Shown: in pieces, positions 1 to 64,000 of the stretch
How the letters are laid out: every line of letters starts with the position of its first letter
Numbering within the stretch: the stretch's first letter is position 1
DNA from: Acidobacteriota bacterium
GTDB lineage: Bacteria; Acidobacteriota; Terriglobia; Bryobacterales; UBA6623
Assembly (NCBI GenBank): GCA_016125275.1
Contig: WGMB01000015.1
Span: forward strand, 124,001-188,000
Reading direction: 5' to 3'
DNA length: 64,000 bases
Made by a program: the position numbers and the translations under genes
The notes under the pieces: model-generated
What the model saw: only the letters and a program-made list of their open reading frames with translations
Told to the model about the DNA's origin: nothing
The model's database searches: none

Positions 1-908
1 ACGCCTTCGGCAGCCTGCGGATGACGAAACGGCGCTTCCGCAGATTGATGGCGGCCGGCGGGCAAGTGGAATTCTACCACCCGCTGCGCTGGCATAGCTG
101 GCCGCTGGTCAATCACCGCAATCACCAGAACGTGCTGGTGCTCGACGGCGAGACGGCCTTCGTGGGCGGCGCGGGCGTCTCCGACTACTGGGACGGCGGA
201 CGCGGCAAGAGGCCGCCATGGAACGACACGATGTTCCGCATCACCGGCGGCGCAGTGACCGGCTTGCAGGCCGCCTTCGCCGAGAACTGGCTGGAGGCCA
301 CCGGCGAGTTGCTGGGCCGCGAGCGCGACTACCCTGAGCCTGACGGCGACGGCGCGCCCACACTGACCGTCAACAGCTCGCCGACGCACGGGGGCTCCAC
401 CCGGGCCCGTGTGCTGTTCCAGCGGCTGCTGCGCGCCTCGCGCGAGTCCGTGCTGATCACCACGCCGTACTTCCTGCCCGACGGTTCGGCGCGCGCGGAG
501 ATGATCCGCGCCATGCGCGAGCGCGGCGTGAAGATCGAGGTGCTTGCGCCGGGGCGGTCGTCGGTGCCCTTCTTCACCCGCCGTTGCAGCCGCCGCCACT
601 ACGGCGAGCTGCTGCAAGCCGGGGCGAAGATCCACGAGTACGGCCCGGCGATGATGCACGCCAAGGCCATGGTGGTGGACGGCGTGTGGACGGCGATCGG
701 CTCCACGAACTTCGATCCGCGCTCGTTCGGCATCAACGACGAGATCAACGTGGCGGTCTACGGCCCGGAGCTGGCCCAGACGGTCGAAGGCTGGTTCCGC
801 GAAGACCTTCGCCGCAGCCGCAACATCGAGTACGCCCAGTGGCGCCGGCGGCCTTTGACCGAGCGGCTGACGGAGCTGATGAGCTCCATCTTCGAGCGCC
901 AGCAGTAG
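1..908 (+). CDS. Phospholipase D / cardiolipin synthase family protein, 5'-truncated by the window edge
   Basis: The reading frame is open from base 3, so the true start lies upstream and only the C-terminal part (about 300 residues) is present. Two phospholipase D active-site regions are visible. The second (HAKAMVVDG, followed by GSTNFDPRSF) is an intact HxKxxxxD motif. The first reads HQNVLVLDGETAFVGG, so the usual lysine is replaced by asparagine. Family members transfer phosphatidyl groups at the membrane, as in cardiolipin synthesis from two phosphatidylglycerols. The spacing and the FDPRSF signature fit bacterial cardiolipin synthase (ClsB-like) better than a nuclease. Whether the altered first motif leaves a functional enzyme is unclear. 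No membrane anchor is visible in this fragment. Confidence 0.85.
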   Translation, partial: AFGSLRMTKRRFRRLMAAGGQVEFYHPLRWHSWPLVNHRNHQNVLVLDGETAFVGGAGVSDYWDGGRGKRPPWNDTMFRITGGAVTGLQAAFAENWLEATGELLGRERDYPEPDGDGAPTLTVNSSPTHGGSTRARVLFQRLLRASRESVLITTPYFLPDGSARAEMIRAMRERGVKIEVLAPGRSSVPFFTRRCSRRHYGELLQAGAKIHEYGPAMMHAKAMVVDGVWTAIGSTNFDPRSFGINDEINVAVYGPELAQTVEGWFREDLRRSRNIEYAQWRRRPLTERLTELMSSIFERQQ

Positions 909-920
909 CCTCGCGTCGGC

Positions 921-926
921 TAAGAT
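921..926 (+). promoter_or_regulatory. Candidate -10 box (TAAGAT) of the amidohydrolase gene
   Basis: TAAGAT ends 6 nt before the ATG at 933. At the usual distance from a -10 box to the transcription start, the mRNA would begin at or next to the ATG, giving a leaderless message. No Shine-Dalgarno sequence is seen. Confidence 0.4.
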
Positions 927-932
927 AGGCCG

Positions 933-1904
933 ATGCGAACGACCCGTCGTGAATGCCTCGCCCTGATGGGCGCCGCGGCCCTGGGGGCCTGCGCCGACGC
1001 CCCGGAGCCGGAGGCGGAAACACAGCCCGCGGGCGACGGGCTCGACGGACGCATCATCGACGGGCACGTCCACGTATGGACCTCCGACGTGGCGGCCTAC
1101 CCCCTGCCCGAGGGGCGCGACCCGGCCGCGATGAAGCCGCCCAGCTTCACGCCCGAAGAGCTGTTCGCCCACTGCAAGCCGGTCGGGGTCAACCGCATCA
1201 ACCTCATCCAGATGTCGTTCTACGGCAGCGACCACAGCTATATGCTGGCAGCGATCGAGAAGTATCCCGAAAACTTCGCCGGCACGGGGCTCCTGTTGGG
1301 AATCACCGACGAGGGCTCGACGCCGGTGGAGACGATGCTCGACCTCGCCCGCCACAAGGTTTCGGCCTTCCGCATCGGCGGCGGACAGTACAGCAAGGAC
1401 GGCGCCGGCGAGTGGATGGACCATCCGAAGTTCGAGGCGATCTACAAGGCCGGAACGGAGCACAACCTGGCGCCGAGCTTTCTGGTCGGGCCCGAGCACC
1501 TGCCGGAGATCGGCCGGATGAGCGAGCGCTTTCCGGACACGCCGGTGATCATCGACCACATCGCGCGCATCGGCGCCGGCGGCAAGCCCCCGGACCCGGC
1601 GCACATCGACGCCCTCACGGCTCTGGCGAAGCATCCGCGGATTCTGCTCAAGCTCGGCGCCTTCTACGCCCTGTCGAGCGAGGGGCCGCCGTACACGGAC
1701 CTGCTGCCGCTGATCCGCCGCATGGTGGAAGCCTTCGGGCCCGAGCGGTGCATGTGGGAGACCGACTGCCCTTACCAAGTGCAGCCGCCGCACACCTACG
1801 CCGCCTCACTGGCCCTGATCCGCGAGCGCGCGGACTTCCTGAGCGCCTCCGACAAGGAAAACATCCTCGTACGGACGGCCGAGAAGTTCTTCTTCGAGCG
1901 GTAG
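933..1904 (+). CDS. Exported amidohydrolase-2 family (metal-dependent TIM-barrel) hydrolase
   Basis: The protein has 323 residues. The N-terminus carries twin arginines (TTRREC) and then a hydrophobic stretch ending LGAC, so export and lipid anchoring at Cys19 are likely. The hydrolase domain begins with the metal-binding DGHVHVW motif near residue 44 and shows the later family signatures IIDHIARIG (about residue 208) and WETDCPY (about residue 275), whose Asp is the usual catalytic or metal residue. Members hydrolyse or decarboxylate lactones and related rings, as in 2-pyrone-4,6-dicarboxylate lactonase or L-fuconolactonase; the substrate cannot be read from the sequence. The gene lies alone between the PLD gene and an oppositely oriented gene. 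Confidence 0.85.
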   Translation: MRTTRRECLALMGAAALGACADAPEPEAETQPAGDGLDGRIIDGHVHVWTSDVAAYPLPEGRDPAAMKPPSFTPEELFAHCKPVGVNRINLIQMSFYGSDHSYMLAAIEKYPENFAGTGLLLGITDEGSTPVETMLDLARHKVSAFRIGGGQYSKDGAGEWMDHPKFEAIYKAGTEHNLAPSFLVGPEHLPEIGRMSERFPDTPVIIDHIARIGAGGKPPDPAHIDALTALAKHPRILLKLGAFYALSSEGPPYTDLLPLIRRMVEAFGPERCMWETDCPYQVQPPHTYAASLALIRERADFLSASDKENILVRTAEKFFFER

Positions 1905-1910
1905 CCGCTC

Positions 1911-2597
1911 TCAACGCAGGTAGAACAGGCTCAGCCGCGGCAGGGCCGCCTTCTCGAACAGGGCTCGCTGCAGGTACTGCTGCTGCAGCAGGGCGATCTG
2001 CTCGGCGCGCATCTTGCTGCGGTAGGGGGCGAGTTGGGCATCCATCTCCTGGCGCACCTCCAGCATCTCGTCCTCGCTCAAGCTCTGGCGGCAGGAGGCC
2101 AGCAGGCGCTCCTCGATCACGCTGAGGCGCTGCTCGACGGCTTCGAGCGGGTCGAGCGAGCCGTCCTCGGCGGCGACGGCCAACTGATCCAGCGACGCCG
2201 CCGTGCCTTCGCGCATCTCCGCGGGCGCCCGTGACATACGGACCTGCTCCGCGCTGCTGCGAAAGAACTCTGCCAGCGCCGCCGGCTCGAAGCCCTGGTC
2301 CTCGCCGCGCCGGTCCGCCCCCGCGCTACCGGATTCGAGGTCGCGGGCGGCGTCGAGCACCTCCTGCGCGCAATAGGCCAGCGAATTCACCTGCCCGAAT
2401 CGGCGCTTGCGCTTGTGGTACTTCTCGAAGGCCCTCTCCACGCCCTTGAGCACCGCCTCCAGCGGCACTCCGGCGTCCTTCCAGGTCTCCAGCAAGGCCC
2501 AGTCCAGGGGCGAAAGCAGGAACAAGCCCGTGCCCCGGGCTTGCTGAAAGTGTTCTTCGACTTCGGTGAAGTAGTTCCAGTAGTTGATTTCGGCCAT
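1911..2597 (-). CDS. Conserved-looking helical protein of unknown function
   Basis: I do not recognise this 228-residue protein. It starts MAEINYWNYF, has an aromatic-rich N-terminal helical region (about residues 1-80, including a basic stretch KYHKRKRRFG), an acidic low-complexity linker (about 90-110) and a charged C-terminal helical region that could form a coiled coil. There is no signal peptide or membrane segment. The ATG is the first possible start; no good ribosome binding site is visible before it. Codon use matches the neighbours. It lies downstream of the TonB receptor on the same strand but is separated from it by a strong hairpin, so it is probably transcribed separately. Confidence 0.6.
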   Translation of the reverse strand: MAEINYWNYFTEVEEHFQQARGTGLFLLSPLDWALLETWKDAGVPLEAVLKGVERAFEKYHKRKRRFGQVNSLAYCAQEVLDAARDLESGSAGADRRGEDQGFEPAALAEFFRSSAEQVRMSRAPAEMREGTAASLDQLAVAAEDGSLDPLEAVEQRLSVIEERLLASCRQSLSEDEMLEVRQEMDAQLAPYRSKMRAEQIALLQQQYLQRALFEKAALPRLSLFYLR

Positions 2598-2689
2598 GCC
2601 GCCAAGCTCGACGACCGCGCATGCTCGGGCCGACGCTTTCGATTATCGCCCGAGCCGCACAGCGGACGGAACCGGGGCCAAACGGCGAA

Positions 2690-2713
2690 GGAGGCGCCGA
2701 ACCCGGCGCCTCC
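2690..2713 (-). terminator. Strong hairpin 22 nt after the TonB receptor stop codon
   Basis: A perfect 10-bp stem (2690-2699 with 2704-2713) encloses a 4-nt loop. In the direction of the TonB receptor gene it is followed only by TTCGCCGTTT, so the U-tract is poor. It probably stops or pauses transcription between the receptor and the next minus-strand gene. Confidence 0.5.
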
Positions 2714-2734
2714 CCCTGTTGCCCGCTCGTCACG

Positions 2735-5700
2735 CTACCAGATGAAGCGCAGGACGGCGATGTGGTGCATGCGCGCCGTGCCCACGTCCGAGAAGCTGCC
2801 GCGCGTGCCATTGAAGGTGCCGAAGTTGGCCGTATTCACGGAGTTGAAGGTCGTGTCCGGGTTGGCGAACTGCGCCTGCTTGGTGGCGTTGTTGAGGTCC
2901 CAGCGCAGCTCGAGCGTATAGCGGTCGGCAAACTTGAACTGCTTGGACAGCGACAACTGCATCCAGAACATCGACGGCGCCTGGACCGTGTTGCGGCCCA
3001 CCGTGCCGGGTTGGAAAGCTGCCGGGTACTCGAAGCCGGGGAAGGTCAGCTTCCCGTCCGAGCCCGTGACGGCCGTGAAGTAGCGGTTCTGGTCGGCGCG
3101 GATGAAGCGCTCCGTGCCGATGTCCCAGTTGTGGACCAGGATGTCGTCGTTCGGCAGAACCTGGTTCGGCCGCCGCACGCCCGGCAGATAGTTGTACGGG
3201 CTGCCGGCGAAGCTGAACGAGACCGGCGGTCCGCTCTGGATCGTCTGCGTCATCGCGAAGTTCCAGCCGCCCAGCACCGCGTTGACGGGTCCGCCGCCGC
3301 TGAGCCACTTGCGGCCTTTGCCGAAGGGCAGCTCGGTGGTCAGCACGCCCACGAAGCGATGGCGAATGTCGTAGCCGGCCCGAGCCTTTTCCAGCCGCCG
3401 GTTGTAGAAGGTGACGCCGGTCGCAGCGCCATCGTCGTCGTCGCCGTCGATCGCCTTGGAGAAGGTGTAGAAGCCGCTGAACGTGGTTCCGGCCGAATAG
3501 CGCTTCTCCATCCGCAACGTGCCGCCGTGGTAGGTGTTGTGGCCGTAGTTGCTGTAGTGCTGAATCGAGCCGAACTGGTTCCAGGGCTTGTAGTTCTGCG
3601 TCGCCCGGAAGATCGCGTTGAGCTCGGTCGGATCGTTCGAGATGTTCAGCGGAATCTGGTTGATGTCCCAGTTGTTGAGCAGGCCCACGCCGGCCGAGCC
3701 CTGGTACTGCGCTTCCAGCAGCCAGGTCTTGGTCATCTGGTACTGGAAGCCGCCCGACCAGTTCATGATGTACGGCATCCGCATGTTCGGGTCATACCAG
3801 GAGGCGGTGCGCCCCGAGTAGTTCGAGCCGCTGAAGGGCACGCTGCCGTCGGGGTTGGTCACGAAGTTGATCGCGCCGGGGCCGTCGGAGAGGTAGAACG
3901 CCGGCCGAGGGTCTCCCGGAGGCGCCTGCACGGCGGCGGTGGCGAAGAACTCCTCGAAGTTCTGGTTGATGCCGTTGGTGAGCAGGTCGATCGTGATCAG
4001 GCCGTAGCTCGAACGGAAAACCCACTTGTCGGCAAAGTTCCAGGACAGGCCCAGGCGCGGCTGGAAGTTGTTCCAGTCGCTCTTGGCGAGATTGCCCGTC
4101 GGGTGCGTGATGGCGCCCATCCGGCCGCTGACCGCGTCGACGACGTTGGGGTCGAACTGCGACTGGTTGGCCGCCTGGAACGGCGACTCGTAGTTCCACC
4201 GCAGGCCGAGCTCCAGCGACAGGTGGTCGCGCACCTTCCAGGAGTCCTGCATGAACGCCCCGTGGTACCAGAAGCGAGGCTGCCAGGTGGCGGTGTTCAT
4301 CGTGAAGATGCCCTGCCCCACGCCGCCCAGCAGCAGGTTGGCGAACTGGTTGCCGGTGTTGGGCTTGAAGGGGAACTCCGTGCCGGACATGTTGTACTGG
4401 CCGGTCGGCGTGGCTTGCGGCGTGGAGGTGTAGCGCGTGTGGCCGAACTCGTAGCCCATCTTGAGCGTGTGGCGGCCCAAGATCTTCGTCACGTTCTCCT
4501 TGATGGTGTAGTCTTCGCCGATCGACTCCTCCCGGCCACCCTGGCCGAGGTTGTAGTAGCGTCCGCCGGAGCTGTTGCGGAACTCCGGGAAGTTTTCCGC
4601 GCTCACGCCGGGAATGCCCAACTGGCCGGCCCAGTCCTGATCCAAGGTCTGCGGCGAGCGGCGGTAGTGGTAGCGGTTGGTGCCGAACGTGAACTCGTTG
4701 ATCATCGTCGGGCTGAAGGTGTAGTTGTCCGACACGACGATGTTGCGGTTGAAGCGCGGCGTGACGAACGTCGGCTGGAACTGCAGCTCGCGGATCTCGC
4801 GCGCCGGGCGGCCCGGGCTGCGCTCGTGCACCAGCGACCAGCGGCCGAAGATCTTGTGGTTCGAGCTGAACTGGTGGTCGATCTTCACGTCGAAGCGCTC
4901 GAACTTGTAGGCGCCGTCGGCCTCGATGTCCAAGTTCTGCTGCGGTCCGCTGGGCGTCAGCGAGCCGGTCCCGGTGGGGTCCTTCCAGGGGCTCAGCCCC
5001 AGCAGGTTGCGGGCCACCGGGTCGAACTGCGTCTGCGGAATCTGATTGTTCGCGAACTGCGTGCGCGTCCAGTTGCCGTTGGCGTCCTGCACGGTCGAGC
5101 GCGGGTCATAGATCGGGAACGTCCCGGCGCCGAAGTCGAAGTTGCCTTTCAGCATCTCCAGGCTGGGAACGTCGCCGCGGAAGTTCTCGGAAAGCTGCTC
5201 GTTGTGCTGCTGGAATCCGCCGAAGAAGAACGTCTTGTTCTTGACGATCGGACCGCCTCCGCCGCCGCCCCATTCGTAGTAGTCGAAAGGTCCGTTGCGG
5301 CGGTCGCGCTCAAAGAAGTGGCGGTGAATCATCTTGCCGTTCGTGTAGCGCATGTCGAAATCCCCGTGGAATTCGTTCGACCCGCTACGGAAAACGGCGT
5401 TGAACTGGCCGCCGCCGGAGTGCCCGTGCTCGGCCGGCATGCCGGTGGTGTACATCTTGAACTCCTGCACGGAGTTGAGGCTGACGATCTGCGTGCGGGT
5501 GTAGTCGCCCACCTGGCCCACCGAGGGCTCCTTGGCGTTGATGCCGTCGAGCGTGTAGCCCATCGCGCGGTTGCGCTGGCCGACGGCGTGCTGGCCGTTG
5601 ATGTTCGACACGCCCGGCATGTACAGCAGCACGCGGTGGACGAACTTCTGCATCACGGGGATCTTCTGCACGGTCGAGCCGTCGAGCACCTGGCCGCTGA

Positions 5701-6082
5701 CCGCCGTCTCGGTATTGAGCAGCGGCGGCGCTCCTTCGACGGTGATCGACTCGGCGATGCTGCCGATCTCGAGAGCCACGTTGATGCGCGGCTGCTCATT
5801 GGTGCGCAGGACGATGCCCTTCTGCACGAAGGTCTTGAATCCGTCGGCGGCGATTTCGAGCTGATAGGTGCCGGACGGCAGATAGGGGATGTAGTAGTCG
5901 CCTTGGACGGTCGTCTCCCCTTCGTAGACAAAGGCTCGCTCTTCGTTGCGAACCGTGACGTGCGCGCCGGGAATCGCGGCGCCGCTGGAATCGGCGACCG
6001 TTCCGACCAGAGTGGCCGAACCGGCGCTTTGGGCGACGGCGATCGCGGCCGTCATCAACAGCAGAATCAAAGCTCTCAGCAT
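2735..6082 (-). CDS. TonB-dependent receptor, Oar-like, with N-terminal carboxypeptidase-regulatory-like domain
   Basis: The chosen start gives 1115 residues. The ATG at 6082 is followed by a clear signal peptide (MLRALILLLMTAAIAVAQ) and preceded by GGAAGGTG; the open frame upstream of it is not coding-like. After the signal comes a regulatory-like Ig domain (GTVADSSGAAIPGAHVTV, about residues 24-105). A plug domain follows (YTLDGIN and related motifs, about 110-230) and then a very long outer-membrane beta-barrel ending in the aromatic terminal strand HHIAVLRFIW. Proteins of this size and order are typical of acidobacterial receptors and import oligosaccharides or other large ligands across the outer membrane with TonB energy. 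The gene starts 34 nt after an IclR-type regulator on the same strand, which suggests joint transcription and substrate-dependent control. Confidence 0.93.
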   Translation of the reverse strand: MLRALILLLMTAAIAVAQSAGSATLVGTVADSSGAAIPGAHVTVRNEERAFVYEGETTVQGDYYIPYLPSGTYQLEIAADGFKTFVQKGIVLRTNEQPRINVALEIGSIAESITVEGAPPLLNTETAVSGQVLDGSTVQKIPVMQKFVHRVLLYMPGVSNINGQHAVGQRNRAMGYTLDGINAKEPSVGQVGDYTRTQIVSLNSVQEFKMYTTGMPAEHGHSGGGQFNAVFRSGSNEFHGDFDMRYTNGKMIHRHFFERDRRNGPFDYYEWGGGGGGPIVKNKTFFFGGFQQHNEQLSENFRGDVPSLEMLKGNFDFGAGTFPIYDPRSTVQDANGNWTRTQFANNQIPQTQFDPVARNLLGLSPWKDPTGTGSLTPSGPQQNLDIEADGAYKFERFDVKIDHQFSSNHKIFGRWSLVHERSPGRPAREIRELQFQPTFVTPRFNRNIVVSDNYTFSPTMINEFTFGTNRYHYRRSPQTLDQDWAGQLGIPGVSAENFPEFRNSSGGRYYNLGQGGREESIGEDYTIKENVTKILGRHTLKMGYEFGHTRYTSTPQATPTGQYNMSGTEFPFKPNTGNQFANLLLGGVGQGIFTMNTATWQPRFWYHGAFMQDSWKVRDHLSLELGLRWNYESPFQAANQSQFDPNVVDAVSGRMGAITHPTGNLAKSDWNNFQPRLGLSWNFADKWVFRSSYGLITIDLLTNGINQNFEEFFATAAVQAPPGDPRPAFYLSDGPGAINFVTNPDGSVPFSGSNYSGRTASWYDPNMRMPYIMNWSGGFQYQMTKTWLLEAQYQGSAGVGLLNNWDINQIPLNISNDPTELNAIFRATQNYKPWNQFGSIQHYSNYGHNTYHGGTLRMEKRYSAGTTFSGFYTFSKAIDGDDDDGAATGVTFYNRRLEKARAGYDIRHRFVGVLTTELPFGKGRKWLSGGGPVNAVLGGWNFAMTQTIQSGPPVSFSFAGSPYNYLPGVRRPNQVLPNDDILVHNWDIGTERFIRADQNRYFTAVTGSDGKLTFPGFEYPAAFQPGTVGRNTVQAPSMFWMQLSLSKQFKFADRYTLELRWDLNNATKQAQFANPDTTFNSVNTANFGTFNGTRGSFSDVGTARMHHIAVLRFIW

Positions 6083-6116
6083 GTACACCTTCCCCAACAA
6101 TGCGCAGCGAATCGGC

Positions 6117-6968
6117 TCACGGAACCCTGCGAAGGCCGACCGGGGACTCGCCCCGCACCGACGCCTCGGAGGCCGCCATGGGCCAAGCGTTGGGACCACC
6201 CCTGTAGCCCAACGCCGCTGATACCGCGGAACACTCCTCCACGAGGCGCGCTCCGATCCTGGGCAGCGCGCGCGTGGTGAGCACGCTCGAGCTGCCCGAA
6301 ACACTCATGGCGGCGACGGGCGCTCCGACCTGCCCCAGAATGGGCGCCGCCACGCAGCACAGGCCCTCTTCGGATTCCTCCAAGTCGAGGGCGAAACCCG
6401 TCTTGCGGACGCGGCCGAGCTCGTCCCACAGCACTTGCTTGCCGCGGAGCTCGATCTCCTGGGCCGTCAGCCGCAACAGGCTGATGGCCCGGTCGCGCGG
6501 GAAGAACGCCAGGATGCTCTTGCCCAGGGCGGTCTTGTCCCAGCTCAGGAAGACGCCGGGAATCGGCCGCATCCGCACGTTGCGCAGCCCTTCCTGCACG
6601 TCCTTGTAGATGAGTTGCCCGGCCTCGACCGTGGCCATGTTCACGGTCTGCTCGAACTCGGCCACCAGCCGCGTCATGGCCGGCCGCGCCAGCCGCGCCA
6701 GCGTCGGCCCCAGGCCCGGCTCGCCAAGCTGCCGCAGCCGTTCGGTGAGCTGATAGCTCTCGGTCTCGGAGTCGTACTCCAGATAGCCCAGCTCTTCCAG
6801 CGTCCGCAGCAGCCGAAACACCGTCGCTTTGGGCATCTTTACGGCTTCAGCCAACGTCTTGAGACGGCCCGAACGACGAGGCGATTGCTGCAGCGTTTCC
6901 AGGATTGCAAACGCTTTAGCCAGGACTTTGACCGGCTGAAATCCTTCGTGAATTGGCAGATGCCCCAC
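6117..6968 (-). CDS. IclR-family transcriptional regulator
   Basis: The protein has 283 residues, slightly longer than the usual 250-270. The N-terminal winged helix (about residues 12-75) includes LKTLAEAVKMPKATVFRLL, the helix-turn-helix of the family. The effector-binding domain follows with GVFLSWDKTALGKSILAF and a C-terminal SGSSSVLT segment. The start is GTG, with GGGGAT a few bases upstream. IclR regulators usually repress or activate neighbouring catabolic genes in response to a small aromatic or sugar-acid ligand. Here the TonB receptor follows directly and a good promoter lies upstream, so autoregulation of a regulator-receptor operon is likely. Confidence 0.93.
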   Translation of the reverse strand: MGHLPIHEGFQPVKVLAKAFAILETLQQSPRRSGRLKTLAEAVKMPKATVFRLLRTLEELGYLEYDSETESYQLTERLRQLGEPGLGPTLARLARPAMTRLVAEFEQTVNMATVEAGQLIYKDVQEGLRNVRMRPIPGVFLSWDKTALGKSILAFFPRDRAISLLRLTAQEIELRGKQVLWDELGRVRKTGFALDLEESEEGLCCVAAPILGQVGAPVAAMSVSGSSSVLTTRALPRIGARLVEECSAVSAALGYRGGPNAWPMAASEASVRGESPVGLRRVP

Positions 6969-7027
6969 TCTATCCCCGTGATGGGAGACGCCGCCCCGTA
7001 CCCCGGGCGCTCCCTGAATCCGGGACG

Positions 7028-7056
7028 AAGTTACTCCCTACTTCAAGGCAAGTCAA
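7028..7056 (-). promoter_or_regulatory. Candidate sigma70-type promoter of the IclR-TonB receptor unit
   Basis: On the minus strand, TTGACT (7056-7051) is separated by 17 nt from TAACTT (7033-7028). The predicted start would lie about 50 nt before the IclR start codon. The local sequence is noticeably AT-richer than its surroundings. Confidence 0.5.
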
Positions 7057-7135
7057 GGAATATCGGACGCACCGTTTCAGAATGTGGAACGAGTCTGCAA
7101 AAACCCTCGGCGCCCAAAAACGGGAAACGATCGCT

Positions 7136-8629
7136 TCAGGGCGCGTAGGCGGGATTGGGGAGGGGCTTGCGGGCTTGGACGCGTTCCAAGTAGTCCAGCA
7201 GACGCTGGGTTAGCTCACGAGCCCTGCCGGGCTCGGCGGCGGCCAGGTCGCGCTGCTCGGCCGGATCGGCGGTCAGGTCGTAGAGCTCGGCCTGCTGCGT
7301 ATCAAAGAAGTACAGCGCCTTGTAGCGCCCTCGCCGCAGCGAAGCCTGCGGGCGGGTGCGGCTCTTCTCGCCGTCGTCGACGCCGATGGCGGGCAGAGCC
7401 TCCTCGTAGCCCTTTTCGGGGTGGTAGTAGGGGAAGTGCCACACCAGGTCGCGCTCCGGCGCCTCGTCGCGAGCCAGCACCGGCAGCAGGCTGCGGCCGT
7501 CGAGCCTTTCCAGGGGCTCGGCGGCGCCGGCCAGATCGGCGAAGGTCGCGAACAGGTCCGGGCCGTTCACGGGCGTGGCGCGGGTCTCTCCGGCGGCGAA
7601 GGCGCCCGGCTGACGCGCCAGCAACGGCGTCCGCACGCCGCCTTCGTAAAGGTTCCATTTGCCGCCCCGCAGCGGCGCGTTGACCGAGAAGTCCGGGTTG
7701 CCGCCGTTGTCGGAGGCGAACACGACGAGCGTGCTCTCGGCCAGCCCCTGCTCGTCGAGAGCGTCGAGCAGGCGGCCCACGTGGTGGTCGAGCGTCTCCA
7801 CGAAGCCGCCGTAGAGGATCTCGTTCTCCGAAGCCGCCGGCCCCAGCTTGCGGCGGTATTTCTCGACCAGCCAGCCGCCGCGCGCCCTCACCGGCGAATG
7901 CACGTAGAAGTGCGACACAAACAGGAAGAACGGACGTTCGTCGCGCGTGCGCAGAAACTCGATCGCGGCGTCGGTGAGCCCGTCGGGCGCGTACTCGCCC
8001 GAGGGCAGATCGTCGAAGCGGTCTTGGGCCCGCGAGGCAAACGCCCAGGGATGCGAGCCGAAGGTCTCCCGGGCCCACTCGAAGCCCTGCTGCAGCGGTC
8101 CGTGGGTGGGCGACCAGCCGTTGTAGACCCGGTAGTGACTGTTGAGGTGCCACTTGCCGACCATTCCGGTGCGATAGCCTGCGTCGCGCAACACCTCGGC
8201 GATCGTGCGCTCCTCCAGCGGCAGGTCGTAGGTGTAGGGAGGCGGCGTGAGCGGATGCAGCGGCCCGGTAGGAACCGCGTCGGTCCGCCACTTGGTCACG
8301 AACTCGAAGTGCAGCCGCGCGGGCGTCTTGCCGGTCATCAGCGCGGCCCGGGCGGGCGAGCACAGCGGAGCGCCGGCGTAGGCGTCAGTGAAGCGCAGGC
8401 CTTGGGCGGCCAAGCGGTCCAGCCGCGGCGTCTCGCACATCGTCGAGCCGTAGCAGCCCAGGTCCGACCAGGCCAGGTCGTCAGCCAGGATGAGCAGGAT
8501 GTTCGGGCCGGGAGCGGCGCAGAGGGGATACGCTGCGATCAGAAGGAAGAAGACGGACAGGAACGTCCGTCTCCACCGAGGGAGAGCGGGCTCAGTGGGC
8601 CGTCGGACGCCACTGCCGGCCGCGCCCAT
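7136..8629 (-). CDS. Secreted sulfatase (formylglycine type, CSPAR motif)
   Basis: The ATG at 8629 gives 497 residues and overlaps the stop codon of the upstream gene as TAATG, so translation is probably coupled; an earlier in-frame start would lie inside that gene. A hydrophobic signal region (about residues 22-38) ends near LCAAPGPN. Metal ligands appear in NILLILADDL (Asp50, Asp51). The active-site Cys90 lies in CSPAR, the consensus for oxidation to formylglycine, followed by AALMTG. VFASDNGG carries the C-terminal metal ligands. The enzyme would remove sulfate esters from a glycan in the periplasm or outside the cell. Coupling to the beta-helix protein suggests that both act on one polysaccharide. 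Confidence 0.93.
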   Translation of the reverse strand: MGAAGSGVRRPTEPALPRWRRTFLSVFFLLIAAYPLCAAPGPNILLILADDLAWSDLGCYGSTMCETPRLDRLAAQGLRFTDAYAGAPLCSPARAALMTGKTPARLHFEFVTKWRTDAVPTGPLHPLTPPPYTYDLPLEERTIAEVLRDAGYRTGMVGKWHLNSHYRVYNGWSPTHGPLQQGFEWARETFGSHPWAFASRAQDRFDDLPSGEYAPDGLTDAAIEFLRTRDERPFFLFVSHFYVHSPVRARGGWLVEKYRRKLGPAASENEILYGGFVETLDHHVGRLLDALDEQGLAESTLVVFASDNGGNPDFSVNAPLRGGKWNLYEGGVRTPLLARQPGAFAAGETRATPVNGPDLFATFADLAGAAEPLERLDGRSLLPVLARDEAPERDLVWHFPYYHPEKGYEEALPAIGVDDGEKSRTRPQASLRRGRYKALYFFDTQQAELYDLTADPAEQRDLAAAEPGRARELTQRLLDYLERVQARKPLPNPAYAP

Positions 8630-10572
8630 TAGCGGTAGAACGGCTGTCCCTTCAGCCAACGCGGCCCCCACACGGGCAAGGGCTTGCCGACCTCCAGCGC
8701 CCCCAGATCCGGCGCGGCGCCGTTGAAGTCCTCGTTGAAGCCGGGGATCACCACGCCGGCGTCGACGGCCTTGCCGCCGGGCTTCAACTGAAAGTTCAGC
8801 TCCATGGCGTGGTACATCTGGTGCCGCTTGGCGGGGTCGGGCGGGCGCAGGTCCTGAAAGATATCGAAGTCGACCTCCACGCCGTGCGCCTCCTGGCCGG
8901 TAGCGTCACGGAAGGCCTTGAGCGTGGGGTAGGTCTTCCAGTCCGAGCGCTGCGGCTCGTACATCGTCCGGCCCGGCGCGGGCGCCAGCCAACTGTACTG
9001 CGCCTCCACGCCCGGGTTGGGGCGGTAGCCGTTGTAGTCGCTGCTGAAGACGTCGGTGGCGTTGGCCCAGCGCATCACGCCGCGGCCTTCCGTGCCCCTC
9101 CCCAAGAACAGGTTGTTCCGCCAGTGCACGTTCGACGATGGGTCGCCGGCCACCTGCTCGCCCACCAGCGTGTTGTTCCAGACGAACAGCCCGGCGGGCT
9201 TGCCGGAGAACTTGAAGGCCACGCCGGAGGGCACGTGGTACAGGATGTTGCGCATGAAGTACGCCGGGCCGCCGAAGACCGGCTGCGAGCTGTAGCCGCC
9301 GTGCGCCGCGTTCACCCCTCTGTTGTTGAACACGCGGATGTTGTGGACGCCGCCGTCGGTCTCGATGTAGTCGTCGCCCGACATGTGAATGTCGTTGTTG
9401 TAGATGTCGATCGACGAGGCTCGGCGGTGGGGGTCCTTCTCCGGCGTGCCGTAGGTGGAGATGCCGATGGCGTCGTGGAAGTAGGCCATCGCGTTGTGCG
9501 CGATCACGTGGCCCGGCCCGTAGACCTTGACGGCGTAGTAGCTGCGCATCTCGTGCGAGCCGTAGGGGCCGACCGGCGACCACAGCGGACCGGTCCAGCC
9601 GATGAGCAGTTGATTCTCGTTGCGGCCCAGAAAGATGTTGTCGGCGATGTAGAAGTCGCTCGAGCCGGCGTACTCGGTCCACACGCCGAAGCCCACGTTC
9701 TCAAAGCGGCAGTTCTTCACCGTCAGCCCCACCGCGCCCAGCACTTCCTTGGAGCCGGCAAAGATGCCGACGTCGGTGTTGCGCAGCGTGAGCCCGTCGA
9801 AGATGTGGTACTGCGAGGCCATCACCTCGAAAATGCGATGGTTGCCGTCGCCGTCGAACACGGCCGCGCCGTCGCCGGCGGCCTTGATGGTGATCGGCTT
9901 CTCGGGCGTCCCCTTGAGCGTCAGCGACATCGTTCCGTCGAACGGCGTCATCATCGGGTCCACGTAGTTGAGCCGATCGTTCTTGTAGAGGCCGGCGTGC
10001 ACCAGGATCGTGTCGCCCGGCTGCGCCCTACGCTCCCACACCACGCTCCAGTCGCCGAGCCCCGCTCCGTAGTAGGCCTGCAACACGCTGGTAAAGCTCG
10101 GCTCGAGCTTCTCGCCCTCCCAGGCCGGCGGGTAGACGTGCAATGTGCGTCCGCCGGCGTAGGGCTGCGGCTCGCTGCGGGTCTTGACCTTGACGGTCTG
10201 CTTGGTTTGGCCCGAGGCGCCGTCCGGGTCGCTGAGCTCGAAGCGGCACTCGTACTCCGTGCCGGGCTCGACGTTGAGGATCGAACCGGCAAAGCCGTCA
10301 GGCACGGTGTAGTCCAGGTGCTCGCGGGCCCGGAAGACCCTCTCCCCGCCGATGCGGACCAGCGGCAGCGCTTTGCGCCACGCCGTCTCGCCCACCTTGC
10401 GGAACTCGACGCTCACCTGCGCGTTGCGGTTGGCGTCGCCGGAGATCTCCCACTCGAAGCCCAGGTTGAGCAGCGTGGGATGCTCGACCGTGAAGCGGCC
10501 GGCTTGGGTGGCGTTCTGGGCCAGGAGCGGAGCGGTCAGCAGGAGGACGGCGAAGAACAGGCGACGAGGCAT
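8629..10572 (-). CDS. Secreted right-handed parallel beta-helix protein, possible polysaccharide lyase or glycosidase
   Basis: The protein has 647 residues with a signal peptide (MPRRLFFAVLLLTAPLLAQ). An N-terminal beta-sandwich, fibronectin-like region (about residues 28-130, containing PGTEYECRFELSD) precedes a parallel beta-helix (about 170-540) marked by repeated short strands such as IFDGLTLRNTDVG and VKNCRFENVGFG. Such helices form polysaccharide lyases and polygalacturonase-like enzymes; no unambiguous catalytic set is visible, so the exact activity is open. The start follows TATAAT by 8 nt. The gene overlaps the downstream sulfatase gene, which suggests desulfation and backbone cleavage of the same substrate. 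Confidence 0.85.
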   Translation of the reverse strand: MPRRLFFAVLLLTAPLLAQNATQAGRFTVEHPTLLNLGFEWEISGDANRNAQVSVEFRKVGETAWRKALPLVRIGGERVFRAREHLDYTVPDGFAGSILNVEPGTEYECRFELSDPDGASGQTKQTVKVKTRSEPQPYAGGRTLHVYPPAWEGEKLEPSFTSVLQAYYGAGLGDWSVVWERRAQPGDTILVHAGLYKNDRLNYVDPMMTPFDGTMSLTLKGTPEKPITIKAAGDGAAVFDGDGNHRIFEVMASQYHIFDGLTLRNTDVGIFAGSKEVLGAVGLTVKNCRFENVGFGVWTEYAGSSDFYIADNIFLGRNENQLLIGWTGPLWSPVGPYGSHEMRSYYAVKVYGPGHVIAHNAMAYFHDAIGISTYGTPEKDPHRRASSIDIYNNDIHMSGDDYIETDGGVHNIRVFNNRGVNAAHGGYSSQPVFGGPAYFMRNILYHVPSGVAFKFSGKPAGLFVWNNTLVGEQVAGDPSSNVHWRNNLFLGRGTEGRGVMRWANATDVFSSDYNGYRPNPGVEAQYSWLAPAPGRTMYEPQRSDWKTYPTLKAFRDATGQEAHGVEVDFDIFQDLRPPDPAKRHQMYHAMELNFQLKPGGKAVDAGVVIPGFNEDFNGAAPDLGALEVGKPLPVWGPRWLKGQPFYR

Positions 10573-10580
10573 GGACGGGG

Positions 10581-10586
10581 ATTATA
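10581..10586 (-). promoter_or_regulatory. Perfect -10 box (TATAAT) 8 nt before the beta-helix gene
   Basis: TATAAT on the minus strand stands in an otherwise extremely GC-rich context and ends 8 nt before the ATG. No -35 consensus or ribosome binding site is visible. A leaderless or near-leaderless transcript is predicted for the beta-helix and sulfatase pair. Confidence 0.5.
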
Positions 10587-10627
10587 CCCCAGCCGCCGCC
10601 CGCGCCGCTGCCTCCGCTTCGGGCCGT

Positions 10628-13600
10628 CTAGACGTGCGATTCGAGCGGCGCCGGCTCGGCGGCCGTGCGCCGGAAGCGCGCGCCCAGGTCGTCGAACAGC
10701 GAGTAGGCCACCGGCGTGACGATCAGCGTCAGCAGTAGCGACAAGCTCTGGCCGCCGATGACGACAATGGCGATCGAGCGCCGCTCCTCCGCTCCCGGGC
10801 CCGTTCCCAGCGCCAACGGCATCATGCCGGCCACCAGCGTCAGCGTGGTCATCAGAATCGGCCGCAGGCGGTCGCGGTTGGCCTGCAGAATGGCCGTCAG
10901 CCGGTCCATGCCGTGCTCACGCCGCAGGTTGTTGGTGTGGTCCACCTGCAGAATCGAGTTCTTCTTGACCACGCCGAACAGCACCAGAATGCCCAGCGCC
11001 GAATACAGGTTGAGCGTCTCGCCGAACATCCACAGCGACAGGAACCCGAACGGCACCGCCAGCGGCAAGCTCAGCAGGATCGTAATCGGGTGCACCAGGC
11101 TCTCGAACTGCGAAGCCAAGATCATGTACATGAACACGATGGAGAGCAGGAACGCCAGCAGGAACTCGCGGGTCGTGCGGTCGTACTCGGCGCCGCTGCC
11201 GATCACCGTCGTCGAGTAGGCCGCCGGCATGTTCAGGCTGTCCGCGGCCTGCTGCATCACCGGCAAGCGGTCGCCCAGGGCGTAGTCGCCGGTAATGTTG
11301 GCGCGCAGGCTCACCTGACGCTGCCGGTCCAGCCCTTCGATGCGATAGGCGGTCACGTCCTCGCGAAGCTGCACCACCGAATCCAGCCTTACCAGCCCGA
11401 CCTTCGACGACGGGACGTAGAGCTTCGAAACGGCGCCGGTGGAGCCCCGGTCGCTGTCCTGCAAGCGAATCTCGACGTCGTACTCCTCGGCCAGCTTCTC
11501 GTCGCGGAAGCGCGAAACCTCGTCGTCGCCGCCCACCATCAACCGCAGGGATTCGGCGATGTCGGAGGCGTCCACGCCGAGGTCGGCGGCGCGGTCGCGG
11601 TCGATGAAGACCCGCAGCTCCGGCTTGTTGAGCCGCAAGGTGGTGTCTACGTCCACCAGGCCGGGGGTCTGGTTGGCGATCGAGCGGAGTTTCTCCGAGT
11701 ACTCGTACAGCGCCTGCAGGTCCGGACCGCGGATCACGAAGTCGAGATCGTAGGGCGCCGTGCCGGTGGAGAGAACCCGGATGTTGCCGACGCGGACGCG
11801 CAGGTCCGAGAAGCGTTTGAGCCGCTGCCGCACCGCTGCCATCACGTCGCGCTGGGCGTAGATGTTCTTGAAGGCGTCCATCGGCCGGCCCTCGAGCGTC
11901 ATCTGCCAAAGCCGGCCCAGGGAGAACACGCGGTCCTCGACGTCTTCCAGCCGCACGTAGACCCGCGAGCTGTTGACGCTCTGCAGGTAGCCCGTGCCCA
12001 CCAGGGTGATCACGTGGCGCACGCCGGGCAGGCTGTCGAGCTCCTCGTAAACCCTCTCGAGCACCGCCTGCATCGACGACAAGCTGGTGCCCTCCGGCGC
12101 CGAGACGCTCATCTCGAATTCGCCCTCGTCCACGTTGGTGGGGATGTACTCCATGCGCACCATCTGGAACAGCGGAACCGCCGAGGCCATCACCGCCAAG
12201 GCCAGCGCCGCGACCACCACCCGGTGGCGCATCGACCAGCCCAGCATCCGCATGTACATCCCTTCGATGGCGCCGTACAGCCCGCCGCGCGAGCCGTCGT
12301 GCTCCTGCGATTCGCCCGCCCGCAGCAGCCGCGAGCTCATCATCGGCGTAAGGCTGAAGCTGATGATCAGCGAAACCAGAATGGCGACCGTGGCCGTGAT
12401 GCCGAACTGGTACAGAAAGCGCCCCGAGACCGACGACATGAACGACACCGGCAGAAACACCACGATCAGCGAGAACGTGGTGGCCATCACGGCCAGTCCG
12501 ATGTCCTTGGTCGCCTCCACGGCCGCCCGCATCGGGTGCATGCGCTTCTCTTCCACGAACCGGAAGATGTTTTCGAGCACTACGATGGCGTCGTCGATCA
12601 CCACGCCCACCATCAGCGTCAGCGCCAGCATGGTGATGTTGTTGAGCGTGAAGTTCAGCCAGTACATCGCGCCGAAGGCCGCGATGATCGACGCCGGAAT
12701 CGCCACGGCGGCGATGATGGTGGCGCGCCAGTTGCGCATGAACAGCATCACCACCAGCGACGCCAGGATCGAGCCCAGGATCAGGTGCAACTGCACCTCG
12801 TGGAAGGCCGCCTCGATGTAGCGCGACTGGTCCTGCACCAAGTCCAGATCCACGCCGGCCGGCAGCAGCTCGCGCACCCGCTCGATCTTCTCCTTGACCG
12901 ACTGGATCACCTGCACGGTGTTGGCGCCGGACTGCCGCCGCACCTCGATCGACACCGCCGGCCGGCCGTCGTACATCGAAGCCGTCCGCTGCTCCTTGTT
13001 GCCGTCCACCGCGTAGCCGATGTCGCGGACCCGCACCGGAGCGCCGTTGATGACGGCCACCACCAGGTCGTTGAACAGCTTCGCGTCGGGGAAGCGTCCC
13101 AGCGTCCGCAGCACCAGCTCCCGCGGGCCTTCGTCGATGCGTCCGCCCGGAATGTTCGAGTTCTGGCGGGCGATCGCGTCGCGCACCTGGACGATCGGAA
13201 TCTTGTAGGCCGCCAAACGGTTGGCGTCGATCCAGACGTTGACGGCGCGCTTCTGGCCGCCGTTGAGCGTCACCTCGCCCACCCCGGCGGAGGACTCGAT
13301 GGAGTCCTTCACGGTCCTCTCGGCCAGTTCGTAGAGCTCGCGCGGCGTCTTGTCGCCGGAGAGCACCAGCGTGAGGATCGGCGAGGAGTCGGCGTCGAGC
13401 TTCTTGATCAGCGGCGGCTTGGTGTCGCGCGGCAGCAGTGTGATGGCGCCGGCCACGGCGTCACGAATGTCCTGGGCCGCGATGTCGATGTCCCGGTTGA
13501 GATTGAAGGTGACGGTGGTGATCGACAGCGACTCGGTCGAGGTGGAGCGGATGTTCTCGATGCCCTCGACGGTGGCGACGGCGTCCTCGATGCGCCGCGT

Positions 13601-13792
13601 GACGGTGGATTCGATCTCCTCCGGCGAGGCGCCGAGCAACGTCGTGCGGACGCTGATGATCGGCAGATCGACGTTCGGGAATCGGTCGATGCCCAGCTTC
13701 GGGTAGGAGACGGCCCCGACGACGACCATCGCCATCACGAGCATGACGGCGAAGATCGGGCGGCGGACGCAGACTTCGGCGAGCTTTTGCAT
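10628..13792 (-). CDS. RND efflux pump inner-membrane permease, HAE1 (AcrB/MexB-like) type
   Basis: The protein has 1054 residues, the normal length for the family. It starts MQKLAEVCVRRPIFAVMLV (TM1), followed by the porter domain motif FPNVDLPIISV. TM4 carries GVVIDDAIVVLENIFR, with the two adjacent Asp residues of proton-driven drug exporters. A second membrane block (about 860-1040) ends the protein. It would exchange protons for drugs, bile-like compounds or lipophilic metabolites. Its ATG lies 4 nt after the stop codon of the adaptor gene, so the two form an operon. No TolC-type outer-membrane gene is present in this cluster; another one may be shared. Confidence 0.95.
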   Translation of the reverse strand: MQKLAEVCVRRPIFAVMLVMAMVVVGAVSYPKLGIDRFPNVDLPIISVRTTLLGASPEEIESTVTRRIEDAVATVEGIENIRSTSTESLSITTVTFNLNRDIDIAAQDIRDAVAGAITLLPRDTKPPLIKKLDADSSPILTLVLSGDKTPRELYELAERTVKDSIESSAGVGEVTLNGGQKRAVNVWIDANRLAAYKIPIVQVRDAIARQNSNIPGGRIDEGPRELVLRTLGRFPDAKLFNDLVVAVINGAPVRVRDIGYAVDGNKEQRTASMYDGRPAVSIEVRRQSGANTVQVIQSVKEKIERVRELLPAGVDLDLVQDQSRYIEAAFHEVQLHLILGSILASLVVMLFMRNWRATIIAAVAIPASIIAAFGAMYWLNFTLNNITMLALTLMVGVVIDDAIVVLENIFRFVEEKRMHPMRAAVEATKDIGLAVMATTFSLIVVFLPVSFMSSVSGRFLYQFGITATVAILVSLIISFSLTPMMSSRLLRAGESQEHDGSRGGLYGAIEGMYMRMLGWSMRHRVVVAALALAVMASAVPLFQMVRMEYIPTNVDEGEFEMSVSAPEGTSLSSMQAVLERVYEELDSLPGVRHVITLVGTGYLQSVNSSRVYVRLEDVEDRVFSLGRLWQMTLEGRPMDAFKNIYAQRDVMAAVRQRLKRFSDLRVRVGNIRVLSTGTAPYDLDFVIRGPDLQALYEYSEKLRSIANQTPGLVDVDTTLRLNKPELRVFIDRDRAADLGVDASDIAESLRLMVGGDDEVSRFRDEKLAEEYDVEIRLQDSDRGSTGAVSKLYVPSSKVGLVRLDSVVQLREDVTAYRIEGLDRQRQVSLRANITGDYALGDRLPVMQQAADSLNMPAAYSTTVIGSGAEYDRTTREFLLAFLLSIVFMYMILASQFESLVHPITILLSLPLAVPFGFLSLWMFGETLNLYSALGILVLFGVVKKNSILQVDHTNNLRREHGMDRLTAILQANRDRLRPILMTTLTLVAGMMPLALGTGPGAEERRSIAIVVIGGQSLSLLLTLIVTPVAYSLFDDLGARFRRTAAEPAPLESHV

Positions 13793-13796
13793 GGCG

Positions 13797-14993
13797 TCAG
13801 AGCACTCGGGCCGGCTGGCCGGGGATGAGCCGGTCGTTGACTTTCAGGACCACGTCGACGCCCGGGTCGAGGCCGTCGAGCACTTCCACCTGGTCTTCGT
13901 CGAGCAGACGCCCGGTGCGCACGACCTTGTCGGCCAGCTTGCCGGCTTCCACCACGAACACGCGTTCGACGCCGGCGAAGCTCAGCACCGAGTCGCGCGG
14001 CACGGCCAGGCCGCGGGCGTCGGGGTCCACCACGATGCGCCCTTCGGCAAAGGCGCCGGGCCGCAGCAGGCTGCGCTCGTTGGGCACTTCGCCTTCGATC
14101 AGCAGCGAGCGATTGTCGGACTCGAACGCCGGGCTCAGCCGCACCACGCGGCCGCTATGAGCGCCCAGGCCGCCTTCTACCGACAGGTCGATCCGCTGCC
14201 CCACGCGCACCTTGGCCGCCGAGCGCTCCGGCACCTCCAGCCGCAGCCGCAGCGGATTCTGCCGCACGATCGTCACCACCGGCCCGTTCACCGGCATGTA
14301 CTCGCCGATGGAGGCGATGCGCTCGGTCACGGCGCCGGCAAAGGGCGCGCGGATGATGCAGTCCTCCAGGTTCTGGCGCGACAGAGCCACCTGCGCCCGG
14401 CGCTCGCTGAGCTGCGCCCGCAGTTGCATCACCTCTTCGAGCGCGCTCTGGTAGGCAGCCTCGGCGGCGTCGCGGCCGACGCCGGCTTTCTCGAACTCGA
14501 TCTTCGAGATGACGCCTTCCTTCGACAACGCCTCGGAGGTCTGGTAGATGTAGCGAGCCTCCTTGAGGGCGGCGGCGGCGCGGCGGACCATGGCGGTGTC
14601 CTCCGGCGTCACGTTATCGTCGTCGCTGTCGAGAATGCCCAGCCGGGCGCGCGTCTGGCGGACCAGGGCCTCGGCCTGCTCCAGCCGCAGCTCGTACTCC
14701 TGGGGCTCGATGCGGGCCAGCACCTGTCCGGCCTTGACGACGCTGCCCAGATCCACGGGCAGCTCGAGAATCCGCCCCGGCGCCTTGGCGCCGATGGTGG
14801 CGCGCTCCTCGGCGTAGAGCTCTCCGTTGGCGATTACGACCTCCGGAATCGAGCGCTCCTCCACCCGCATCACGCGCACGTCGACAGGCTGCTCCTCCGG
14901 GGGCGTCGCAACCGCCTCGGCGGACTCGGAATAGGGGCCGGTGCAGCCAATGGAGGCCGACAGCAGAAGGAGACAGAACCACGCCTGGCGCAT
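13797..14993 (-). CDS. RND periplasmic adaptor (membrane fusion) lipoprotein
   Basis: The ATG at 14993 gives 398 residues and places a lipoprotein signal (MRQAWFCLLLLSASIGC) at the N-terminus; the longer open frame upstream lacks one. The order is typical: a biotinyl-lipoyl half (AKAPGRILELPVDLGSVVKAGQVLARI, split here by discussion only), a long alpha-helical hairpin (about residues 95-200), the second lipoyl half (IIRAPFAGAVTERIASIGEY), and a beta-barrel/membrane-proximal domain. It links the RND permease encoded 4 nt downstream to an outer-membrane channel. The gene heads the two-gene operon. Confidence 0.93.
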   Translation of the reverse strand: MRQAWFCLLLLSASIGCTGPYSESAEAVATPPEEQPVDVRVMRVEERSIPEVVIANGELYAEERATIGAKAPGRILELPVDLGSVVKAGQVLARIEPQEYELRLEQAEALVRQTRARLGILDSDDDNVTPEDTAMVRRAAAALKEARYIYQTSEALSKEGVISKIEFEKAGVGRDAAEAAYQSALEEVMQLRAQLSERRAQVALSRQNLEDCIIRAPFAGAVTERIASIGEYMPVNGPVVTIVRQNPLRLRLEVPERSAAKVRVGQRIDLSVEGGLGAHSGRVVRLSPAFESDNRSLLIEGEVPNERSLLRPGAFAEGRIVVDPDARGLAVPRDSVLSFAGVERVFVVEAGKLADKVVRTGRLLDEDQVEVLDGLDPGVDVVLKVNDRLIPGQPARVL

Positions 14994-15135
14994 GAGGGCT
15001 TTAGGAAACTCCGTATTGTGACACGGGACTGCCTGGGAGCGGTCCGAGAGCTTGTCCCACGTCAAGGCGCTGCGAACGCGCGTTTGGTTATTGGGGATTC
15101 CGCGGGGGCCCGTAGCGCCGCCATCGGCCCGGTGC

Positions 15136-15158
15136 TACTCTGGTGGCCGGCTGGGAGG
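15136..15158 (+). promoter_or_regulatory. Candidate -10 box and ribosome binding site of the TIGR03437 protein gene
   Basis: TACTCT (15136-15141) could be a -10 element. GGGAGG (15153-15158) lies 8 nt before a GTG at 15167, which is directly followed by a signal-peptide coding region. This decides the start against the GTG at 15143. Confidence 0.4.
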
Positions 15159-15166
15159 CGACGGGC

Positions 15167-16795
15167 GTGGGGCGTCTGCGTTTTCGGTTCCCGTTCTGGC
15201 TTGGGGTCTTGGCGGCGGCGCACGGCGCTGCGGCCGCCCCGTTCGTGTTCCATCGCGGCGTGGTCAATGCCGCCAGCTACCTTCCGGCGGGCCTGCCCAA
15301 CGGCTCCATCGCGCGCGGCTCCATCTTTTCGCTGTTCGGCCGAGAGCTGGGCCCGGCCACGCCGGCCACGGTGTCCGCCTTTCCGCTCCAGACGACGCTG
15401 GCGGGCGTCGCCGTCGAGGTCTGTCAGGGCGGCGCCTGCGCGGACGCCCTGCCGTTGTTCGTCTCAGCCAGTCAGATCAACGCCGTCATGCCCTCCGACG
15501 CCCCGTTGGGCGCGGTCTCGATTCGCGTGCGGGCCGACGGGCAGGCCGGCAACTTCACACCGGCCGCGGTGGTCTCTTCGAGCGTCGGCGTCTTCGCGGT
15601 GAGCAGCGCCGGCTTCGGTCCGGGAATCGTCCAGAACTACCTCGCCGCCGACAACCAGCCGATCAACTCCGCCACCCGGACCGCTCGGCCGGGGCAGGTC
15701 GTCACCCTGTGGGCCACCGGGCTCGGGCCCGCTCTCAACGCCGACAACGTGGCCCCGCAGGCGGGCGACCTGCCGATCCAGGTGGAGATCTTCGTAGGCG
15801 GCAAAGCCGTGACGCACAAGCTCTACTCCGGACGCAGCCCGTGTTGCGCCGGGGTGGACCAGATCGTCTTCGAGATTCCGGCCGACGCCCCGCTGGGTTG
15901 CTACGTTCCGGTCGCCGTGCGGACCGGCGCGGCCGTGGTGAGCAACGACGTGACGATCAGCCTCAGCGGCGACGGCGGACCGTGCAGCGACGCCGAGGGC
16001 GCCGCCGGAGCCGCGTTGCGGCAGGGCGGCAAGCTGGGCGGGCTGACGGTCACACGCGGGCGGCTGACGACAACGGCCGGCCCGGTCGGCGCCGACACGC
16101 TCGAGGCCCTCTTCACCGAGGAGCGCGGCGGCCCGTGGGCCTACCAGCCGCTCTACTCCCCGCCCCCGGCCGGCGCCTGTGCGGTTTCGGCCGGCCGCGG
16201 CGACGCCGAGAGCGGCCTCCCTCCCGTGCGAACGCTCGACGCCGGCGCCACGGCATACATCGAGCGCGGCGGCCGCTCCTTGGGGATGGCCTTGCCTTCT
16301 CCTGGGAGAGGATTGGCGGGCGTGGCGAGCTCAGCGGCGAACGGCGCTTCGGCCTCTCTGCTCGATGCGGCCGGCCCTTTCACGGCAGGAGTTACCGGGG
16401 GGACCGACGCGCCGGCCTTCACGGTCGGGCTGCAATCCCCCGCCGCCGCTTCTTGGAACAACCGCGCGGCTCTGGCCGTCGTCGATCGAGCCCGGGAAGC
16501 CACTTTGACCTGGGCGCCTCCCGCGGAAGGCGGCGTCTCGGTGTGGATCGCCGGCCACGCGCGCAGCCGGGCTGACGACGCAACGGCGCGGTTCCTGTGC
16601 CGAGTTCCTGACGGCGCCACGTCGTTCACGATCCCGACGGCCGTGCTCGGTCGCCTGCCGGCCGCGGAGGCGGGGCCCGACGCCGGATTGGCCCTGATCT
16701 TCGAGCGGCGGACCGAAAACCCTCCGCCGCCCGGCCTGGACTTCCTCCAGGCGATCGCCGCCTCGGCCGCGCTGCAGGTCCCTCGCTACCAATGA
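15167..16795 (+). CDS. Secreted protein with TIGR03437-type (Solibacter) domain
   Basis: The start at GTG 15167 yields 542 residues with a signal peptide (RFRFPFWLGVLAAAHGAAAA). The region after it reads VVNAASYLPAGLPNGSIARG, then IFSLFGRELGP, VEVCQGGACADALPLFVS and ASQINAVMPSDAPLG. This is the recognisable pattern of the domain seen in huge numbers in Solibacteres/Bryobacterales genomes, usually at the C-terminus of exported proteins. The rest (about residues 280-542) is low-complexity beta-rich sequence without a recognised domain. Its function is unknown; a cell-surface or secreted role is likely. The stop codon overlaps the next ATG (ATGA), so the following propeller protein is translationally coupled. 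Confidence 0.85.
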   Translation: MGRLRFRFPFWLGVLAAAHGAAAAPFVFHRGVVNAASYLPAGLPNGSIARGSIFSLFGRELGPATPATVSAFPLQTTLAGVAVEVCQGGACADALPLFVSASQINAVMPSDAPLGAVSIRVRADGQAGNFTPAAVVSSSVGVFAVSSAGFGPGIVQNYLAADNQPINSATRTARPGQVVTLWATGLGPALNADNVAPQAGDLPIQVEIFVGGKAVTHKLYSGRSPCCAGVDQIVFEIPADAPLGCYVPVAVRTGAAVVSNDVTISLSGDGGPCSDAEGAAGAALRQGGKLGGLTVTRGRLTTTAGPVGADTLEALFTEERGGPWAYQPLYSPPPAGACAVSAGRGDAESGLPPVRTLDAGATAYIERGGRSLGMALPSPGRGLAGVASSAANGASASLLDAAGPFTAGVTGGTDAPAFTVGLQSPAAASWNNRAALAVVDRAREATLTWAPPAEGGVSVWIAGHARSRADDATARFLCRVPDGATSFTIPTAVLGRLPAAEAGPDAGLALIFERRTENPPPPGLDFLQAIAASAALQVPRYQ

Positions 16796-18216
16796 GCGCC
16801 AAGACGTCATCCGGGGCCCGAGCAGCATGTGCTTCCGCTGCGTTCTTGCTGGCGCTCGCAGCCCCGGCGCCTCGCGCAGCGGCGCAGACCGGCGGCGGAT
16901 GGACCGACCCCATCAACTGGGTTTGGACACTGCCGGAGCTGGCCGACGACATTGCGAAGGACCTCGAGAAGGCGCGCGAGCGCGGCGACCGCCTGGAGAT
17001 CCTGAGCCTGGAGGTCAGCCTCGACCTGGCCCGGGGATGGTTCCAGCAGATGAGTTACTCGCCGAAGCCCCTGTCCGCGGATCCGAAACTGGCTCCGGAA
17101 GATGCGCCCGGACAGGCGGCGGGGATTCCGGTCTTCCAGCCCCGCATCGAGGCCGTCGGCTCCGAGGCCCGCACGATCCAACCGACCGAGCCGACCAGCC
17201 TGTGGCGGCGGCTGGCGCCTCCGCCCGGACGCCCCGGCGAGGCTCCGACCCTGCAGTTGCGCGCGCTCAACGCGGCCGGCTCGGCCGTGAGCGCCGGCGG
17301 GGGCTTCCAGCCCGCCGCCCGGACCGTCGATTTTCTGCGGGCCGACGACCTGAGCTACCTCGCGCGCGTGGACATCGACCAAGGGCTCGGGACCGCCTTC
17401 TACGAGCCTCAGGACATGGCCTCCTCGGCCGACGGGACCCGCCTGGCGGTGGTCTCGCGGGGTTCCGACCGCAGGGATTTTCCGACCAATCCCGTCCCGA
17501 ATCACCTAACGGTGCTCGACGCCGTGGCGGGCCGGCTCGACAAGCGAATCCACCTCGGCGACGCCTTCTGGCCGACCTCGGTCGCCCTGTCGCCCGACGG
17601 CTCGACGGCATATGTAGCCGTCTCGGTCTTCGAGGATTCCAGGCTGACCGGCGAACAGTTCGTGCTCTTCCTGGAGCTGGCCTCGGGGCGATCGCTCGAG
17701 CAGGTCGCGCTGCCTTCCGGCGGGCGGACGGGCGAGATGCGGCTCACGCCGGACGGCGCTCTGCTGTTCGTCCTCGGCGGGATCGGGTCGGCCACGAAGC
17801 TCCACGTGGTCGATACCCGCTCGGCCACTCTCACCGCCACGATCGCCGGACTCCCCGGCCAGGCCGAATCTCGCGCCGCACTGCGCGAAGCCACCGAGAT
17901 CGCCATGCACCCGCGCGGCACGAAGGTCTATGTCTCCGACGCCCGCGCGCCGCAGTCGGAGACGGACTTCGAAACCGTCGGCGTGGCGGTGGTGGACGTG
18001 GCGACCGCTACGGTCGAGCTCGTAGCGGCGGCGCCGGGCGCTCGGCGCTTGGGCTCGGGCGACGATCTGGCAGTCTTCCAAAGCGGCGACTTCGTCGCGC
18101 ACCTCGACGGCGTCAGCGGCCTGCTCACCGTCTTCGACGCGGCCACGCTCGAGGTCGTCGGGCAGAGCGATCTGGGCGACGCGCTGTTCGAGGTCGCTCT
18201 GGCCCGGGCGAACTAG
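16792..18216 (+). CDS. Exported beta-propeller (YncE/YVTN-like) protein
   Basis: The protein has 474 residues and a signal peptide (residues 1-31, ending AAAQ). From about residue 190 the sequence has propeller-like repeats: DMASSADGTRLAVVSRG, PTSVALSPDGSTAYVAVSVF, GEMRLTPDGALLFVLGG, EIAMHPRGTKVYVSDARA and a last blade ending LFEVALARAN. The spacing and SPDG-type turns match seven-bladed YVTN/YncE-like propellers, which act as binding scaffolds. No catalytic motif is visible. Its start overlaps the stop of the TIGR03437 protein, so the two are made together and may interact outside the cytoplasm. Confidence 0.8.
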   Translation: MSAKTSSGARAACASAAFLLALAAPAPRAAAQTGGGWTDPINWVWTLPELADDIAKDLEKARERGDRLEILSLEVSLDLARGWFQQMSYSPKPLSADPKLAPEDAPGQAAGIPVFQPRIEAVGSEARTIQPTEPTSLWRRLAPPPGRPGEAPTLQLRALNAAGSAVSAGGGFQPAARTVDFLRADDLSYLARVDIDQGLGTAFYEPQDMASSADGTRLAVVSRGSDRRDFPTNPVPNHLTVLDAVAGRLDKRIHLGDAFWPTSVALSPDGSTAYVAVSVFEDSRLTGEQFVLFLELASGRSLEQVALPSGGRTGEMRLTPDGALLFVLGGIGSATKLHVVDTRSATLTATIAGLPGQAESRAALREATEIAMHPRGTKVYVSDARAPQSETDFETVGVAVVDVATATVELVAAAPGARRLGSGDDLAVFQSGDFVAHLDGVSGLLTVFDAATLEVVGQSDLGDALFEVALARAN

Positions 18217-18240
18217 GCGCGCACAGCGCTACCGTAAGGG

Positions 18241-18885
18241 TTGGCGCCCCCCACGCTCCAGATCGTCAAGGTTTGCGGCATCACCCAGCCGGCAGACGCC
18301 CTGTCGGCGGCGCGCGCCGGCGCCACGGCCATCGGGCTCATCTTCTATCCCCGCAGCCCCCGGGCCGTGACGATGCAACAGGCGGCGCTGGTCGCCGCCG
18401 TCACGCCGCGCTCTGTCTTGCGCGTCGGGGTGTTCGTGAATGAGACGCCGGAAACGATCCGCGCTCTGGTCGAAGCCGCGCAGCTCGACATCGTGCAGCT
18501 CCACGGCGACGAGACGCCGGACTTCTGCGCCGAGCTCCACGACCTGCGGCTCTGGAAGGCCCTGCCGGTGACCGAGAAGTTCGACCCGGCGTCGGTCAGC
18601 GTCTATCCGGTGGAAGCCGTCTTGCTCGACACTCCCGCCGGCGACCGCTACGGCGGCGCGGGCCGCACCTTCCCCTGGGCTCAGGCGGCGGCTGCGCGGG
18701 AGTACAAGAAGGTAATCGTGGCGGGCGGGCTCGACGGCTCGAACGTCGCCGAAGCGGTCCGCCAAGCGGCCCCCTGGGGCGTGGACGCCAGCTCGAAGCT
18801 GGAGGCGCGGCCGGGCGTGAAGGACGCGGAGAAGATCCGCGACTACGTCGATCAGGCGCGCCGGGCGGCAGGCTGGTCGTCGTAG
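18241..18885 (+). CDS. trpF: Phosphoribosylanthranilate isomerase
   Basis: The protein has 214 residues, the normal length. It converts N-(5-phosphoribosyl)anthranilate to CdRP in tryptophan synthesis. Diagnostic motifs are KVCGIT with the catalytic Cys near the N-terminus, GLIFYPRSPRAV, VQLHGDE, the catalytic Asp in LLDTPAGDRYGGAGRTFPW, and the phosphate-binding VAGGLDGSNV and GVDASSKLEARPG. The start is TTG; the first beta strand follows at once, leaving little room for another start. AAGGG abuts the TTG, too close for a standard ribosome binding site. No other trp genes are near, so trpF is detached from any trp operon here. Confidence 0.95.
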   Translation: MAPPTLQIVKVCGITQPADALSAARAGATAIGLIFYPRSPRAVTMQQAALVAAVTPRSVLRVGVFVNETPETIRALVEAAQLDIVQLHGDETPDFCAELHDLRLWKALPVTEKFDPASVSVYPVEAVLLDTPAGDRYGGAGRTFPWAQAAAAREYKKVIVAGGLDGSNVAEAVRQAAPWGVDASSKLEARPGVKDAEKIRDYVDQARRAAGWSS

Positions 18886-18899
18886 AAAGGACGCGCCGT

Positions 18900-19103
18900 C
18901 TAGGAGTCGCGGCGGCGCCAGGCCTGCCGTCCCACCAGGAACAGGATCACCGCCGGCGGCGCGCCCAGCAAGAGGATGGCCGAGTTGAGCGCGTCCACGG
19001 CCTGCTGCCGCTGCGACCGCGCCGCCTCGCGGCACATGGCGCACTGCCCGAAGGCCGGGCCGAGCGTTAGCGCCGCCAGCAGCCCCGCGCGCAGCCACCT
19101 CAC
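18900..19103 (-). CDS. Small CxxC membrane protein at the end of the cytochrome oxidase operon
   Basis: The GTG at 19103 overlaps the upstream stop codon as GTGA, giving a protein of 67 residues. It has an N-terminal hydrophobic signal (RAGLLAALTLGPAFG) followed directly by QCAMCREA, then a second hydrophobic segment (LLLGAPPAVILFLVG) and a basic C-terminal tail RQAWRRRDS. The layout suggests a small protein with the CAMC pair on the periplasmic side. I do not recognise a named family. Its position as last gene of the oxidase operon suggests an oxidase-associated subunit or a metal/heme assembly aid. That role is inferred from context only. Confidence 0.65.
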   Translation of the reverse strand: MRWLRAGLLAALTLGPAFGQCAMCREAARSQRQQAVDALNSAILLLGAPPAVILFLVGRQAWRRRDS

Positions 19104-19396
19104 GGACGGTTCTCCAGCAGCAGATAGCCGTCCGGCAGCAGGTACGCCATCAGGATCAGGATACAGGCGACCAAAGCGGGCGCGAGCATCCACGTCAGCG
19201 CCGGCTTGTCGTACTTCAGGTGCATGAAGTAGGCCATGATCATGACCGCCTTCACCACCGAGAACGTCATCAAGGCCGAAAGCATCAGCAGCGGGCCGAC
19301 GTGGATATACGCCAGCAGCACCTCGATCAACGTGAGGCCCAGCAGCCCCAGCCAAACCTTGACCATCAACGGACGTTGCGATTGCGCCGATTCCAT
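19100..19396 (-). CDS. Cytochrome c oxidase subunit IV family protein
   Basis: The 98-residue protein has three hydrophobic segments, and the second carries the family pattern MTFSVVKAVMIMAYFMHLKYD. This is the prokaryotic subunit IV (CyoD/CtaF-like) family, a small accessory subunit that stabilises the core oxidase in the cytoplasmic membrane. It follows the second subunit III gene by 9 nt and overlaps the next small gene by 4 nt, so it is an internal member of the oxidase operon. Confidence 0.88.
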   Translation of the reverse strand: MESAQSQRPLMVKVWLGLLGLTLIEVLLAYIHVGPLLMLSALMTFSVVKAVMIMAYFMHLKYDKPALTWMLAPALVACILILMAYLLPDGYLLLENRP

Positions 19397-19405
19397 GAAG
19401 GTTCC

Positions 19406-20029
19406 CTAGCTCCCCGGAGCCACTGACAGCAAATAGATCAGCGGAAACACGAACATCCACACCAAGTCCACGAAGTGCCAGTAGAGGCCGGCGACTTCCA
19501 CATCTTCAGCGGCGAACTTGCCGCCCCCAAAGCCCAAAGCGACCACCAGCAGGTAGCCCACGCCGATCACCACGTGCGTCATGTGCAGGCCGGTGATGAG
19601 GAAGAAGAAGCCGCCGAACAGCGGGACGCCCCAGGGGTTCTCGAACGGCGTCACCCCTTCGTGGATCAAGTGGTTCCATTCGGTAAGGTGGAGTCCCACG
19701 AAAGCCGCGCCGCCGAGGGCCGTCAGCAGCGTCCACAGGCGCGCCGCGTTGCGGTCGCCGTCGTGAGCCGCCGCCACGCCAAACACCATCGTCAGGCTGC
19801 TCGACAGCAGGATCAGCGTCATCAGCGACGAGAACAGAATGCCGGGCGAGAACTCGAACGCGTGCGGCCACTCGTTGGCAATCCGCAAGTAGCTGTAGCA
19901 GATCAGCAGCGTGGCGAAGGTGAGAGCGTCGGAGATGAGGAACAGCCACATCCCGAGCTTCTTCAGCCCCACGCCGAGCATCGGGCGGCCCGCCAGAGTC
20001 ACGTGCTCCGCGTGTGCGTGAGCGCTCAT
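19406..20029 (-). CDS. Heme-copper oxidase subunit III (second copy)
   Basis: The ATG at 20029 gives 207 residues; the frame open upstream overlaps the preceding gene and is not used. The protein has a His-rich N-terminus (MSAHAHAEHV) and about five membrane segments. It shows the subunit III signatures GMWLFLISDALTFATLL near the start, FVGLHLTEWNHLI, FFLITGLHMTHVVIG and the closing YWHFVDLVWMFVFPLIYL. Subunit III supports the core of the proton-pumping oxidase. It is a paralogue of the preceding gene rather than a fragment; tandem subunit III genes are seen in some bacterial operons. Confidence 0.9.
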   Translation of the reverse strand: MSAHAHAEHVTLAGRPMLGVGLKKLGMWLFLISDALTFATLLICYSYLRIANEWPHAFEFSPGILFSSLMTLILLSSSLTMVFGVAAAHDGDRNAARLWTLLTALGGAAFVGLHLTEWNHLIHEGVTPFENPWGVPLFGGFFFLITGLHMTHVVIGVGYLLVVALGFGGGKFAAEDVEVAGLYWHFVDLVWMFVFPLIYLLSVAPGS

Positions 20030-20046
20030 TCCGTAGTCCCCATCCT

Positions 20047-20730
20047 CTAACCCCACATCACCAGCAACGCCAACAGATAGAGCCACAACAGGTCCATGAA
20101 GTGCCAATACAGCGCCGCCGCCGCGAACATCGACGTGCGCGGCGCCCCCGAGTCCGGCCGCAGCACGCGCACCGCCAGCACGCCCAGGGCGGCCAGTCCG
20201 CCGGCCACGTGCAAGGCGTGCGCGCCGGTCAGCAGGTAGAAGAACGACGCCGACGGGTTGCTCGCCAAAAAGACTCCCCGCTCGGCCAACTGCGACCAGC
20301 CCACCAACTGCGCTCCCAGAAAGCCCAGGCCCAGCGCCACCGTGGCGGCCACGGCCCAGCGCAGCCCCCGCAAGGTGCCACGCTTGAGCTGACGGCGTCC
20401 GACCTCGAACGATCCGCTCGACAGCAGCAGCAGCGTCGTCGACACCCAGATCGCCGGCGGCATCGGCAGCGTGCGCCAGTCGTCGGAGATCCGCCGCACG
20501 ACCATCGCGCTCGAGATCGCCGCGAAGAACATCACGATGCCCGCAATGCCGATCCAGACGGCCAAGCGCAGGCGGTCACCGGACTGAAAACCGTCCCCGG
20601 ACGACCCGTCTCCCCCGCCCCCAAAGCCTTTCGGAGGCCTCGGACGGAATCCGCCGCCGCCGGTGGTGGGTCGCTCGGCGGTCTCTCGCCGCGGGCGCTC
20701 CAACTCGACTGGCGCTGCGGTCACTGCCAT
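20047..20730 (-). CDS. Heme-copper oxidase subunit III (first copy)
   Basis: The protein has 227 residues. A Pro/Gly-rich cytoplasmic N-terminus (about residues 1-52, with a GGGG stretch) precedes five membrane segments. Typical motifs are MFFAAISSAMVVRR, WVSTTLLLLSSGSFEVGRR, FFYLLTGAHALHVAGG and YWHFMDLLWLYLLALL. It begins 6 nt after the subunit I stop codon, so it belongs to the operon. It differs strongly from the copy that follows, especially at the N-terminus, so the two are old paralogues with possibly distinct places in the complex. Confidence 0.9.
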   Translation of the reverse strand: MAVTAAPVELERPRRETAERPTTGGGGFRPRPPKGFGGGGDGSSGDGFQSGDRLRLAVWIGIAGIVMFFAAISSAMVVRRISDDWRTLPMPPAIWVSTTLLLLSSGSFEVGRRQLKRGTLRGLRWAVAATVALGLGFLGAQLVGWSQLAERGVFLASNPSASFFYLLTGAHALHVAGGLAALGVLAVRVLRPDSGAPRTSMFAAAALYWHFMDLLWLYLLALLVMWG

Positions 20731-20736
20731 GGTCGA

Positions 20737-22539
20737 TCAATCTCCGGCGGCCGGCTCGGGCGCGAACACCGCGTCGTCGCTGTTGCACTGCATGGCGAAG
20801 TCGCGCTTGGCCTTCGGCAGGCTGTACTCGTAGGGTCCGCGCGTCACCACCGGCAGCCGGCCGGCGAAATTATCATAGGGCGGCGGCGTGGCCGTCGCCC
20901 ACTCGAGCGTCGTGGCCTGCCAGGGATTGTCGCCGGCGGCCTTCTTCCCCGCGAACAGGCTCCACACCACGTTCACCAGGAACAGCGCTTGCGCCGCCAC
21001 CAGCGTGTAGGTGGAGTGCGTGATGAACATGTGCAGGAAGTCGGCGCCGCCCTCGGCCAGATAGTTGAGCCCGGTCGTCTCGGCGTAGCGCCGCGGGTGG
21101 CCGATCGCACCGAGGAAGTGCATCGGTCCGAACACGGCGTAGACCCCGAAGAACGTCAGCCAGAAGTGGATCTTGCTCAGCGTCTCGTTCATGTGTCGGC
21201 CGAACATCTTGGGGAACCAGTAGGTCAGCCCGGCGAACATCGCCAGCACGGTCGCCACGCCCATGATCAGGTGGAAGTGCGCCACGACGAAATAGGTGTC
21301 GTGGAAGTACTGGTCCAGCGTCGGCTGCCCCAGCACGATGCCCGTAATGCCGCCGGCCACGAACACCGAGACGAAGCCGATGGCGTAGAGCATCGGCGCG
21401 GTGAAGCGCAGATTGCCCCCCCACATCGTGCCGATCCAGTTGAAGGTCTTGATCGCCGAGGGGACGCCGATGGCCATCGTCAGCAGCGAGAACACGAACG
21501 CCGAGTACGGGCTCATGCCGCTGACGAACATATGGTGTCCCCAGACCACGAAGCCCAGCGTGACGATGGCTCCCATCGCAAGGATCATCGCCTTGTAGCC
21601 GAACACGGGCTTGCGCGAAAACGTCGCCAGCACGTGCGAGACGATGCCCATCGCCGGCAGAATCGCGATATACACTTCCGGGTGACCGAAAAACCAGAAC
21701 AAGTGTTGCCAAAGAATCGGCGAACCGCCTGAACGATCCACGAGCTGATCGCTGATCACCAGCCCGCCGGGAATGAAGAAGCTCGTCTGGAAGTTGCGGT
21801 CCATCAGCAGCAGAATGCCCGCCGCCAGCAACACGCCGAAGGCCAGCAACGCGATCACGGCCGTGCAGAACCAGCCCCACACCGTCAGCGGCAGCCGCAA
21901 CATCGTCATGCCTTCGGTGCGCATCTCCAGCGTGGTCACGATGAAGTTCAGGGCGCTGAGCAGCGACGCCAGACAGAAGATGGCGATCGAGACCAGCCAC
22001 CAGTCCTGGCCGTTGCCGGCGATCGCCGCGCCGTCGAGCGCGCTCAGCGGCGGATACGCTGTCCAGCCGGCAATCGGCGCGCCGCCTTCCACCAGAAAGG
22101 CGCCCACCAGCACCACGAACGACAGCGCAGTGAGCCAGAACGACAGCATGTTCAGCCGCGGGAACGCCATGTCGTTAGCCCCGATCTGGATCGGCAGAAA
22201 GTAGTTGCCGAAGCCGCCTTGCGGGGCCGTCGTCAGGACCATGAAGACCATGATCGTGCCGTGCATGGTCAGCACGGCCAGGTAGAACTCCGGCGTCATC
22301 AGCCCGCCCGGAGCGCCCGCCGGGAACAGCGCCTCTAGCCAAGCCTTGGGCTCGGTCGGCGCCACCAGCCGGATCCGCATCAGCAGCGACAGGGCCATCC
22401 CCGTGAAGGCCGCCACGATCGCCAACGCAAGATACTGGATGCCGATGACCTTGTGGTCGGTCGAGAAGACCCACTTGGAGAGGAACCCCTGCGGAGGCGC
22501 GTGGCGCTCGACCTCGACGTATTGGGAGATTTCCGGCAT
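20737..22539 (-). CDS. ctaD: Cytochrome c oxidase subunit I
   Basis: The 600-residue core subunit carries heme a and the heme a3-CuB site where oxygen is reduced. Visible signatures are the TM2 heme-ligand region TMHGTIMVFMVLT, the D-channel Asn/Asp pair region QIGANDMAFPRLNMLSFW, WFFGHPEVYIAILPAMG (CuB His and cross-linked Tyr, with the Glu of A1-type enzymes), VWGHHMF, and HDTYFVVAHFHLIMG with the heme a and a3 ligands. Twelve or more membrane segments are expected. It starts 3 nt after subunit II, and the two subunit III genes follow. The features fit an aa3-type A-family oxidase. Confidence 0.96.
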   Translation of the reverse strand: MPEISQYVEVERHAPPQGFLSKWVFSTDHKVIGIQYLALAIVAAFTGMALSLLMRIRLVAPTEPKAWLEALFPAGAPGGLMTPEFYLAVLTMHGTIMVFMVLTTAPQGGFGNYFLPIQIGANDMAFPRLNMLSFWLTALSFVVLVGAFLVEGGAPIAGWTAYPPLSALDGAAIAGNGQDWWLVSIAIFCLASLLSALNFIVTTLEMRTEGMTMLRLPLTVWGWFCTAVIALLAFGVLLAAGILLLMDRNFQTSFFIPGGLVISDQLVDRSGGSPILWQHLFWFFGHPEVYIAILPAMGIVSHVLATFSRKPVFGYKAMILAMGAIVTLGFVVWGHHMFVSGMSPYSAFVFSLLTMAIGVPSAIKTFNWIGTMWGGNLRFTAPMLYAIGFVSVFVAGGITGIVLGQPTLDQYFHDTYFVVAHFHLIMGVATVLAMFAGLTYWFPKMFGRHMNETLSKIHFWLTFFGVYAVFGPMHFLGAIGHPRRYAETTGLNYLAEGGADFLHMFITHSTYTLVAAQALFLVNVVWSLFAGKKAAGDNPWQATTLEWATATPPPYDNFAGRLPVVTRGPYEYSLPKAKRDFAMQCNSDDAVFAPEPAAGD

Positions 22540-22542
22540 GAC

Positions 22543-23352
22543 TTATGGCAGGTAAGAGACCTGTTCCATCATCCAAGACTTGTAGCGCTGCTCATCCACC
22601 ACTTCCAGGTAGCCCCGCATGCGGTAGTGCCCCAGCCCGCACAGCTCCGAACAGGCGATCTCGTACTCGCCGAGCTTGTCGGCCTTGAACGGCAGCCGCC
22701 CGACGAGGCCGGGCACGGTGTCCATCTTGATGCGCAGCTCCGGCACGAAGAAGTTGTGCAGCACGTCCTTGGACTTGAGCAGCAGAGTGACTTCGCGATT
22801 CACCGGCACCACCAGGCGCGGCGAGATGATGTCGTCGGCTCCGTCCGCGTGCGAGCGGTCCACGCCCACCGGATTGCCGATCGAGTCGTCGATCAGCTTG
22901 GGGTCGATGGGGCCGAAGCGGCCGTCGGCGCCGGCGTAGCGGAAGTTCCACACGAACTGCTGCGCCACCACCTCCACCTGCAAGGCGTCGGCGTCGCGGT
23001 CCACCCGGGCCGAGTCGAACCGCACCTCGGCCCAAGCCGAGTAGCCCATCAAGGCCAGGCCGAGGAAGAGCACTGAGGCCGCGGTGGTCCACAGCATCTC
23101 CCAGCGGTCGTTCTTCTCGAAGTAGGCGGCCGGCTCGGCGCGCTCTCGGCCGAAGCGGAGCACGGCGTAGCCCAGAGCCGCCTGCGAGATCACGAAGATG
23201 ATCGCGATGATCGTGAACGTGAGCGCGAGTTGGTCGTCGAGCAGGCGCGCCAAATCGCTGATCGCCTCCGGCGGCGCCCACCAGCCGAGCAGAACCGGGG
23301 CGAGCAGGGCGGCGGCGACGAGCCAGATCGCAAGGGCGGCGAAGAAGCGCAT
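22543..23352 (-). CDS. ctaC: Cytochrome c oxidase subunit II
   Basis: The ATG at 23352 gives 269 residues; a TTG 21 nt upstream is possible but the -10 box favours the ATG. There are two N-terminal membrane segments (residues 1-25 and about 45-65). A periplasmic cupredoxin domain follows, with HNFFVPELRIKMD and the CuA site CSELCGLGHYRM, complete with two Cys, the later His and Met. It accepts electrons from cytochrome c. There is no C-terminal cytochrome c fusion, unlike caa3 enzymes, so a separate donor is needed. It heads the operon, followed by subunit I after 3 nt. Confidence 0.95.
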   Translation of the reverse strand: MRFFAALAIWLVAAALLAPVLLGWWAPPEAISDLARLLDDQLALTFTIIAIIFVISQAALGYAVLRFGRERAEPAAYFEKNDRWEMLWTTAASVLFLGLALMGYSAWAEVRFDSARVDRDADALQVEVVAQQFVWNFRYAGADGRFGPIDPKLIDDSIGNPVGVDRSHADGADDIISPRLVVPVNREVTLLLKSKDVLHNFFVPELRIKMDTVPGLVGRLPFKADKLGEYEIACSELCGLGHYRMRGYLEVVDEQRYKSWMMEQVSYLP

Positions 23353-23363
23353 CGAAGCCCTGT

Positions 23364-23369
23364 AGTGTA
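23364..23369 (-). promoter_or_regulatory. Candidate -10 box (TACACT) of the cytochrome oxidase operon
   Basis: TACACT ends 11 nt before the subunit II ATG. AGGG lies between the two and could act as a weak ribosome binding site on a very short leader. Confidence 0.4.
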
Positions 23370-23410
23370 TCAAGCAAGCGGCGCCGACAGCGCCCAGCGC
23401 CCCGCGGGCC

Positions 23411-24136
23411 TCAGGCGCGCAGAACCTCGCGAAGCGTGGCGCCGACGCCGCGCATGATCTTGGCGCCGTCGCCTCGGAACGACGAGCCGTGCATCGCCGC
23501 CAGCGTCTTGGGCTCCAGCGCCGCCAAGCGTTCGACCACCGCTCCGGTCTGGTCCGTGTAGGGCATATAGTTGGCGAAGGGCCCCTGCTGGTAGCGCTCG
23601 AGCGTTTCCCGGCTGCGCTCCAGAACCGCCTCGTCCTCGGTCAGCGCCACCGGATCGCCGTCCTGATGCAGCAGATCGGAGGTGAACAGCGTCTCGCCGG
23701 TCTCTTCGAACATCACGCCCGCATCCCAGCCGTGCGGCACGTGGGCCGTGGCGACGAACCGGAAGCGCTTGGAGCCGGTCGCGAGGACCTCCCCGTCCTG
23801 GAGCACCTTTGGCGGCCGGGCCGCAAAGTCATACAGGCTGACCATGGCGCCCACGAAGCCGCAGACGGGCTCGGCGTTCGGAGCCAGGGCGAGCCAGTCG
23901 TTCAAACCGCCCCACTCGTCGGCCTCGAAGTGGCTCCCGGTCACCCAGCGCAACTGCCCGGGCTCGATCAGGCTCAGCACGGCCTCCTTCAAGTCCGGAA
24001 ACATGCCCCGCAAGCCGGCGTGCATCAGCAGTGGCTCGTCGTCGCGGATCAGGAAGTGGTTGAACTGCATCCCCACCTGCGGATGCAGCACGGAGAGTCG
24101 AAAGATATCGGGGGCGATTTCGTCGATGCGGGCCAT
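23411..24136 (-). CDS. MBL-fold metallo-hydrolase / flavodiiron-like oxidoreductase domain protein
   Basis: The ATG at 24136 gives 241 residues; the open frame upstream overlaps the TIR gene and is not coding-like. The beta-lactamase fold is marked by FNHFLIRDDEPLLMHAG, the metal motif SHFEADEWGG (HxExDE, as in flavodiiron proteins rather than HxHxDH), TAHVPHGWD, LFTSDLLHQ and the final AAMHGSSF. That set fits the diiron or ODP-type branch of the superfamily, but no flavodoxin domain follows. The substrate is unknown. It starts 40 nt after the TIR-nuclease stop codon but has its own -10-like box, so co-regulation is uncertain. Confidence 0.82.
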   Translation of the reverse strand: MARIDEIAPDIFRLSVLHPQVGMQFNHFLIRDDEPLLMHAGLRGMFPDLKEAVLSLIEPGQLRWVTGSHFEADEWGGLNDWLALAPNAEPVCGFVGAMVSLYDFAARPPKVLQDGEVLATGSKRFRFVATAHVPHGWDAGVMFEETGETLFTSDLLHQDGDPVALTEDEAVLERSRETLERYQQGPFANYMPYTDQTGAVVERLAALEPKTLAAMHGSSFRGDGAKIMRGVGATLREVLRA

Positions 24137-24145
24137 AGCCAGCGC

Positions 24146-24151
24146 ATTGTA
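24146..24151 (-). promoter_or_regulatory. Candidate -10 box (TACAAT) of the MBL-fold gene
   Basis: GATACAAT ends 9 nt before the ATG at 24136, inside the 40-nt gap after the TIR-nuclease gene. It suggests an independent, nearly leaderless transcript. Confidence 0.45.
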
Positions 24152-24176
24152 TCCCAAGCGAATGCCGCCCGGGCGG

Positions 24177-25337
24177 TCAGGCCAGGGGCGGCGCCGCCAA
24201 CAGCTCCGGTGCGAACTCCAGGCCGGTGATTTGCTGGACTCTCTCGAGCGGCACAGCGAAGTCGAGCGCCCGGGGTCGGCCGGCGCGGACGCGCTCGTCG
24301 GGGCTGGGATTGTCGAAGTGGAAGGCCCGCAGGGCGAGCGCGCCTTCGTCGTCGAGGCCGCACACGACTTTCCAGAAGGCGCGCGGGATGCGGTAGGTCC
24401 CGTAGGCCACAAAGCCGTCGTCGCCGCGCTGCTCGTCGCGGAACGGCGGGTCGTCAGGGTGGAACACAGGACCGCAGAGGCCAGCCAGCCGGCCCTTACG
24501 CTCGGCCAAGGCCCGTTCCCACAGCTCCACCGCCAAGTAGCTCCCGCGGTTGACGAACGGGTGCTGCGGGGCCGTATTGGTCCAGAAGAAGGCTTGGTGC
24601 GAGGAGATCCAGGCCTGCCGCGGCGCTCCCCAGGTCAGGTGCGAACGCGCCACCAGGTGGCCCCGGTCATAGCCGCTGCGCTTGAAGTGCTCGTCGGAGG
24701 GCTGCAGCTCCAGCGCCACCAGAGGGTCGGGCATCCAGCGGTCGGCGCGCTCCACAGCCCCTTCCTTCTGCTGCAGGTCCACGTTGTAGGCCACGTACCA
24801 GGCCAGCCGCCGCGCCGGGTTCATCACCACGCTGAAGTGCAGGTAGTGCAGTTGCCGCGCCGTGCCGTGCACAGCCGGCCAGGGCACGCGCCGATCCTCG
24901 CCGAGGAACCGCGAATCGTAACCCGGGCGTACGGTGTCAATCCGCGACGGCGGAACCCTCTCGGCCAGGCTGCGGAAGAGCTGCAACAGCTCCGGGTGGT
25001 CGGGAGCCCCGCGCCAGCCGGGCATCACGGCCATCTCCCGTTGAGGGAAAGGCTCGGGGACGCCGCAGTCCTCGGCCAGCACGCCGAACAGCTTCTCCTG
25101 ATCCAGCCCGAACGACGCTTCTTTACGGACCCATTCCGAAGCCGCCGCCTCCGGCGTCCACAGCACGACGATGGCGCGGGATTGGTCGAGCGCTTTGTCG
25201 AGCTCGTCGCGCCAAACCTTGCCCACCCGGATCTCCGGGTCCCACCACACGCTCCAGCCCTCGGCTTCGAGCAGGCCGCGCAGAACTTCGGCGACGGCGG
25301 CGTTCTTGCGCGAATAGCTGAGAAAAACGTCGGCCAT
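24177..25337 (-). CDS. TIR domain fused to a DNA/RNA non-specific endonuclease; putative defence effector
   Basis: The protein has 386 residues. Residues 1-135 form a TIR domain: MADVFLSYSRKN (box 1), GWSVWWDPEIRVGKVW, AIVVLWTPEAAASEWVRKEA. Glu73 in SEWVRKEA matches the catalytic Glu of NAD-cleaving TIR domains such as SARM1. Residues about 155-370 form a NUC1-type endonuclease: YDRGHLVARSHL holds the catalytic His227, and NTAPQ followed by NRGSYLAVELWE supplies the Mg ligand Asn263 and Glu271 with the spacing known in Serratia nuclease. Both centres look intact. There is no signal peptide, so unlike classical secreted nucleases it would act in the cytoplasm. Known TIR proteins act in antiphage abortive infection; that role here is inferred. 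Confidence 0.88.
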   Translation of the reverse strand: MADVFLSYSRKNAAVAEVLRGLLEAEGWSVWWDPEIRVGKVWRDELDKALDQSRAIVVLWTPEAAASEWVRKEASFGLDQEKLFGVLAEDCGVPEPFPQREMAVMPGWRGAPDHPELLQLFRSLAERVPPSRIDTVRPGYDSRFLGEDRRVPWPAVHGTARQLHYLHFSVVMNPARRLAWYVAYNVDLQQKEGAVERADRWMPDPLVALELQPSDEHFKRSGYDRGHLVARSHLTWGAPRQAWISSHQAFFWTNTAPQHPFVNRGSYLAVELWERALAERKGRLAGLCGPVFHPDDPPFRDEQRGDDGFVAYGTYRIPRAFWKVVCGLDDEGALALRAFHFDNPSPDERVRAGRPRALDFAVPLERVQQITGLEFAPELLAAPPLA

Positions 25338-25356
25338 GCTCGCGGACCTCAGCCAC

Positions 25357-25362
25357 AGACTA
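25357..25362 (-). promoter_or_regulatory. Candidate -10 box (TAGTCT) of the TIR-nuclease gene
   Basis: TAGTCT lies 19 nt before the ATG at 25337, with GAGG between them as a possible ribosome binding site. It faces away from the -10 box of the divergent oxidoreductase gene at 25417. Confidence 0.35.
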
Positions 25363-25416
25363 GCCGGAAGAGGCGCGGTTGACCAGATTCGGCGACGTGC
25401 GGCGGAGCGCTCGGGC

Positions 25417-25422
25417 TACAAT
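25417..25422 (+). promoter_or_regulatory. Candidate -10 box (TACAAT) of the Gfo/Idh/MocA gene
   Basis: GGCTACAAT ends 12 nt before the ATG at 25435, predicting a leader of only a few bases. No ribosome binding site is seen. Confidence 0.45.
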
Positions 25423-25434
25423 GCCTCCAGACCC

Positions 25435-26688
25435 ATGTCTGACACGATCTCCCGCCGCTCCTTCTTCGCAGGCTCCGCCGCAGCCGCCGTCACGGCCCAC
25501 AAGCTGGGCGCCGCCCCCGCGCCGCCTCGCGTCATCGGGGCCAACGATCGTTTGCGCGTCGGCGTGATCGGCGCGGGCGGCAACGCCACCGGCCACATGC
25601 GGGCGCTGCTCTCGCTGGCCGAGCAGGACAACGTGGAGATCGTGGCGGTCTGCGACCTCTACGACAAGCGCCGCGAGGCGGCGGCCGAGCTCACCGGCGG
25701 GACGCCCTACAAGGACTACCGCAAGCTGCTCGAGCACAAGGGCCTGGACTACGTGACCATCTCGGTGCCCGAGCATTGGCACGCCCAGTGCACGCTCGAC
25801 GCCATCGACCAGGGTTACCACATCTATGTCGAAAAGCCTCTGACGCGCACGATCGCCGAGGGCGTCAAGGTCCGCAAGCGCGTCAAGGAAGCCGGCATCA
25901 AGCTGCAGTGCGGCGTGCAGGGCCTGTCCGACAACTCCTACGAGACCGCCGCCCAGTACATTGACGAAGGCGCCATCGGCCGCCCGGTGCTGGCCCAGAT
26001 CGACTACTCGCGCAACCACGTGGAGGACTTCTGGACGCGGCCGATCGACCCCGACGCCAAGCCCGGCGTGAACCTGGACTGGAAGACCTTCCTGGGCTCT
26101 ACGCCGCAGCGCGACTGGGACCCGGACCGCTTCTTCGCCTGGCGGCGCTACTGGGACTACTCCGGCGGCATCGCGACCGACCTGTTCGTGCATCGGCTGA
26201 CGCGCATCCTGCGGGCCTGCCGGCTCACCGGCCCCTCCCGCGTGGTCGCCACCGGCGGCAAGCATTTCTGGAGCGACAGCCCCGCCGAGATTCCTGACAC
26301 CTTCAACGCCATGCTCGAGTACCCGCTGCCCGGCGGCGGCGAGATGTCGGTGCTGCTGATCTCCACCATGGCCAACGAGCGCAAGGTGCAGCACCTGATC
26401 CGCGGTCACAAGGCCACGCTCGAGTTCACCAGCGAGGGCTTCGAGATCACGCCCGAGAAGCTCTTCGCCGACCAGGTCAAGCCGGCCTCCCACGCCAAGG
26501 GCGGCGCCGAGAGCGTGGCGCTGCACCACCACAACCTACACAACGCCATCCGCCACGGCGCCGACCTGAAGTGCGATGTGGACATGGGCTTCTACGGCGC
26601 GCTCGGCTGCCACATGGCGGTGGAGTCCTACCGGACGCGCAAGTACTTGGCTTGGGACGAGAAGACCGAAAAGGTCGTCGAGGCCTGA
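25435..26688 (+). CDS. Tat-exported Gfo/Idh/MocA-family oxidoreductase
   Basis: The ATG at 25435 gives 417 residues beginning with a twin-arginine signal (SRRSFFAGSAAAAVTA). The nucleotide-binding Rossmann fold follows: LRVGVIGAGGNATGHMRALL, then VAVCDLYDKRR. VEKPLTRTI is the family EKP motif near residue 140. The C-terminal alpha/beta domain has WDYSGGIATDLFVHRL. Such secreted oxidoreductases are common in Acidobacteria, Planctomycetes and Verrucomicrobia and probably use tightly bound NAD(P) on sugars or cyclitols in the periplasm. The substrate is unknown. The gene stands alone, divergent from the TIR-nuclease gene, and ends in a strong terminator. Confidence 0.92.
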   Translation: MSDTISRRSFFAGSAAAAVTAHKLGAAPAPPRVIGANDRLRVGVIGAGGNATGHMRALLSLAEQDNVEIVAVCDLYDKRREAAAELTGGTPYKDYRKLLEHKGLDYVTISVPEHWHAQCTLDAIDQGYHIYVEKPLTRTIAEGVKVRKRVKEAGIKLQCGVQGLSDNSYETAAQYIDEGAIGRPVLAQIDYSRNHVEDFWTRPIDPDAKPGVNLDWKTFLGSTPQRDWDPDRFFAWRRYWDYSGGIATDLFVHRLTRILRACRLTGPSRVVATGGKHFWSDSPAEIPDTFNAMLEYPLPGGGEMSVLLISTMANERKVQHLIRGHKATLEFTSEGFEITPEKLFADQVKPASHAKGGAESVALHHHNLHNAIRHGADLKCDVDMGFYGALGCHMAVESYRTRKYLAWDEKTEKVVEA

Positions 26689-26709
26689 GGCCCGCACACT
26701 GGCTTTCGA

Positions 26710-26758
26710 ACGGGGCGAGGAGAGGCCGCCGAGGCGCTTCTCGCCCCGTGCTCGTTTT
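26710..26758 (+). terminator. Intrinsic-type terminator of the Gfo/Idh/MocA gene
   Basis: A 10-bp perfect stem (26710-26719 with 26740-26749), extendable by three more pairs including one G-U, is followed by CTCGTTTTCC. It begins 21 nt after the stop codon. Confidence 0.6.
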
Positions 26759-26855
26759 CCCCCCGCCGCGGCCGCCCCCGGTTCGCCGAGCGTCCGCCCC
26801 CAGAGCCCCGGCCCCCTCGCCTGCAGCGTACGAAATCACCCGCATAAACCTGCGT

Positions 26856-26986
26856 AAGGGATCTCCAATTCCCCCTTGGGCAGGGGGATCGATCCGGCCA
26901 TCCCGCCCTTTGGGCGGCCTTTCCGGGGGCTGTACCCCCTCGCCCATTTCTCGCTTTTCGGATGTTCTGAAGTGGTGAGATCCCTT
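26856..26986. repeat. MITE- or REP-like element with 10-bp terminal inverted repeats and three internal hairpins
   Basis: AAGGGATCTC (26856-26865) is the exact reverse complement of GAGATCCCTT (26977-26986). Between them are three adjacent hairpins: CCCCCT/AGGGGG (26871-26887), CCGCCC-TTT-GGGCGG (26903-26917) and GGGGG/CCCCC (26925-26939). No reading frame of note fits inside and no target-site duplication is evident. This layout fits a small non-autonomous mobile or palindromic repeat; copies elsewhere in the genome would be needed to prove it. Confidence 0.5.
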
Positions 26987-27167
26987 CGGATCTGAACCAG
27001 AGGCGCCGCGTGGAGACCTCGCCCGAAGCGTTCGTACTCCGCCTGTTCGCGTTCCCCGCGAATAGCAGCCCCAGGATTGTCGTTCTGTCGGCGGAACGCA
27101 GTCTTCCTTTCAGCCCCAGACCGTCACACCCAGCTCCGTCCGCCGCACCGTGGCGGCGCCCGCGCCC

Positions 27168-28376
27168 ATGAAATCCTTACCGAGTCGAGCCCGCCGTTTC
27201 CACCCGAGAAGCGGCCTCTGGATCGCCGCCGCCCTGGCCTTGACGCTGGCCGGCTGCGAAGAGTCCGCCAAACCGCCCGCCGAGGCGCCGCCCGCAGCTT
27301 CCGCGCCGTCCGCTCCTGCCGTCGAACAAGGGGTCGTCGACATGGGTGCGAACGCTCCCGAGCTGCGGCAGATGAACATCGAGGAGGTTCGCGACCGCCC
27401 GACGCCGTCCGACGAAGTCACCGCCCCGGCCAAGATCGAAGCCAACCCCAACCGCATCGCGCATGCCGTCCTGCCGACGCCCGGCCGGATCGTCAAAGTG
27501 CTCGTCAAGCTCGGCGATGCGGTGGTCCAAGGCCAGCCCCTGCTGACCATCGAAAGTCCCGACGTCGCCGAAGCCGAGTCTGACTACGCCCAGGCCGAGC
27601 TCGCCGTGCGCCAAGCCGAGTTGGGCGCCGCCAAGGCCGACAGCGACTTGGCGCGCCTGACCGACCTGTTCGAGCACCAAGCCGTCGCCCAAAAGGAAGT
27701 GCTCGCCGCCAAGACCACCCTGGCCCTGTCGAAATCCGCCGTCGCACAGGCGCAGAACGCGCGCAAGCAGGCCCGCCGCCGTCTGGAGCTGCTGGGTTTG
27801 CAGGCAGGACGCTTCCAGCAGACCGCCACCGTCGCGGCGCCGCTGTCGGGCAAAGTGCTCGAGGTCGATGTGGTGGAAGGCGAATTCCGCAACGACATCA
27901 GCAGTCCGGTGGCGACCATCGCGGACCTCAGCCGCGTTTGGGCGACCTCCGAGGTGCCCGAGAGCAAGATCCGCTACTGCAAGCTCGGCGGGCAAGCCGG
28001 CTTGGAGCTGATCGCCTACCCCAACGAGACCTTCCGCGGACGCGTTACGCGCATCGGCGACACCGTCGACAGCGAGACCCGCACCATCAAGGTCAGCACC
28101 GAGCTCGACAACTCCGCCGGACGCCTGCGGCCCGAGATGTACGGCCGCCTGCACTACACCGACGGGATGGTCAACGCGCCCTGGATTCCCGAATCGGCCA
28201 TCATCCGCATCGGCGCCCAGGACTTCGTCTTCGTCGAAGAGAGCCCGGGCCGCTTCCGCTCCACGCCGGTCGACCTGGGTCAGCCCCACAACGGCGGCTT
28301 CACCGTCGCCGGCGGCGTGCAGGCCGGCCAACGCATCGTCACCCAAGGCTCCATCTACCTCAAGGCGGCGTTGTAA
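27168..28376 (+). CDS. Metal-efflux RND periplasmic adaptor (CzcB/CusB-like) lipoprotein
   Basis: The ATG at 27168 gives 402 residues; an in-frame GTG 18 nt upstream is less likely. A basic N-terminus and LTLAGC form a lipoprotein signal (Cys at about residue 27), followed by an Ala/Pro-rich linker. Lipoyl halves surround a coiled-coil hairpin (about residues 120-210, rich in Ala, Lys and Gln). LPTPGRIVKVLVKLGDAV and VAAPLSGKVLEVDVVEG mark the halves, and a barrel domain with WATSEVPESKI and the membrane-proximal domain end the protein. It is the first gene of a three-gene operon with permease and outer-membrane channel. Confidence 0.92.
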   Translation: MKSLPSRARRFHPRSGLWIAAALALTLAGCEESAKPPAEAPPAASAPSAPAVEQGVVDMGANAPELRQMNIEEVRDRPTPSDEVTAPAKIEANPNRIAHAVLPTPGRIVKVLVKLGDAVVQGQPLLTIESPDVAEAESDYAQAELAVRQAELGAAKADSDLARLTDLFEHQAVAQKEVLAAKTTLALSKSAVAQAQNARKQARRRLELLGLQAGRFQQTATVAAPLSGKVLEVDVVEGEFRNDISSPVATIADLSRVWATSEVPESKIRYCKLGGQAGLELIAYPNETFRGRVTRIGDTVDSETRTIKVSTELDNSAGRLRPEMYGRLHYTDGMVNAPWIPESAIIRIGAQDFVFVEESPGRFRSTPVDLGQPHNGGFTVAGGVQAGQRIVTQGSIYLKAAL

Positions 28377-28380
28377 GGCC

Positions 28381-31300
28381 ATGCTCCGCAAGGTGATCTT
28401 CTTCGCGGTCCACCAACCGCTGTTCGTCCTGTTGCTGCTGGCGCTGTTCATCGGAACCGGCGTCTTCTCCTTCCGGACGCTGCCGATCGAGGCCTTTCCC
28501 GACGTCACCGACATCCAGGTCACCGTGGTGACGCTCTATCCCGGTCACGCCGCCGAGGAAGTCGAGAAGCAGGTGACCATTCCGCTCGAGATCGCCCTCA
28601 GCGGCCTGCCGCACTCGGTCCGCGTCTTCTCGCACACGCAGTACGGGCTGTCGTCCACCTACGTCACCTTCGACGACGAAGCCGACAACTACTTCGCGCG
28701 CCAGCAGGTGCTCGAGCGTCTGCAAACGGTGGATCTGCCGGCCGGCCTGCGCCCCGAGCTGGCGCCGCTGTCGAGCCCCATCGGCGAGATCTACCGCGTC
28801 TACCTCAAGTCCGACAAGTACGACGCCATGGAGCTGCGCAGCATTGAGGACTGGGTGGTCGAGCGCAACCTCAAGCTCGTGCCCGGGGTCGCCGACGTGG
28901 TCAGTCGCGGCGGCTACATCAAGCAGTTCCAGGTGATGCCGGACCTCACCAAGATGCGGGCCCTGGGCGTGAACCTGCGCCAGCTCTTCGAAGCGCTCGA
29001 GCGCGGCAACATGAATGCCGGCGGCGGCTACATCGAGCAGGGAGAGCAGCAGTTCATCATCCGCGGCGTGGGCCTGTTGCGCTCCATCGACGACATCCGC
29101 AAGGTGGTCGTCGCCGAGCGGGCCGGCGTGCCGGTGCTGGTCGAAGACGTCGCCGAGGTCGGCGTGGGCCACCAGCAGCGCCAGGGCATCGTGGGCATGG
29201 ACGCCAAGGACGACATCGTCAACGGCACCATCCTGATGCGAAAGGGCGAGAACCCCTCCGACGTGCTCGAGGGCGTAAAGGCCAAGATCGAGGAGCTCAA
29301 CACCAGCATCCTGCCCAAGGGCGTGCGCCTCGAACCCTACTATGACCGCGCTTGGCTGATCGACAACACGCTCAAGACGGTGTTCAAGAACCTGGCCGAA
29401 GGCGCCTTCCTGGTCTCGCTGGTGCTGTTCCTGTTCCTGGGGCGCATCCGGCCGGCGGCCATCGTGGCGGTCATCATTCCGCTGTCGCTGCTGGCGACCT
29501 TCATCGGGCTCAAGCTGATCGGCATTCCGGCCAATCTGCTGTCGCTGGGCGCGATGGACTTCGGCATCATCGTCGACGGCGCGGTGATCGTGGTGGAGAA
29601 CATCTTCCGCCGCGTCTCACACCACGAGGGCTTCCACGGCTCGTTCAAGGAGCTGGTGGCGGAAGCCGCCTCGGAGGTCGGCCGACCGACCTTCTTCTCG
29701 ATGTTGATCATCATCCTGGCGCACCTGCCGATCTTCGCCCTGCAACGGCACGAAGGCCGCATTTTCGCCCCGATGGCCTACACGATCACCTCCGCCCTGA
29801 TCGGTTCGCTGCTGTTCTCCCTGACGCTGGTGCCCGTGATGTGCGTCTACTTCATGCGGCGCGACCAGCCGGAGCGGGAAAGCTTCGTGGTCCGTGTGGC
29901 GCACAAGCTCTACCGCACGACCCTGCGGGGGGCGTTGCGACACCCGCGAACCGTGCTGCTGGGGGCGGCGCTGGCCCTGGCCGCGACGCTCGCGCTGGCC
30001 CCGATGATCGGCTCGGAGTTTCTGCCGGAGCTCAACGAAGGCAGCATCTGGGTGAACTTCACCCTGCCGCCGGGCGTCTCGCCGGGCGAGGTGAACCGGG
30101 CGCTGCACCAAGCGCGCACCTCTCTGCTGGGCATCCCGGAGGTGGCTCGCGTCGTCTCGCAGGCCGGCCGCCCCGACGACGGCACCGATCCGAAGCCGAT
30201 CAACATGGTCGAGATCCTGGTGGAGCTCAAGCCCCTGACCGAATGGCGTCCGCACGTGGTCAAGGAAGAGCTGATCGCGCAGATGGAGACGATGCTCGAC
30301 GAGATGCCCGGCGTCCGGCCGACGTTCTCGCAGCCCATCCGCGACAGCGTGCTCGAATCGATCTCGCAGATCGACGGCCAGATCGTGATCAAGATCTTCG
30401 GCGACGACTCCACCGTCCTCAAGCAGGAGATTCAGAAGGTCCTCGAGGTCATCACGCCGATCCGCGGCGTCGGCCGGGCGTTCGTCGATCGCGCCGGCTA
30501 CATTCCACAGCTCCAGGTGGAGATCGACCGCGAGCGCGCCGCCCGCTACGGACTGAACGTCGCCGACATCCAGGACGTCATCGAGACCGCCCTCGGCGGC
30601 CGGCCGGCGACGCAGATCTGGGAGGGAGAGAAGCGCTACGGCGTGGTCGTGCGGCTGCGCGAGGAGCAACGCAACGACACCGACTCGCTCCGCAGCCTGC
30701 TGCTCGACACCGCCGGGCAAACGCAGATCCCGCTCGATCAGGTGGCCACCATCAGCGTGCAGGAAGGCGCCATGAACATCAGCCGCGAGAACGGCCGCAG
30801 CGCCGCCGCCATCGGCGTGTTCATCAAAGGCCGGGACATGGGCAGCCTGGTGAAGGAGATGCAGGAAGCCGTGGACCGCCAGATCAAGCTGCCGGCCGGC
30901 TACAACATCGTCTGGGGCGGCGAGTTCGAGAACCAGCAACGCGCCATGAGCCGGCTGATCATGATCGTGCCCATCTCGATCGTGCTGATCTTCGTGCTGC
31001 TGTTCGAAGCCTTCAAGACGGTCAAGAGCGCCGCGCTGATCCTGCTCAACGTGCCCTTCGCGCTGGTGGGCGGAATCCTGGCGCTGTACCTCACAGGCAT
31101 CAACCTGAGCGTCTCGGCCGCCATCGGGTTCATTGCCCTGTTCGGCCAAGCGGTGCTCAACGGGGTGGTCATGGTTAGCTATTTCAACCAGCTCCAGCAG
31201 GAGGGCGCGGCGCCGTTCGCGGCCGTCTTCGAAGGGGCTCAGACGCGCTTGCGGACGGTGCTGATGACGTCGCTGCTGGCGATGCTGGGACTGTTGCCGA

Positions 31301-31452
31301 TGGCCCTGTCCCATGGGATCGGCTCGGAAGTGCAGCGTCCGCTGGCGGTGGTCATCATCGGCGGGCTCGTTTCGGCCACGATCCTGACGCTGATCGTGCT
31401 GCCGGCGGTCTACCTGATGTTCCACGCCGGACCGGACAAAGAGGAGCTCTGA
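28381..31452 (+). CDS. Heavy-metal efflux RND permease (CzcA/CusA-like)
   Basis: The protein has 1023 residues, normal for the HME branch. It opens with VIFFAVHQPLFVLLLLALFIG (TM1) and PIEAFPDVTDIQV. TM4 reads LGAMDFGIIVDGAVIVVENIF, the DFGxxxD signature of metal-exporting RND pumps with its proton-relay Asp residues; HAE1 drug pumps differ here. It would move divalent or monovalent metal ions (such as Co, Zn, Cd, Ni, Cu or Ag) from periplasm or cytoplasm outward, driven by protons; the metal cannot be read safely. It starts 4 nt after the adaptor gene and the TolC-like gene follows after 5 nt. Confidence 0.95.
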   Translation: MLRKVIFFAVHQPLFVLLLLALFIGTGVFSFRTLPIEAFPDVTDIQVTVVTLYPGHAAEEVEKQVTIPLEIALSGLPHSVRVFSHTQYGLSSTYVTFDDEADNYFARQQVLERLQTVDLPAGLRPELAPLSSPIGEIYRVYLKSDKYDAMELRSIEDWVVERNLKLVPGVADVVSRGGYIKQFQVMPDLTKMRALGVNLRQLFEALERGNMNAGGGYIEQGEQQFIIRGVGLLRSIDDIRKVVVAERAGVPVLVEDVAEVGVGHQQRQGIVGMDAKDDIVNGTILMRKGENPSDVLEGVKAKIEELNTSILPKGVRLEPYYDRAWLIDNTLKTVFKNLAEGAFLVSLVLFLFLGRIRPAAIVAVIIPLSLLATFIGLKLIGIPANLLSLGAMDFGIIVDGAVIVVENIFRRVSHHEGFHGSFKELVAEAASEVGRPTFFSMLIIILAHLPIFALQRHEGRIFAPMAYTITSALIGSLLFSLTLVPVMCVYFMRRDQPERESFVVRVAHKLYRTTLRGALRHPRTVLLGAALALAATLALAPMIGSEFLPELNEGSIWVNFTLPPGVSPGEVNRALHQARTSLLGIPEVARVVSQAGRPDDGTDPKPINMVEILVELKPLTEWRPHVVKEELIAQMETMLDEMPGVRPTFSQPIRDSVLESISQIDGQIVIKIFGDDSTVLKQEIQKVLEVITPIRGVGRAFVDRAGYIPQLQVEIDRERAARYGLNVADIQDVIETALGGRPATQIWEGEKRYGVVVRLREEQRNDTDSLRSLLLDTAGQTQIPLDQVATISVQEGAMNISRENGRSAAAIGVFIKGRDMGSLVKEMQEAVDRQIKLPAGYNIVWGGEFENQQRAMSRLIMIVPISIVLIFVLLFEAFKTVKSAALILLNVPFALVGGILALYLTGINLSVSAAIGFIALFGQAVLNGVVMVSYFNQLQQEGAAPFAAVFEGAQTRLRTVLMTSLLAMLGLLPMALSHGIGSEVQRPLAVVIIGGLVSATILTLIVLPAVYLMFHAGPDKEEL

Positions 31453-31457
31453 ACGCC

Positions 31458-32747
31458 ATGAAGGCCATCCAGTCTATTGCCCTCGGCCTGGCGGCCCTGG
31501 CCTGCGCGCCGTTCGCCGCGGCCCAGACGGCTCTGCCGCTGACGCTCGAAGACGCCATCCACGAAGCCGTCGCCGACAACCTCGATCTGGCCGCGGCGCG
31601 CTACGGCGTGAGCATCGCCGAGGCGCGTCAGATCACCGCCCGGCTGCGTCCCAACCCCGTCATGTCGCTCAGCGGCGACCACCTCGACGTGCTGGGCACC
31701 GGCTACAACTCGATCAACAACGCCGGCCCCAACGAGTACGCCTTCCGCACGGACTTCGTGCTCGAGCGGGGCGGCAAGCGGGCCGCGCGCATGCAGGTCG
31801 GCGCTGTCGACCGCTCCCTGGCCGCGCTGCAGTTCCAGGACTCCTTGCGGCGGTTGATTTTCGACGTGGAGAGCGCCTTCGTGGACGTGCAACTGGCAAA
31901 GGAGAGCCTGCTGCTGGCCCGCGAGAACCTCGGCAGCCTCAATGCGATCGTCGCCGTCAACACCGAGCGCGTGCGGGTCGGAGACCTGGCCGGGGTCGAC
32001 CTGGAGCGCTCGCGGCTGGCCGCCATGCAATACGAGACGGCCGTGCGCCAAGCCGACCTGCAACTGCGGCAGGCCAACACCCGCCTGCAGTTGCTGCTCG
32101 GCCGCTCTGACGTGGTCGCCGACTTCGACGTGACCGGTCCGCTGCGCCGCGACGAAGGCGAGCTCGACATGGCCGACGTGCGGCGCCGCGCGCAGACGCT
32201 GCGGCCGGACATGCTCGAGGTACGCCAAGCGCAGGTGCGCAACCAGGCCGACCTGCGGCTGCAGATCGCGCAAGGCAAGGTCGACTACAGCACCGGCGTG
32301 GAGTACCGCCGGCAGCAGGGCGTCAACGGCATGGGCAACTCGATCGGCGTCTTCTTCAGCGCGCCCCTGCCGGTGTTCAACCGCAACCAGGGCGAGATCG
32401 TGCGGGCCGAGCGCGAAGCCGCCCAGGCCGCGGCGCAGATCCGCGCCTTGGAAGCCCGCATCAACTCCGAGGTCGTCGCCGCTTGGCAGGAGTACTCCAC
32501 CTCGCGCGGCGTGTTGGGCGAGATCGAGCAAGGCATGCTGACCAAGGCGAAGGAGGTGCGCGAGACGACCGAGTACTCCTACCGCCGCGGAGAAGCCACG
32601 CTGGTGGAGTTCCTCGACGTGCAGCGCGCCTTCAACGACGTGATGCAGACCTACAACGAGGCCCGCGCCAGCTACGCCCGCAGCCTCTATTTGATCGACG
32701 CAGTCACCGCTTCAGCCGTCGCCGAGCAAGCTCCGGCCGAGCCCTGA
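31458..32747 (+). CDS. TolC/CzcC-family outer-membrane efflux channel
   Basis: The protein has 429 residues with a signal peptide (MKAIQSIALGLAALACAPFAAAQ). The repeat architecture of the family is visible: two long helical halves beginning LTLEDAIHEAVADNLDLAAARYGVSIAEA, where the phrase is typical of TolC proteins, and a second half around GVFFSAPLPVFNRNQGEIVRAE. It forms the outer-membrane exit duct for the metal pump encoded just upstream. It could also serve the HAE1 pump at 10.6-15.0 kb, which lacks a channel gene. It is the last gene of the operon. Confidence 0.93.
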   Translation: MKAIQSIALGLAALACAPFAAAQTALPLTLEDAIHEAVADNLDLAAARYGVSIAEARQITARLRPNPVMSLSGDHLDVLGTGYNSINNAGPNEYAFRTDFVLERGGKRAARMQVGAVDRSLAALQFQDSLRRLIFDVESAFVDVQLAKESLLLARENLGSLNAIVAVNTERVRVGDLAGVDLERSRLAAMQYETAVRQADLQLRQANTRLQLLLGRSDVVADFDVTGPLRRDEGELDMADVRRRAQTLRPDMLEVRQAQVRNQADLRLQIAQGKVDYSTGVEYRRQQGVNGMGNSIGVFFSAPLPVFNRNQGEIVRAEREAAQAAAQIRALEARINSEVVAAWQEYSTSRGVLGEIEQGMLTKAKEVRETTEYSYRRGEATLVEFLDVQRAFNDVMQTYNEARASYARSLYLIDAVTASAVAEQAPAEP

Positions 32748-32821
32748 GGCGACGCCGGGCGCTCGCCCGATTGTTAACGAAGAAGCCCCGAAAGGCCGAT
32801 CTGACCAGAAGATCCGGCGCC

Positions 32822-33979
32822 ATGTCAGCGGAAGTCCTCATCGTCTGGCCCGACCCTCGTTGGGCCGGACAGTTGTACTCGCTGCTCCAGCGCGGCGACT
32901 TCGGGCTCGGAGTGCGTCTGCTGAGCAGCTACCCGGAGCTGCGCGAGCTCGAACGGCTGTTGCTGCCCGACGGAGAGCCCATCCGGCTGCTGATCGTCGG
33001 CCTGACGGACGAACAGCGAGGCATCGCGCTGTTGCAGGCCGCCAAGGACCTGCAACCGCAGGTCGGCCTGATCGCCGCCAGCGAGGCCGAATCGACCACC
33101 GGCATACGGCTCGCCATGCGCGCCGGGGCGACCGACTATTGGACGCCCCCCTTTAATGCGACCGAAATCGGCAACACGCTGCGTCAACTCGCCGTGGCCG
33201 CCCCCCGGCAAGTCGAGGGCGCACTGCTGACGTTCATGCCTGGACAGCCGGGGGACGGGGCTTCCACGACGGCGCTGCACACTTGCGAAGCAATCAGCTC
33301 GGCCATCGGGCGGCCGGCGTTGCTGATGGATTGCGACGTACAGTGCGGCACGCTGGGTTTTCGGCTGGGACTGCGGCCCGAGTACAGCCTGCTCGACGCC
33401 GCCGGCCACGTGAAGACGCTGGACGATCTTTGGAACAAGATCACCGCCCCGTGGAGCAACATGCGCCTGCTGACGGCGCCGGAAGGGTCGTTCGGTTTGA
33501 CCGGGGACCATCTCGACGCCTTGCCCCGCATCGTGGAATCGGCCCGGCGGCACTTTCCCTTTGTCGTGGCCGACATGCCGGCGGCGCTGTATCCGGCCTG
33601 CGCCGAAGTGCTGCGGGTCAGCGCGACCATCTGCCTGGTGTGTACGCCGGAGATCACCTCGCTGCACTTGGCGCGGCGGCGATTGCAGGATCTTGACGAC
33701 CTCGGCGTTCGCCGGGAGAAGGTGCAGTTGCTGGTCAACCGCGCCGACTCGCGCAACGCCCCGCCGGTGCAGGAGGTCGAGAAAGCGACCGGCATGAGCG
33801 TCGCCTGGTCGCTGCCCAACAACTACGAAGCCGTCAACCGAGCCGCCCTCGACGGCCGCACCGTCAGCCGCGATACGCCCTTCGGAGAACAGGTCCACCG
33901 GCTGGCGGCGGGCCTGGCCGGGTACGAGGCCGACCACCCGCGCACCAGCGCCTGGCGGCGGATTCTCTCGTTTGGCTAG
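32822..33979 (+). CDS. CpaE/TadZ-like protein with degenerate MinD-type ATPase domain
   Basis: The ATG at 32822 gives 385 residues. Residues 1-125 look like a receiver domain (RLLIVGLTD, MRAGATDYWTPPF) without the usual phosphoacceptor set. From about 138 a MinD/ParA-like fold begins, with the P-loop region FMPGQPGDGASTTALH. The lysines of the deviant Walker A motif are missing, so ATP binding may be lost. LLMDCDVQCGTLGFRLGL is the switch region, and VCTPEITSLHLARRRL follows. CpaE/TadZ proteins position Flp/Tad pilus machines at the cell pole. No tad or cpa genes occur in the window, so this copy is an orphan and its target is unknown. It ends in a 4-bp convergent overlap with the next gene. 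Confidence 0.78.
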   Translation: MSAEVLIVWPDPRWAGQLYSLLQRGDFGLGVRLLSSYPELRELERLLLPDGEPIRLLIVGLTDEQRGIALLQAAKDLQPQVGLIAASEAESTTGIRLAMRAGATDYWTPPFNATEIGNTLRQLAVAAPRQVEGALLTFMPGQPGDGASTTALHTCEAISSAIGRPALLMDCDVQCGTLGFRLGLRPEYSLLDAAGHVKTLDDLWNKITAPWSNMRLLTAPEGSFGLTGDHLDALPRIVESARRHFPFVVADMPAALYPACAEVLRVSATICLVCTPEITSLHLARRRLQDLDDLGVRREKVQLLVNRADSRNAPPVQEVEKATGMSVAWSLPNNYEAVNRAALDGRTVSRDTPFGEQVHRLAAGLAGYEADHPRTSAWRRILSFG

Positions 33980-35064
33980 CGGGGTTCCGGCGCCACGCCG
34001 TACGAGCCGCCGATCTCGGGAGACGGCAGGTCCGCCAGCGAAGGCAGCGCCCACCGCAGCCAACCGGGCCAGCGCGGCGGCAGCCGTTGCGCACGGTCAT
34101 ACCAAGCGTTGCCGCGCAGCGTGAAGGATCGCCAGTCCGCGCCGAACCCCAGGTTGAACAGAGCGGCCAGCTCGGCGCTGTCGTAGATCACTTGATTGTT
34201 CTCGATCCGCCCGTTGCGGCAGCCCACGAAGCCCTGGGCGAAGCGGGTGCTGTCCAGGATGCGGAAGACGAACTTCGTCGGGTCCTCGATGCGGTTGTTC
34301 CGCACGATGGAGGCGTCGGCGGCCTCGAAGCCGACCGCGGTGAGGCCGCCGCGAATCGTGTTGGCCTCGACCAGGATGCGGGCCGCCTCGGCGACGGCGT
34401 CGCGCGGCCGGAGCAGGTCGCGGTCGGTCGAACCGCCGATGTTCACCCAGCGCGCCGCCGGTCCGGAAAACTCGCAGCGGGCGACGACCACGTCGGCCGA
34501 GCCGCCCTTGATCTGCACGCCGTGCTCGACGGGCCGATCCGTCACGAAGCGGCAGTCCTCGATGAGGCCTCGGTGGCAACCCACCAGATCCAGCGCGGCG
34601 CCGCTCCAGGATTCGAAGCGGCACGAGCGCACGACCAGCTCGTCCACGCCGGCCAGCTTGAGCCCGTTGCCCCGCTCGACGACGAAGCGCAGGCCTTCGA
34701 AGACCAGTCCGACGGCCGGGGAGCCGTCGCCGCCGTCGTCGGCGTTCAGGCCGTTGAAGGGCTCCCCGCCGGCCGCGCGGACCTCCAGATTGCGGAAGGT
34801 CGCCCAGGCGCAGTTGGGAGCATAGATCATCCCGGTGAACACGGGAGGCCGGGACGAGTCGAGGGCCTCGATTTGGACGGGTTTGCCGCGAACGCCCCGG
34901 GCCGCGAGCACGACGCCGGGATACTCCCCGGGAGCCACCAGGATGCGGTCGCCCGGACGGGCCCGCGCGGCGGCGGCGGCCAGCTCCGGACCGCTGCGGA
35001 CTTCCAGCTCAGCCGCCGCGCCGACGCAGGCCAGCAGCCCGAGCAGCACGGACAACCGCAGCAT
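33976..35064 (-). CDS. Secreted right-handed parallel beta-helix protein
   Basis: The ATG at 35064 gives 362 residues and a good signal peptide (MLRLSVLLGLLACVGAAAE); a -10-like box 7 nt upstream supports this start over two longer options. RPGDRILVAPGEYPGVVL opens the beta-helix, as in many periplasmic copper-binding (NosD-like) and polysaccharide-lyase-like proteins. Strand repeats continue through GLVFEGLRFVVERGNGLKL, ELVVRSCRFESW and GRIENNQVIYDSA. No catalytic residues can be assigned. It is divergent from the BNR-type protein gene, with only 65 bp between starts, so both may serve extracellular glycan breakdown. Confidence 0.8.
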   Translation of the reverse strand: MLRLSVLLGLLACVGAAAELEVRSGPELAAAAARARPGDRILVAPGEYPGVVLAARGVRGKPVQIEALDSSRPPVFTGMIYAPNCAWATFRNLEVRAAGGEPFNGLNADDGGDGSPAVGLVFEGLRFVVERGNGLKLAGVDELVVRSCRFESWSGAALDLVGCHRGLIEDCRFVTDRPVEHGVQIKGGSADVVVARCEFSGPAARWVNIGGSTDRDLLRPRDAVAEAARILVEANTIRGGLTAVGFEAADASIVRNNRIEDPTKFVFRILDSTRFAQGFVGCRNGRIENNQVIYDSAELAALFNLGFGADWRSFTLRGNAWYDRAQRLPPRWPGWLRWALPSLADLPSPEIGGSYGVAPEPR

Positions 35065-35071
35065 ACCCGCG

Positions 35072-35077
35072 ACCATA
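35072..35077 (-). promoter_or_regulatory. Candidate -10 box (TATGGT) of the beta-helix gene
   Basis: GCTATGGT ends 7 nt before the ATG at 35064. It supports that start codon and a leaderless transcript. It is a weak match on its own. Confidence 0.3.
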
Positions 35078-35116
35078 GCACGGCCTCGGACCCGCCGAAA
35101 TCGCCGCCGTCCCTGA

Positions 35117-35122
35117 TAAGAT
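35117..35122 (+). promoter_or_regulatory. Candidate -10 box (TAAGAT) of the BNR-repeat gene
   Basis: TAAGAT ends 7 nt before the ATG at 35130 and overlaps an upstream in-frame ATG at 35121. If it is used, only the ATG at 35130 can be the start. Confidence 0.45.
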
Positions 35123-35129
35123 GCCGTGG

Positions 35130-36107
35130 ATGCGCATCCTGCTCTTTCTGCTGCTCGCCTTGCCTGCAATGAGTCAACAAGTCGTCAAGGAGTTCGTTTA
35201 CGAGACGGCGCCCTTCCCGCAGTGCCACGCCTCGACGATCCTCGAGACCGAGAACGGCGATATGCTGGCGGCCTGGTTCGGCGGCACGAAAGAGAAAGCG
35301 CCCGACGTAGCGATCTGGATGTCGCGCCGCACCGCCGACGGCTGGTCCGCGCCGCAAGAGATGGCGCGCCACAAGGACATGCCGACCTGGAACCCCGTGC
35401 TGTTTCGCAGCGCTGATGGCGTGACCTGGCTCTACTACAAGTACGGACCCAGCCCGCGGGAGTGGACCGGCGCCTACCGGCGTTCCGAGGACGACGGCCG
35501 CACCTGGTCGGAGTGGCGGCCCATGCCGGCCGGCTTGCTGGGCCCGGTCAAGAACAAGCCCCTGCTGCTGCCCGACGGCACGATCGTCAGCGGCACGTCG
35601 GTCGAGAGCTACGAGGCCTGGGCCGGTTGGACGGAGATTTCCCATGACCAGGGCCGCACCTGGGCCCGCTTCGGGCCGATCACGCTGCCCGACGAGCCGC
35701 AGGGCGTGATCCAGCCGACGATCGTGCCCATCCGCGGCGGTTTGCGGATGTTCTTGCGCACCCGCAACGTGGGCCGCATCGGCTACTCCGATTCCTTCGA
35801 CGGCGGCGAGACCTGGAGCCCCGTCTGGCGCACCGAACTGCCGCACAACAATTCCGGCATCGACGCCACGGCGCTGCCCGACGGCCGCCTCGCCCTGGTC
35901 TACAACCACACCGAGACCGGCCGCACGCCGCTCTACCTCGGAATCTCCGACGACGAAGGCAAAAGCTGGAAGACGGCCGTCGTGCTCGAGGATCAGCCCG
36001 GCGAGTATTCCTATCCCGCCATCGTCACCGGCCGCGACGGCTCCCTGCATATCACCTACACCTGGAAACGGGAGAAGGTGCGCTACGTGCGGGTCAAGCT
36101 GGACTAA
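35130..36107 (+). CDS. Secreted sialidase-like BNR/Asp-box propeller protein
   Basis: The ATG at 35130 gives 325 residues with a compact signal peptide (MRILLFLLLALPAMSQ). At least four Asp-box repeats are visible: SEDDGRTW, SHDQGRTW, SFDGGETW and SDDEGKSW, evenly spaced as in six-bladed sialidase-type propellers. HASTILETENGDMLAAWFGG near the N-terminus is typical of the family often annotated exo-alpha-sialidase. A full catalytic arginine triad cannot be assigned with certainty, so it may be a glycosidase, a lyase-like enzyme or a glycan-binding protein. It is divergent from a beta-helix protein. Confidence 0.85.
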   Translation: MRILLFLLLALPAMSQQVVKEFVYETAPFPQCHASTILETENGDMLAAWFGGTKEKAPDVAIWMSRRTADGWSAPQEMARHKDMPTWNPVLFRSADGVTWLYYKYGPSPREWTGAYRRSEDDGRTWSEWRPMPAGLLGPVKNKPLLLPDGTIVSGTSVESYEAWAGWTEISHDQGRTWARFGPITLPDEPQGVIQPTIVPIRGGLRMFLRTRNVGRIGYSDSFDGGETWSPVWRTELPHNNSGIDATALPDGRLALVYNHTETGRTPLYLGISDDEGKSWKTAVVLEDQPGEYSYPAIVTGRDGSLHITYTWKREKVRYVRVKLD

Positions 36108-36423
36108 GCGCTCGCTTTTTCCTCATATTTCGACCGGCGTGCGTTTTTATACACACTTGTAAACGCGCACTGCCCGGCGCACGCCCGCTCACTTTCTCTT
36201 TCCAGCGCTTGCAATTGCACGATACGCCATCGCCGAACCGCCTCCCAGTCAGCAGAGCTAGCCTTCGATAGGTCACCGGCCTTACACTTCCGCGTCTTGA
36301 CTTCCAAAATTGGCGGTGATAACTTGACCCCAGTTTTTTGGTCGAAGGGACATATTCAGTCCCTTTAGGCGACGTTTCGCCCGTACGAGACGTCACATCG
36401 CTGGCGGTGTGGGAGGCTCTTCC
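36108..36423. other. 316-bp AT-richer intergenic region upstream of the second TonB receptor
   Basis: The region is clearly less GC-rich than its flanks. It holds two hairpins in the receptor leader (36345-36365 and 36371-36394) and a TTGACC (36324-36329) that might be a -35 element. A 67-codon minus-strand frame (36104-36307) has unusual codon use and no recognisable product; I do not call it a gene. A decayed mobile element is possible. Confidence 0.45.
36345..36394 (+). promoter_or_regulatory. Two tandem hairpins in the leader of the TonB receptor gene
   Basis: AAGGGAC/GTCCCTT (36345-36351 with 36359-36365) forms a 7-bp stem. GACGTTTCG/CGAGACGTC (36371-36379 with 36386-36394) forms a 9-bp stem with one G-U pair and a 6-nt loop. 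The second ends 29 nt before the ATG at 36424; GGGAGG (36411-36416) is the ribosome binding site. They may affect mRNA stability or translation; no known riboswitch is recognised. Confidence 0.4.
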
Positions 36424-39400
36424 ATGAAGAAGGCTTGTCTTCTGACAACTCTTTGCGGACTCTTTGCGATTCAAGCATTTTCTCAGGGCTCGGCGACCAT
36501 CAGCGGCGTCGTCGTCGACCCTTCCGGCGCGGTCTTACCCGGGGCGCGCGTCGTCATCGCCGAAACCGGAACCGGGCTGTCGCGCGAGCTCGAAACCGGC
36601 GAGGACGGGCGCTTCGTCGCCAACGCCCTGCGGCCGGCTCAGTACACGATCACCACCTCGATCACCAGTTTCAAGACCGACGTCATCCAGGTGACGCTGC
36701 TGGCGGATCAGAACCGTTCCCTGCAGATCTCTCTCGACCTGGGCGAGACCGTGCAGACCGTCACCGTCGTCTCGGAAACCGTCAGCCCGGACTTCGCTAC
36801 GCCGACGCTGAGCCAGGTGATCGAAGAGAAACGCATCGTCGAGCTGCCGCTCGACGGGCGCAACGCCGCCACGCTCACGCTGCTGGTGGGCGGCGCCGTG
36901 GAAGCGCCCAGCAACGGCATCGATCAGGGCAACACCAAGACCTTTCCCGGCGCGCAGACCAACGCCATTCACGGCGCCCGCGCCAACATGGTCAGCTACA
37001 ACCTCGACGGCGCCAACAACAACGACATCTACACCGACGTCAACGCCCCGTTCCCCTTCCCCGACGCGCTGCAGGAGTTCAGCGTCCAGACCAGCAACTA
37101 CAAGGCTGAGTTCGGCCAGAACGCCGGAGCGGTCGTCAACGCGCACACCAAGTCCGGAACCAACGACGTGCACGGCACTCTTTTCGGCTTCCACCGGAAC
37201 GGAGCGCTGAACGCTCGCAACTTCTTCGCCTCACAGACTGATCCGCTCAAGCGCACGCAGTACGGCGGCACCATCGGCGGCCCGGTCATCAAGAACCGCA
37301 CCTTCTTCTTCGCGGGCTACCAGGGCACGCGCATCCGCAGCGTGCAGAACGGCCTCAGCAGCTTCGTGCCGACCGACGCCAACCGCGGCGGAGACTTCTC
37401 GGCCCTGCTCGACGCCAACAGCCCCAACAACCCGGTGGGCAAAGCCGTGCAGGTCATCGACCCGGTCTCGCGCACGCCGTTCGCCAACAACCTCATCCCG
37501 CAATCGCGGCTCGACCCGTCGATCCAGAACTTCCTCGACTACATTCCCAACGCCGGCGGCAACGGCCGCGTCATCTACAACCGGCGCATCCGGCAGGAGT
37601 ACGACGAGGTCGTCACCCGCATCGACCACGAGTTCAGCGAAAAGGACCGCATCTCCGGCCGCTACTTCTTCGACCGCTTCAAGAACGCCTCGGCCTATGA
37701 CGGCAGCGACCTGCTCAAACTCACCGGCTTTTCCGACATCCGGTATGACAACTTCGGCTTCACGCACACCCACATCCAAGGGCCGTCGCTCATCAACGAG
37801 CTGTACCTGACGCTTTCACGCGACCGCAACATGCGCGGCCAGCCCGACGGCGTGCCGAGCGTCACGGACTTCGGCGTGCAAATCTCGCAGCCGCAGGGCG
37901 CTCCTTCGGCCATCGAGTCGGTCAATGCCTCCGGCTTCTTCAGCGTCGGCGCCAACACCCAGGCGGCCTTCCCGCGCGTGGTGACGGAGGTCCGGGACAA
38001 CGTCCGCTGGACGAAGGGTTCGCACAGCATCTCCTTCGGCGGGCAGTTCCAGACCGCCCACATTGTGATCCGTAACTTCTTCCAGGCCTACGGTCAGTTC
38101 TCGTTCACCAACGACATCACGGGCAACGCGCTGGCCAGCATGATGATGGGTAAGCTGCGGACCTTCAAACAAGGCGACCGGGACTTCAAGGACGCCTTCA
38201 ACGTCTTCCCCTCGCTCTACATTCAGGACACCTGGAAGGTGAACAGCAAGCTCAGCCTGGACTACGGCGTGCGCTGGGACCCGCTCATCCCTTGGAACGA
38301 GACCAAAGGCCGCGCGGCGCAGTTCCGTCCGGACGCCTACTACGCCGGGCAGACCTCGCAGGTCTACCCCAACGCGCCCCCTGGGCTGTTCTACCCCGGC
38401 GACGCCGGCTTCCCGAACTCCGGCAGCGGTACCAGCCGCGACCTCAACAACTTCGGCCCTCGCGCCGGCTTCGCCTACGCCCTGGGCAACTCCAGCAAGA
38501 CGGTCATCCGCGGCGGCGGCGGCGTCTTCTACCAAGCGCGCATTGCGGCCATCAGCAACAACCGCTTCGAAATCCTCACGCCGTTCAGCACCCAGATCAC
38601 GCAGACCGATCCGCAGGGCGGCTTCACGAATCCCTGGCAGGGCACCGGCATCTCTCCGGACTTCTTTCCGCGGCCTTTCCCCGCCTCGTCCGACGCCCCT
38701 TTCCCGCGCCCTGTACTGGCGGTCACATTCGACCCCTCCAAGAAGTTCGTCACGCCGACGATCTACCAGTGGAACCTGACCTTTGAACGGCAGCTCTCCA
38801 CTGACACGCTGCTGCGGCTGGCGTACGTGGGCTCGCATTCGAGCTTCCTGTCGAACAACATCGAGCTCAACAACGCGGTCTACATCCCGGGGAGCACGTT
38901 GGGGTCCGACGCACGGCGCCGCTTCCAGCAGTTCTCGAGCATTCAGATGATGAGCAACGCCGCCAACTCCTCGTTCAACGCCCTGGAGGTGGGCGTGGAG
39001 AAGCGCGCAGGCTCGGCGAGCGGACCGGCCTTCCTGCGCAAGATCACGCTGCTGGCCAACTACACCTTCTCCAAGAGCCTGGACACGATGGGCCTGGGGC
39101 AGGATTCCAACACCACCGGCGTCTCGGCCAAAGGCCCCGTGCCGTTCGACGACCCGCGCTACGGACCGTTCAACACGGGCCCGTCGGACTTCAACCACGC
39201 CCATCGCATGGTGCTCTCTTACGTTTGGGACCTGCCCTCGCTGGCCAATGCCGCGCCGGCCGTGCGCTGGATCTTTGGAAGCTGGCAAGCCAGCGGCGTG
39301 TACCAGGTACAGACCGGGGCGCCGTTGACCATCGAGGCCGGCAAGGATCAGTCGCTGACGGCGCTGGGCGGCGACCGGGCGGTCTTTTTGGGGAACGCCG

Positions 39401-39750
39401 ACGAGCTCGGAACCGGTTCGCGCGGTCCGGGCGGCTGCCGCGCCGGCGAAGCGCCGTGCGTCGACTTTCTCGATCCCTCGAAGTTCGCGCTGCCGGGAGT
39501 GGGCCAGTACGGCAACGTGGGCAAGGGCGCCTTCACGGGGCCGATGCTCACCACCTGGAACATGGGCTTCTTCAAGAACATCCCCATCCGGGAGCGCATT
39601 CGGATGCAGTTCCGCTGGGAAATGTTCAACGCCTTCAACCACACCAACTTCAACGCTCCGACCACCTCGGTGAGCTCGGGCGGGTTCGGCGGCATCCGGG
39701 GTTCGGGAGACCCCCGAATCAATCAGGTGGCGCTGAAAGTCACTTTCTAG
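36424..39750 (+). CDS. TonB-dependent receptor, Oar-like, with N-terminal carboxypeptidase-regulatory-like domain
   Basis: The ATG at 36424 gives 1108 residues; GGGAGG 7 nt before it decides against the in-frame GTG at 36409. A signal peptide (about residues 1-24, KKACLLTTLCGLFAIQAFSQ) is followed by the regulatory-like domain (ISGVVVDPSGAVLPGARVVI), then a plug (ARANMVSYNLDGANNND, about 185-200) and a large barrel ending NQVALKVTF. The barrel has many aromatic-ended strands. The ligand is unknown; neighbours with BNR, PHP and beta-helix domains suggest a polymer breakdown product. It is monocistronic, closed by a strong terminator. Confidence 0.94.
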   Translation: MKKACLLTTLCGLFAIQAFSQGSATISGVVVDPSGAVLPGARVVIAETGTGLSRELETGEDGRFVANALRPAQYTITTSITSFKTDVIQVTLLADQNRSLQISLDLGETVQTVTVVSETVSPDFATPTLSQVIEEKRIVELPLDGRNAATLTLLVGGAVEAPSNGIDQGNTKTFPGAQTNAIHGARANMVSYNLDGANNNDIYTDVNAPFPFPDALQEFSVQTSNYKAEFGQNAGAVVNAHTKSGTNDVHGTLFGFHRNGALNARNFFASQTDPLKRTQYGGTIGGPVIKNRTFFFAGYQGTRIRSVQNGLSSFVPTDANRGGDFSALLDANSPNNPVGKAVQVIDPVSRTPFANNLIPQSRLDPSIQNFLDYIPNAGGNGRVIYNRRIRQEYDEVVTRIDHEFSEKDRISGRYFFDRFKNASAYDGSDLLKLTGFSDIRYDNFGFTHTHIQGPSLINELYLTLSRDRNMRGQPDGVPSVTDFGVQISQPQGAPSAIESVNASGFFSVGANTQAAFPRVVTEVRDNVRWTKGSHSISFGGQFQTAHIVIRNFFQAYGQFSFTNDITGNALASMMMGKLRTFKQGDRDFKDAFNVFPSLYIQDTWKVNSKLSLDYGVRWDPLIPWNETKGRAAQFRPDAYYAGQTSQVYPNAPPGLFYPGDAGFPNSGSGTSRDLNNFGPRAGFAYALGNSSKTVIRGGGGVFYQARIAAISNNRFEILTPFSTQITQTDPQGGFTNPWQGTGISPDFFPRPFPASSDAPFPRPVLAVTFDPSKKFVTPTIYQWNLTFERQLSTDTLLRLAYVGSHSSFLSNNIELNNAVYIPGSTLGSDARRRFQQFSSIQMMSNAANSSFNALEVGVEKRAGSASGPAFLRKITLLANYTFSKSLDTMGLGQDSNTTGVSAKGPVPFDDPRYGPFNTGPSDFNHAHRMVLSYVWDLPSLANAAPAVRWIFGSWQASGVYQVQTGAPLTIEAGKDQSLTALGGDRAVFLGNADELGTGSRGPGGCRAGEAPCVDFLDPSKFALPGVGQYGNVGKGAFTGPMLTTWNMGFFKNIPIRERIRMQFRWEMFNAFNHTNFNAPTTSVSSGGFGGIRGSGDPRINQVALKVTF

Positions 39751-39788
39751 GTTCGATCCTCGCTTCTGACTCGTTCATGGAGACTCTC

Positions 39789-39820
39789 GAGCCGGCGCAC
39801 CCAAGCGCCGGCTCTTTTTT
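39789..39820 (+). terminator. Rho-independent terminator of the second TonB receptor
   Basis: A perfect 10-bp GC-rich stem (39789-39798 with 39805-39814), a 6-nt loop ACCCAA and an uninterrupted T6 tract (39815-39820) lie 38 nt after the stop codon. It is the clearest intrinsic terminator in the window. Confidence 0.92.
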
Positions 39821-39838
39821 CTCCGCCGAGCGGGCGGA

Positions 39839-40228
39839 TCAAGCCCAGGAGCGGGGAATGTCGATGTAGTCGGGCAGCTTGGTCTCGTGATTGCCCTTGG
39901 TCTCGCGCAGTTGCTCGGCGGTCAGATCCTCGGCCGTGCGCAGGTCCGCGCCGCTCAGGTCCGCGTTCACCAGGTCGACGCCGATCATGCGGGCGCCCAC
40001 CAAGTTGGCGGCGCTCAGGTCGGCGCCCCGCAGGTCGGCGGCCTTGAGATTGGCCATGATCAAGCTCGCGCCCGAAAGGTTCACGCCGGCCAAGTCGGCC
40101 ACGGCCAAATCGCAGCGTTCGAGGTTGGCGCCGCTGAGGTCCACTTCTTCGTCGGGGTGATCCTGACGCCAGCGGTTCCACCCGTCAATGTCTTCTCGGA
40201 GGAGTTTGATGAGGTCTGCGTTCGCCAT
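39839..40228 (-). CDS. Pentapeptide-repeat protein
   Basis: The ATG at 40228 gives 129 residues (MANADLIKLLRED); a longer start at 40264 would overlap the predicted -10 box. An N-terminal helix (about residues 1-30) is followed by about twelve A(D/N)LXX repeats, such as ANLERCDLAVADLAGVNLSG and ANLKAADLRGADLSAANLVG, forming a right-handed quadrilateral beta-helix. A short polar tail (NHETKLPDYIDIPRSW) ends the protein. There is no export signal, so it is cytoplasmic. Roles of such proteins vary, from DNA-mimic gyrase protection to scaffolding; none can be assigned. It is divergent from the propeller-PHP protein gene. Confidence 0.85.
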   Translation of the reverse strand: MANADLIKLLREDIDGWNRWRQDHPDEEVDLSGANLERCDLAVADLAGVNLSGASLIMANLKAADLRGADLSAANLVGARMIGVDLVNADLSGADLRTAEDLTAEQLRETKGNHETKLPDYIDIPRSWA

Positions 40229-40260
40229 CGGGGGAAGTCGGCCGCCGAGGCGGCCAGCAG

Positions 40261-40309
40261 CCATTGTAGCTCGGCTTCCGAGCCGTAGGAGATAGCTCGG
40301 CTACAATGG
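40261..40309. promoter_or_regulatory. Symmetric divergent promoter region
   Basis: CCATTGTAGC (40261-40270) and GCTACAATGG (40300-40309) are exact inverted repeats, each containing an outward-reading TACAAT -10 box (minus 40268-40263, plus 40302-40307). Between them lies the hairpin GCTCGG-CTT-CCGAGC (40269-40283). The plus box ends 8 nt before the ATG at 40316; the minus box is 34 nt before the pentapeptide gene. Overlapping divergent promoters are likely, and the symmetry could also be an operator. Confidence 0.5.
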
Positions 40310-40315
40310 CGAGCG

Positions 40316-43204
40316 ATGAAGCGTCTGATCCTCATCGCCGCGGTCTGCGCGGGAATCCTTGGCGGGCAGTCCCGCGACGAGGCGATGTCCTACTACGTGG
40401 ACCATCCGGGCGGCACTCCGGAGCAGGAGCTCTGGCAGGTGCTGGTGCTGCTGGGCGTGGGCCAATCGGGCGAGAAGCTCTGGCAAGGAGGCCTTACGGT
40501 CCGGCAAGGCGACATCTTCCAGGTGGAGGGCTATCGCTTCGAGCCGCCCGACAAGGTGCTGCCGGCCGGAGGCTGGCGCATGCTCGTGAAGCCCGAGCGG
40601 ATGGAGACCGGCACGATCATCAACTCCGAAGGCGCCAGCGACATGCAGGTGGTGGTGATGCCGAAGGGCTTGCTGGTGCAAGGCCGCGGCGGTCCGGCCA
40701 CGACTCTCGAGGTGGACGCCGGCGAGGACGGCCGCTTCTCCATCCAGCCGCAGCGGCTGCGCTTCGGCGTCTGGACGCCGCAGTTGGGCGGCAAGGCGCG
40801 CGTGCAGCGCATCCCGCCGACGACGGACCTTTCGGGCACGGACATGCGCCAGCACGATTTCCCGTCGATCGCCGCCGCGGCGGACGGAACGATGTCCGCG
40901 ATTTGGATGAGCTACCACGACCAGCGCGAGGAGCTGAACTATCGCCGCCGTCTGGCGACCGGCGAGTGGACGCGGCTGTTGCCCGTCCCCCGCTCGGAGC
41001 AAGATTTGTGGCGGCCGCAGGTGGAGCACGACGCCGACGGCAAGCCCTGGATGATCTGGTCGCACCGGCCCACCGTCGACGGCCCCGGCAATTGGGATCT
41101 GTACGCCATGCCCTGGGAGAACAACCGCTGGGGCGCGCGCGTTCGGCTGACTGACAATCCCCTGCCTGACATCGAGCCCGCGATCGCCCGCGCGCCGGAC
41201 GGAACCATCTACGTCGCCTGGCAGGCCCTGCGCGGCCGTTCCTCGCAGGTGGAGCTACGGTATCTGCGCGACGGCCGGTGGTCTGAAACGCTGGCGGTCA
41301 CCAACACGGTCGAAAACAACTGGGCGCCGGCCCTGGCCGCCGGGCCGGACGGAGCCGTCTGGATCGCCTGGGACCGCTATGACGCGGACTACAACGTCTA
41401 CCTGCGCCGGTTTTCGCCCGACGCGGGGTTCGGCCCGGAGCGGCAGGTCATCGGAACGCCGCGTTTCGAGGCCCACGTGAGCGTGGCGGTCGACCGGCAG
41501 AACCGGCCCTGGGTGGCCTGGGAGACCGACGCGGTCAACTGGGGCAAGGACTACGGCTTCTTCCTGGGCGAGCGCTCGCCGGGCGCCCCTCTGGCCGGCA
41601 ACCGCGAGACCGAGATCGCCATCCTCGACGGCGAGGAGTGGAAAGCCCCGCCGAAGGTTCAATTCACTGACGCGCTCGAAGCCGGCAACTCGGCCCATTC
41701 GGCCCCGCTGCTGTGGTTCGACCCCGACGGCGGCGCCTGGCTGAGCTTCAAGCGGCGCTTTGCCCGCCGCGGCATGTTCGCGGGCGTCTACTGGGAGTAC
41801 TATCTGTCGCGGCTGGAGGGAGACCGCTGGGGCGACCCGATTCTGCTGGCGCCGAGCGGCAACCGCAAGTCGACGCGTCTGAGCCTGGCGGCGACCGGCG
41901 GCCGGCTGTGGGCTTTCTGGCCGCACGACAACCGCGACTGGGCGTTCGGCTCGCAGCCGCACGCCGCGCGCGTCGCCGCCGGCTCGATGGAGCTGCCCGG
42001 CGCCGCTCCGCCCCCGAAGCTGACGGCCTTCGAAGCGCCGATGATGAAGATCCGCCCCGCCGACCCGGAGGAGGCCGACAATGTCCGCTTCATCCGCAAC
42101 GATCGCATCGACTACCACGGTCGAGCCCTGCGGATTCTGCGCGGCGACCTGCACCGCCACACCGAGCTGTCGCCGGACCAGGGCGGCCTGCCCGACGGCT
42201 CCCTGCCGGAGTTCTACCGCTATATGATCGACGCCGCCGCGATGGACTTCGGCGCATCCACCGACCACCAGGCCGGCGGCAACGACTTCTGGAACTTCAT
42301 GACCCAGAAGATGGCCGACATGTACCACTTTCCCGACCGCTTCTCCACGCTCTACGCCTACGAGCGCAACGTGGGAAATCCGCACGGCCACCGCAACATG
42401 CTCTACACCCAGCGGGACTACCCGATCGTGCCGTTCTTCCAGCGCGAGGACCCCAAGTTCCTGCTGCCCGACACGCCCGACGGCGAGCTGCTGACCTTCA
42501 ACTCCAACAGCTTCGGCGGCAACGTCGACAACGACACCCGTCTGCTGCACGAAGCCGTCCGGGCCTCCGGCGGCCTGGCCATCCCGCACACCTCCGGCTC
42601 CACCGCCATGGGCACGGACTGGCACGCCTTCGACCCGCAAGTGGACGCCGTGGTGGAGATCTACCAGGGCGACCGCATCAGCTCGGAGGTCGAGGGCGGC
42701 CCGCGCTGGAAGCGAGCCGACGGCAAGCAGGCCGGCGGCTGGCAGAAGTCCGGCGAGGTCTGGAACGCCTGGAAGAAAGGCTACAAGATCGGCGTGATCG
42801 CCAGCTCGGACCACATGTCGACGCACATCTCCTACGCCATGGTCCTGGCCCCTTCGACGGACCGGCAGGACGTCTGGCAGGCGATCAAGGACCGCCATAC
42901 CTACGGGGCCACGGACAACATCACGCTGGAATACCGGCTGGGCGAATGCCTGATGGGGGACGACTGCGGCAAGCAGGAGCCGACGCCGTTCCGGGTACGC
43001 GTGCGAGGGACGGGCGACATCGCGGCCGTTCACCTGATCCGCGACGGCGAGTACGTCTACAAGGCCGAGCCGGGGTCCGCAAACGCCCAGTTCGAGTTTC
43101 TGGACCGTGGCGCCGGTCCGGGCGAGCACTGGTACTACGTGCGCGTGGAGCAGGCCAACGAAGAGGTGGCCTGGTCGAGTCCGATCTGGGTGGAGTGGAA
43201 GTAG
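40316..43204 (+). CDS. Exported multidomain protein: beta-propeller-like N-half and PHP-type metallohydrolase C-half
   Basis: The protein has 962 residues and a short signal peptide (MKRLILIAAVCAGILGGQS). Residues about 170-600 contain propeller-like repeats with W-D/SxDG turns (AADGTMSAIWMSYHD, APDGTIYVAWQALRGRS, GPDGAVWIAWDRYDADYN, RQNRPWVAWETDA). From about residue 608 a PHP-like fold begins: GDLHRHTELS (His613, His615), DFGASTDHQAGG, NPHGHRNM, IPHTSGSTAMG and SSDHMSTH supply the metal ligands of phosphoesterases of this type. Similar secreted PHP proteins are annotated DUF3604-like; I cannot name the exact family. A periplasmic or extracellular hydrolase is likely, with unknown substrate. 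Confidence 0.75.
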   Translation: MKRLILIAAVCAGILGGQSRDEAMSYYVDHPGGTPEQELWQVLVLLGVGQSGEKLWQGGLTVRQGDIFQVEGYRFEPPDKVLPAGGWRMLVKPERMETGTIINSEGASDMQVVVMPKGLLVQGRGGPATTLEVDAGEDGRFSIQPQRLRFGVWTPQLGGKARVQRIPPTTDLSGTDMRQHDFPSIAAAADGTMSAIWMSYHDQREELNYRRRLATGEWTRLLPVPRSEQDLWRPQVEHDADGKPWMIWSHRPTVDGPGNWDLYAMPWENNRWGARVRLTDNPLPDIEPAIARAPDGTIYVAWQALRGRSSQVELRYLRDGRWSETLAVTNTVENNWAPALAAGPDGAVWIAWDRYDADYNVYLRRFSPDAGFGPERQVIGTPRFEAHVSVAVDRQNRPWVAWETDAVNWGKDYGFFLGERSPGAPLAGNRETEIAILDGEEWKAPPKVQFTDALEAGNSAHSAPLLWFDPDGGAWLSFKRRFARRGMFAGVYWEYYLSRLEGDRWGDPILLAPSGNRKSTRLSLAATGGRLWAFWPHDNRDWAFGSQPHAARVAAGSMELPGAAPPPKLTAFEAPMMKIRPADPEEADNVRFIRNDRIDYHGRALRILRGDLHRHTELSPDQGGLPDGSLPEFYRYMIDAAAMDFGASTDHQAGGNDFWNFMTQKMADMYHFPDRFSTLYAYERNVGNPHGHRNMLYTQRDYPIVPFFQREDPKFLLPDTPDGELLTFNSNSFGGNVDNDTRLLHEAVRASGGLAIPHTSGSTAMGTDWHAFDPQVDAVVEIYQGDRISSEVEGGPRWKRADGKQAGGWQKSGEVWNAWKKGYKIGVIASSDHMSTHISYAMVLAPSTDRQDVWQAIKDRHTYGATDNITLEYRLGECLMGDDCGKQEPTPFRVRVRGTGDIAAVHLIRDGEYVYKAEPGSANAQFEFLDRGAGPGEHWYYVRVEQANEEVAWSSPIWVEWK

Positions 43205-43214
43205 CCTCGAAATC

Positions 43215-43430
43215 CTATCGCCAGAAAGACAGGAGGAAGGCCAGGGCCAGCCCGGCTGCGCTTTGCAGCGCGGCCGTCGCCCAATCCAAAGGCAGGGTCA
43301 TTCGCTGCCGGCTCGCAAATTCTTCCTCCAGCCTTTTGCGAGCCCAAAGGGCGTCAAAAGGCGGAAGTTCCGGCCGCACGCCCGTCTCGGCCAGCCCCTT
43401 TGCCCAGCTCTTGGCTTGCTCTTCGGTCAT
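43215..43430 (-). CDS. Small single-pass membrane protein coupled to the ECF sigma factor gene
   Basis: The protein has 71 residues. Its ATG overlaps the sigma factor stop codon (ATGA), so translation is coupled. The N-terminal half is polar and helical with two Trp (EEQAKSWAKGLAETG, FDALWARKRLEEEF). One C-terminal membrane segment (ATAALQSAAGLALAFLLSFW) ends at the C-terminus, so the polar part would face the cytoplasm. Genes in this position often encode anti-sigma factors. This one lacks the zinc-binding HxxxCxxC motif, so an anti-sigma role is a guess from position. Confidence 0.6.
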   Translation of the reverse strand: MTEEQAKSWAKGLAETGVRPELPPFDALWARKRLEEEFASRQRMTLPLDWATAALQSAAGLALAFLLSFWR

Positions 43431-43936
43431 ACGGCTCCCTCCGGCGCCAAGCCTTTTCGGGTGATCGCCGCGCGCAGCAGGTGGCGAGCCCGAAACAGCA
43501 GCACCTTCACGCTGCCCGCCTGCACGCCCACGATCTCGGCAATTTCATTGTGGTTCATCTCTTCGACGTAGGCCAGCCACAGCAGCAGGCTCTCCCGCGG
43601 CTTGAGGCTCCGGAAGACGCGCTCGAAGTCCGTGGCGTCTGGGGTCTCGACGGTCGGCTCGCTCCAGGGGCGCCACTGGAACAGGCGCTCGCGCTGGCGG
43701 CGGCGCAGCCGGTCGATCAGCCTCGACTGAGCCGCGCGGTAGAGGTAGCTGCGGACCTCCGCCGCCGAGTCGGCGCGAATCGGAGCTTCCAGCAGCCGTA
43801 GAAAGACCTCCTGGACGATGTCCGCCGCGAGCACGGGGTCTCCGGTGCGGCGTTGCAGGTAGAGCAGCAGCCGAGGCCCGAGCGACTCGTAGAGCCGCTC
43901 GAGCTGTTGGCGCGGGATGGGAGCGCCGGAGGCCAC
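43427..43936 (-). CDS. ECF-type RNA polymerase sigma factor
   Basis: The GTG at 43936, 2 nt after the upstream stop codon, gives 169 residues, the usual ECF size; a longer frame would run through the preceding gene. Region 2 reads LYLQRRTGDPVLAADIVQEVFLRLLE and VRSYLYRAAQSRLIDRLRRR. Region 4 reads LPRESLLLWLAY-like (here LKPRESLLLWLAYVEEMNHN) and EIAEIVGVQAGSVKVLLFRA, the -35-binding helix-turn-helix. It sits between two genes for small membrane proteins, which together suggest regulated release in response to an envelope signal. Target promoters are unknown. Confidence 0.88.
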   Translation of the reverse strand: MASGAPIPRQQLERLYESLGPRLLLYLQRRTGDPVLAADIVQEVFLRLLEAPIRADSAAEVRSYLYRAAQSRLIDRLRRRQRERLFQWRPWSEPTVETPDATDFERVFRSLKPRESLLLWLAYVEEMNHNEIAEIVGVQAGSVKVLLFRARHLLRAAITRKGLAPEGAV

Positions 43937-43938
43937 CG

Positions 43939-44382
43939 TCAGCGTCTCTTCGTCAGGCTCAGCTTCCGGTGCAGGTAGAGCGCCAAGCCGGAAGCGCCAA
44001 AGAATCCAAGCCCCAGAAAGCCGGTGATGATGGCGGGAACCAGGTACCCGTCGGCCCCCATCACCCAATGCAGGACCACGAAGGCCAGCCCCAGACTCGT
44101 CAGCACGAAGCCGGGAATCAGCAGTCCCACAGCCTGATGGCGGGGGTCGTCCTCGGACGGCAGGGCCAGTTGATCAACCAATCGACGCCCCTCGTCGGTC
44201 TGCAGAAAGCGGGTCATCTCCTCCGCCGTGGTGAACTTGTTGAGCAGCGCAAGCTGCACGTCGCGTTGCGCTTCGGTCCGCAGGCGTTTGCTGCGATGAG
44301 CGACGAAGATGATCAAGCAGACAAAGACCATCCCGGCGATGGGCATGTATCCCTGAAACAACCAAGCGGCTGGCAAGAACAA
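43939..44382 (-). CDS. Membrane protein of unknown function heading the ECF sigma operon
   Basis: The protein has 147 residues. It starts at TTG, supported by AGGAGG (44395-44390) with 7-nt spacing; no ATG fits as well. There are three membrane segments: about residues 5-28, 88-110 and 115-137. A cytoplasmic-looking polar region between the first two (HRSKRLRTEAQRDVQLALLNKFTTAEEMTRFLQTDEG) resembles helical regulatory segments of small inner-membrane proteins encoded next to sigma factors. The basic tail reads LHRKLSLTKRR. It is translated 2 nt ahead of the sigma factor gene, so it is likely part of the same signalling unit. Confidence 0.75.
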   Translation of the reverse strand: MFLPAAWLFQGYMPIAGMVFVCLIIFVAHRSKRLRTEAQRDVQLALLNKFTTAEEMTRFLQTDEGRRLVDQLALPSEDDPRHQAVGLLIPGFVLTSLGLAFVVLHWVMGADGYLVPAIITGFLGLGFFGASGLALYLHRKLSLTKRR

Positions 44383-44389
44383 AGTAGAT

Positions 44390-44395
44390 CCTCCT
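44390..44395 (-). promoter_or_regulatory. Strong Shine-Dalgarno (AGGAGG) for a TTG start
   Basis: AGGAGG on the minus strand lies 7 nt before TTG at 44382 and fixes the start of the membrane protein gene. Confidence 0.7.
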
Positions 44396-44431
44396 AAGCC
44401 CCTCGGGGCTCGTTCCTTTGAACCTGGAACG

Positions 44432-44722
44432 ATGGACGGCCGCCCGAGGTTAACAGGCCCACGCCGCCCGTTGACCCCGGAGCAGCAAGGACTGCTGGAC
44501 GAGCAGGTGCGGACCGTGCGTTACTCGGATGCGGCGGCAGTTCTCGAGGCCGCGCTCCAGGCCCTGCAGGAGCAGCAGCATAAGGAGGAGCAAGCGCGGG
44601 CGGAGATTCGGGAGAAGATCCGAGTGGGCTATGAACAGGCGGCGCGGGGCGAGCTGCTCGACGGGCCTAGCGTGATAGAAGAGCTGCGAGGCCGGCTGGA
44701 GCAGCGCCGCGAACTTCGGTGA
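44432..44722 (+). CDS. ParD-like antitoxin without a partner toxin gene
   Basis: The protein has 96 residues. The central pattern LTPEQQGLLDEQVRTVRYSDAAAV followed by LEAALQALQEQQ matches the ribbon-helix-helix region of ParD-like antitoxins. The C-terminus IREKIRVGYEQAARGELLDG followed by PSVIEELRGRLEQR is the toxin-binding tail (usual form LRxxIxxGxxSxxxGxxxDGxxVxxxL). ParD represses its own operon and neutralises ParE, a gyrase poison. No ParE-like frame follows: the next gene is convergent and its stop lies 22 nt away. The proline/arginine N-terminus (DGRPRLTGPRRP) is an unusual extension. Confidence 0.75.
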   Translation: MDGRPRLTGPRRPLTPEQQGLLDEQVRTVRYSDAAAVLEAALQALQEQQHKEEQARAEIREKIRVGYEQAARGELLDGPSVIEELRGRLEQRRELR

Positions 44723-44743
44723 CCAGGTTGGAGAAGAAAACCG

Positions 44744-45802
44744 TCACGCCAGCCCCAAAGCCCGCATGGCCCCCCGCATGAACCCCAACGCGTAGGCCAT
44801 CCCCGCGTGCCAGCCGGCGTCGCACGTCAGATGCGGCGTGTGATCGGGGATCATCACCCCGTCAAAGCCGTGTTTGGCGTACAGTCGCAAGCATTCCACC
44901 ATATCGACGTCGCCCTCGTCGACGAACACCTCGTGGTAGCGCGGGACCTTGCCGCGCACGTTGCGGAAGTGCACGTAGGCGATCTTGCCTTGCGGAGCGT
45001 ACTGCTCGATCGCCTCGTAGACCGAGCCCTCGGACATCTCGGCGATCGTCCCCTGGCAGAACTCCAGTGCGTTCGACGGGCTGGGGACCAAGTCCAGCAG
45101 CCGCTGGTACAGTCTCGGCTGATACACCAATCGGGCCGTCGAGCGCAGCGTCGGCAGCGGCGGATCGTCCGGGTGAGCGGCCAGCCGCACGCCGGCTTCC
45201 TCGGCCGCCGGTACGACCGCTTCCAGGAAATCCCGCAGCCTGGACCAGAGCTGCTCCGAGGTCACCTCGCCGATCGAGCCCTCGGCGGCTTCCGGATCGT
45301 AGGTCATGTTCCAGACCTCCCCGCGGCGCAACGGACGCTGTTCGGGGTTCTCGAACGCCACCGACTCCGCCCCGCCCCGCGCCCAAGGACCGCGGGAATG
45401 TCCCCACACGCCGGCGATGGAGAAGTTGTAGCCCAGGCAAGGCACGCCCGCCCGGCCCATCCGCCGCACGATCTCCCGCACGTCGGCGACCTGCTGTTGC
45501 TTGAGCGGGCCGTCGAGCAGCACGTCGTGCCAATGGGAGGGGTCCAGGTTCTCGATGGCCGCCAGCCGCAGCCCTTCGGCCTCGACGGCGCGCCGCAGGT
45601 CGGTGAGCTCTTCCACCGTCCACAGCTTGCCCTGATTGCGCGTCACGCCCCAGTTGCGGTGCGCGTCCGTGGCGGGAATCTCGGCGCTGCCGGCCCAGTA
45701 GTCGACCAGATGGGCGACGATGGCGGTCGCTCCGGCCTGCTTGGCGAACCGGAAGTTCTCCGGCGTGAGCATGTGGCGGTAGAGTCCCAGGCCGAGTTGC
45801 AT
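44744..45802 (-). CDS. D-mannonate dehydratase (UxuA) family protein
   Basis: The ATG at 45802 gives 352 residues; upstream frame lacks coding character, and TATACT 9 nt before supports this start. The TIM-barrel protein shows GVPCLGYNFSIAGVWG, RLAAHPDDPPLPTL, IAYVHFRNVRGKVPRYHEVF and MIPDHTPHL, matching the metal- and substrate-binding regions of UxuA, which dehydrates D-mannonate to 2-keto-3-deoxygluconate in hexuronate breakdown. It is shorter than E. coli UxuA (394 residues) and the CYNF segment differs, so a related sugar-acid substrate is possible. No other hexuronate genes are adjacent. Confidence 0.8.
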   Translation of the reverse strand: MQLGLGLYRHMLTPENFRFAKQAGATAIVAHLVDYWAGSAEIPATDAHRNWGVTRNQGKLWTVEELTDLRRAVEAEGLRLAAIENLDPSHWHDVLLDGPLKQQQVADVREIVRRMGRAGVPCLGYNFSIAGVWGHSRGPWARGGAESVAFENPEQRPLRRGEVWNMTYDPEAAEGSIGEVTSEQLWSRLRDFLEAVVPAAEEAGVRLAAHPDDPPLPTLRSTARLVYQPRLYQRLLDLVPSPSNALEFCQGTIAEMSEGSVYEAIEQYAPQGKIAYVHFRNVRGKVPRYHEVFVDEGDVDMVECLRLYAKHGFDGVMIPDHTPHLTCDAGWHAGMAYALGFMRGAMRALGLA

Positions 45803-45811
45803 CGACCTGCG

Positions 45812-45817
45812 AGTATA
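45812..45817 (-). promoter_or_regulatory. Candidate -10 box (TATACT) of the mannonate dehydratase gene
   Basis: GCTATACT ends 9 nt before the ATG at 45802, with no ribosome binding site between, predicting a leaderless or near-leaderless mRNA. Confidence 0.5.
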
Positions 45818-45870
45818 GCGGGGGCCCGATTCCCGCGGAATGCCGCAGAAACAGAATGCCGCCGAAACCG

Positions 45871-45900
45871 TTGACAGGGCTGCGCCGAGCGACTTAGTCT
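45871..45900 (+). promoter_or_regulatory. Candidate promoter of rpsT with consensus -35
   Basis: TTGACA (45871-45876) is followed after 18 nt by TAGTCT (45895-45900). The predicted leader is about 43 nt and GAACGAAG precedes the ATG at 45951. Unlike most promoters proposed in this window, it has a perfect -35 box and a normal leader. Confidence 0.6.
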
Positions 45901-45950
45901 GGAAAGAGTGGGTCCGGGTGCGTCCGGGCCTTTGGTTTGTTTGAACGAAG

Positions 45951-46223
45951 ATGGCCAATCATAAATCAGCGATCAAGCGGATCCGCCAGACCGAGAAGCG
46001 GAACACGATCAACCGTCACAACCGCAGCACCCTGCGGACCCAGGTGAAGAAGCTCATCAAGGCGATCGAGGCCGGCGAGTCGACCGAGGCGCAGACGCTG
46101 TTTTCGCCGACGGTCAGCCTGATCGATAAGACTGTCCGCAAGGGCGGCCTCAACAAGGGTACGGCCGACCGGATGAAGTCGCGGCTGTCGGCCCGCGTCA
46201 AGTCGGTCAAAGCGGCCGCCTAA
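45951..46223 (+). CDS. rpsT: 30S ribosomal protein S20
   Basis: The 90-residue protein begins MANHKSAIKRIRQTEKRN, the near-universal S20 N-terminus, and continues with the helical, Lys/Arg-rich fold (STLRTQVKKLIKAIEAG, KGGLNKGTADRMKSRLSARV). It binds 16S rRNA early in small-subunit assembly. The stop codon overlaps the convergent holA stop by 4 nt. It is monocistronic, with its own promoter. Confidence 0.97.
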   Translation: MANHKSAIKRIRQTEKRNTINRHNRSTLRTQVKKLIKAIEAGESTEAQTLFSPTVSLIDKTVRKGGLNKGTADRMKSRLSARVKSVKAAA

Positions 46224-47266
46224 GCGGTCAATCGCAACACCAGTTGTTCGAGGATGAGGCGGTCGTCCGGGCGCTCTCTGCGCAGGTCCCGGTCCGCCTC
46301 GAACAACGCCACCAACGCTTCCTGCAGGCCCGCCCGTGAGAACTGCGCCGCCATTCCGGCGAGCTGTTCGGCGCGGCTGGGCCAAATCCTCACGCCCCGG
46401 CGACTGAGCTCGCCGGCCAAGGCGCGCGGATTCCTTCCCCCCAGCTCCTTCACCGCCAGAGCCTGTCGAAACAGGCTCGCCAGCAGCGTAATCTGCATCG
46501 GCCAGTAGGCGCCGGTGCGGCTGAGCGTGTCGATCAGCTCGAGCGCCCGGCCGCGGTCCTTGCGCGCCAGCGCGTCAGTCAGCTCGAAGGCGCCGCTCTG
46601 GCGGGCCTCCGGCGTCATCAGCTCCAGGTCCTGCCGCGTCACCGGCCCGTCGGGCTTGTAGAGCTTGAGCTTGACCAGCTCGTTCTCCAGCCGAGCCATG
46701 TCCGCGCCGAGCATCTCGACCAACTCGGCCAGGGCGTCGCGGTCGATGTCGAGCCCCATCTTGTCCGCCAGCAAGGCGCAGCCCTTCAGGGCGTCGGAGC
46801 TGGTCAGCCGGTCCAGCTCGACCACCTGTGGCACGGACGCATACATCTTCGCCACACGCTCGAGCTTGGTCTTGTCGTCCCGGTCGGCCGGATCGTAGCG
46901 GGTGCACTCGAACACCACGGTGACGCCCGGCGTGGGGTCCCGAAAGTAGTCCTTGAGGTCGTCTGCGGGATCGCTGCCGGCTTTGGCGCGGCCGCGCGGC
47001 AAGGAGCCGTCGGCGTTGCGACCCAGAATGAGCCGCGAGGTGGCGAACAACGAGAAGGTGCGCGTCTCATCTAGCAGCCGCGAGAGCGACTGATCGCGCA
47101 GATCGATCTCCACCAAGCCGTCCTCGCCCGCGTCGTCGCCGAGCACGGCCTTCTTGAGGGCCTTGAGGCAACGATCGCGAAAGAAGACCTCCGGGCCGAG
47201 CAACAAATAGCCGGCGGCGGGCTTGTCGCCGGCCTGCAGGCCGCGGAGCAGGAGTTTCGGCTTCAT
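46220..47266 (-). CDS. holA: DNA polymerase III delta subunit
   Basis: The ATG at 47266 gives 348 residues; the longer open frame upstream runs into a divergent gene and is not used. HolA opens and loads the beta clamp as part of the clamp loader. The N-terminal domain shows YLLLGPEVFFRDRCLKALKKA, and later regions include VVFECTRYDPADRDDKTKLE, GLDIDRDALAELVEMLGADMARLENELVKL and FELTDALARKDRGRAL, all typical. HolA next to rpsT is a common arrangement in bacteria, often reading the opposite way, as here. A TAAGAT (47329-47324) 57 nt upstream could be its -10 box. Confidence 0.93.
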   Translation of the reverse strand: MKPKLLLRGLQAGDKPAAGYLLLGPEVFFRDRCLKALKKAVLGDDAGEDGLVEIDLRDQSLSRLLDETRTFSLFATSRLILGRNADGSLPRGRAKAGSDPADDLKDYFRDPTPGVTVVFECTRYDPADRDDKTKLERVAKMYASVPQVVELDRLTSSDALKGCALLADKMGLDIDRDALAELVEMLGADMARLENELVKLKLYKPDGPVTRQDLELMTPEARQSGAFELTDALARKDRGRALELIDTLSRTGAYWPMQITLLASLFRQALAVKELGGRNPRALAGELSRRGVRIWPSRAEQLAGMAAQFSRAGLQEALVALFEADRDLRRERPDDRLILEQLVLRLTA

Positions 47267-47365
47267 GGATTCCGGGAGTCGCCGCGCCGGCCCCCAAAAA
47301 AGCCTCGGCGGAGACTGATCCCATCTTAGTCGACCGGCTCGCCTTCCCGCGAAGAGGCGGCGGCC

Positions 47366-47371
47366 TACAAT
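47366..47371 (+). promoter_or_regulatory. Candidate -10 box (TACAAT) of the sulfatase lipoprotein gene
   Basis: CCTACAAT ends 6 nt before the ATG at 47378, the spacing expected if transcription begins at the start codon. Confidence 0.5.
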
Positions 47372-47377
47372 GGATCG

Positions 47378-48829
47378 ATGCGCAGGGCTCTGTTCTCTTG
47401 GATCGCGCCGGCGGCTCTGCTCGGCGCTCTCGGTTGCGGAGGAGGCGGCGCCCCGCCCGAGGCGTCCGGCCCGGCCCGCCCGAACATCGTCTTCATCCTG
47501 GCCGACGACCTGGGCTACGGAGAGACCGGGCCCTACGGGCAGACCGTCGTCCCCACGCCGTATCTCGACCGGCTGGCCGCCGAGGGGATGCTCTTTACGG
47601 ACGCCTATTCCGGCGGCGCGGTCTGCGCGCCGTCCCGGTCCGTGCTGATGTCCGGCCTGCATACCGGACACTCGCCTGTCCGCGCCAACGGCGGCGGCAA
47701 TCCCATCCAGGCCGACGACTGGACGATCGCGCAGGTTCTGCAACCGGCCGGCTACGTCTCGGCCGGCTTCGGCAAGTGGGGTTTGGGAGACATCGGCACG
47801 ACCGGCGTCCCCTGGGAGCACGGCTTCACCGAGTTCTTCGGCTACCTGCACCAGGTGCACGCCCACTTCTACTACCCGGAGTATTTGTGGAAGAACGACC
47901 AGAAGTTCCCGCTGGAAGGCAACCAGCGCGGCGTGGCCCAGGGCAAGTACTCCGCCGACGTCATCCACGAGCAGGCGCTGGCCTTTCTGCGCAACCACGC
48001 GCGGCTTTCTCAGGCATTACGCGACCAGTCGCCCGAGAACCGCGAGTCGCCGCTGTTCCTGTACTTGGCCTACACCTTGCCGCACGGCGAGTATCAGGTC
48101 CCCGAAGATTCCCTGGCGCCCTTCCACGGCCGGTTCGACGAGAAGCCGATCCCGGCCCAGGGCGAACACGCCGCCCAGCCGGAGCCCTTGGCGGCCTACG
48201 CCGGCATGATCAGCCGGCTCGACCGGCAAGTGGGCGAGGTGATGAAGACGCTCGATGAGCTGGGGATGGCCGAGAACACTCTGGTCATCTTCACCAGCGA
48301 CAACGGCCCTTCCCCGCCCTACGGCGACCTGGAGACCTTCGACTCCAACGGTCCGCTGCGAGGTCGCAAGGGTCAGCTCTACGAGGGCGGCATTCGGGTT
48401 CCCTTCCTGGTGCGTTGGAAGGGGCGAATCGCGCCGGGCGTCCAAAGCAATCGACCGATCGGCTTCTGGGACGTTCTGCCGACCCTCGCCGAGCTGGCCG
48501 GGACGCAGCCGCCGCAAGCGATCGACGGCGTCTCCTTCGCGCCGACGCTGCTGGGCGAAAATGCGCAGCCCGATCGCAACGGCCCCCTGTACTGGGAGCA
48601 TCCCGGCGGACAGTTCGAGGACGTCTATCAGGCCGTCCGCCTGGGCGACTGGAAAGGGATCCGCACCGCCGCCGGCAAGCCTCTGGAGCTCTACAACCTG
48701 GCCGAGGACATCGGCGAGACGCGCGATCTCTCCGGGGACCAGCCGGAGATCGTGCAGCAGCTGGAGGCCGCCATGGCGGAGCAGCACGCGGAGCCCCGGC
48801 CGCACTTCAGCAAGGGCTGGACGCCGTAG
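47378..48829 (+). CDS. Sulfatase lipoprotein (formylglycine type, CAPSR motif)
   Basis: The protein has 483 residues. The signal MRRALFSWIAPAALLGALGC ends in a lipobox with Cys20, so the enzyme is membrane-anchored outside the cytoplasm. Metal ligands occur in NIVFILADDLGYG (Asp43, Asp44). Cys83 in CAPSR is the residue converted to formylglycine, and VIFTSDNGPSPPY supplies later metal ligands. KWGLGDIG and LRGRKGQLYEGGIRVPF are conserved sulfatase regions. It removes sulfate esters from an unknown glycan or aryl substrate. It stands alone; a formylglycine-generating enzyme is not encoded in the window. Confidence 0.93.
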   Translation: MRRALFSWIAPAALLGALGCGGGGAPPEASGPARPNIVFILADDLGYGETGPYGQTVVPTPYLDRLAAEGMLFTDAYSGGAVCAPSRSVLMSGLHTGHSPVRANGGGNPIQADDWTIAQVLQPAGYVSAGFGKWGLGDIGTTGVPWEHGFTEFFGYLHQVHAHFYYPEYLWKNDQKFPLEGNQRGVAQGKYSADVIHEQALAFLRNHARLSQALRDQSPENRESPLFLYLAYTLPHGEYQVPEDSLAPFHGRFDEKPIPAQGEHAAQPEPLAAYAGMISRLDRQVGEVMKTLDELGMAENTLVIFTSDNGPSPPYGDLETFDSNGPLRGRKGQLYEGGIRVPFLVRWKGRIAPGVQSNRPIGFWDVLPTLAELAGTQPPQAIDGVSFAPTLLGENAQPDRNGPLYWEHPGGQFEDVYQAVRLGDWKGIRTAAGKPLELYNLAEDIGETRDLSGDQPEIVQQLEAAMAEQHAEPRPHFSKGWTP

Positions 48830-48850
48830 GCCGTTCAAGGCGAGCCGTCC

Positions 48851-49117
48851 ATGGCCGATAAGGTCTCGATGACGATCGGCTCCATCGCCCAGTCGGCTCT
48901 GCTGGAGTCCTCCACGCGAGTGCAGTCGGCCGCCCAGCAGGTGCGGCGGGCCTCCGCGCCGGTGGAAGACATCACGGCCGTGGCGGCGACTGAGCAGGTG
49001 GAACTGTCCGACGCCGCCGTGAGCCTGCTCCAGGCGCAACGCCAGTACGAGACTTCGTTGAAGCTGGCCAAGACCGCGGACGAGATCGCCCAGAGCTCGA
49101 TCGACCTGCTGGCCTGA
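48851..49117 (+). CDS. Mini-protein resembling the C-terminal domain of flagellar rod/hook proteins
   Basis: The protein has 88 residues. The C-terminal half reads VELSDAAVSLLQAQRQYETS followed by LKLAKTADEIAQSSIDLL. It closely follows the FlgE/FlgF/FlgG C-terminal pattern (VdlaeEmvnlixaqraYeasaKvxxtademxqtllxl). The N-terminal half is a helical Ala/Ser/Gln-rich region and lacks the rod-protein core and N-terminal domain. It could be a standalone coiled-coil element or a relic; no flagellar genes are in the window. The gene is 21 nt downstream of a sulfatase on the same strand. Confidence 0.6.
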   Translation: MADKVSMTIGSIAQSALLESSTRVQSAAQQVRRASAPVEDITAVAATEQVELSDAAVSLLQAQRQYETSLKLAKTADEIAQSSIDLLA

Positions 49118-49143
49118 TCTCCCTGGCCCGAGCCTCCGGCCCG

Positions 49144-50487
49144 CTAGCGCCGGATTCCGAGCGCTCCAGCCAGCAGCCCCGCGGCTTCCTGCTTCGATAC
49201 AGCGCCTTGCCGAGCCGCGGAGCCGCCTTGCAGGCTCCGCAACAGATCCAGAATGTCGCGCGCGCCGGCCGGCGCAACGGCGCCCTGAGGTACGTCCTCG
49301 CTGGGATCGCCGGAGACGCCCATCAGGAACGCTACCGTCTCCCCCAGGCCCACAAAGGGCCTGCCGCGGACCTGCCGGTCGCCATCCAGGTCCACGAACG
49401 GGTCGAGGAACGCAATCAAGTTCAGAACGCGGGCCGGCACTTTGGGAATCTTCAGCGAATAGCGCCGGTTGATCACCTTGATGAATTCATTCGCGAGCAG
49501 CGCGTGCCCGATGTTCGACGGATGGACCCCGTCGATGCTGTTGAGCCCTCCCAAGTACCGCGTCGAGATCGTCACGCCTGCATGAACAGGCGGGTTTTGG
49601 ATGATCTCGTCCGTAAAGGCGTTCAAGTCGACCACAGGAAAATCGAAGACCGCAGCCTCCGCGGCGATGACCTGATTCAACGCCTCGGCGTGCTGGACCA
49701 GCGCGGCGGCCTCGGCAGGATCGAGCACCCAGTTCGGGTCCTGCAAGTTCGTGCCGTCATCCAAGCCCAGGCGAAGCAGAGCGGCCTCAATGAGGGTTGT
49801 GTAGGAGCCGGCCGGAAGCCCATAGTCCCCGCCGGCGTGAGCGATCAGGTCGTCTCGGTCGAACAGGAAGGCGGACTTGTCGGGGTCAGGAAGGTTCGCA
49901 ACGACGACAGGTTTGCCGAGCGCCCCCAGCCGCGTCATCAGCTCCCGATAGTCACGCTCGAAGTCGGCCACGGGGGTCACTTGCGTGCCGTTGAGCTGGT
50001 CGAACGAGGTCAGCGCATTCAGCAGGTCGTTGCCGCCGACAAAGCAGATGATGAAGCCCGGATCGAGCGACTCGGCGACCTCGATCTGCGTTCCGAGGCG
50101 AGGAGCCAGCACCAGATCGACCTCGGCGTCGATCACGCCGTCCGCCTGCTCGCGCAACAACTCGTGCAGTCTCTGTCCGGAGACCGACAGATTGGCGGCC
50201 TGCAGGTTCGGATCAAGCCGCGAGCGACCGTCGGCCGAGCCGGTCCAACCGAACGGGTTCGATACGATCAGCGGCAGCGGGAACGGGACGCCCGCCTGGC
50301 CGGCGATGATCGACAAATAGCTCGAAGGTTGCGTGAACAGGTTGGCGTCAGCGGACTGTACGCCTTCGCCCACGCTATCGCCCATCCCCAGCAGCACGGG
50401 GCCCTGAGCAGACGCCGCGACGGCGCAGAGGAACGCCGTCAGGAACAGCAGGATGACCAGGGTGCCGCGGATAGGCGCTATTGCCAT
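49144..50487 (-). CDS. Secreted SGNH/GDSL-family hydrolase
   Basis: The protein has 447 residues with a signal peptide (about residues 1-28, ending VAASAQ). The hydrolase blocks are visible: VLLGMGDSVGEG with nucleophile Ser38, FVGGNDLLNA (block III, about residue 151) and IDGVHPSNIGHALLANEF with the catalytic Asp and His (about residue 320). A C-terminal tail of about 90 residues (FVDLDGDRQVRGRPFVG) resembles dockerin- or EF-hand-like Asp-rich loops and may bind calcium. It is probably a lipase or carbohydrate esterase acting outside the cell. TAAACT lies 9 nt before the ATG. Confidence 0.88.
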   Translation of the reverse strand: MAIAPIRGTLVILLFLTAFLCAVAASAQGPVLLGMGDSVGEGVQSADANLFTQPSSYLSIIAGQAGVPFPLPLIVSNPFGWTGSADGRSRLDPNLQAANLSVSGQRLHELLREQADGVIDAEVDLVLAPRLGTQIEVAESLDPGFIICFVGGNDLLNALTSFDQLNGTQVTPVADFERDYRELMTRLGALGKPVVVANLPDPDKSAFLFDRDDLIAHAGGDYGLPAGSYTTLIEAALLRLGLDDGTNLQDPNWVLDPAEAAALVQHAEALNQVIAAEAAVFDFPVVDLNAFTDEIIQNPPVHAGVTISTRYLGGLNSIDGVHPSNIGHALLANEFIKVINRRYSLKIPKVPARVLNLIAFLDPFVDLDGDRQVRGRPFVGLGETVAFLMGVSGDPSEDVPQGAVAPAGARDILDLLRSLQGGSAARQGAVSKQEAAGLLAGALGIRR

Positions 50488-50793
50488 GTGTATTGCAGTT
50501 TAGCGTGAGGCGCAACGACCTGAGGGGCCGGGTCGTGCAGCCTGTTATCGACGCCTCGCGGTCGTGTGGGAAGCGGACGCAGCGCACGAAGTCGCGGACG
50601 GCCTCGGAGTCACGGGCGTAGCAGAGAGTCACTCCGTGGACGGCCCCGGTCAAGATCTACTGAGCCACCCAGTGGTTGGCGCGGCCGGAAGCTGCGTCCC
50701 TGCTTGGGCCGCCGAGACGAATGTGCCTCCCCTCTGGACTCGGAAATGCCATCTGTCGACCCGGTTGGCGACGAACGGACCACAGCGCGTTCC
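50488..50793. other. 306-bp intergenic region
   Basis: Apart from a -10-like TAAACT for the SGNH gene (50502-50497) it shows no clear gene. Minus-strand frames are interrupted. Base composition falls towards the 50.8 kb end, where AT-richer DNA begins. Confidence 0.5.
50497..50502 (-). promoter_or_regulatory. Candidate -10 box (TAAACT) of the SGNH hydrolase gene
   Basis: GCTAAACT ends 9 nt before the ATG at 50487. Confidence 0.4.
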
Positions 50794-51750
50794 TTACTCA
50801 GATATAACTATATGACAACTTTCGGGTCGTACAAGCATCACCCCCCCATCAGATGGCTCTAGCGCACCTCTAACAGCATCAAACACTACCGACGTAGTCC
50901 GGATTCCCGCATGCAGACTGACACCTGGTCTAATCCCTGTGGTACATGGCTGGGCGGAAAACAGAGGGTCCAGGTAATCAAGCGCAAACAATGGCAACCA
51001 CTCGTAGAGCTTGAGTCCGGCGTGCATGTGGATATTGCACCATCCGTATAATCGACAGATATGATCAAAGTCAACGGAAAAGCGGATATTATTCTTCTGT
51101 TTACTGACTTCTGCCAACAATGTCGACATGGCTATCGGCGCGACTCCCCCATTCGGCTCTATTCTCCCGAGGACTCCGAATGCCCACCGGAGTCTCAGTT
51201 CAATTGCTGCTCTTAGCAAGCTAACCGCGGCATAAGGAGAATGGCCTGCGTCGCCGCGACTCAGCGCAACAGCGCCACGGTATATCAAGGAGGGGTGGTC
51301 CACGCCTGCGCGCCAAACGTTATACACATCATCAATCTGCTGGGTGTGTGAAGCCCAGTCATTCAGAAGGGCAATACTACCCAGAAGAAGACTCTTGATT
51401 ATCTCGTATCTGTGTTGCCAGCTATCTGGCGTAGGACTAGATGGGCTGTCGGCGTCAAGCGCTTCTACCTGACCAAGAAAAATTTTGGCATTCGCCTTGT
51501 AGAATGTCTCGTTCTTTGCTTTCCTTTCGTAGTCTGACCAGCCGTCTGGAAATCCTTGCTCCAGGAGCGAAGTCTTTACCGACGTCGTATTGATCAAAAT
51601 TTGCGTCTCGTGGGCAAAAGCATCCTCATACATCGCCTTGCCTTTGCTCGCAAACCACGCCAATGTGTTTTGTGTTGAGATCTCATGCGACCCGCCCCCA
51701 GAGGCAAGCTGTCGCGAAAACTCGGCCTGATACTGCTCAATCAATCGCAA
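50794..51750 (-). CDS. Unknown protein in AT-richer DNA, probably horizontally acquired
   Basis: A TTG at 51750 is preceded by GGAGG with 8-nt spacing and gives 318 residues; the frame stays open upstream only as non-coding overlap with the sulfatase. I do not recognise the family. The protein is mostly helical, soluble and richer in Asn, Thr, Tyr and Ser than its neighbours, and its codon use is clearly less GC-biased. A notable conserved-looking part is SLLRAAIELRLRWAFGVLG followed later by CRLYGWCNIHMHAGLKLYEW. RAAIELRLR-type segments occur in several helical families, including some HEPN-like proteins, but no Rx4-6H motif can be assigned. It sits 23 nt after the sulfatase stop on the same strand. 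Confidence 0.65.
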   Translation of the reverse strand: MRLIEQYQAEFSRQLASGGGSHEISTQNTLAWFASKGKAMYEDAFAHETQILINTTSVKTSLLEQGFPDGWSDYERKAKNETFYKANAKIFLGQVEALDADSPSSPTPDSWQHRYEIIKSLLLGSIALLNDWASHTQQIDDVYNVWRAGVDHPSLIYRGAVALSRGDAGHSPYAAVSLLRAAIELRLRWAFGVLGRIEPNGGVAPIAMSTLLAEVSKQKNNIRFSVDFDHICRLYGWCNIHMHAGLKLYEWLPLFALDYLDPLFSAQPCTTGIRPGVSLHAGIRTTSVVFDAVRGALEPSDGGVMLVRPESCHIVISE

Positions 51751-51773
51751 ATGACTGGCCTCCGTTCTGGCCT

Positions 51774-53273
51774 CTACACGATCTCTTCCAGCCAAGCGTA
51801 GGCCGGGGCGCCGACCTGGAAGTTGTGATCCACCACCTCCGCCACCAGCTCGCGCACCGTCACCTGATGGGCCGGGTCCCGGAACAGGTTGTGCTCCTGC
51901 AACGGGTCGTTCTTGCGGTCGAACAGCACGCTGTCGCCGTCTTTGACCAGCGCCAGTTCCCACTCCGGCGTGAAGACTCCGGCTCTCTCCAAGGAGCTGT
52001 GGTGCAGGAACGCCCGGTTGGGCCACGCCGGGTCCTTCTCGCCACGGGCCAGCTTGGCGAAGCTGCCGCCCTGCTCGCGGCCTGAGCCCTCCACGCCGCA
52101 CAGCTCCAGCACGGTCGGCTGCACGTCCACGGCCGAGACGCACTCGGGGACCTCCGTGCCCGCCGGAATCGTACCCGGCATCCGCATCAGGAAAGACACC
52201 CGATAGGCCGTCTCGTAGAGCTGGTTCTTGAAGTACAAGCCGTGCTCGCCCAGGTAGTTGCCGTGGTCGGAGGTGAACAGGATCAGCGTGTTGTCGAGCT
52301 CTCCCTTCGCTTCCAGCGCGTCCAGGATGCGGCCCACGTTGTCGTCCACGCACTTGACCATGCCGCAGTACTGCGTGAGGACTTGGCGCAGATGGGCTTC
52401 GCGGACGGGGTCGTCGGCGGACTTGGCCTTCTCCCTCTTCAGCTCCCCCTGGCGCGCCTTCTCGGCCCAATCCGGCAGCTCCTTCTCGTAGAGGGTCTCC
52501 GGGATGGGCATGTCCTCGGCCTTGTACATGGCGTCGTACGGCGCGCGGACGCTGAAGGGCGTGTGCGGGTCGGGGATCGAGAGGTAATAGAAGAAGGGCT
52601 GATCGCGTTCGCGGTTCAAGAACTCGATGCACTTGTCGGTGAGCCAGTCGGTGAAGAACTCGCCCTCGGCGTTCACGTCGTAGTTGATGTCGGGCATACC
52701 GTCCGGCTCGTCGGGCTGGATGACCTCCTTGCCGACCCTGGCCTCGGAGCGGTTGTCCGGCCAGCCTTCGGGCTTCTCGACCACGCGCTTCCAGTGGCCC
52801 CGGTTGTACATCCAGTGGCACTCTTCGAACCCCATGGAGCGCTCGGCGGGAATCCAGCCGGGCCGGGGCTCTCCGTCCAAATGCCACTTGCCGGCGAAAC
52901 CCGTCTGGTAGCCTGCCCGGCGGAAGCATTCCGCGATCGTCACCTCGTCGCGGTGGATCGGCACGTTGTTCGTGAAGGCCCCGTGCGCGTGGGGGTAGCG
53001 TCCGGTGACCAGGCAGCCGCGCGAGGGCGTACAGACGGCGGAGTTGACGAAGTAGTTGTGGAAGACGGCGCCCTCGCGCCCGATGCGGTCGAGGTGCGGC
53101 GTGCCGATGAGCTTGCCGCCATAGACGCCCAGCGTCCAAGCCGAATGCTCATCGGTGTAGAGCACGAGCACGTTGGGGCGTTTCGGCGCTTCCGCCTGGG
53201 GGCTCGGGCCGGAGCAGGCCAGCGCGCTCAGGCCTGCGGCTCCGGCGGAAACGAGGAATTGCCGTCGTTGCAT
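51774..53273 (-). CDS. Sulfatase, probable lipoprotein (formylglycine type, CTPSR motif)
   Basis: The ATG at 53273, 8 nt after TACAAT, gives 499 residues; a longer frame upstream overlaps the divergent gene. The N-terminus combines MQRRQF (twin arginine) with a lipobox LSALAC (Cys20). Active-site Cys81 lies in CTPSRGCLVTGRYPHAHG, metal ligands in NVLVLYTDEHSA (Asp41) and LFTSDHGNYLGEHG. FAGKWHLDGEPRPG carries the usual Lys-His pair. This subtype resembles choline-sulfatase/iduronate-sulfatase-like glycan sulfatases. Substrate unknown. The unknown AT-rich gene follows on the same strand. Confidence 0.92.
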   Translation of the reverse strand: MQRRQFLVSAGAAGLSALACSGPSPQAEAPKRPNVLVLYTDEHSAWTLGVYGGKLIGTPHLDRIGREGAVFHNYFVNSAVCTPSRGCLVTGRYPHAHGAFTNNVPIHRDEVTIAECFRRAGYQTGFAGKWHLDGEPRPGWIPAERSMGFEECHWMYNRGHWKRVVEKPEGWPDNRSEARVGKEVIQPDEPDGMPDINYDVNAEGEFFTDWLTDKCIEFLNRERDQPFFYYLSIPDPHTPFSVRAPYDAMYKAEDMPIPETLYEKELPDWAEKARQGELKREKAKSADDPVREAHLRQVLTQYCGMVKCVDDNVGRILDALEAKGELDNTLILFTSDHGNYLGEHGLYFKNQLYETAYRVSFLMRMPGTIPAGTEVPECVSAVDVQPTVLELCGVEGSGREQGGSFAKLARGEKDPAWPNRAFLHHSSLERAGVFTPEWELALVKDGDSVLFDRKNDPLQEHNLFRDPAHQVTVRELVAEVVDHNFQVGAPAYAWLEEIV

Positions 53274-53281
53274 GGGCGGCA

Positions 53282-53287
53282 ATTGTA
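53282..53287 (-). promoter_or_regulatory. Candidate -10 box (TACAAT) of the third sulfatase gene
   Basis: GCTACAAT ends 8 nt before the ATG at 53273, with no ribosome binding site between. Confidence 0.5.
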
Positions 53288-53373
53288 GCAAGACGCAGGA
53301 ACCATCTTCGGCGCCTGACGTGCACCAGGAGCGGAGAGTGAGTGATCCACGCCACGGAGCCGCAGGCCGGATC

Positions 53374-53379
53374 AGGAGG
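53374..53379 (+). promoter_or_regulatory. Shine-Dalgarno (AGGAGG) of the baeRF10-like gene
   Basis: AGGAGG lies 8 nt before the ATG at 53388 and decides against the in-frame GTG at 53379, which it overlaps. Confidence 0.7.
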
Positions 53380-53387
53380 TGGAGGCT

Positions 53388-54500
53388 ATGACGAAGAACG
53401 ATCTTCTTGGAGAGCTCGAAATCGCATGCACGCGCTGGAAGGGCCCGGTGTTGAGCGCCTATCTCAACGTAGACCCCAAGAATCAGATCAACTGGAACCG
53501 GGACTATGTCCCTCGCTGCAAGAACCTTGCCCGAATGGTGGAGAAGTCCTGCCCCGCTGAGGAGCGACAGGCCTTGCGGGCGGCCTACGACCGCCTGGAG
53601 CAGGAGTTGACTACCGGGGACGCGCCGCGCGGCAAGGCGCTCATCATCTTGTGCGACGCCGCCGGCGGCGAGCTCTGGCGCAGGGATGTGCGTAAACCCC
53701 TCCGCGAAACCTTGGAGTGGGGCTCGAAACCTTACCTGCTGCCTCTGCTGGAGGCTCTCGATGAGTACGAGCGCTTCGCCGTGGCGCTGGTCGACCGGAG
53801 TCGCGCACGGCTCTTCCTCATCGGCCTGGGCGAAATCGAAGAGGTCGCGGATTTCGTGTCGGATCGGGTGTCTCCACCCAAGTCCCCCGGCTCGGATCAC
53901 CCATGGTCGGAAGGAAACTTCCGCCGCCGCGCCGAGGAGCATGCCAGGCGGCATGCCATGGATGTCGTGGAAGCGCTGATCGATTCTGAGCGGCGCCTGG
54001 GTTGGGACCGGCTGATTCTGGCGGGACCGCTGGAGGGCCGCAAAGAGGTCGAGCGGCTCCTGCCGAAACGCTTGCAGAGCAAGGTCGTCGGGTCCGTCGC
54101 GCTTTGGGTGGAAGCCAAGCGGGACGACATCCTCGAGGTCGCCGAAGAGATCGAAGCCGCCATCGAACGCAAGGGCGAGCAGCAGATGGTCGAGAATCTC
54201 GTGCAAGACGCAGCCAAGAACCACGCTGCCGTCCTCGGGCTGGAGCCGACCTTGGCGACGTTGCGCGAAGGCCGCATCGACAAGCTGCTGGTCGCCGGCG
54301 ACTTCCGGCCCAAGTGGAGCGATCTGCCGGACATGGCGCTTTGGCTCGACGAGGGGCAGACTCGGCAAGAGGGCTCTCTGCTGGAGCGCATCCTCGAGCG
54401 GACCCTGGCGGACGGAGGGCGCGTCGAGTTCGTCTGGGGAGAAGCATCGGACCTGCTGCGCGAGCGGGGCGACGGCATCGGCGCCTTTCTACGCTACTAG
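53388..54500 (+). CDS. baeRF10-like (bacterial archaeo-eukaryotic release factor family) protein
   Basis: The start set by AGGAGG gives 370 residues. The order matches bacterial relatives of the archaeal/eukaryotic release factor eRF1. There is an N-terminal domain with VLSAYLNVDPKNQ and ALIILCDAAGGELWRRDV, and a middle RNase-H-like domain with RFAVALVDRSRARLFLIGLGEIEE and WDRLILAGPLEGRKEVERLL. A C-terminal L7Ae-like domain contains GRIDKLLVAGDF and ends GGRVEFVWGEAS...GIGAFLRY. Such proteins are proposed to act on stalled ribosomes or in stress translation. There is no GGQ-like tip motif. The gene lies 42 bp before dnaE2 on the same strand, so a damage or stress unit is possible. Confidence 0.82.
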   Translation: MTKNDLLGELEIACTRWKGPVLSAYLNVDPKNQINWNRDYVPRCKNLARMVEKSCPAEERQALRAAYDRLEQELTTGDAPRGKALIILCDAAGGELWRRDVRKPLRETLEWGSKPYLLPLLEALDEYERFAVALVDRSRARLFLIGLGEIEEVADFVSDRVSPPKSPGSDHPWSEGNFRRRAEEHARRHAMDVVEALIDSERRLGWDRLILAGPLEGRKEVERLLPKRLQSKVVGSVALWVEAKRDDILEVAEEIEAAIERKGEQQMVENLVQDAAKNHAAVLGLEPTLATLREGRIDKLLVAGDFRPKWSDLPDMALWLDEGQTRQEGSLLERILERTLADGGRVEFVWGEASDLLRERGDGIGAFLRY

Positions 54501-54505
54501 GACGC

Positions 54506-54534
54506 ATTCGCCAAGAGGCGAACAATAGGCGAAT
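54506..54534 (+). promoter_or_regulatory. Palindromic and direct-repeat element before dnaE2, candidate SOS operator
   Basis: TTCGCC-AAGA-GGCGAA (54507-54522) is a perfect palindrome with 4-nt centre. A further AGGCGAA (54527-54533) repeats the right arm (54516-54522) 11 bp on, one helical turn. GAAC (54520-54523), 7 nt and GAAT (54531-54534) also approach the GAAC-N7-GAAC direct repeat known for alphaproteobacterial LexA. It sits 9-36 nt before the GTG start. Confidence 0.45.
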
Positions 54535-54542
54535 ATAGAGGA

Positions 54543-57634
<3,092 letters not shown>

Positions 57635-57641
<7 letters not shown>

Positions 57642-59137
57642 GGATCCAGGCGGAGCAGGACGTACGGCGTCTCCCGGACCCGCCGCCAACCGGGCGCCGC
57701 AGACGGACTGGCAGGCGAGGGCGCGACGGCCCACACCGCCCCGGCGCGGGCAAAGGCGTCTAGCAGCGCCTCCCGCCGTGGCGTCTCGATTCTCCAGAAA
57801 CAGCCCTGGGGATCGCGGGATTCCGCCACGATGCGCGCCTTCGCCGGGCGAGCCCACAAGTAGGGAGAGTCCGGCCAGACGGCGGCGACAGGATCGCCGG
57901 GCCGCACGCCGGCGTCGCGCAGCGCTTGGGCGACAACGCCCGGCGACGGACCGGCCGGCTCCTCGGGGCGCACCCGCGCCAGCACGGCCGCCAGAAACAG
58001 GACGGCCGCGACCTGGAACAGCCGAGACTTCTCTGCGTCTTCGGGCAGCCAAGCCAGCCAGAACAGTGCGACGAACGGGGCCACGTACCGCTCGGCCACG
58101 AAGACCGGCTGATACAGCGCCAACCCAGCCAAGGCCAAGGCCAGCAGGGCCGGCCGCGAAGACGGTCTGAGCCCAATCAGCCCCGTCAGCAGAAACAGGT
58201 GCGGCCCCAGCAGCAAGCCCACGGTCTTGCCGAAGCTCCCGCGCAGGCGCTCGAATTGGAGACCGGCGTCCCACCACAACGCCAGCCCCCTGTACCAATG
58301 CGAAGGCCCGTAGTGCGGCGGGTAGGTGACCGCGAACGGCTCAGCGAACTCGTACGCCGCCGGCTGGTCAAAGATGAGCCGCGCCGTCGGCGGATAGTAG
58401 GGCCGCTCGACGCCCAACACGTTCCAGGCGTAGTTGAGCTTGCCGGCGTCTCCGAACGTGAGCTTGCCTTCCGTGAGCGACAGCCCCGCAATCCACCAGC
58501 CGCTTACCAGCCCGAACGCCGCCGCGGACCGCAGGATGAAGCCGCCGCGGCGCGAAGCCGACAGCACGAAGACCGGCGCCAGCGGCAACGCGGCGGCCTT
58601 GGCCAGATAGGCCGCCCCCAGCACGGCCCCCAGCCGGACCGCCCGGCGCTCCAGCGCGAGACCGGCGGCCAGGAACAGCAACGTCGCCAGCAGCAGGTCC
58701 GGAGTCGTGCGCGCCAGCGAGATCCTCCCCAGCGTCGCCTCCAGAAAGAGCGCATAGGCGGCGCAGCGCCAGGCGCAACTCCCCCCGTCCGGCTCCACTC
58801 TTCGCAACAGGAAGCGGAAGCTCGCCAGGGCGGCCAGAAAGATCCCGAAGCCGACCACATGCAGCAGCGGCGCCAGCCCCTCGGGGCCGGGCTCGAACAG
58901 CTTCTCGGCCCAGGCGACGATCCAGGCGTAGAGCGGGCTCCAGTAGGGGTTCCAGCGCGCCGAGGAGTCGCCCTCGATCCAGGCGGCGCCGAGATCGAGG
59001 TAGGCCACGCCGTCCGGGTCGAGGACCTCGCGCGAGCCCCAAGATTGCCAAGCTGCAAGGAGAACGGCTGACGCGTTCAGCAAGAGGTCGCCGCCCGCGC
59101 TCGAGAGCCGAGGGAAGCGACCCGGGAGCCGGGTCAC
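57635..59137 (-). CDS. Polytopic membrane protein, glycosyltransferase (GT-C/ArnT)-like
   Basis: The GTG at 59137 gives 500 residues; TAAGCT 13 nt upstream could be its -10 box. About ten hydrophobic segments follow an early loop with LDPDGVAYLDLGAAWIEG and RWNPYWSPLYAWIVAW, the acidic Asp-rich first periplasmic loop expected in lipid-linked sugar transferases of the GT-C fold. A C-terminal globular part of about 120 residues (GVRPGDPVAAVWPDSPYLW) resembles the ends of such proteins. It would transfer a sugar from a polyprenyl carrier to lipid or protein. The sequence is divergent and the assignment rests on topology. It ends in a 7-bp overlap with dnaE2. Confidence 0.65.
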
Positions 59138-59191
59138 GGTTTCGCCGGCTAGCTTAGCAGGAACCCCGCCGAAACAGCCGCCGCCCGCGCC

Positions 59192-59605
59192 CTACAACTG
59201 GTACAGCATGATGTAGATGACTACGCCGGTCACCGACACGTACATCCACAGCGGCCAGGTCCAGCGCGCCAGCCGGCGATGCTTGTCGTACTGCTTCTTC
59301 CAGCCGCGATACAGCGTCATCGCAGCCAGCGGAGCGATCACGGCCGCCAGGAGAATGTGCGAAATCAGGATCGTGAAGTAGACCGGCCGAATCCAGCCCT
59401 CGCCCGTGAACGGCACCGAGCCGACCTGGAAGTGATAAATCAGGTACGAGACCAGGAACACGCACGAGGTCACGAACGCCATCGTCATGCACAGCTTGTG
59501 GCGCTCGATGTCCCGCTGCTTGATGAAGTAGTAGCCGAACAGCAGCAGCAGCGTGGCGATGGAGTTGAGGGTGGCGTTGAGCGCCGGGAGCTGATGGACC
59601 TCCAT
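59192..59605 (-). CDS. DUF420-family membrane protein
   Basis: The ATG at 59605 gives 137 residues with four membrane segments and the pattern LPALNATLNSIATLLLLFGYYFIKQ, ERHKLCMTMAFVTSCVFLVSYLIYH and HILLAAVIAPLAAMTLYRGW, diagnostic of DUF420. Conserved His residues (HK, HF, SH, KH) sit at segment ends. These proteins occur next to cytochrome oxidase and oxidase-assembly genes in many bacteria (CtaM-like), suggesting a role in heme-copper oxidase maturation. It starts 4 nt after the ABC permease gene. The oxidase operon itself is about 36 kb away. Confidence 0.85.
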   Translation of the reverse strand: MEVHQLPALNATLNSIATLLLLFGYYFIKQRDIERHKLCMTMAFVTSCVFLVSYLIYHFQVGSVPFTGEGWIRPVYFTILISHILLAAVIAPLAAMTLYRGWKKQYDKHRRLARWTWPLWMYVSVTGVVIYIMLYQL

Positions 59606-59609
59606 CGGC

Positions 59610-60455
59610 TTAGCTCGCGTTCTCCGGCGAGCGCCGAGAAGCTTCCCACACGGCGATCCCAAACGTGGCCGCGCAGAAGGCCAGCAGGACCACCCAGCAG
59701 GTCGCCTGATCCGGACCGCTCGTCACCGGCGTCGGGGACAGTGCGCGCCGCAGCCCGGTCACGCCGTAGAACAGCGGATTCAGGCGCATCAGCCACGACA
59801 TCCACAACGAGGCGCCGTCAATGGGAAACAAGCTGCCGGCCAGCAGCCACATCGGCATCAGAACGACGTTCATGATCGAGTGAAACCCTTGGATCGAGTT
59901 CAGCCGCCAGGCGAAGAAGAACCCCAGCCCGGTGAGCCCGAACGCCATCGCCAACACCAGCGCGCCGGCTTCCGGCAATCCCATAGCGTTCAGCGGCAGC
60001 CCCAGCAGCGGGATCAGCGGCAGAAAAAACAGCCCCTGCACCGCCCCGATCGTCGTCGCGCCCAGGATCTTGCCCAGAGCCATCGCCGACCGCGACACCG
60101 GTGCCACCAGCACCGACAGCAGGAAGCCCTCGCGCCGGTCCTCGATGATCGAAATGTTCGAGAAGATCGACGCGAACAGCACGACCAGGGCCACCGCGCC
60201 GGGGAAGAAGAACTCCATGTAGCCGCCGCCGGACTGCGTCCGCAGCGACGAGCCGAAGCCCGAGCCCAACGCCACCCAGAAGATCAGCGGCGTGGCCAAC
60301 CCCGCGCCGACCCGCGCCGGCTGCCGGTAGAAGCCCCGAAACTCCCGCGCCCACAGCGTCATCACCCCCAACCAGAAGCTGGGGTGCGAGGCGGGCTGAT
60401 TCGAAACTGGAGCGATCGCTTCGGACGGGCGAGCGGCAACGGCTGGCTGAGACAT
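59610..60455 (-). CDS. ABC-2 type transporter permease
   Basis: The protein has 281 residues and six membrane segments: WLGVMTLWAREFRGFYRQPARV begins the first. GFGSSLRTQSGGGYMEFFFPGAVALVVL, NISIIEDRREGFLLSVLVAPVSRSAM and the AGSLFPIDGASLWMSWLMRLNP segment are the conserved ABC-2 regions. It pairs with the ATPase gene upstream (46 bp) to form an exporter; the DUF420 gene follows after 4 nt. This trio recurs near respiratory genes, which suggests export of a heme or copper-site assembly factor. That is inferred. TAGAAT (60472-60467) lies 11 nt before the ATG. Confidence 0.92.
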   Translation of the reverse strand: MSQPAVAARPSEAIAPVSNQPASHPSFWLGVMTLWAREFRGFYRQPARVGAGLATPLIFWVALGSGFGSSLRTQSGGGYMEFFFPGAVALVVLFASIFSNISIIEDRREGFLLSVLVAPVSRSAMALGKILGATTIGAVQGLFFLPLIPLLGLPLNAMGLPEAGALVLAMAFGLTGLGFFFAWRLNSIQGFHSIMNVVLMPMWLLAGSLFPIDGASLWMSWLMRLNPLFYGVTGLRRALSPTPVTSGPDQATCWVVLLAFCAATFGIAVWEASRRSPENAS

Positions 60456-60466
60456 CGACGCCCTTT

Positions 60467-60472
60467 ATTCTA
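60467..60472 (-). promoter_or_regulatory. Candidate -10 box (TAGAAT) before the ABC permease gene
   Basis: GCTAGAAT ends 11 nt before the ATG at 60455, within the 46-bp gap after the ATPase gene. It may give a second transcript within the operon. Confidence 0.3.
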
Positions 60473-60501
60473 GCGACCCTGGCGCGCCGACGGTTCGCGC
60501 C

Positions 60502-61443
60502 TCAAGCCGCTGGAGCTTCGTCCTCGCCGAAGCTGCGTCCGGTGGCGGCGATGAAGACGTCCTCGAGCGTCGGCTTGGCCACCGAGATCGACTGCACCGA
60601 TGTCGGCAGAGCGTGCATCAGCCCGGCCACGGCCTCGGCGCCGCGCGGGTGCTCGAAGCGCACCGCGCCGTCCACCACCTGGCCGCTCACGCCCAAGCGC
60701 GCCGCCAGACTCTCCCGCACAGCTTCCAGGTCCGGAGCCGTGAGCGTAATCACGTCGCCGCCAATGCCTTCCTTCAGCTCCGCCGGCGTCCCCGTCGCCA
60801 CGATCGAGCCGCGATCCAGAATGGCCAGGCGGTCGCACTTGTCGGCTTCCTCGAGCAAATGCGTCGTCAGCAGAATCGTCGCTCCGGACTCCGAGCGCAA
60901 ACGTTGCAGGTGCTCCCAGAAGTCCAGGCGCACGGCCGGGTCCACGCCGGTCGACGGCTCGTCGAGCAGCAGCAGTTGCGGCTGGTGCAGCAGCCCCTTG
61001 GCAAGCTCGACGCGGCGGCGCAACCCGCCGGACAGGGTGTCGACCTTGTCGCCGCGGCGATCGGTGAGCTTCGTCCGCGCCAGAGCGTCTCCGATGCGGT
61101 CCTTCAACGCCGCACCCGTCAGCCCATACAGGCGCCCCTGGCACTCCAGGTTTTCTTGCACGGAAAGCCGCCGGTCCAGGCTCTGGTTCTGGAAGACCAC
61201 GCCGATGCGCCGCCGCACCTCGAGCGGTTCGGCCGAGACGTCGAGCCCGAAGATGCGGGCTTGGCCGGCGGCCGGCGACAGCAACGTGGACAGGATGCGG
61301 AACAGCGTGGTCTTGCCGCCGCCGTTCGGGCCCAGCAGGCCGAAGATTTCGCCCTGCCCCACGGCGAACGAAACGCCGTTCAGGGCCACTCGGTCGCCAT
61401 AGCGGAACGTCAGATCACGGACTTCGACGGCAGGCGCGGACAT
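60502..61443 (-). CDS. ABC transporter ATP-binding protein
   Basis: The protein has 313 residues, as in drug- or lipid-type exporters with ABC-2 permeases. Walker A is GPNGGGKTT (about residues 38-46), the Q-loop region is GVVFQNQSLDRRLSV, the signature is LSGGLRRRVELAKGLL and Walker B is LLLLDEPSTGVDP; the switch His is in TTHLLEEADKCDR. The C-terminal extension (about 225-313) is the usual regulatory tail. The signature reads LSGG, and GGK in Walker A is a common variant. It heads the operon with permease and DUF420 genes. TACGCT (61459-61454) lies 10 nt before the ATG. Confidence 0.94.
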   Translation of the reverse strand: MSAPAVEVRDLTFRYGDRVALNGVSFAVGQGEIFGLLGPNGGGKTTLFRILSTLLSPAAGQARIFGLDVSAEPLEVRRRIGVVFQNQSLDRRLSVQENLECQGRLYGLTGAALKDRIGDALARTKLTDRRGDKVDTLSGGLRRRVELAKGLLHQPQLLLLDEPSTGVDPAVRLDFWEHLQRLRSESGATILLTTHLLEEADKCDRLAILDRGSIVATGTPAELKEGIGGDVITLTAPDLEAVRESLAARLGVSGQVVDGAVRFEHPRGAEAVAGLMHALPTSVQSISVAKPTLEDVFIAATGRSFGEDEAPAA

Positions 61444-61478
61444 CTACGTTTCGAGCGTAGCACGCGGCGGCCGGAGGC

Positions 61479-63680
61479 CTATTCGCCGCCGGCGATCTGC
61501 TCGCGCGAGGGCGTGGTGGAGCGCATCGCCGCCGCTCCGTCGTAGATCTTGCGGTAGGTCTCGCGATTCCGCAGGACCGCCTGCACGTAACCACGCGTCT
61601 CGGTGAAGGGGATGGTCTCGACGAAGGCGGCCGGCTCGGGGAACTCCGCCCAGGTGATCCAGTCCTCGGCGCGCGACGCGCCGGCGTTGTAGGCCGCCAA
61701 AGCCAGCTCGAGCTCGCCCTGGAACTTATCGATCACCTGCTTGAGGTGGTAGGTGCCGAAGCGCAGGCTCACGTCCGGCTCGAAGAGCTTGCCGGTCGAG
61801 AACCCCGACACGCCCAGCTCCCGCGCCAGAGCCTTGCCCGTGGAAGGCATCAGTTGCATCAGCCCGCGCGCTCCGGCTCTCGACACCGCCCGCGGATTGA
61901 ACTCCGACTCCTGCCGGATCAGCCCGGCCACCAGATACGGGTCCAACCCATGCGGCTGAGCCCTCTGCCGCAGGCTGTCCTCGAACGGCAACGGATACAG
62001 CCGCTCCCAGAACTCCCTCGATTGCGCCGACATCGGCATCCGCAGATAGCCGAACCCGTAGCGCTTCATGTAGCGCATGCCCTGGAAGTGATCGCCGTTG
62101 GCGGCGGACTGGCGCGCCAGCTCCAGGCCGATCCAGTGTGCGTCGGCCGAACGGTAGTCGCCCGAGGAGAGCTCCCGGCGCGCGTCGTCGTCCAGCCCGA
62201 TCTCGAACAGCAGTCGGCCGCGCTCGATCAACTGCGCGTTGGCGGCGCTCGGAGAATCCAGCAGCTTGCGGTATGGCGGCGCAGCCTTGTCGAGGTCGGC
62301 GGCCAACCCGGTGAGCTGCGGCGCGGCCCCCGGTTGCAGCCGCTGCTCGGCCAGCCAGGCGTAGTAATACTGCGGATAGCGCTCGGAAATCGAGCGGTAC
62401 AAACCCTGCGCCGTGCTCGCGTCGCCGTCCCTCTCGATCAGCCGCGCCAGCCAGTACATGGCGGCGGAGGCTTGGCCGGACGAGGGATACAGCCGGGCGT
62501 GCTCCTCGAACAGATCGCGCACGCGGGGGTCGCCGTCCAGAAAAGCCCGCCAGCAGACTTTCCAGTGCGCCCGGTCCGAGTATTGCCCCTTCGGAAAGCT
62601 CTTGGCCGCCCGCTCGTACCATTTGCGGGAGGTCTGCTCATCCTTTTCGAGCAGATAGAAGTTGCCCAGCGAGAAGAACGCTTCCTCGGTCCAAGGCGAC
62701 TTCGAATGCTTCTGCGACAGCTCCTCGGCTCGGGACAAGAACTCCGATGTCCGCTTCAGCCGCCGGGCGCATTCGCCCAGGTAGTACAGCCGTTCGGCCG
62801 CCAGCTCCGGATCGGTTACGCGCACGCCCGACAGCCAATCGTGCGCCGCCGTCGTGTGCACCCGGCGGTAGTCCGCCGCGCCCAGCCGCACCTTGGCCCG
62901 CTGCTGGTCCACCCCGTCGAGGCCGGGCCAAGCGCGGGCGTACTCGCTCGCCGCTCGGGCGTAGTCTCCGCCGGTGTACAGCGCGTCGGCGCGCGCCAGG
63001 CGCCACTTCGCCGGAGGGTCCGGGTATCGCGTCCCCAGCTTGACGCGCAGCAGGTCCAAGCGCTGCTCGGAGGCGTCGGCTTGGTCGCTGAAGGGGTAGA
63101 AATAGTAGGCTCGCCGGTAGGTCTGGACAGCTTCCGGCAGAAAGCCTCGCTCCTCCTGCACGCGGCCCAGCAGGTAGAAGCGCACGGGCTCGGAGAAAGG
63201 AGCTTGCTGGTCTTCGAGCAGAGCCTGCGCCTGCGGCAGTCCGTTCGCGCGGATCAGGCTCTCGGCCCGAAGCCGGTTGGCGTCACGAATCAGGCGGCTG
63301 CCGGCGTGATCTTTCTGGAACGACCGCAAAACCCAGGCGGCGTCCTCATGGCGCTCGGCCCGGGCCAGACTGTGAGCCCGCAGATAGTCGACGTAGTCGC
63401 CCAGCGGACCGGCCGATTCGGAAGCTTTGTGGAGCTCATGAGCGGCCTCGGCCCACTTCTCCGCGGCCCGGTCGCCCGAAGCCAGCGCCAGAAGAATCAG
63501 CCGGCGGTCCGCAGCGGAAGCTTTCTCCGCCAGCCGCTCCAGCTTTTCACGGTCGGCGGCGGAGCCGGATTTCTGGTAGGCCGCGCTGAGCACACGCAGC
63601 TCGGGCGGGGTCGCCTGCAGGGTCGCACAAAAAACCCCGAAGCCGACGATCCATGCCGCTGAGCGTAGGCTGATCCACAT
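61479..63680 (-). CDS. Lytic transglycosylase with Slt-type superhelical N-terminal domain
   Basis: The protein has 733 residues with a signal peptide (about 1-24). About residues 25-540 are TPR-like helical repeats, forming a U-shaped superhelix as in Slt70. The catalytic lysozyme-like domain is at the C-terminus (about 555-715): GLIRQESEFNPRAVSRAGARG contains the catalytic Glu in QES, followed by LMQLMPSTGKALA, LALAAYNAG and the family ETRGYVQAVL. It cleaves peptidoglycan to 1,6-anhydro products during cell-wall growth and recycling. A TACACT box (63727-63722) lies 41 nt upstream. It is transcribed towards the ABC operon on the same strand, 36 nt ahead of it. Confidence 0.92.
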   Translation of the reverse strand: MWISLRSAAWIVGFGVFCATLQATPPELRVLSAAYQKSGSAADREKLERLAEKASAADRRLILLALASGDRAAEKWAEAAHELHKASESAGPLGDYVDYLRAHSLARAERHEDAAWVLRSFQKDHAGSRLIRDANRLRAESLIRANGLPQAQALLEDQQAPFSEPVRFYLLGRVQEERGFLPEAVQTYRRAYYFYPFSDQADASEQRLDLLRVKLGTRYPDPPAKWRLARADALYTGGDYARAASEYARAWPGLDGVDQQRAKVRLGAADYRRVHTTAAHDWLSGVRVTDPELAAERLYYLGECARRLKRTSEFLSRAEELSQKHSKSPWTEEAFFSLGNFYLLEKDEQTSRKWYERAAKSFPKGQYSDRAHWKVCWRAFLDGDPRVRDLFEEHARLYPSSGQASAAMYWLARLIERDGDASTAQGLYRSISERYPQYYYAWLAEQRLQPGAAPQLTGLAADLDKAAPPYRKLLDSPSAANAQLIERGRLLFEIGLDDDARRELSSGDYRSADAHWIGLELARQSAANGDHFQGMRYMKRYGFGYLRMPMSAQSREFWERLYPLPFEDSLRQRAQPHGLDPYLVAGLIRQESEFNPRAVSRAGARGLMQLMPSTGKALARELGVSGFSTGKLFEPDVSLRFGTYHLKQVIDKFQGELELALAAYNAGASRAEDWITWAEFPEPAAFVETIPFTETRGYVQAVLRNRETYRKIYDGAAAMRSTTPSREQIAGGE

Positions 63681-63755
63681 CGTTGATCGAGCGCTCAGGC
63701 TTGCCGGACAAGCCTTCTCCTAGTGTACCGACTCGGTCCCGAGGCGCCAAACCGT

Positions 63756-64000
63756 TTAGGCGGCGTTCTGTTTTCGGCGCGTACCGACCGCCTCGATCCA
63801 GGCTTCCGCCAGCGCCACCAGAATCTCGATGGCCGGGGTGGGCGGCTCCTTCGGCTCGACGTCGTCCTCGCGCGGACCGCCGTCGCAGGCCAGCACGGCC
63901 AACACCTTGTCCCGCAACGCCACCGGGAACAGGTGCACCCGGTCAGCCTCGCCCAGCCCGAGCAGGTCGGACACTTGCTGTGACATCTGACCGGCGCCGC
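63756..64000 (-). CDS. C-terminal fragment of an unknown protein, cut by the window edge
   Basis: The minus-strand frame is open to the window end, so the start lies beyond base 64000. About 80 C-terminal residues are visible. VHLFPVALRDKVLAVLACDG resembles the last strands of GAF-type sensory domains (PL-x-GxVxGVL), followed by an acidic Pro-rich stretch and a helix AIEILVALAEAWIEAVG. An internal ATG at 63986 is present but nothing supports it as the start. The family cannot be named from this fragment. Confidence 0.55.
   Translation of the reverse strand, partial: GAGQMSQQVSDLLGLGEADRVHLFPVALRDKVLAVLACDGGPREDDVEPKEPPTPAIEILVALAEAWIEAVGTRRKQNAA

Follow-up and report, generated by a model that had tools for sequence, protein, structure and literature searches.

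The LexA box of Acidobacterium capsulatum, the subject of a 2006 paper by Mazon et al., is said to be GTTC-N7-GTTC. Our literature search found no acidobacterial LexA consensus beyond the title of that paper; subscription papers lay mostly outside the search, so absence from print is not implied. In the sources cited here, the alphaproteobacterial LexA box is given as GTTC-N7-GTTC (PMC9578287, PMC8565304, PMC3323433), the SOS box of Bacillus subtilis as CGAAC-N4-GTTCG (PMC9578287), and LexA of the Balneolaeota is described with a direct repeat and a regulon including recA, lexA, polymerases and a radical SAM protein (PMC7739468). One of these sources counts 17 LexA motifs as reported (PMC8565304).

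Here we describe a direct repeat located in front of dnaE2 in the window, by which we mean the whole 64-kb stretch of DNA that was analysed. The features of the locus are as follows.

53379..54500, plus strand: upstream gene, baeRF family 10 (eRF1-like; PF18854, 110.7 bits)
54507..54512, plus strand: TTCGCC, left arm of a palindrome, seen in one of 36 aligned sites
54517..54533, plus strand: candidate LexA-type operator, direct repeat GGCGAA-CAATA-GGCGAA (GGCGAA-N5-GGCGAA) with an 11-bp period, also present at the genome's own lexA, recA and imuA and in relatives
54531..54536, plus strand: GAATAT, possible -10 element (by eye; weak), sharing bases with the second half-site
54539..54543, plus strand: AGGAG, purine-rich, overlapping the GTG (direct reading)
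54543..57641, plus strand: dnaE2 (imuC), error-prone DNA polymerase of 1032 aa (NF004225, Pfam domains)

The repeat sits, as had been predicted, between the two genes, inside a 42-bp gap that runs from the stop of the baeRF family 10 gene (54500), on the same strand, to the dnaE2 GTG (54543). The encoded DnaE2 scores 1225.7 bits against NF004225 (cut-off 939), and its GTG start is consistent with the ATG of relatives. The original prediction had also described a palindrome TTCGCC-N4-GGCGAA whose right arm recurs 11 bp downstream. The palindrome is there (TTCGCC-AAGA-GGCGAA, 54507-54522), having been placed one base too early at 54506, and its right arm GGCGAA does recur at the distance described, forming the direct repeat.

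This layout is shared with the alphaproteobacterial box, in that it is a direct repeat of 11-bp period, reading TTC-N8-TTC on the other strand, and is placed at lexA, recA and genes of the imuA-imuB-dnaE2 type; the conserved word, however, is TTCGC (GCGAA) rather than GTTC. The predicted GAAC-N7-GAAT is found at the window site, and its proposed near-match to a known LexA direct-repeat operator holds for the layout but not for the core, which is (G)GCGAA and not GAAC. None of the six own-genome sites used below fits GAAC-N7-GAAC, and at most two of 48 dnaE2/imuA sites could fit it, because a C follows the second GAA in two only. As a box for the whole genome GAAC-N7-GAAC was rejected, its 171 sites being barely above the 156 of the reversed control. 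The Acidobacterium capsulatum box, from the same phylum, is likewise a direct repeat, reportedly GTTC-N7-GTTC as against TTCGC-N6-TTCGC here. With the Bacillus subtilis box the site shares the half-site word (G)CGAA, often followed by a pyrimidine, but the repeats are direct here and inverted there; a test for the Bacillus-type CGAAC inverted repeat was negative, the window palindrome having its arms in the opposite order and occurring at one of 36 sites. The Balneolaeota box is a direct repeat like this one, with an unrelated half-site sequence. The box thus joins spacing of the GTTC-N7-GTTC type to a Bacillus-like half-site word, that is, an alphaproteobacterial-like layout to a word like that of CGAAC-N4-GTTCG. 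It is very likely a LexA operator, one more version of the direct-repeat type already known and slightly unlike the published forms known to us. In the lexA promoter of Sphingomonas, included as a yardstick, two overlapping GTTC-N7-GTTC words have their middle GTTC in common.

The rest of the same genome (7.55 Mb, 20 contigs) was searched for further boxes. We found GGCGAAGAAAGATCGAA upstream of lexA and GGCGAACAAAAAACGAA upstream of recA, each in reverse orientation to its gene, while AGCGAACAAAAGGCGAA abuts the ATG of imuA, with imuB next after it. The original prediction had named the recA and lexA promoters as the place where a missing motif or a distinct box would tell against it. A box of the same kind precedes both, and with the like box at imuA the reading as a candidate LexA operator is upheld.

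The pattern GCGAANAAWNNNCGAA matches exactly at seven own-genome sites, namely dnaE2, imuA, lexA, recA, rmuC, a radical SAM gene and a cytochrome c gene. Allowing one mismatch raises this to 41 sites, against 12 for a reversed control, and 23 of the 34 one-mismatch sites were examined, most of them lying within likely coding frames, as by chance. Allowing two mismatches, GGCGAANAAANGGCGAA gave 25 sites and its reversed control seven. Here dnaE2 and imuA-imuB lie on separate contigs (C9 and C13) with one box each. One other DnaE match was found in this genome at E <= 1e-100 (31% identity), presumably the replicative DnaE, and there is one RecA, plus a RecA-like protein that we read as ImuA. The names imuA and imuB rest on distant domain matches (43.8 bits for the ImuA model, short of the cut-off of 150; 40.6 bits for IMS) and on gene order. 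Two further boxed genes in this genome recur in the comparison with relatives.

C14:1459983 (L182): perfect box before a radical SAM gene
C12:345634 (L185, box from 2135, minus strand): one-mismatch box before a DUF72 gene (DUF72, 179 bits)

Against the Rv2578c family the radical SAM protein reaches 238.8 bits (cut-off 430), and against the PA0069 family 229.1 bits (cut-off 360); being under both cut-offs, it is a relative of these families and not a certified member. A literature search for Rv2578c together with LexA returned no paper. The genome's RmuC matches PF02646 at 257.4 bits.

From the six own sites at dnaE2, imuA, lexA, recA, rmuC and the radical SAM gene we built a 17-position matrix, under which their leave-one-out scores range from 17.7 to 23.8 bits. 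This matrix was applied to the 80 dnaE2 loci that a search of named genomes gave, with up to 74% identity. Most of them come from Bryobacterales and other Acidobacteriota, and the host of the window is itself an acidobacterium near Bryobacterales. Counting boxes that reach 17 bits inside 200 bp of imuA's estimated start or inside 150 bp of dnaE2, 39 of the 80 loci carry one at the imuA of an imuA-imuB-dnaE2 operon (weak and reversed in two, L066 and L079), and nine carry one directly before a dnaE2 that lacks an adjacent imuB, as in the window. The imuA start fell outside coverage in 12 operons; where it was covered, 16 of 55 operons had no box at this threshold, and in L063 the box is exactly 200 bp off. 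Four loci without an adjacent imuB have no box within 150 bp (L010, with a box 246 bp upstream; L027 and L052, both cut off upstream; and L082, where 4 kb held none). Of the twelve loci ranked closest in the dnaE2 listing (L009-L020), five reach 17 bits (L009, L010, L015, L017 and L020), and seven do not (L011-L014, L016, L018 and L019). Around the dnaE2 loci as a whole there were 53 matches in 252 kb upstream versus six in 508 kb downstream. The 48 dnaE2/imuA sites give the consensus AGGCGAAYAAAARGCGAAW, which is biased toward the matrix inside the box, since the sites were picked by it.

Other genes of relatives were scored in the same manner, against shuffles that kept base counts only, not dinucleotides, and with counts that are not independent of each other between relatives. 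Within 150 bp ahead of the estimated start, at least 14 bits was reached at 15 of 29 lexA-family loci (29 of 46 relatives' matches; shuffles 0/580), a set that includes the diverged paralogues L093 and L110, and at 14 of 29 recA loci (29 of 52 matches; shuffles 0/580). The radical SAM, DUF72, rmuC and gyrB genes were scored from -200 to +40 around their starts; starts are estimated, and loci ended by contig edges (e.g. L248, counted as a miss) may be misplaced. Here the same threshold was reached by 28 of 29 radical SAM loci (L247-L275; 29 of 32 matches; shuffles 4/580), 20 of them at 17 bits or more, and by all 20 DUF72 loci (L314-L333; 20 of 20 matches; shuffles 4/400), 18 of them at 17 bits or more; the DUF72 site was outside the matrix training set. 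With a box in one of six relatives (6 of 6 matches; shuffles 0/120; none at 17 bits), rmuC was rejected as a conserved target. The gyrB control gave one of 30 (30 of 40, own gene included; shuffles 2/600; none at 17 bits). According to a 2025 source, DUF72 and SRAP genes are somewhat enriched near polB2, as lexA is near bacterial polB2, and the DUF72 fold lies near that of UV-damage endonuclease (PMC11791011).

The genome encodes a canonical LexA, as its single protein above the family cut-off scores 175.6 bits against TIGR00498 (cut-off 110.95) and has LexA_DNA_bind and Peptidase_S24 domains. Among the plasmid-collection matches listed, it is nearest to a LexA of Aneurinibacillus (42.4%), with Sphingomonas third (41.3%). 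The recognition stretch reads ASIATVHKH, compared with ASSSTVHGH in Aneurinibacillus and KSKSGVHRL in Sphingomonas. ATVHKH is also present in L095 and L104, whose lexA promoters have no clear box, and L112 has ATVHRH.

Our preferred reading, to which we assign a probability of roughly 0.92, takes the direct repeat (54517-54533) for an operator through which LexA, in an acidobacterial SOS regulon, represses dnaE2 until damage occurs; LexA binding, repression, damage induction and a promoter at the window site are what we infer. A LexA dimer would occupy both half-sites of the repeat, which are 11 bp apart and so on the same face of the helix, and a two-fold dimer would thereby read a direct repeat. 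Bound LexA would keep dnaE2 from being transcribed. Once DNA is damaged, RecA filaments would trigger LexA self-cleavage and the operator would be vacated, so that dnaE2 would be expressed along with imuA-imuB, on another contig under its own copy of the box. The box in lexA's own promoter fits the autoregulation expected of such a system.

The alternative that survives best, although we regard it as improbable, is that the box, though genuine and tied to damage, is bound by a non-canonical regulator such as a LexA paralogue. A second LexA-like protein does exist in some relatives (L093 and L110, with 30% and 40% identity to the genome's own LexA), and the genome itself has a second weak LexA match, below the family cut-off. 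However, the box sits in the promoter of lexA itself, as autoregulation predicts, and ATVHKH is found in 13 of 16 aligned acidobacterial LexA-family proteins, whereas L093 and L110, which have diverged, lack both ATVHKH and a box (score about 0 bits). Against the LexA reading itself count the operons and close dnaE2 loci that have no box, the rmuC result, the lack of a consensus promoter at the window site, and the boxes of genus g5 of the same family: several of its lexA promoters (e.g. L094-L098, L107) score only 8.8 bits, its recA sites (L161, L163-L166, L169) are AGCGATAAAAT-like at 11.0-13.7 bits, and its radical SAM sites (L257, L259, L261, L263-L265) score 16.0-17.6 bits with the first half altered. 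The LexA recognition stretch is unchanged where aligned, and these eroded or shifted boxes possibly reflect drift or lost LexA autoregulation.

Still less probable is a reading in which a dimeric repressor uses the palindrome TTCGCC-N4-GGCGAA as its operator and the third half-site is a by-product. As a perfect 6-bp inverted repeat it is expected 0.02 times in the window, where it occurs once, and it was seen in two of 100 shuffles, yet its arms are reversed relative to the Bacillus box CGAAC-N4-GTTCG and its left arm is present in only one of the 36 aligned sites, the window's own (the alignment took in four of the six own, all nine dnaE2-adjacent and 23 of the 39 imuA sites). The palindrome therefore did not hold up as a recurring element, and it is the direct repeat that recurs instead. 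The TTCGCC arm is probably incidental, or a piece of a weak -35 region.

Chance similarity within a G+C-rich intergenic stretch is scarcely tenable: although GCGAA-N6-GCGAA, occurring once, is expected 0.40 times in the window and appeared at least once in 31 of 100 shuffles, which makes it unremarkable by itself in 64 kb, the site is the window's top score (23.8 bits, next 18.0) under a matrix built from the five other own-genome sites, first-order simulation of 100 sequences of 64 kb never gave so high a score (maximum 21.0 bits), and the box turns up again in front of further SOS genes and in relatives. What carries the evidence is the remainder of the genome together with the relatives, not the window repeat alone. 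The window's second-best site (10549-10565, 18.0 bits) lies inside a likely coding frame (8629-10572, minus strand), at its beginning, and is probably due to chance.

The biology suggested by the LexA operator reading is mostly ordinary SOS control; the phylum consensus and two extra conserved targets are what is noteworthy. On balance we favour the broader proposal that the Acidobacteriota LexA operator combines a Gram-positive-like half-site (GCGAAY) with an alphaproteobacterial-like direct-repeat layout, and controls lexA, recA and imuAB-dnaE2 plus the DUF72 TIM-barrel and Rv2578c/PA0069-like radical SAM proteins as near-constant SOS members. If so, these poorly characterised proteins would be damage-response enzymes, and the comparison with relatives points to both genes as conserved parts of the damage response. 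For a large phylum with few cultured members, the findings here supply a LexA consensus that can be tested and with which the SOS regulon could be read from genomes alone. They also show that a dnaE2 set apart from imuA-imuB still has its own copy of the probable operator. How LexA has moved between palindromic and direct-repeat operators is a question on which this combination of half-site and spacing bears.

Several smaller observations concern boxes and promoters. The exact box at C8:145208 (L122, L186) lies 77 bp ahead of a multihaem cytochrome c gene and is possibly a chance occurrence. On C6, near-consensus boxes at 186446 (minus strand) and 186955 (plus strand) are separated by about 0.5 kb (L184, 2447 and 2956); the one nearby protein tried had no Pfam or NCBIfam match. 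At the window site, scans found no consensus sigma-70 promoter and no terminator, and AGGAG is too near the GTG to be the usual ribosome-binding site of dnaE2. By eye, the box forms the spacer of TTGATA-N17-TAGAAT at the genome's own lexA, and the radical SAM gene has TTGACA-N17-GAATAT, with GAATAT placed relative to box and GTG as it is at dnaE2. A leaderless transcript (GAATAT-N6-GTG at dnaE2 and the radical SAM gene) is not claimed, as -35/-10-like words stand, by eye, ahead of the box in several relatives' imuA promoters, where the box would therefore span about +1 to +17.
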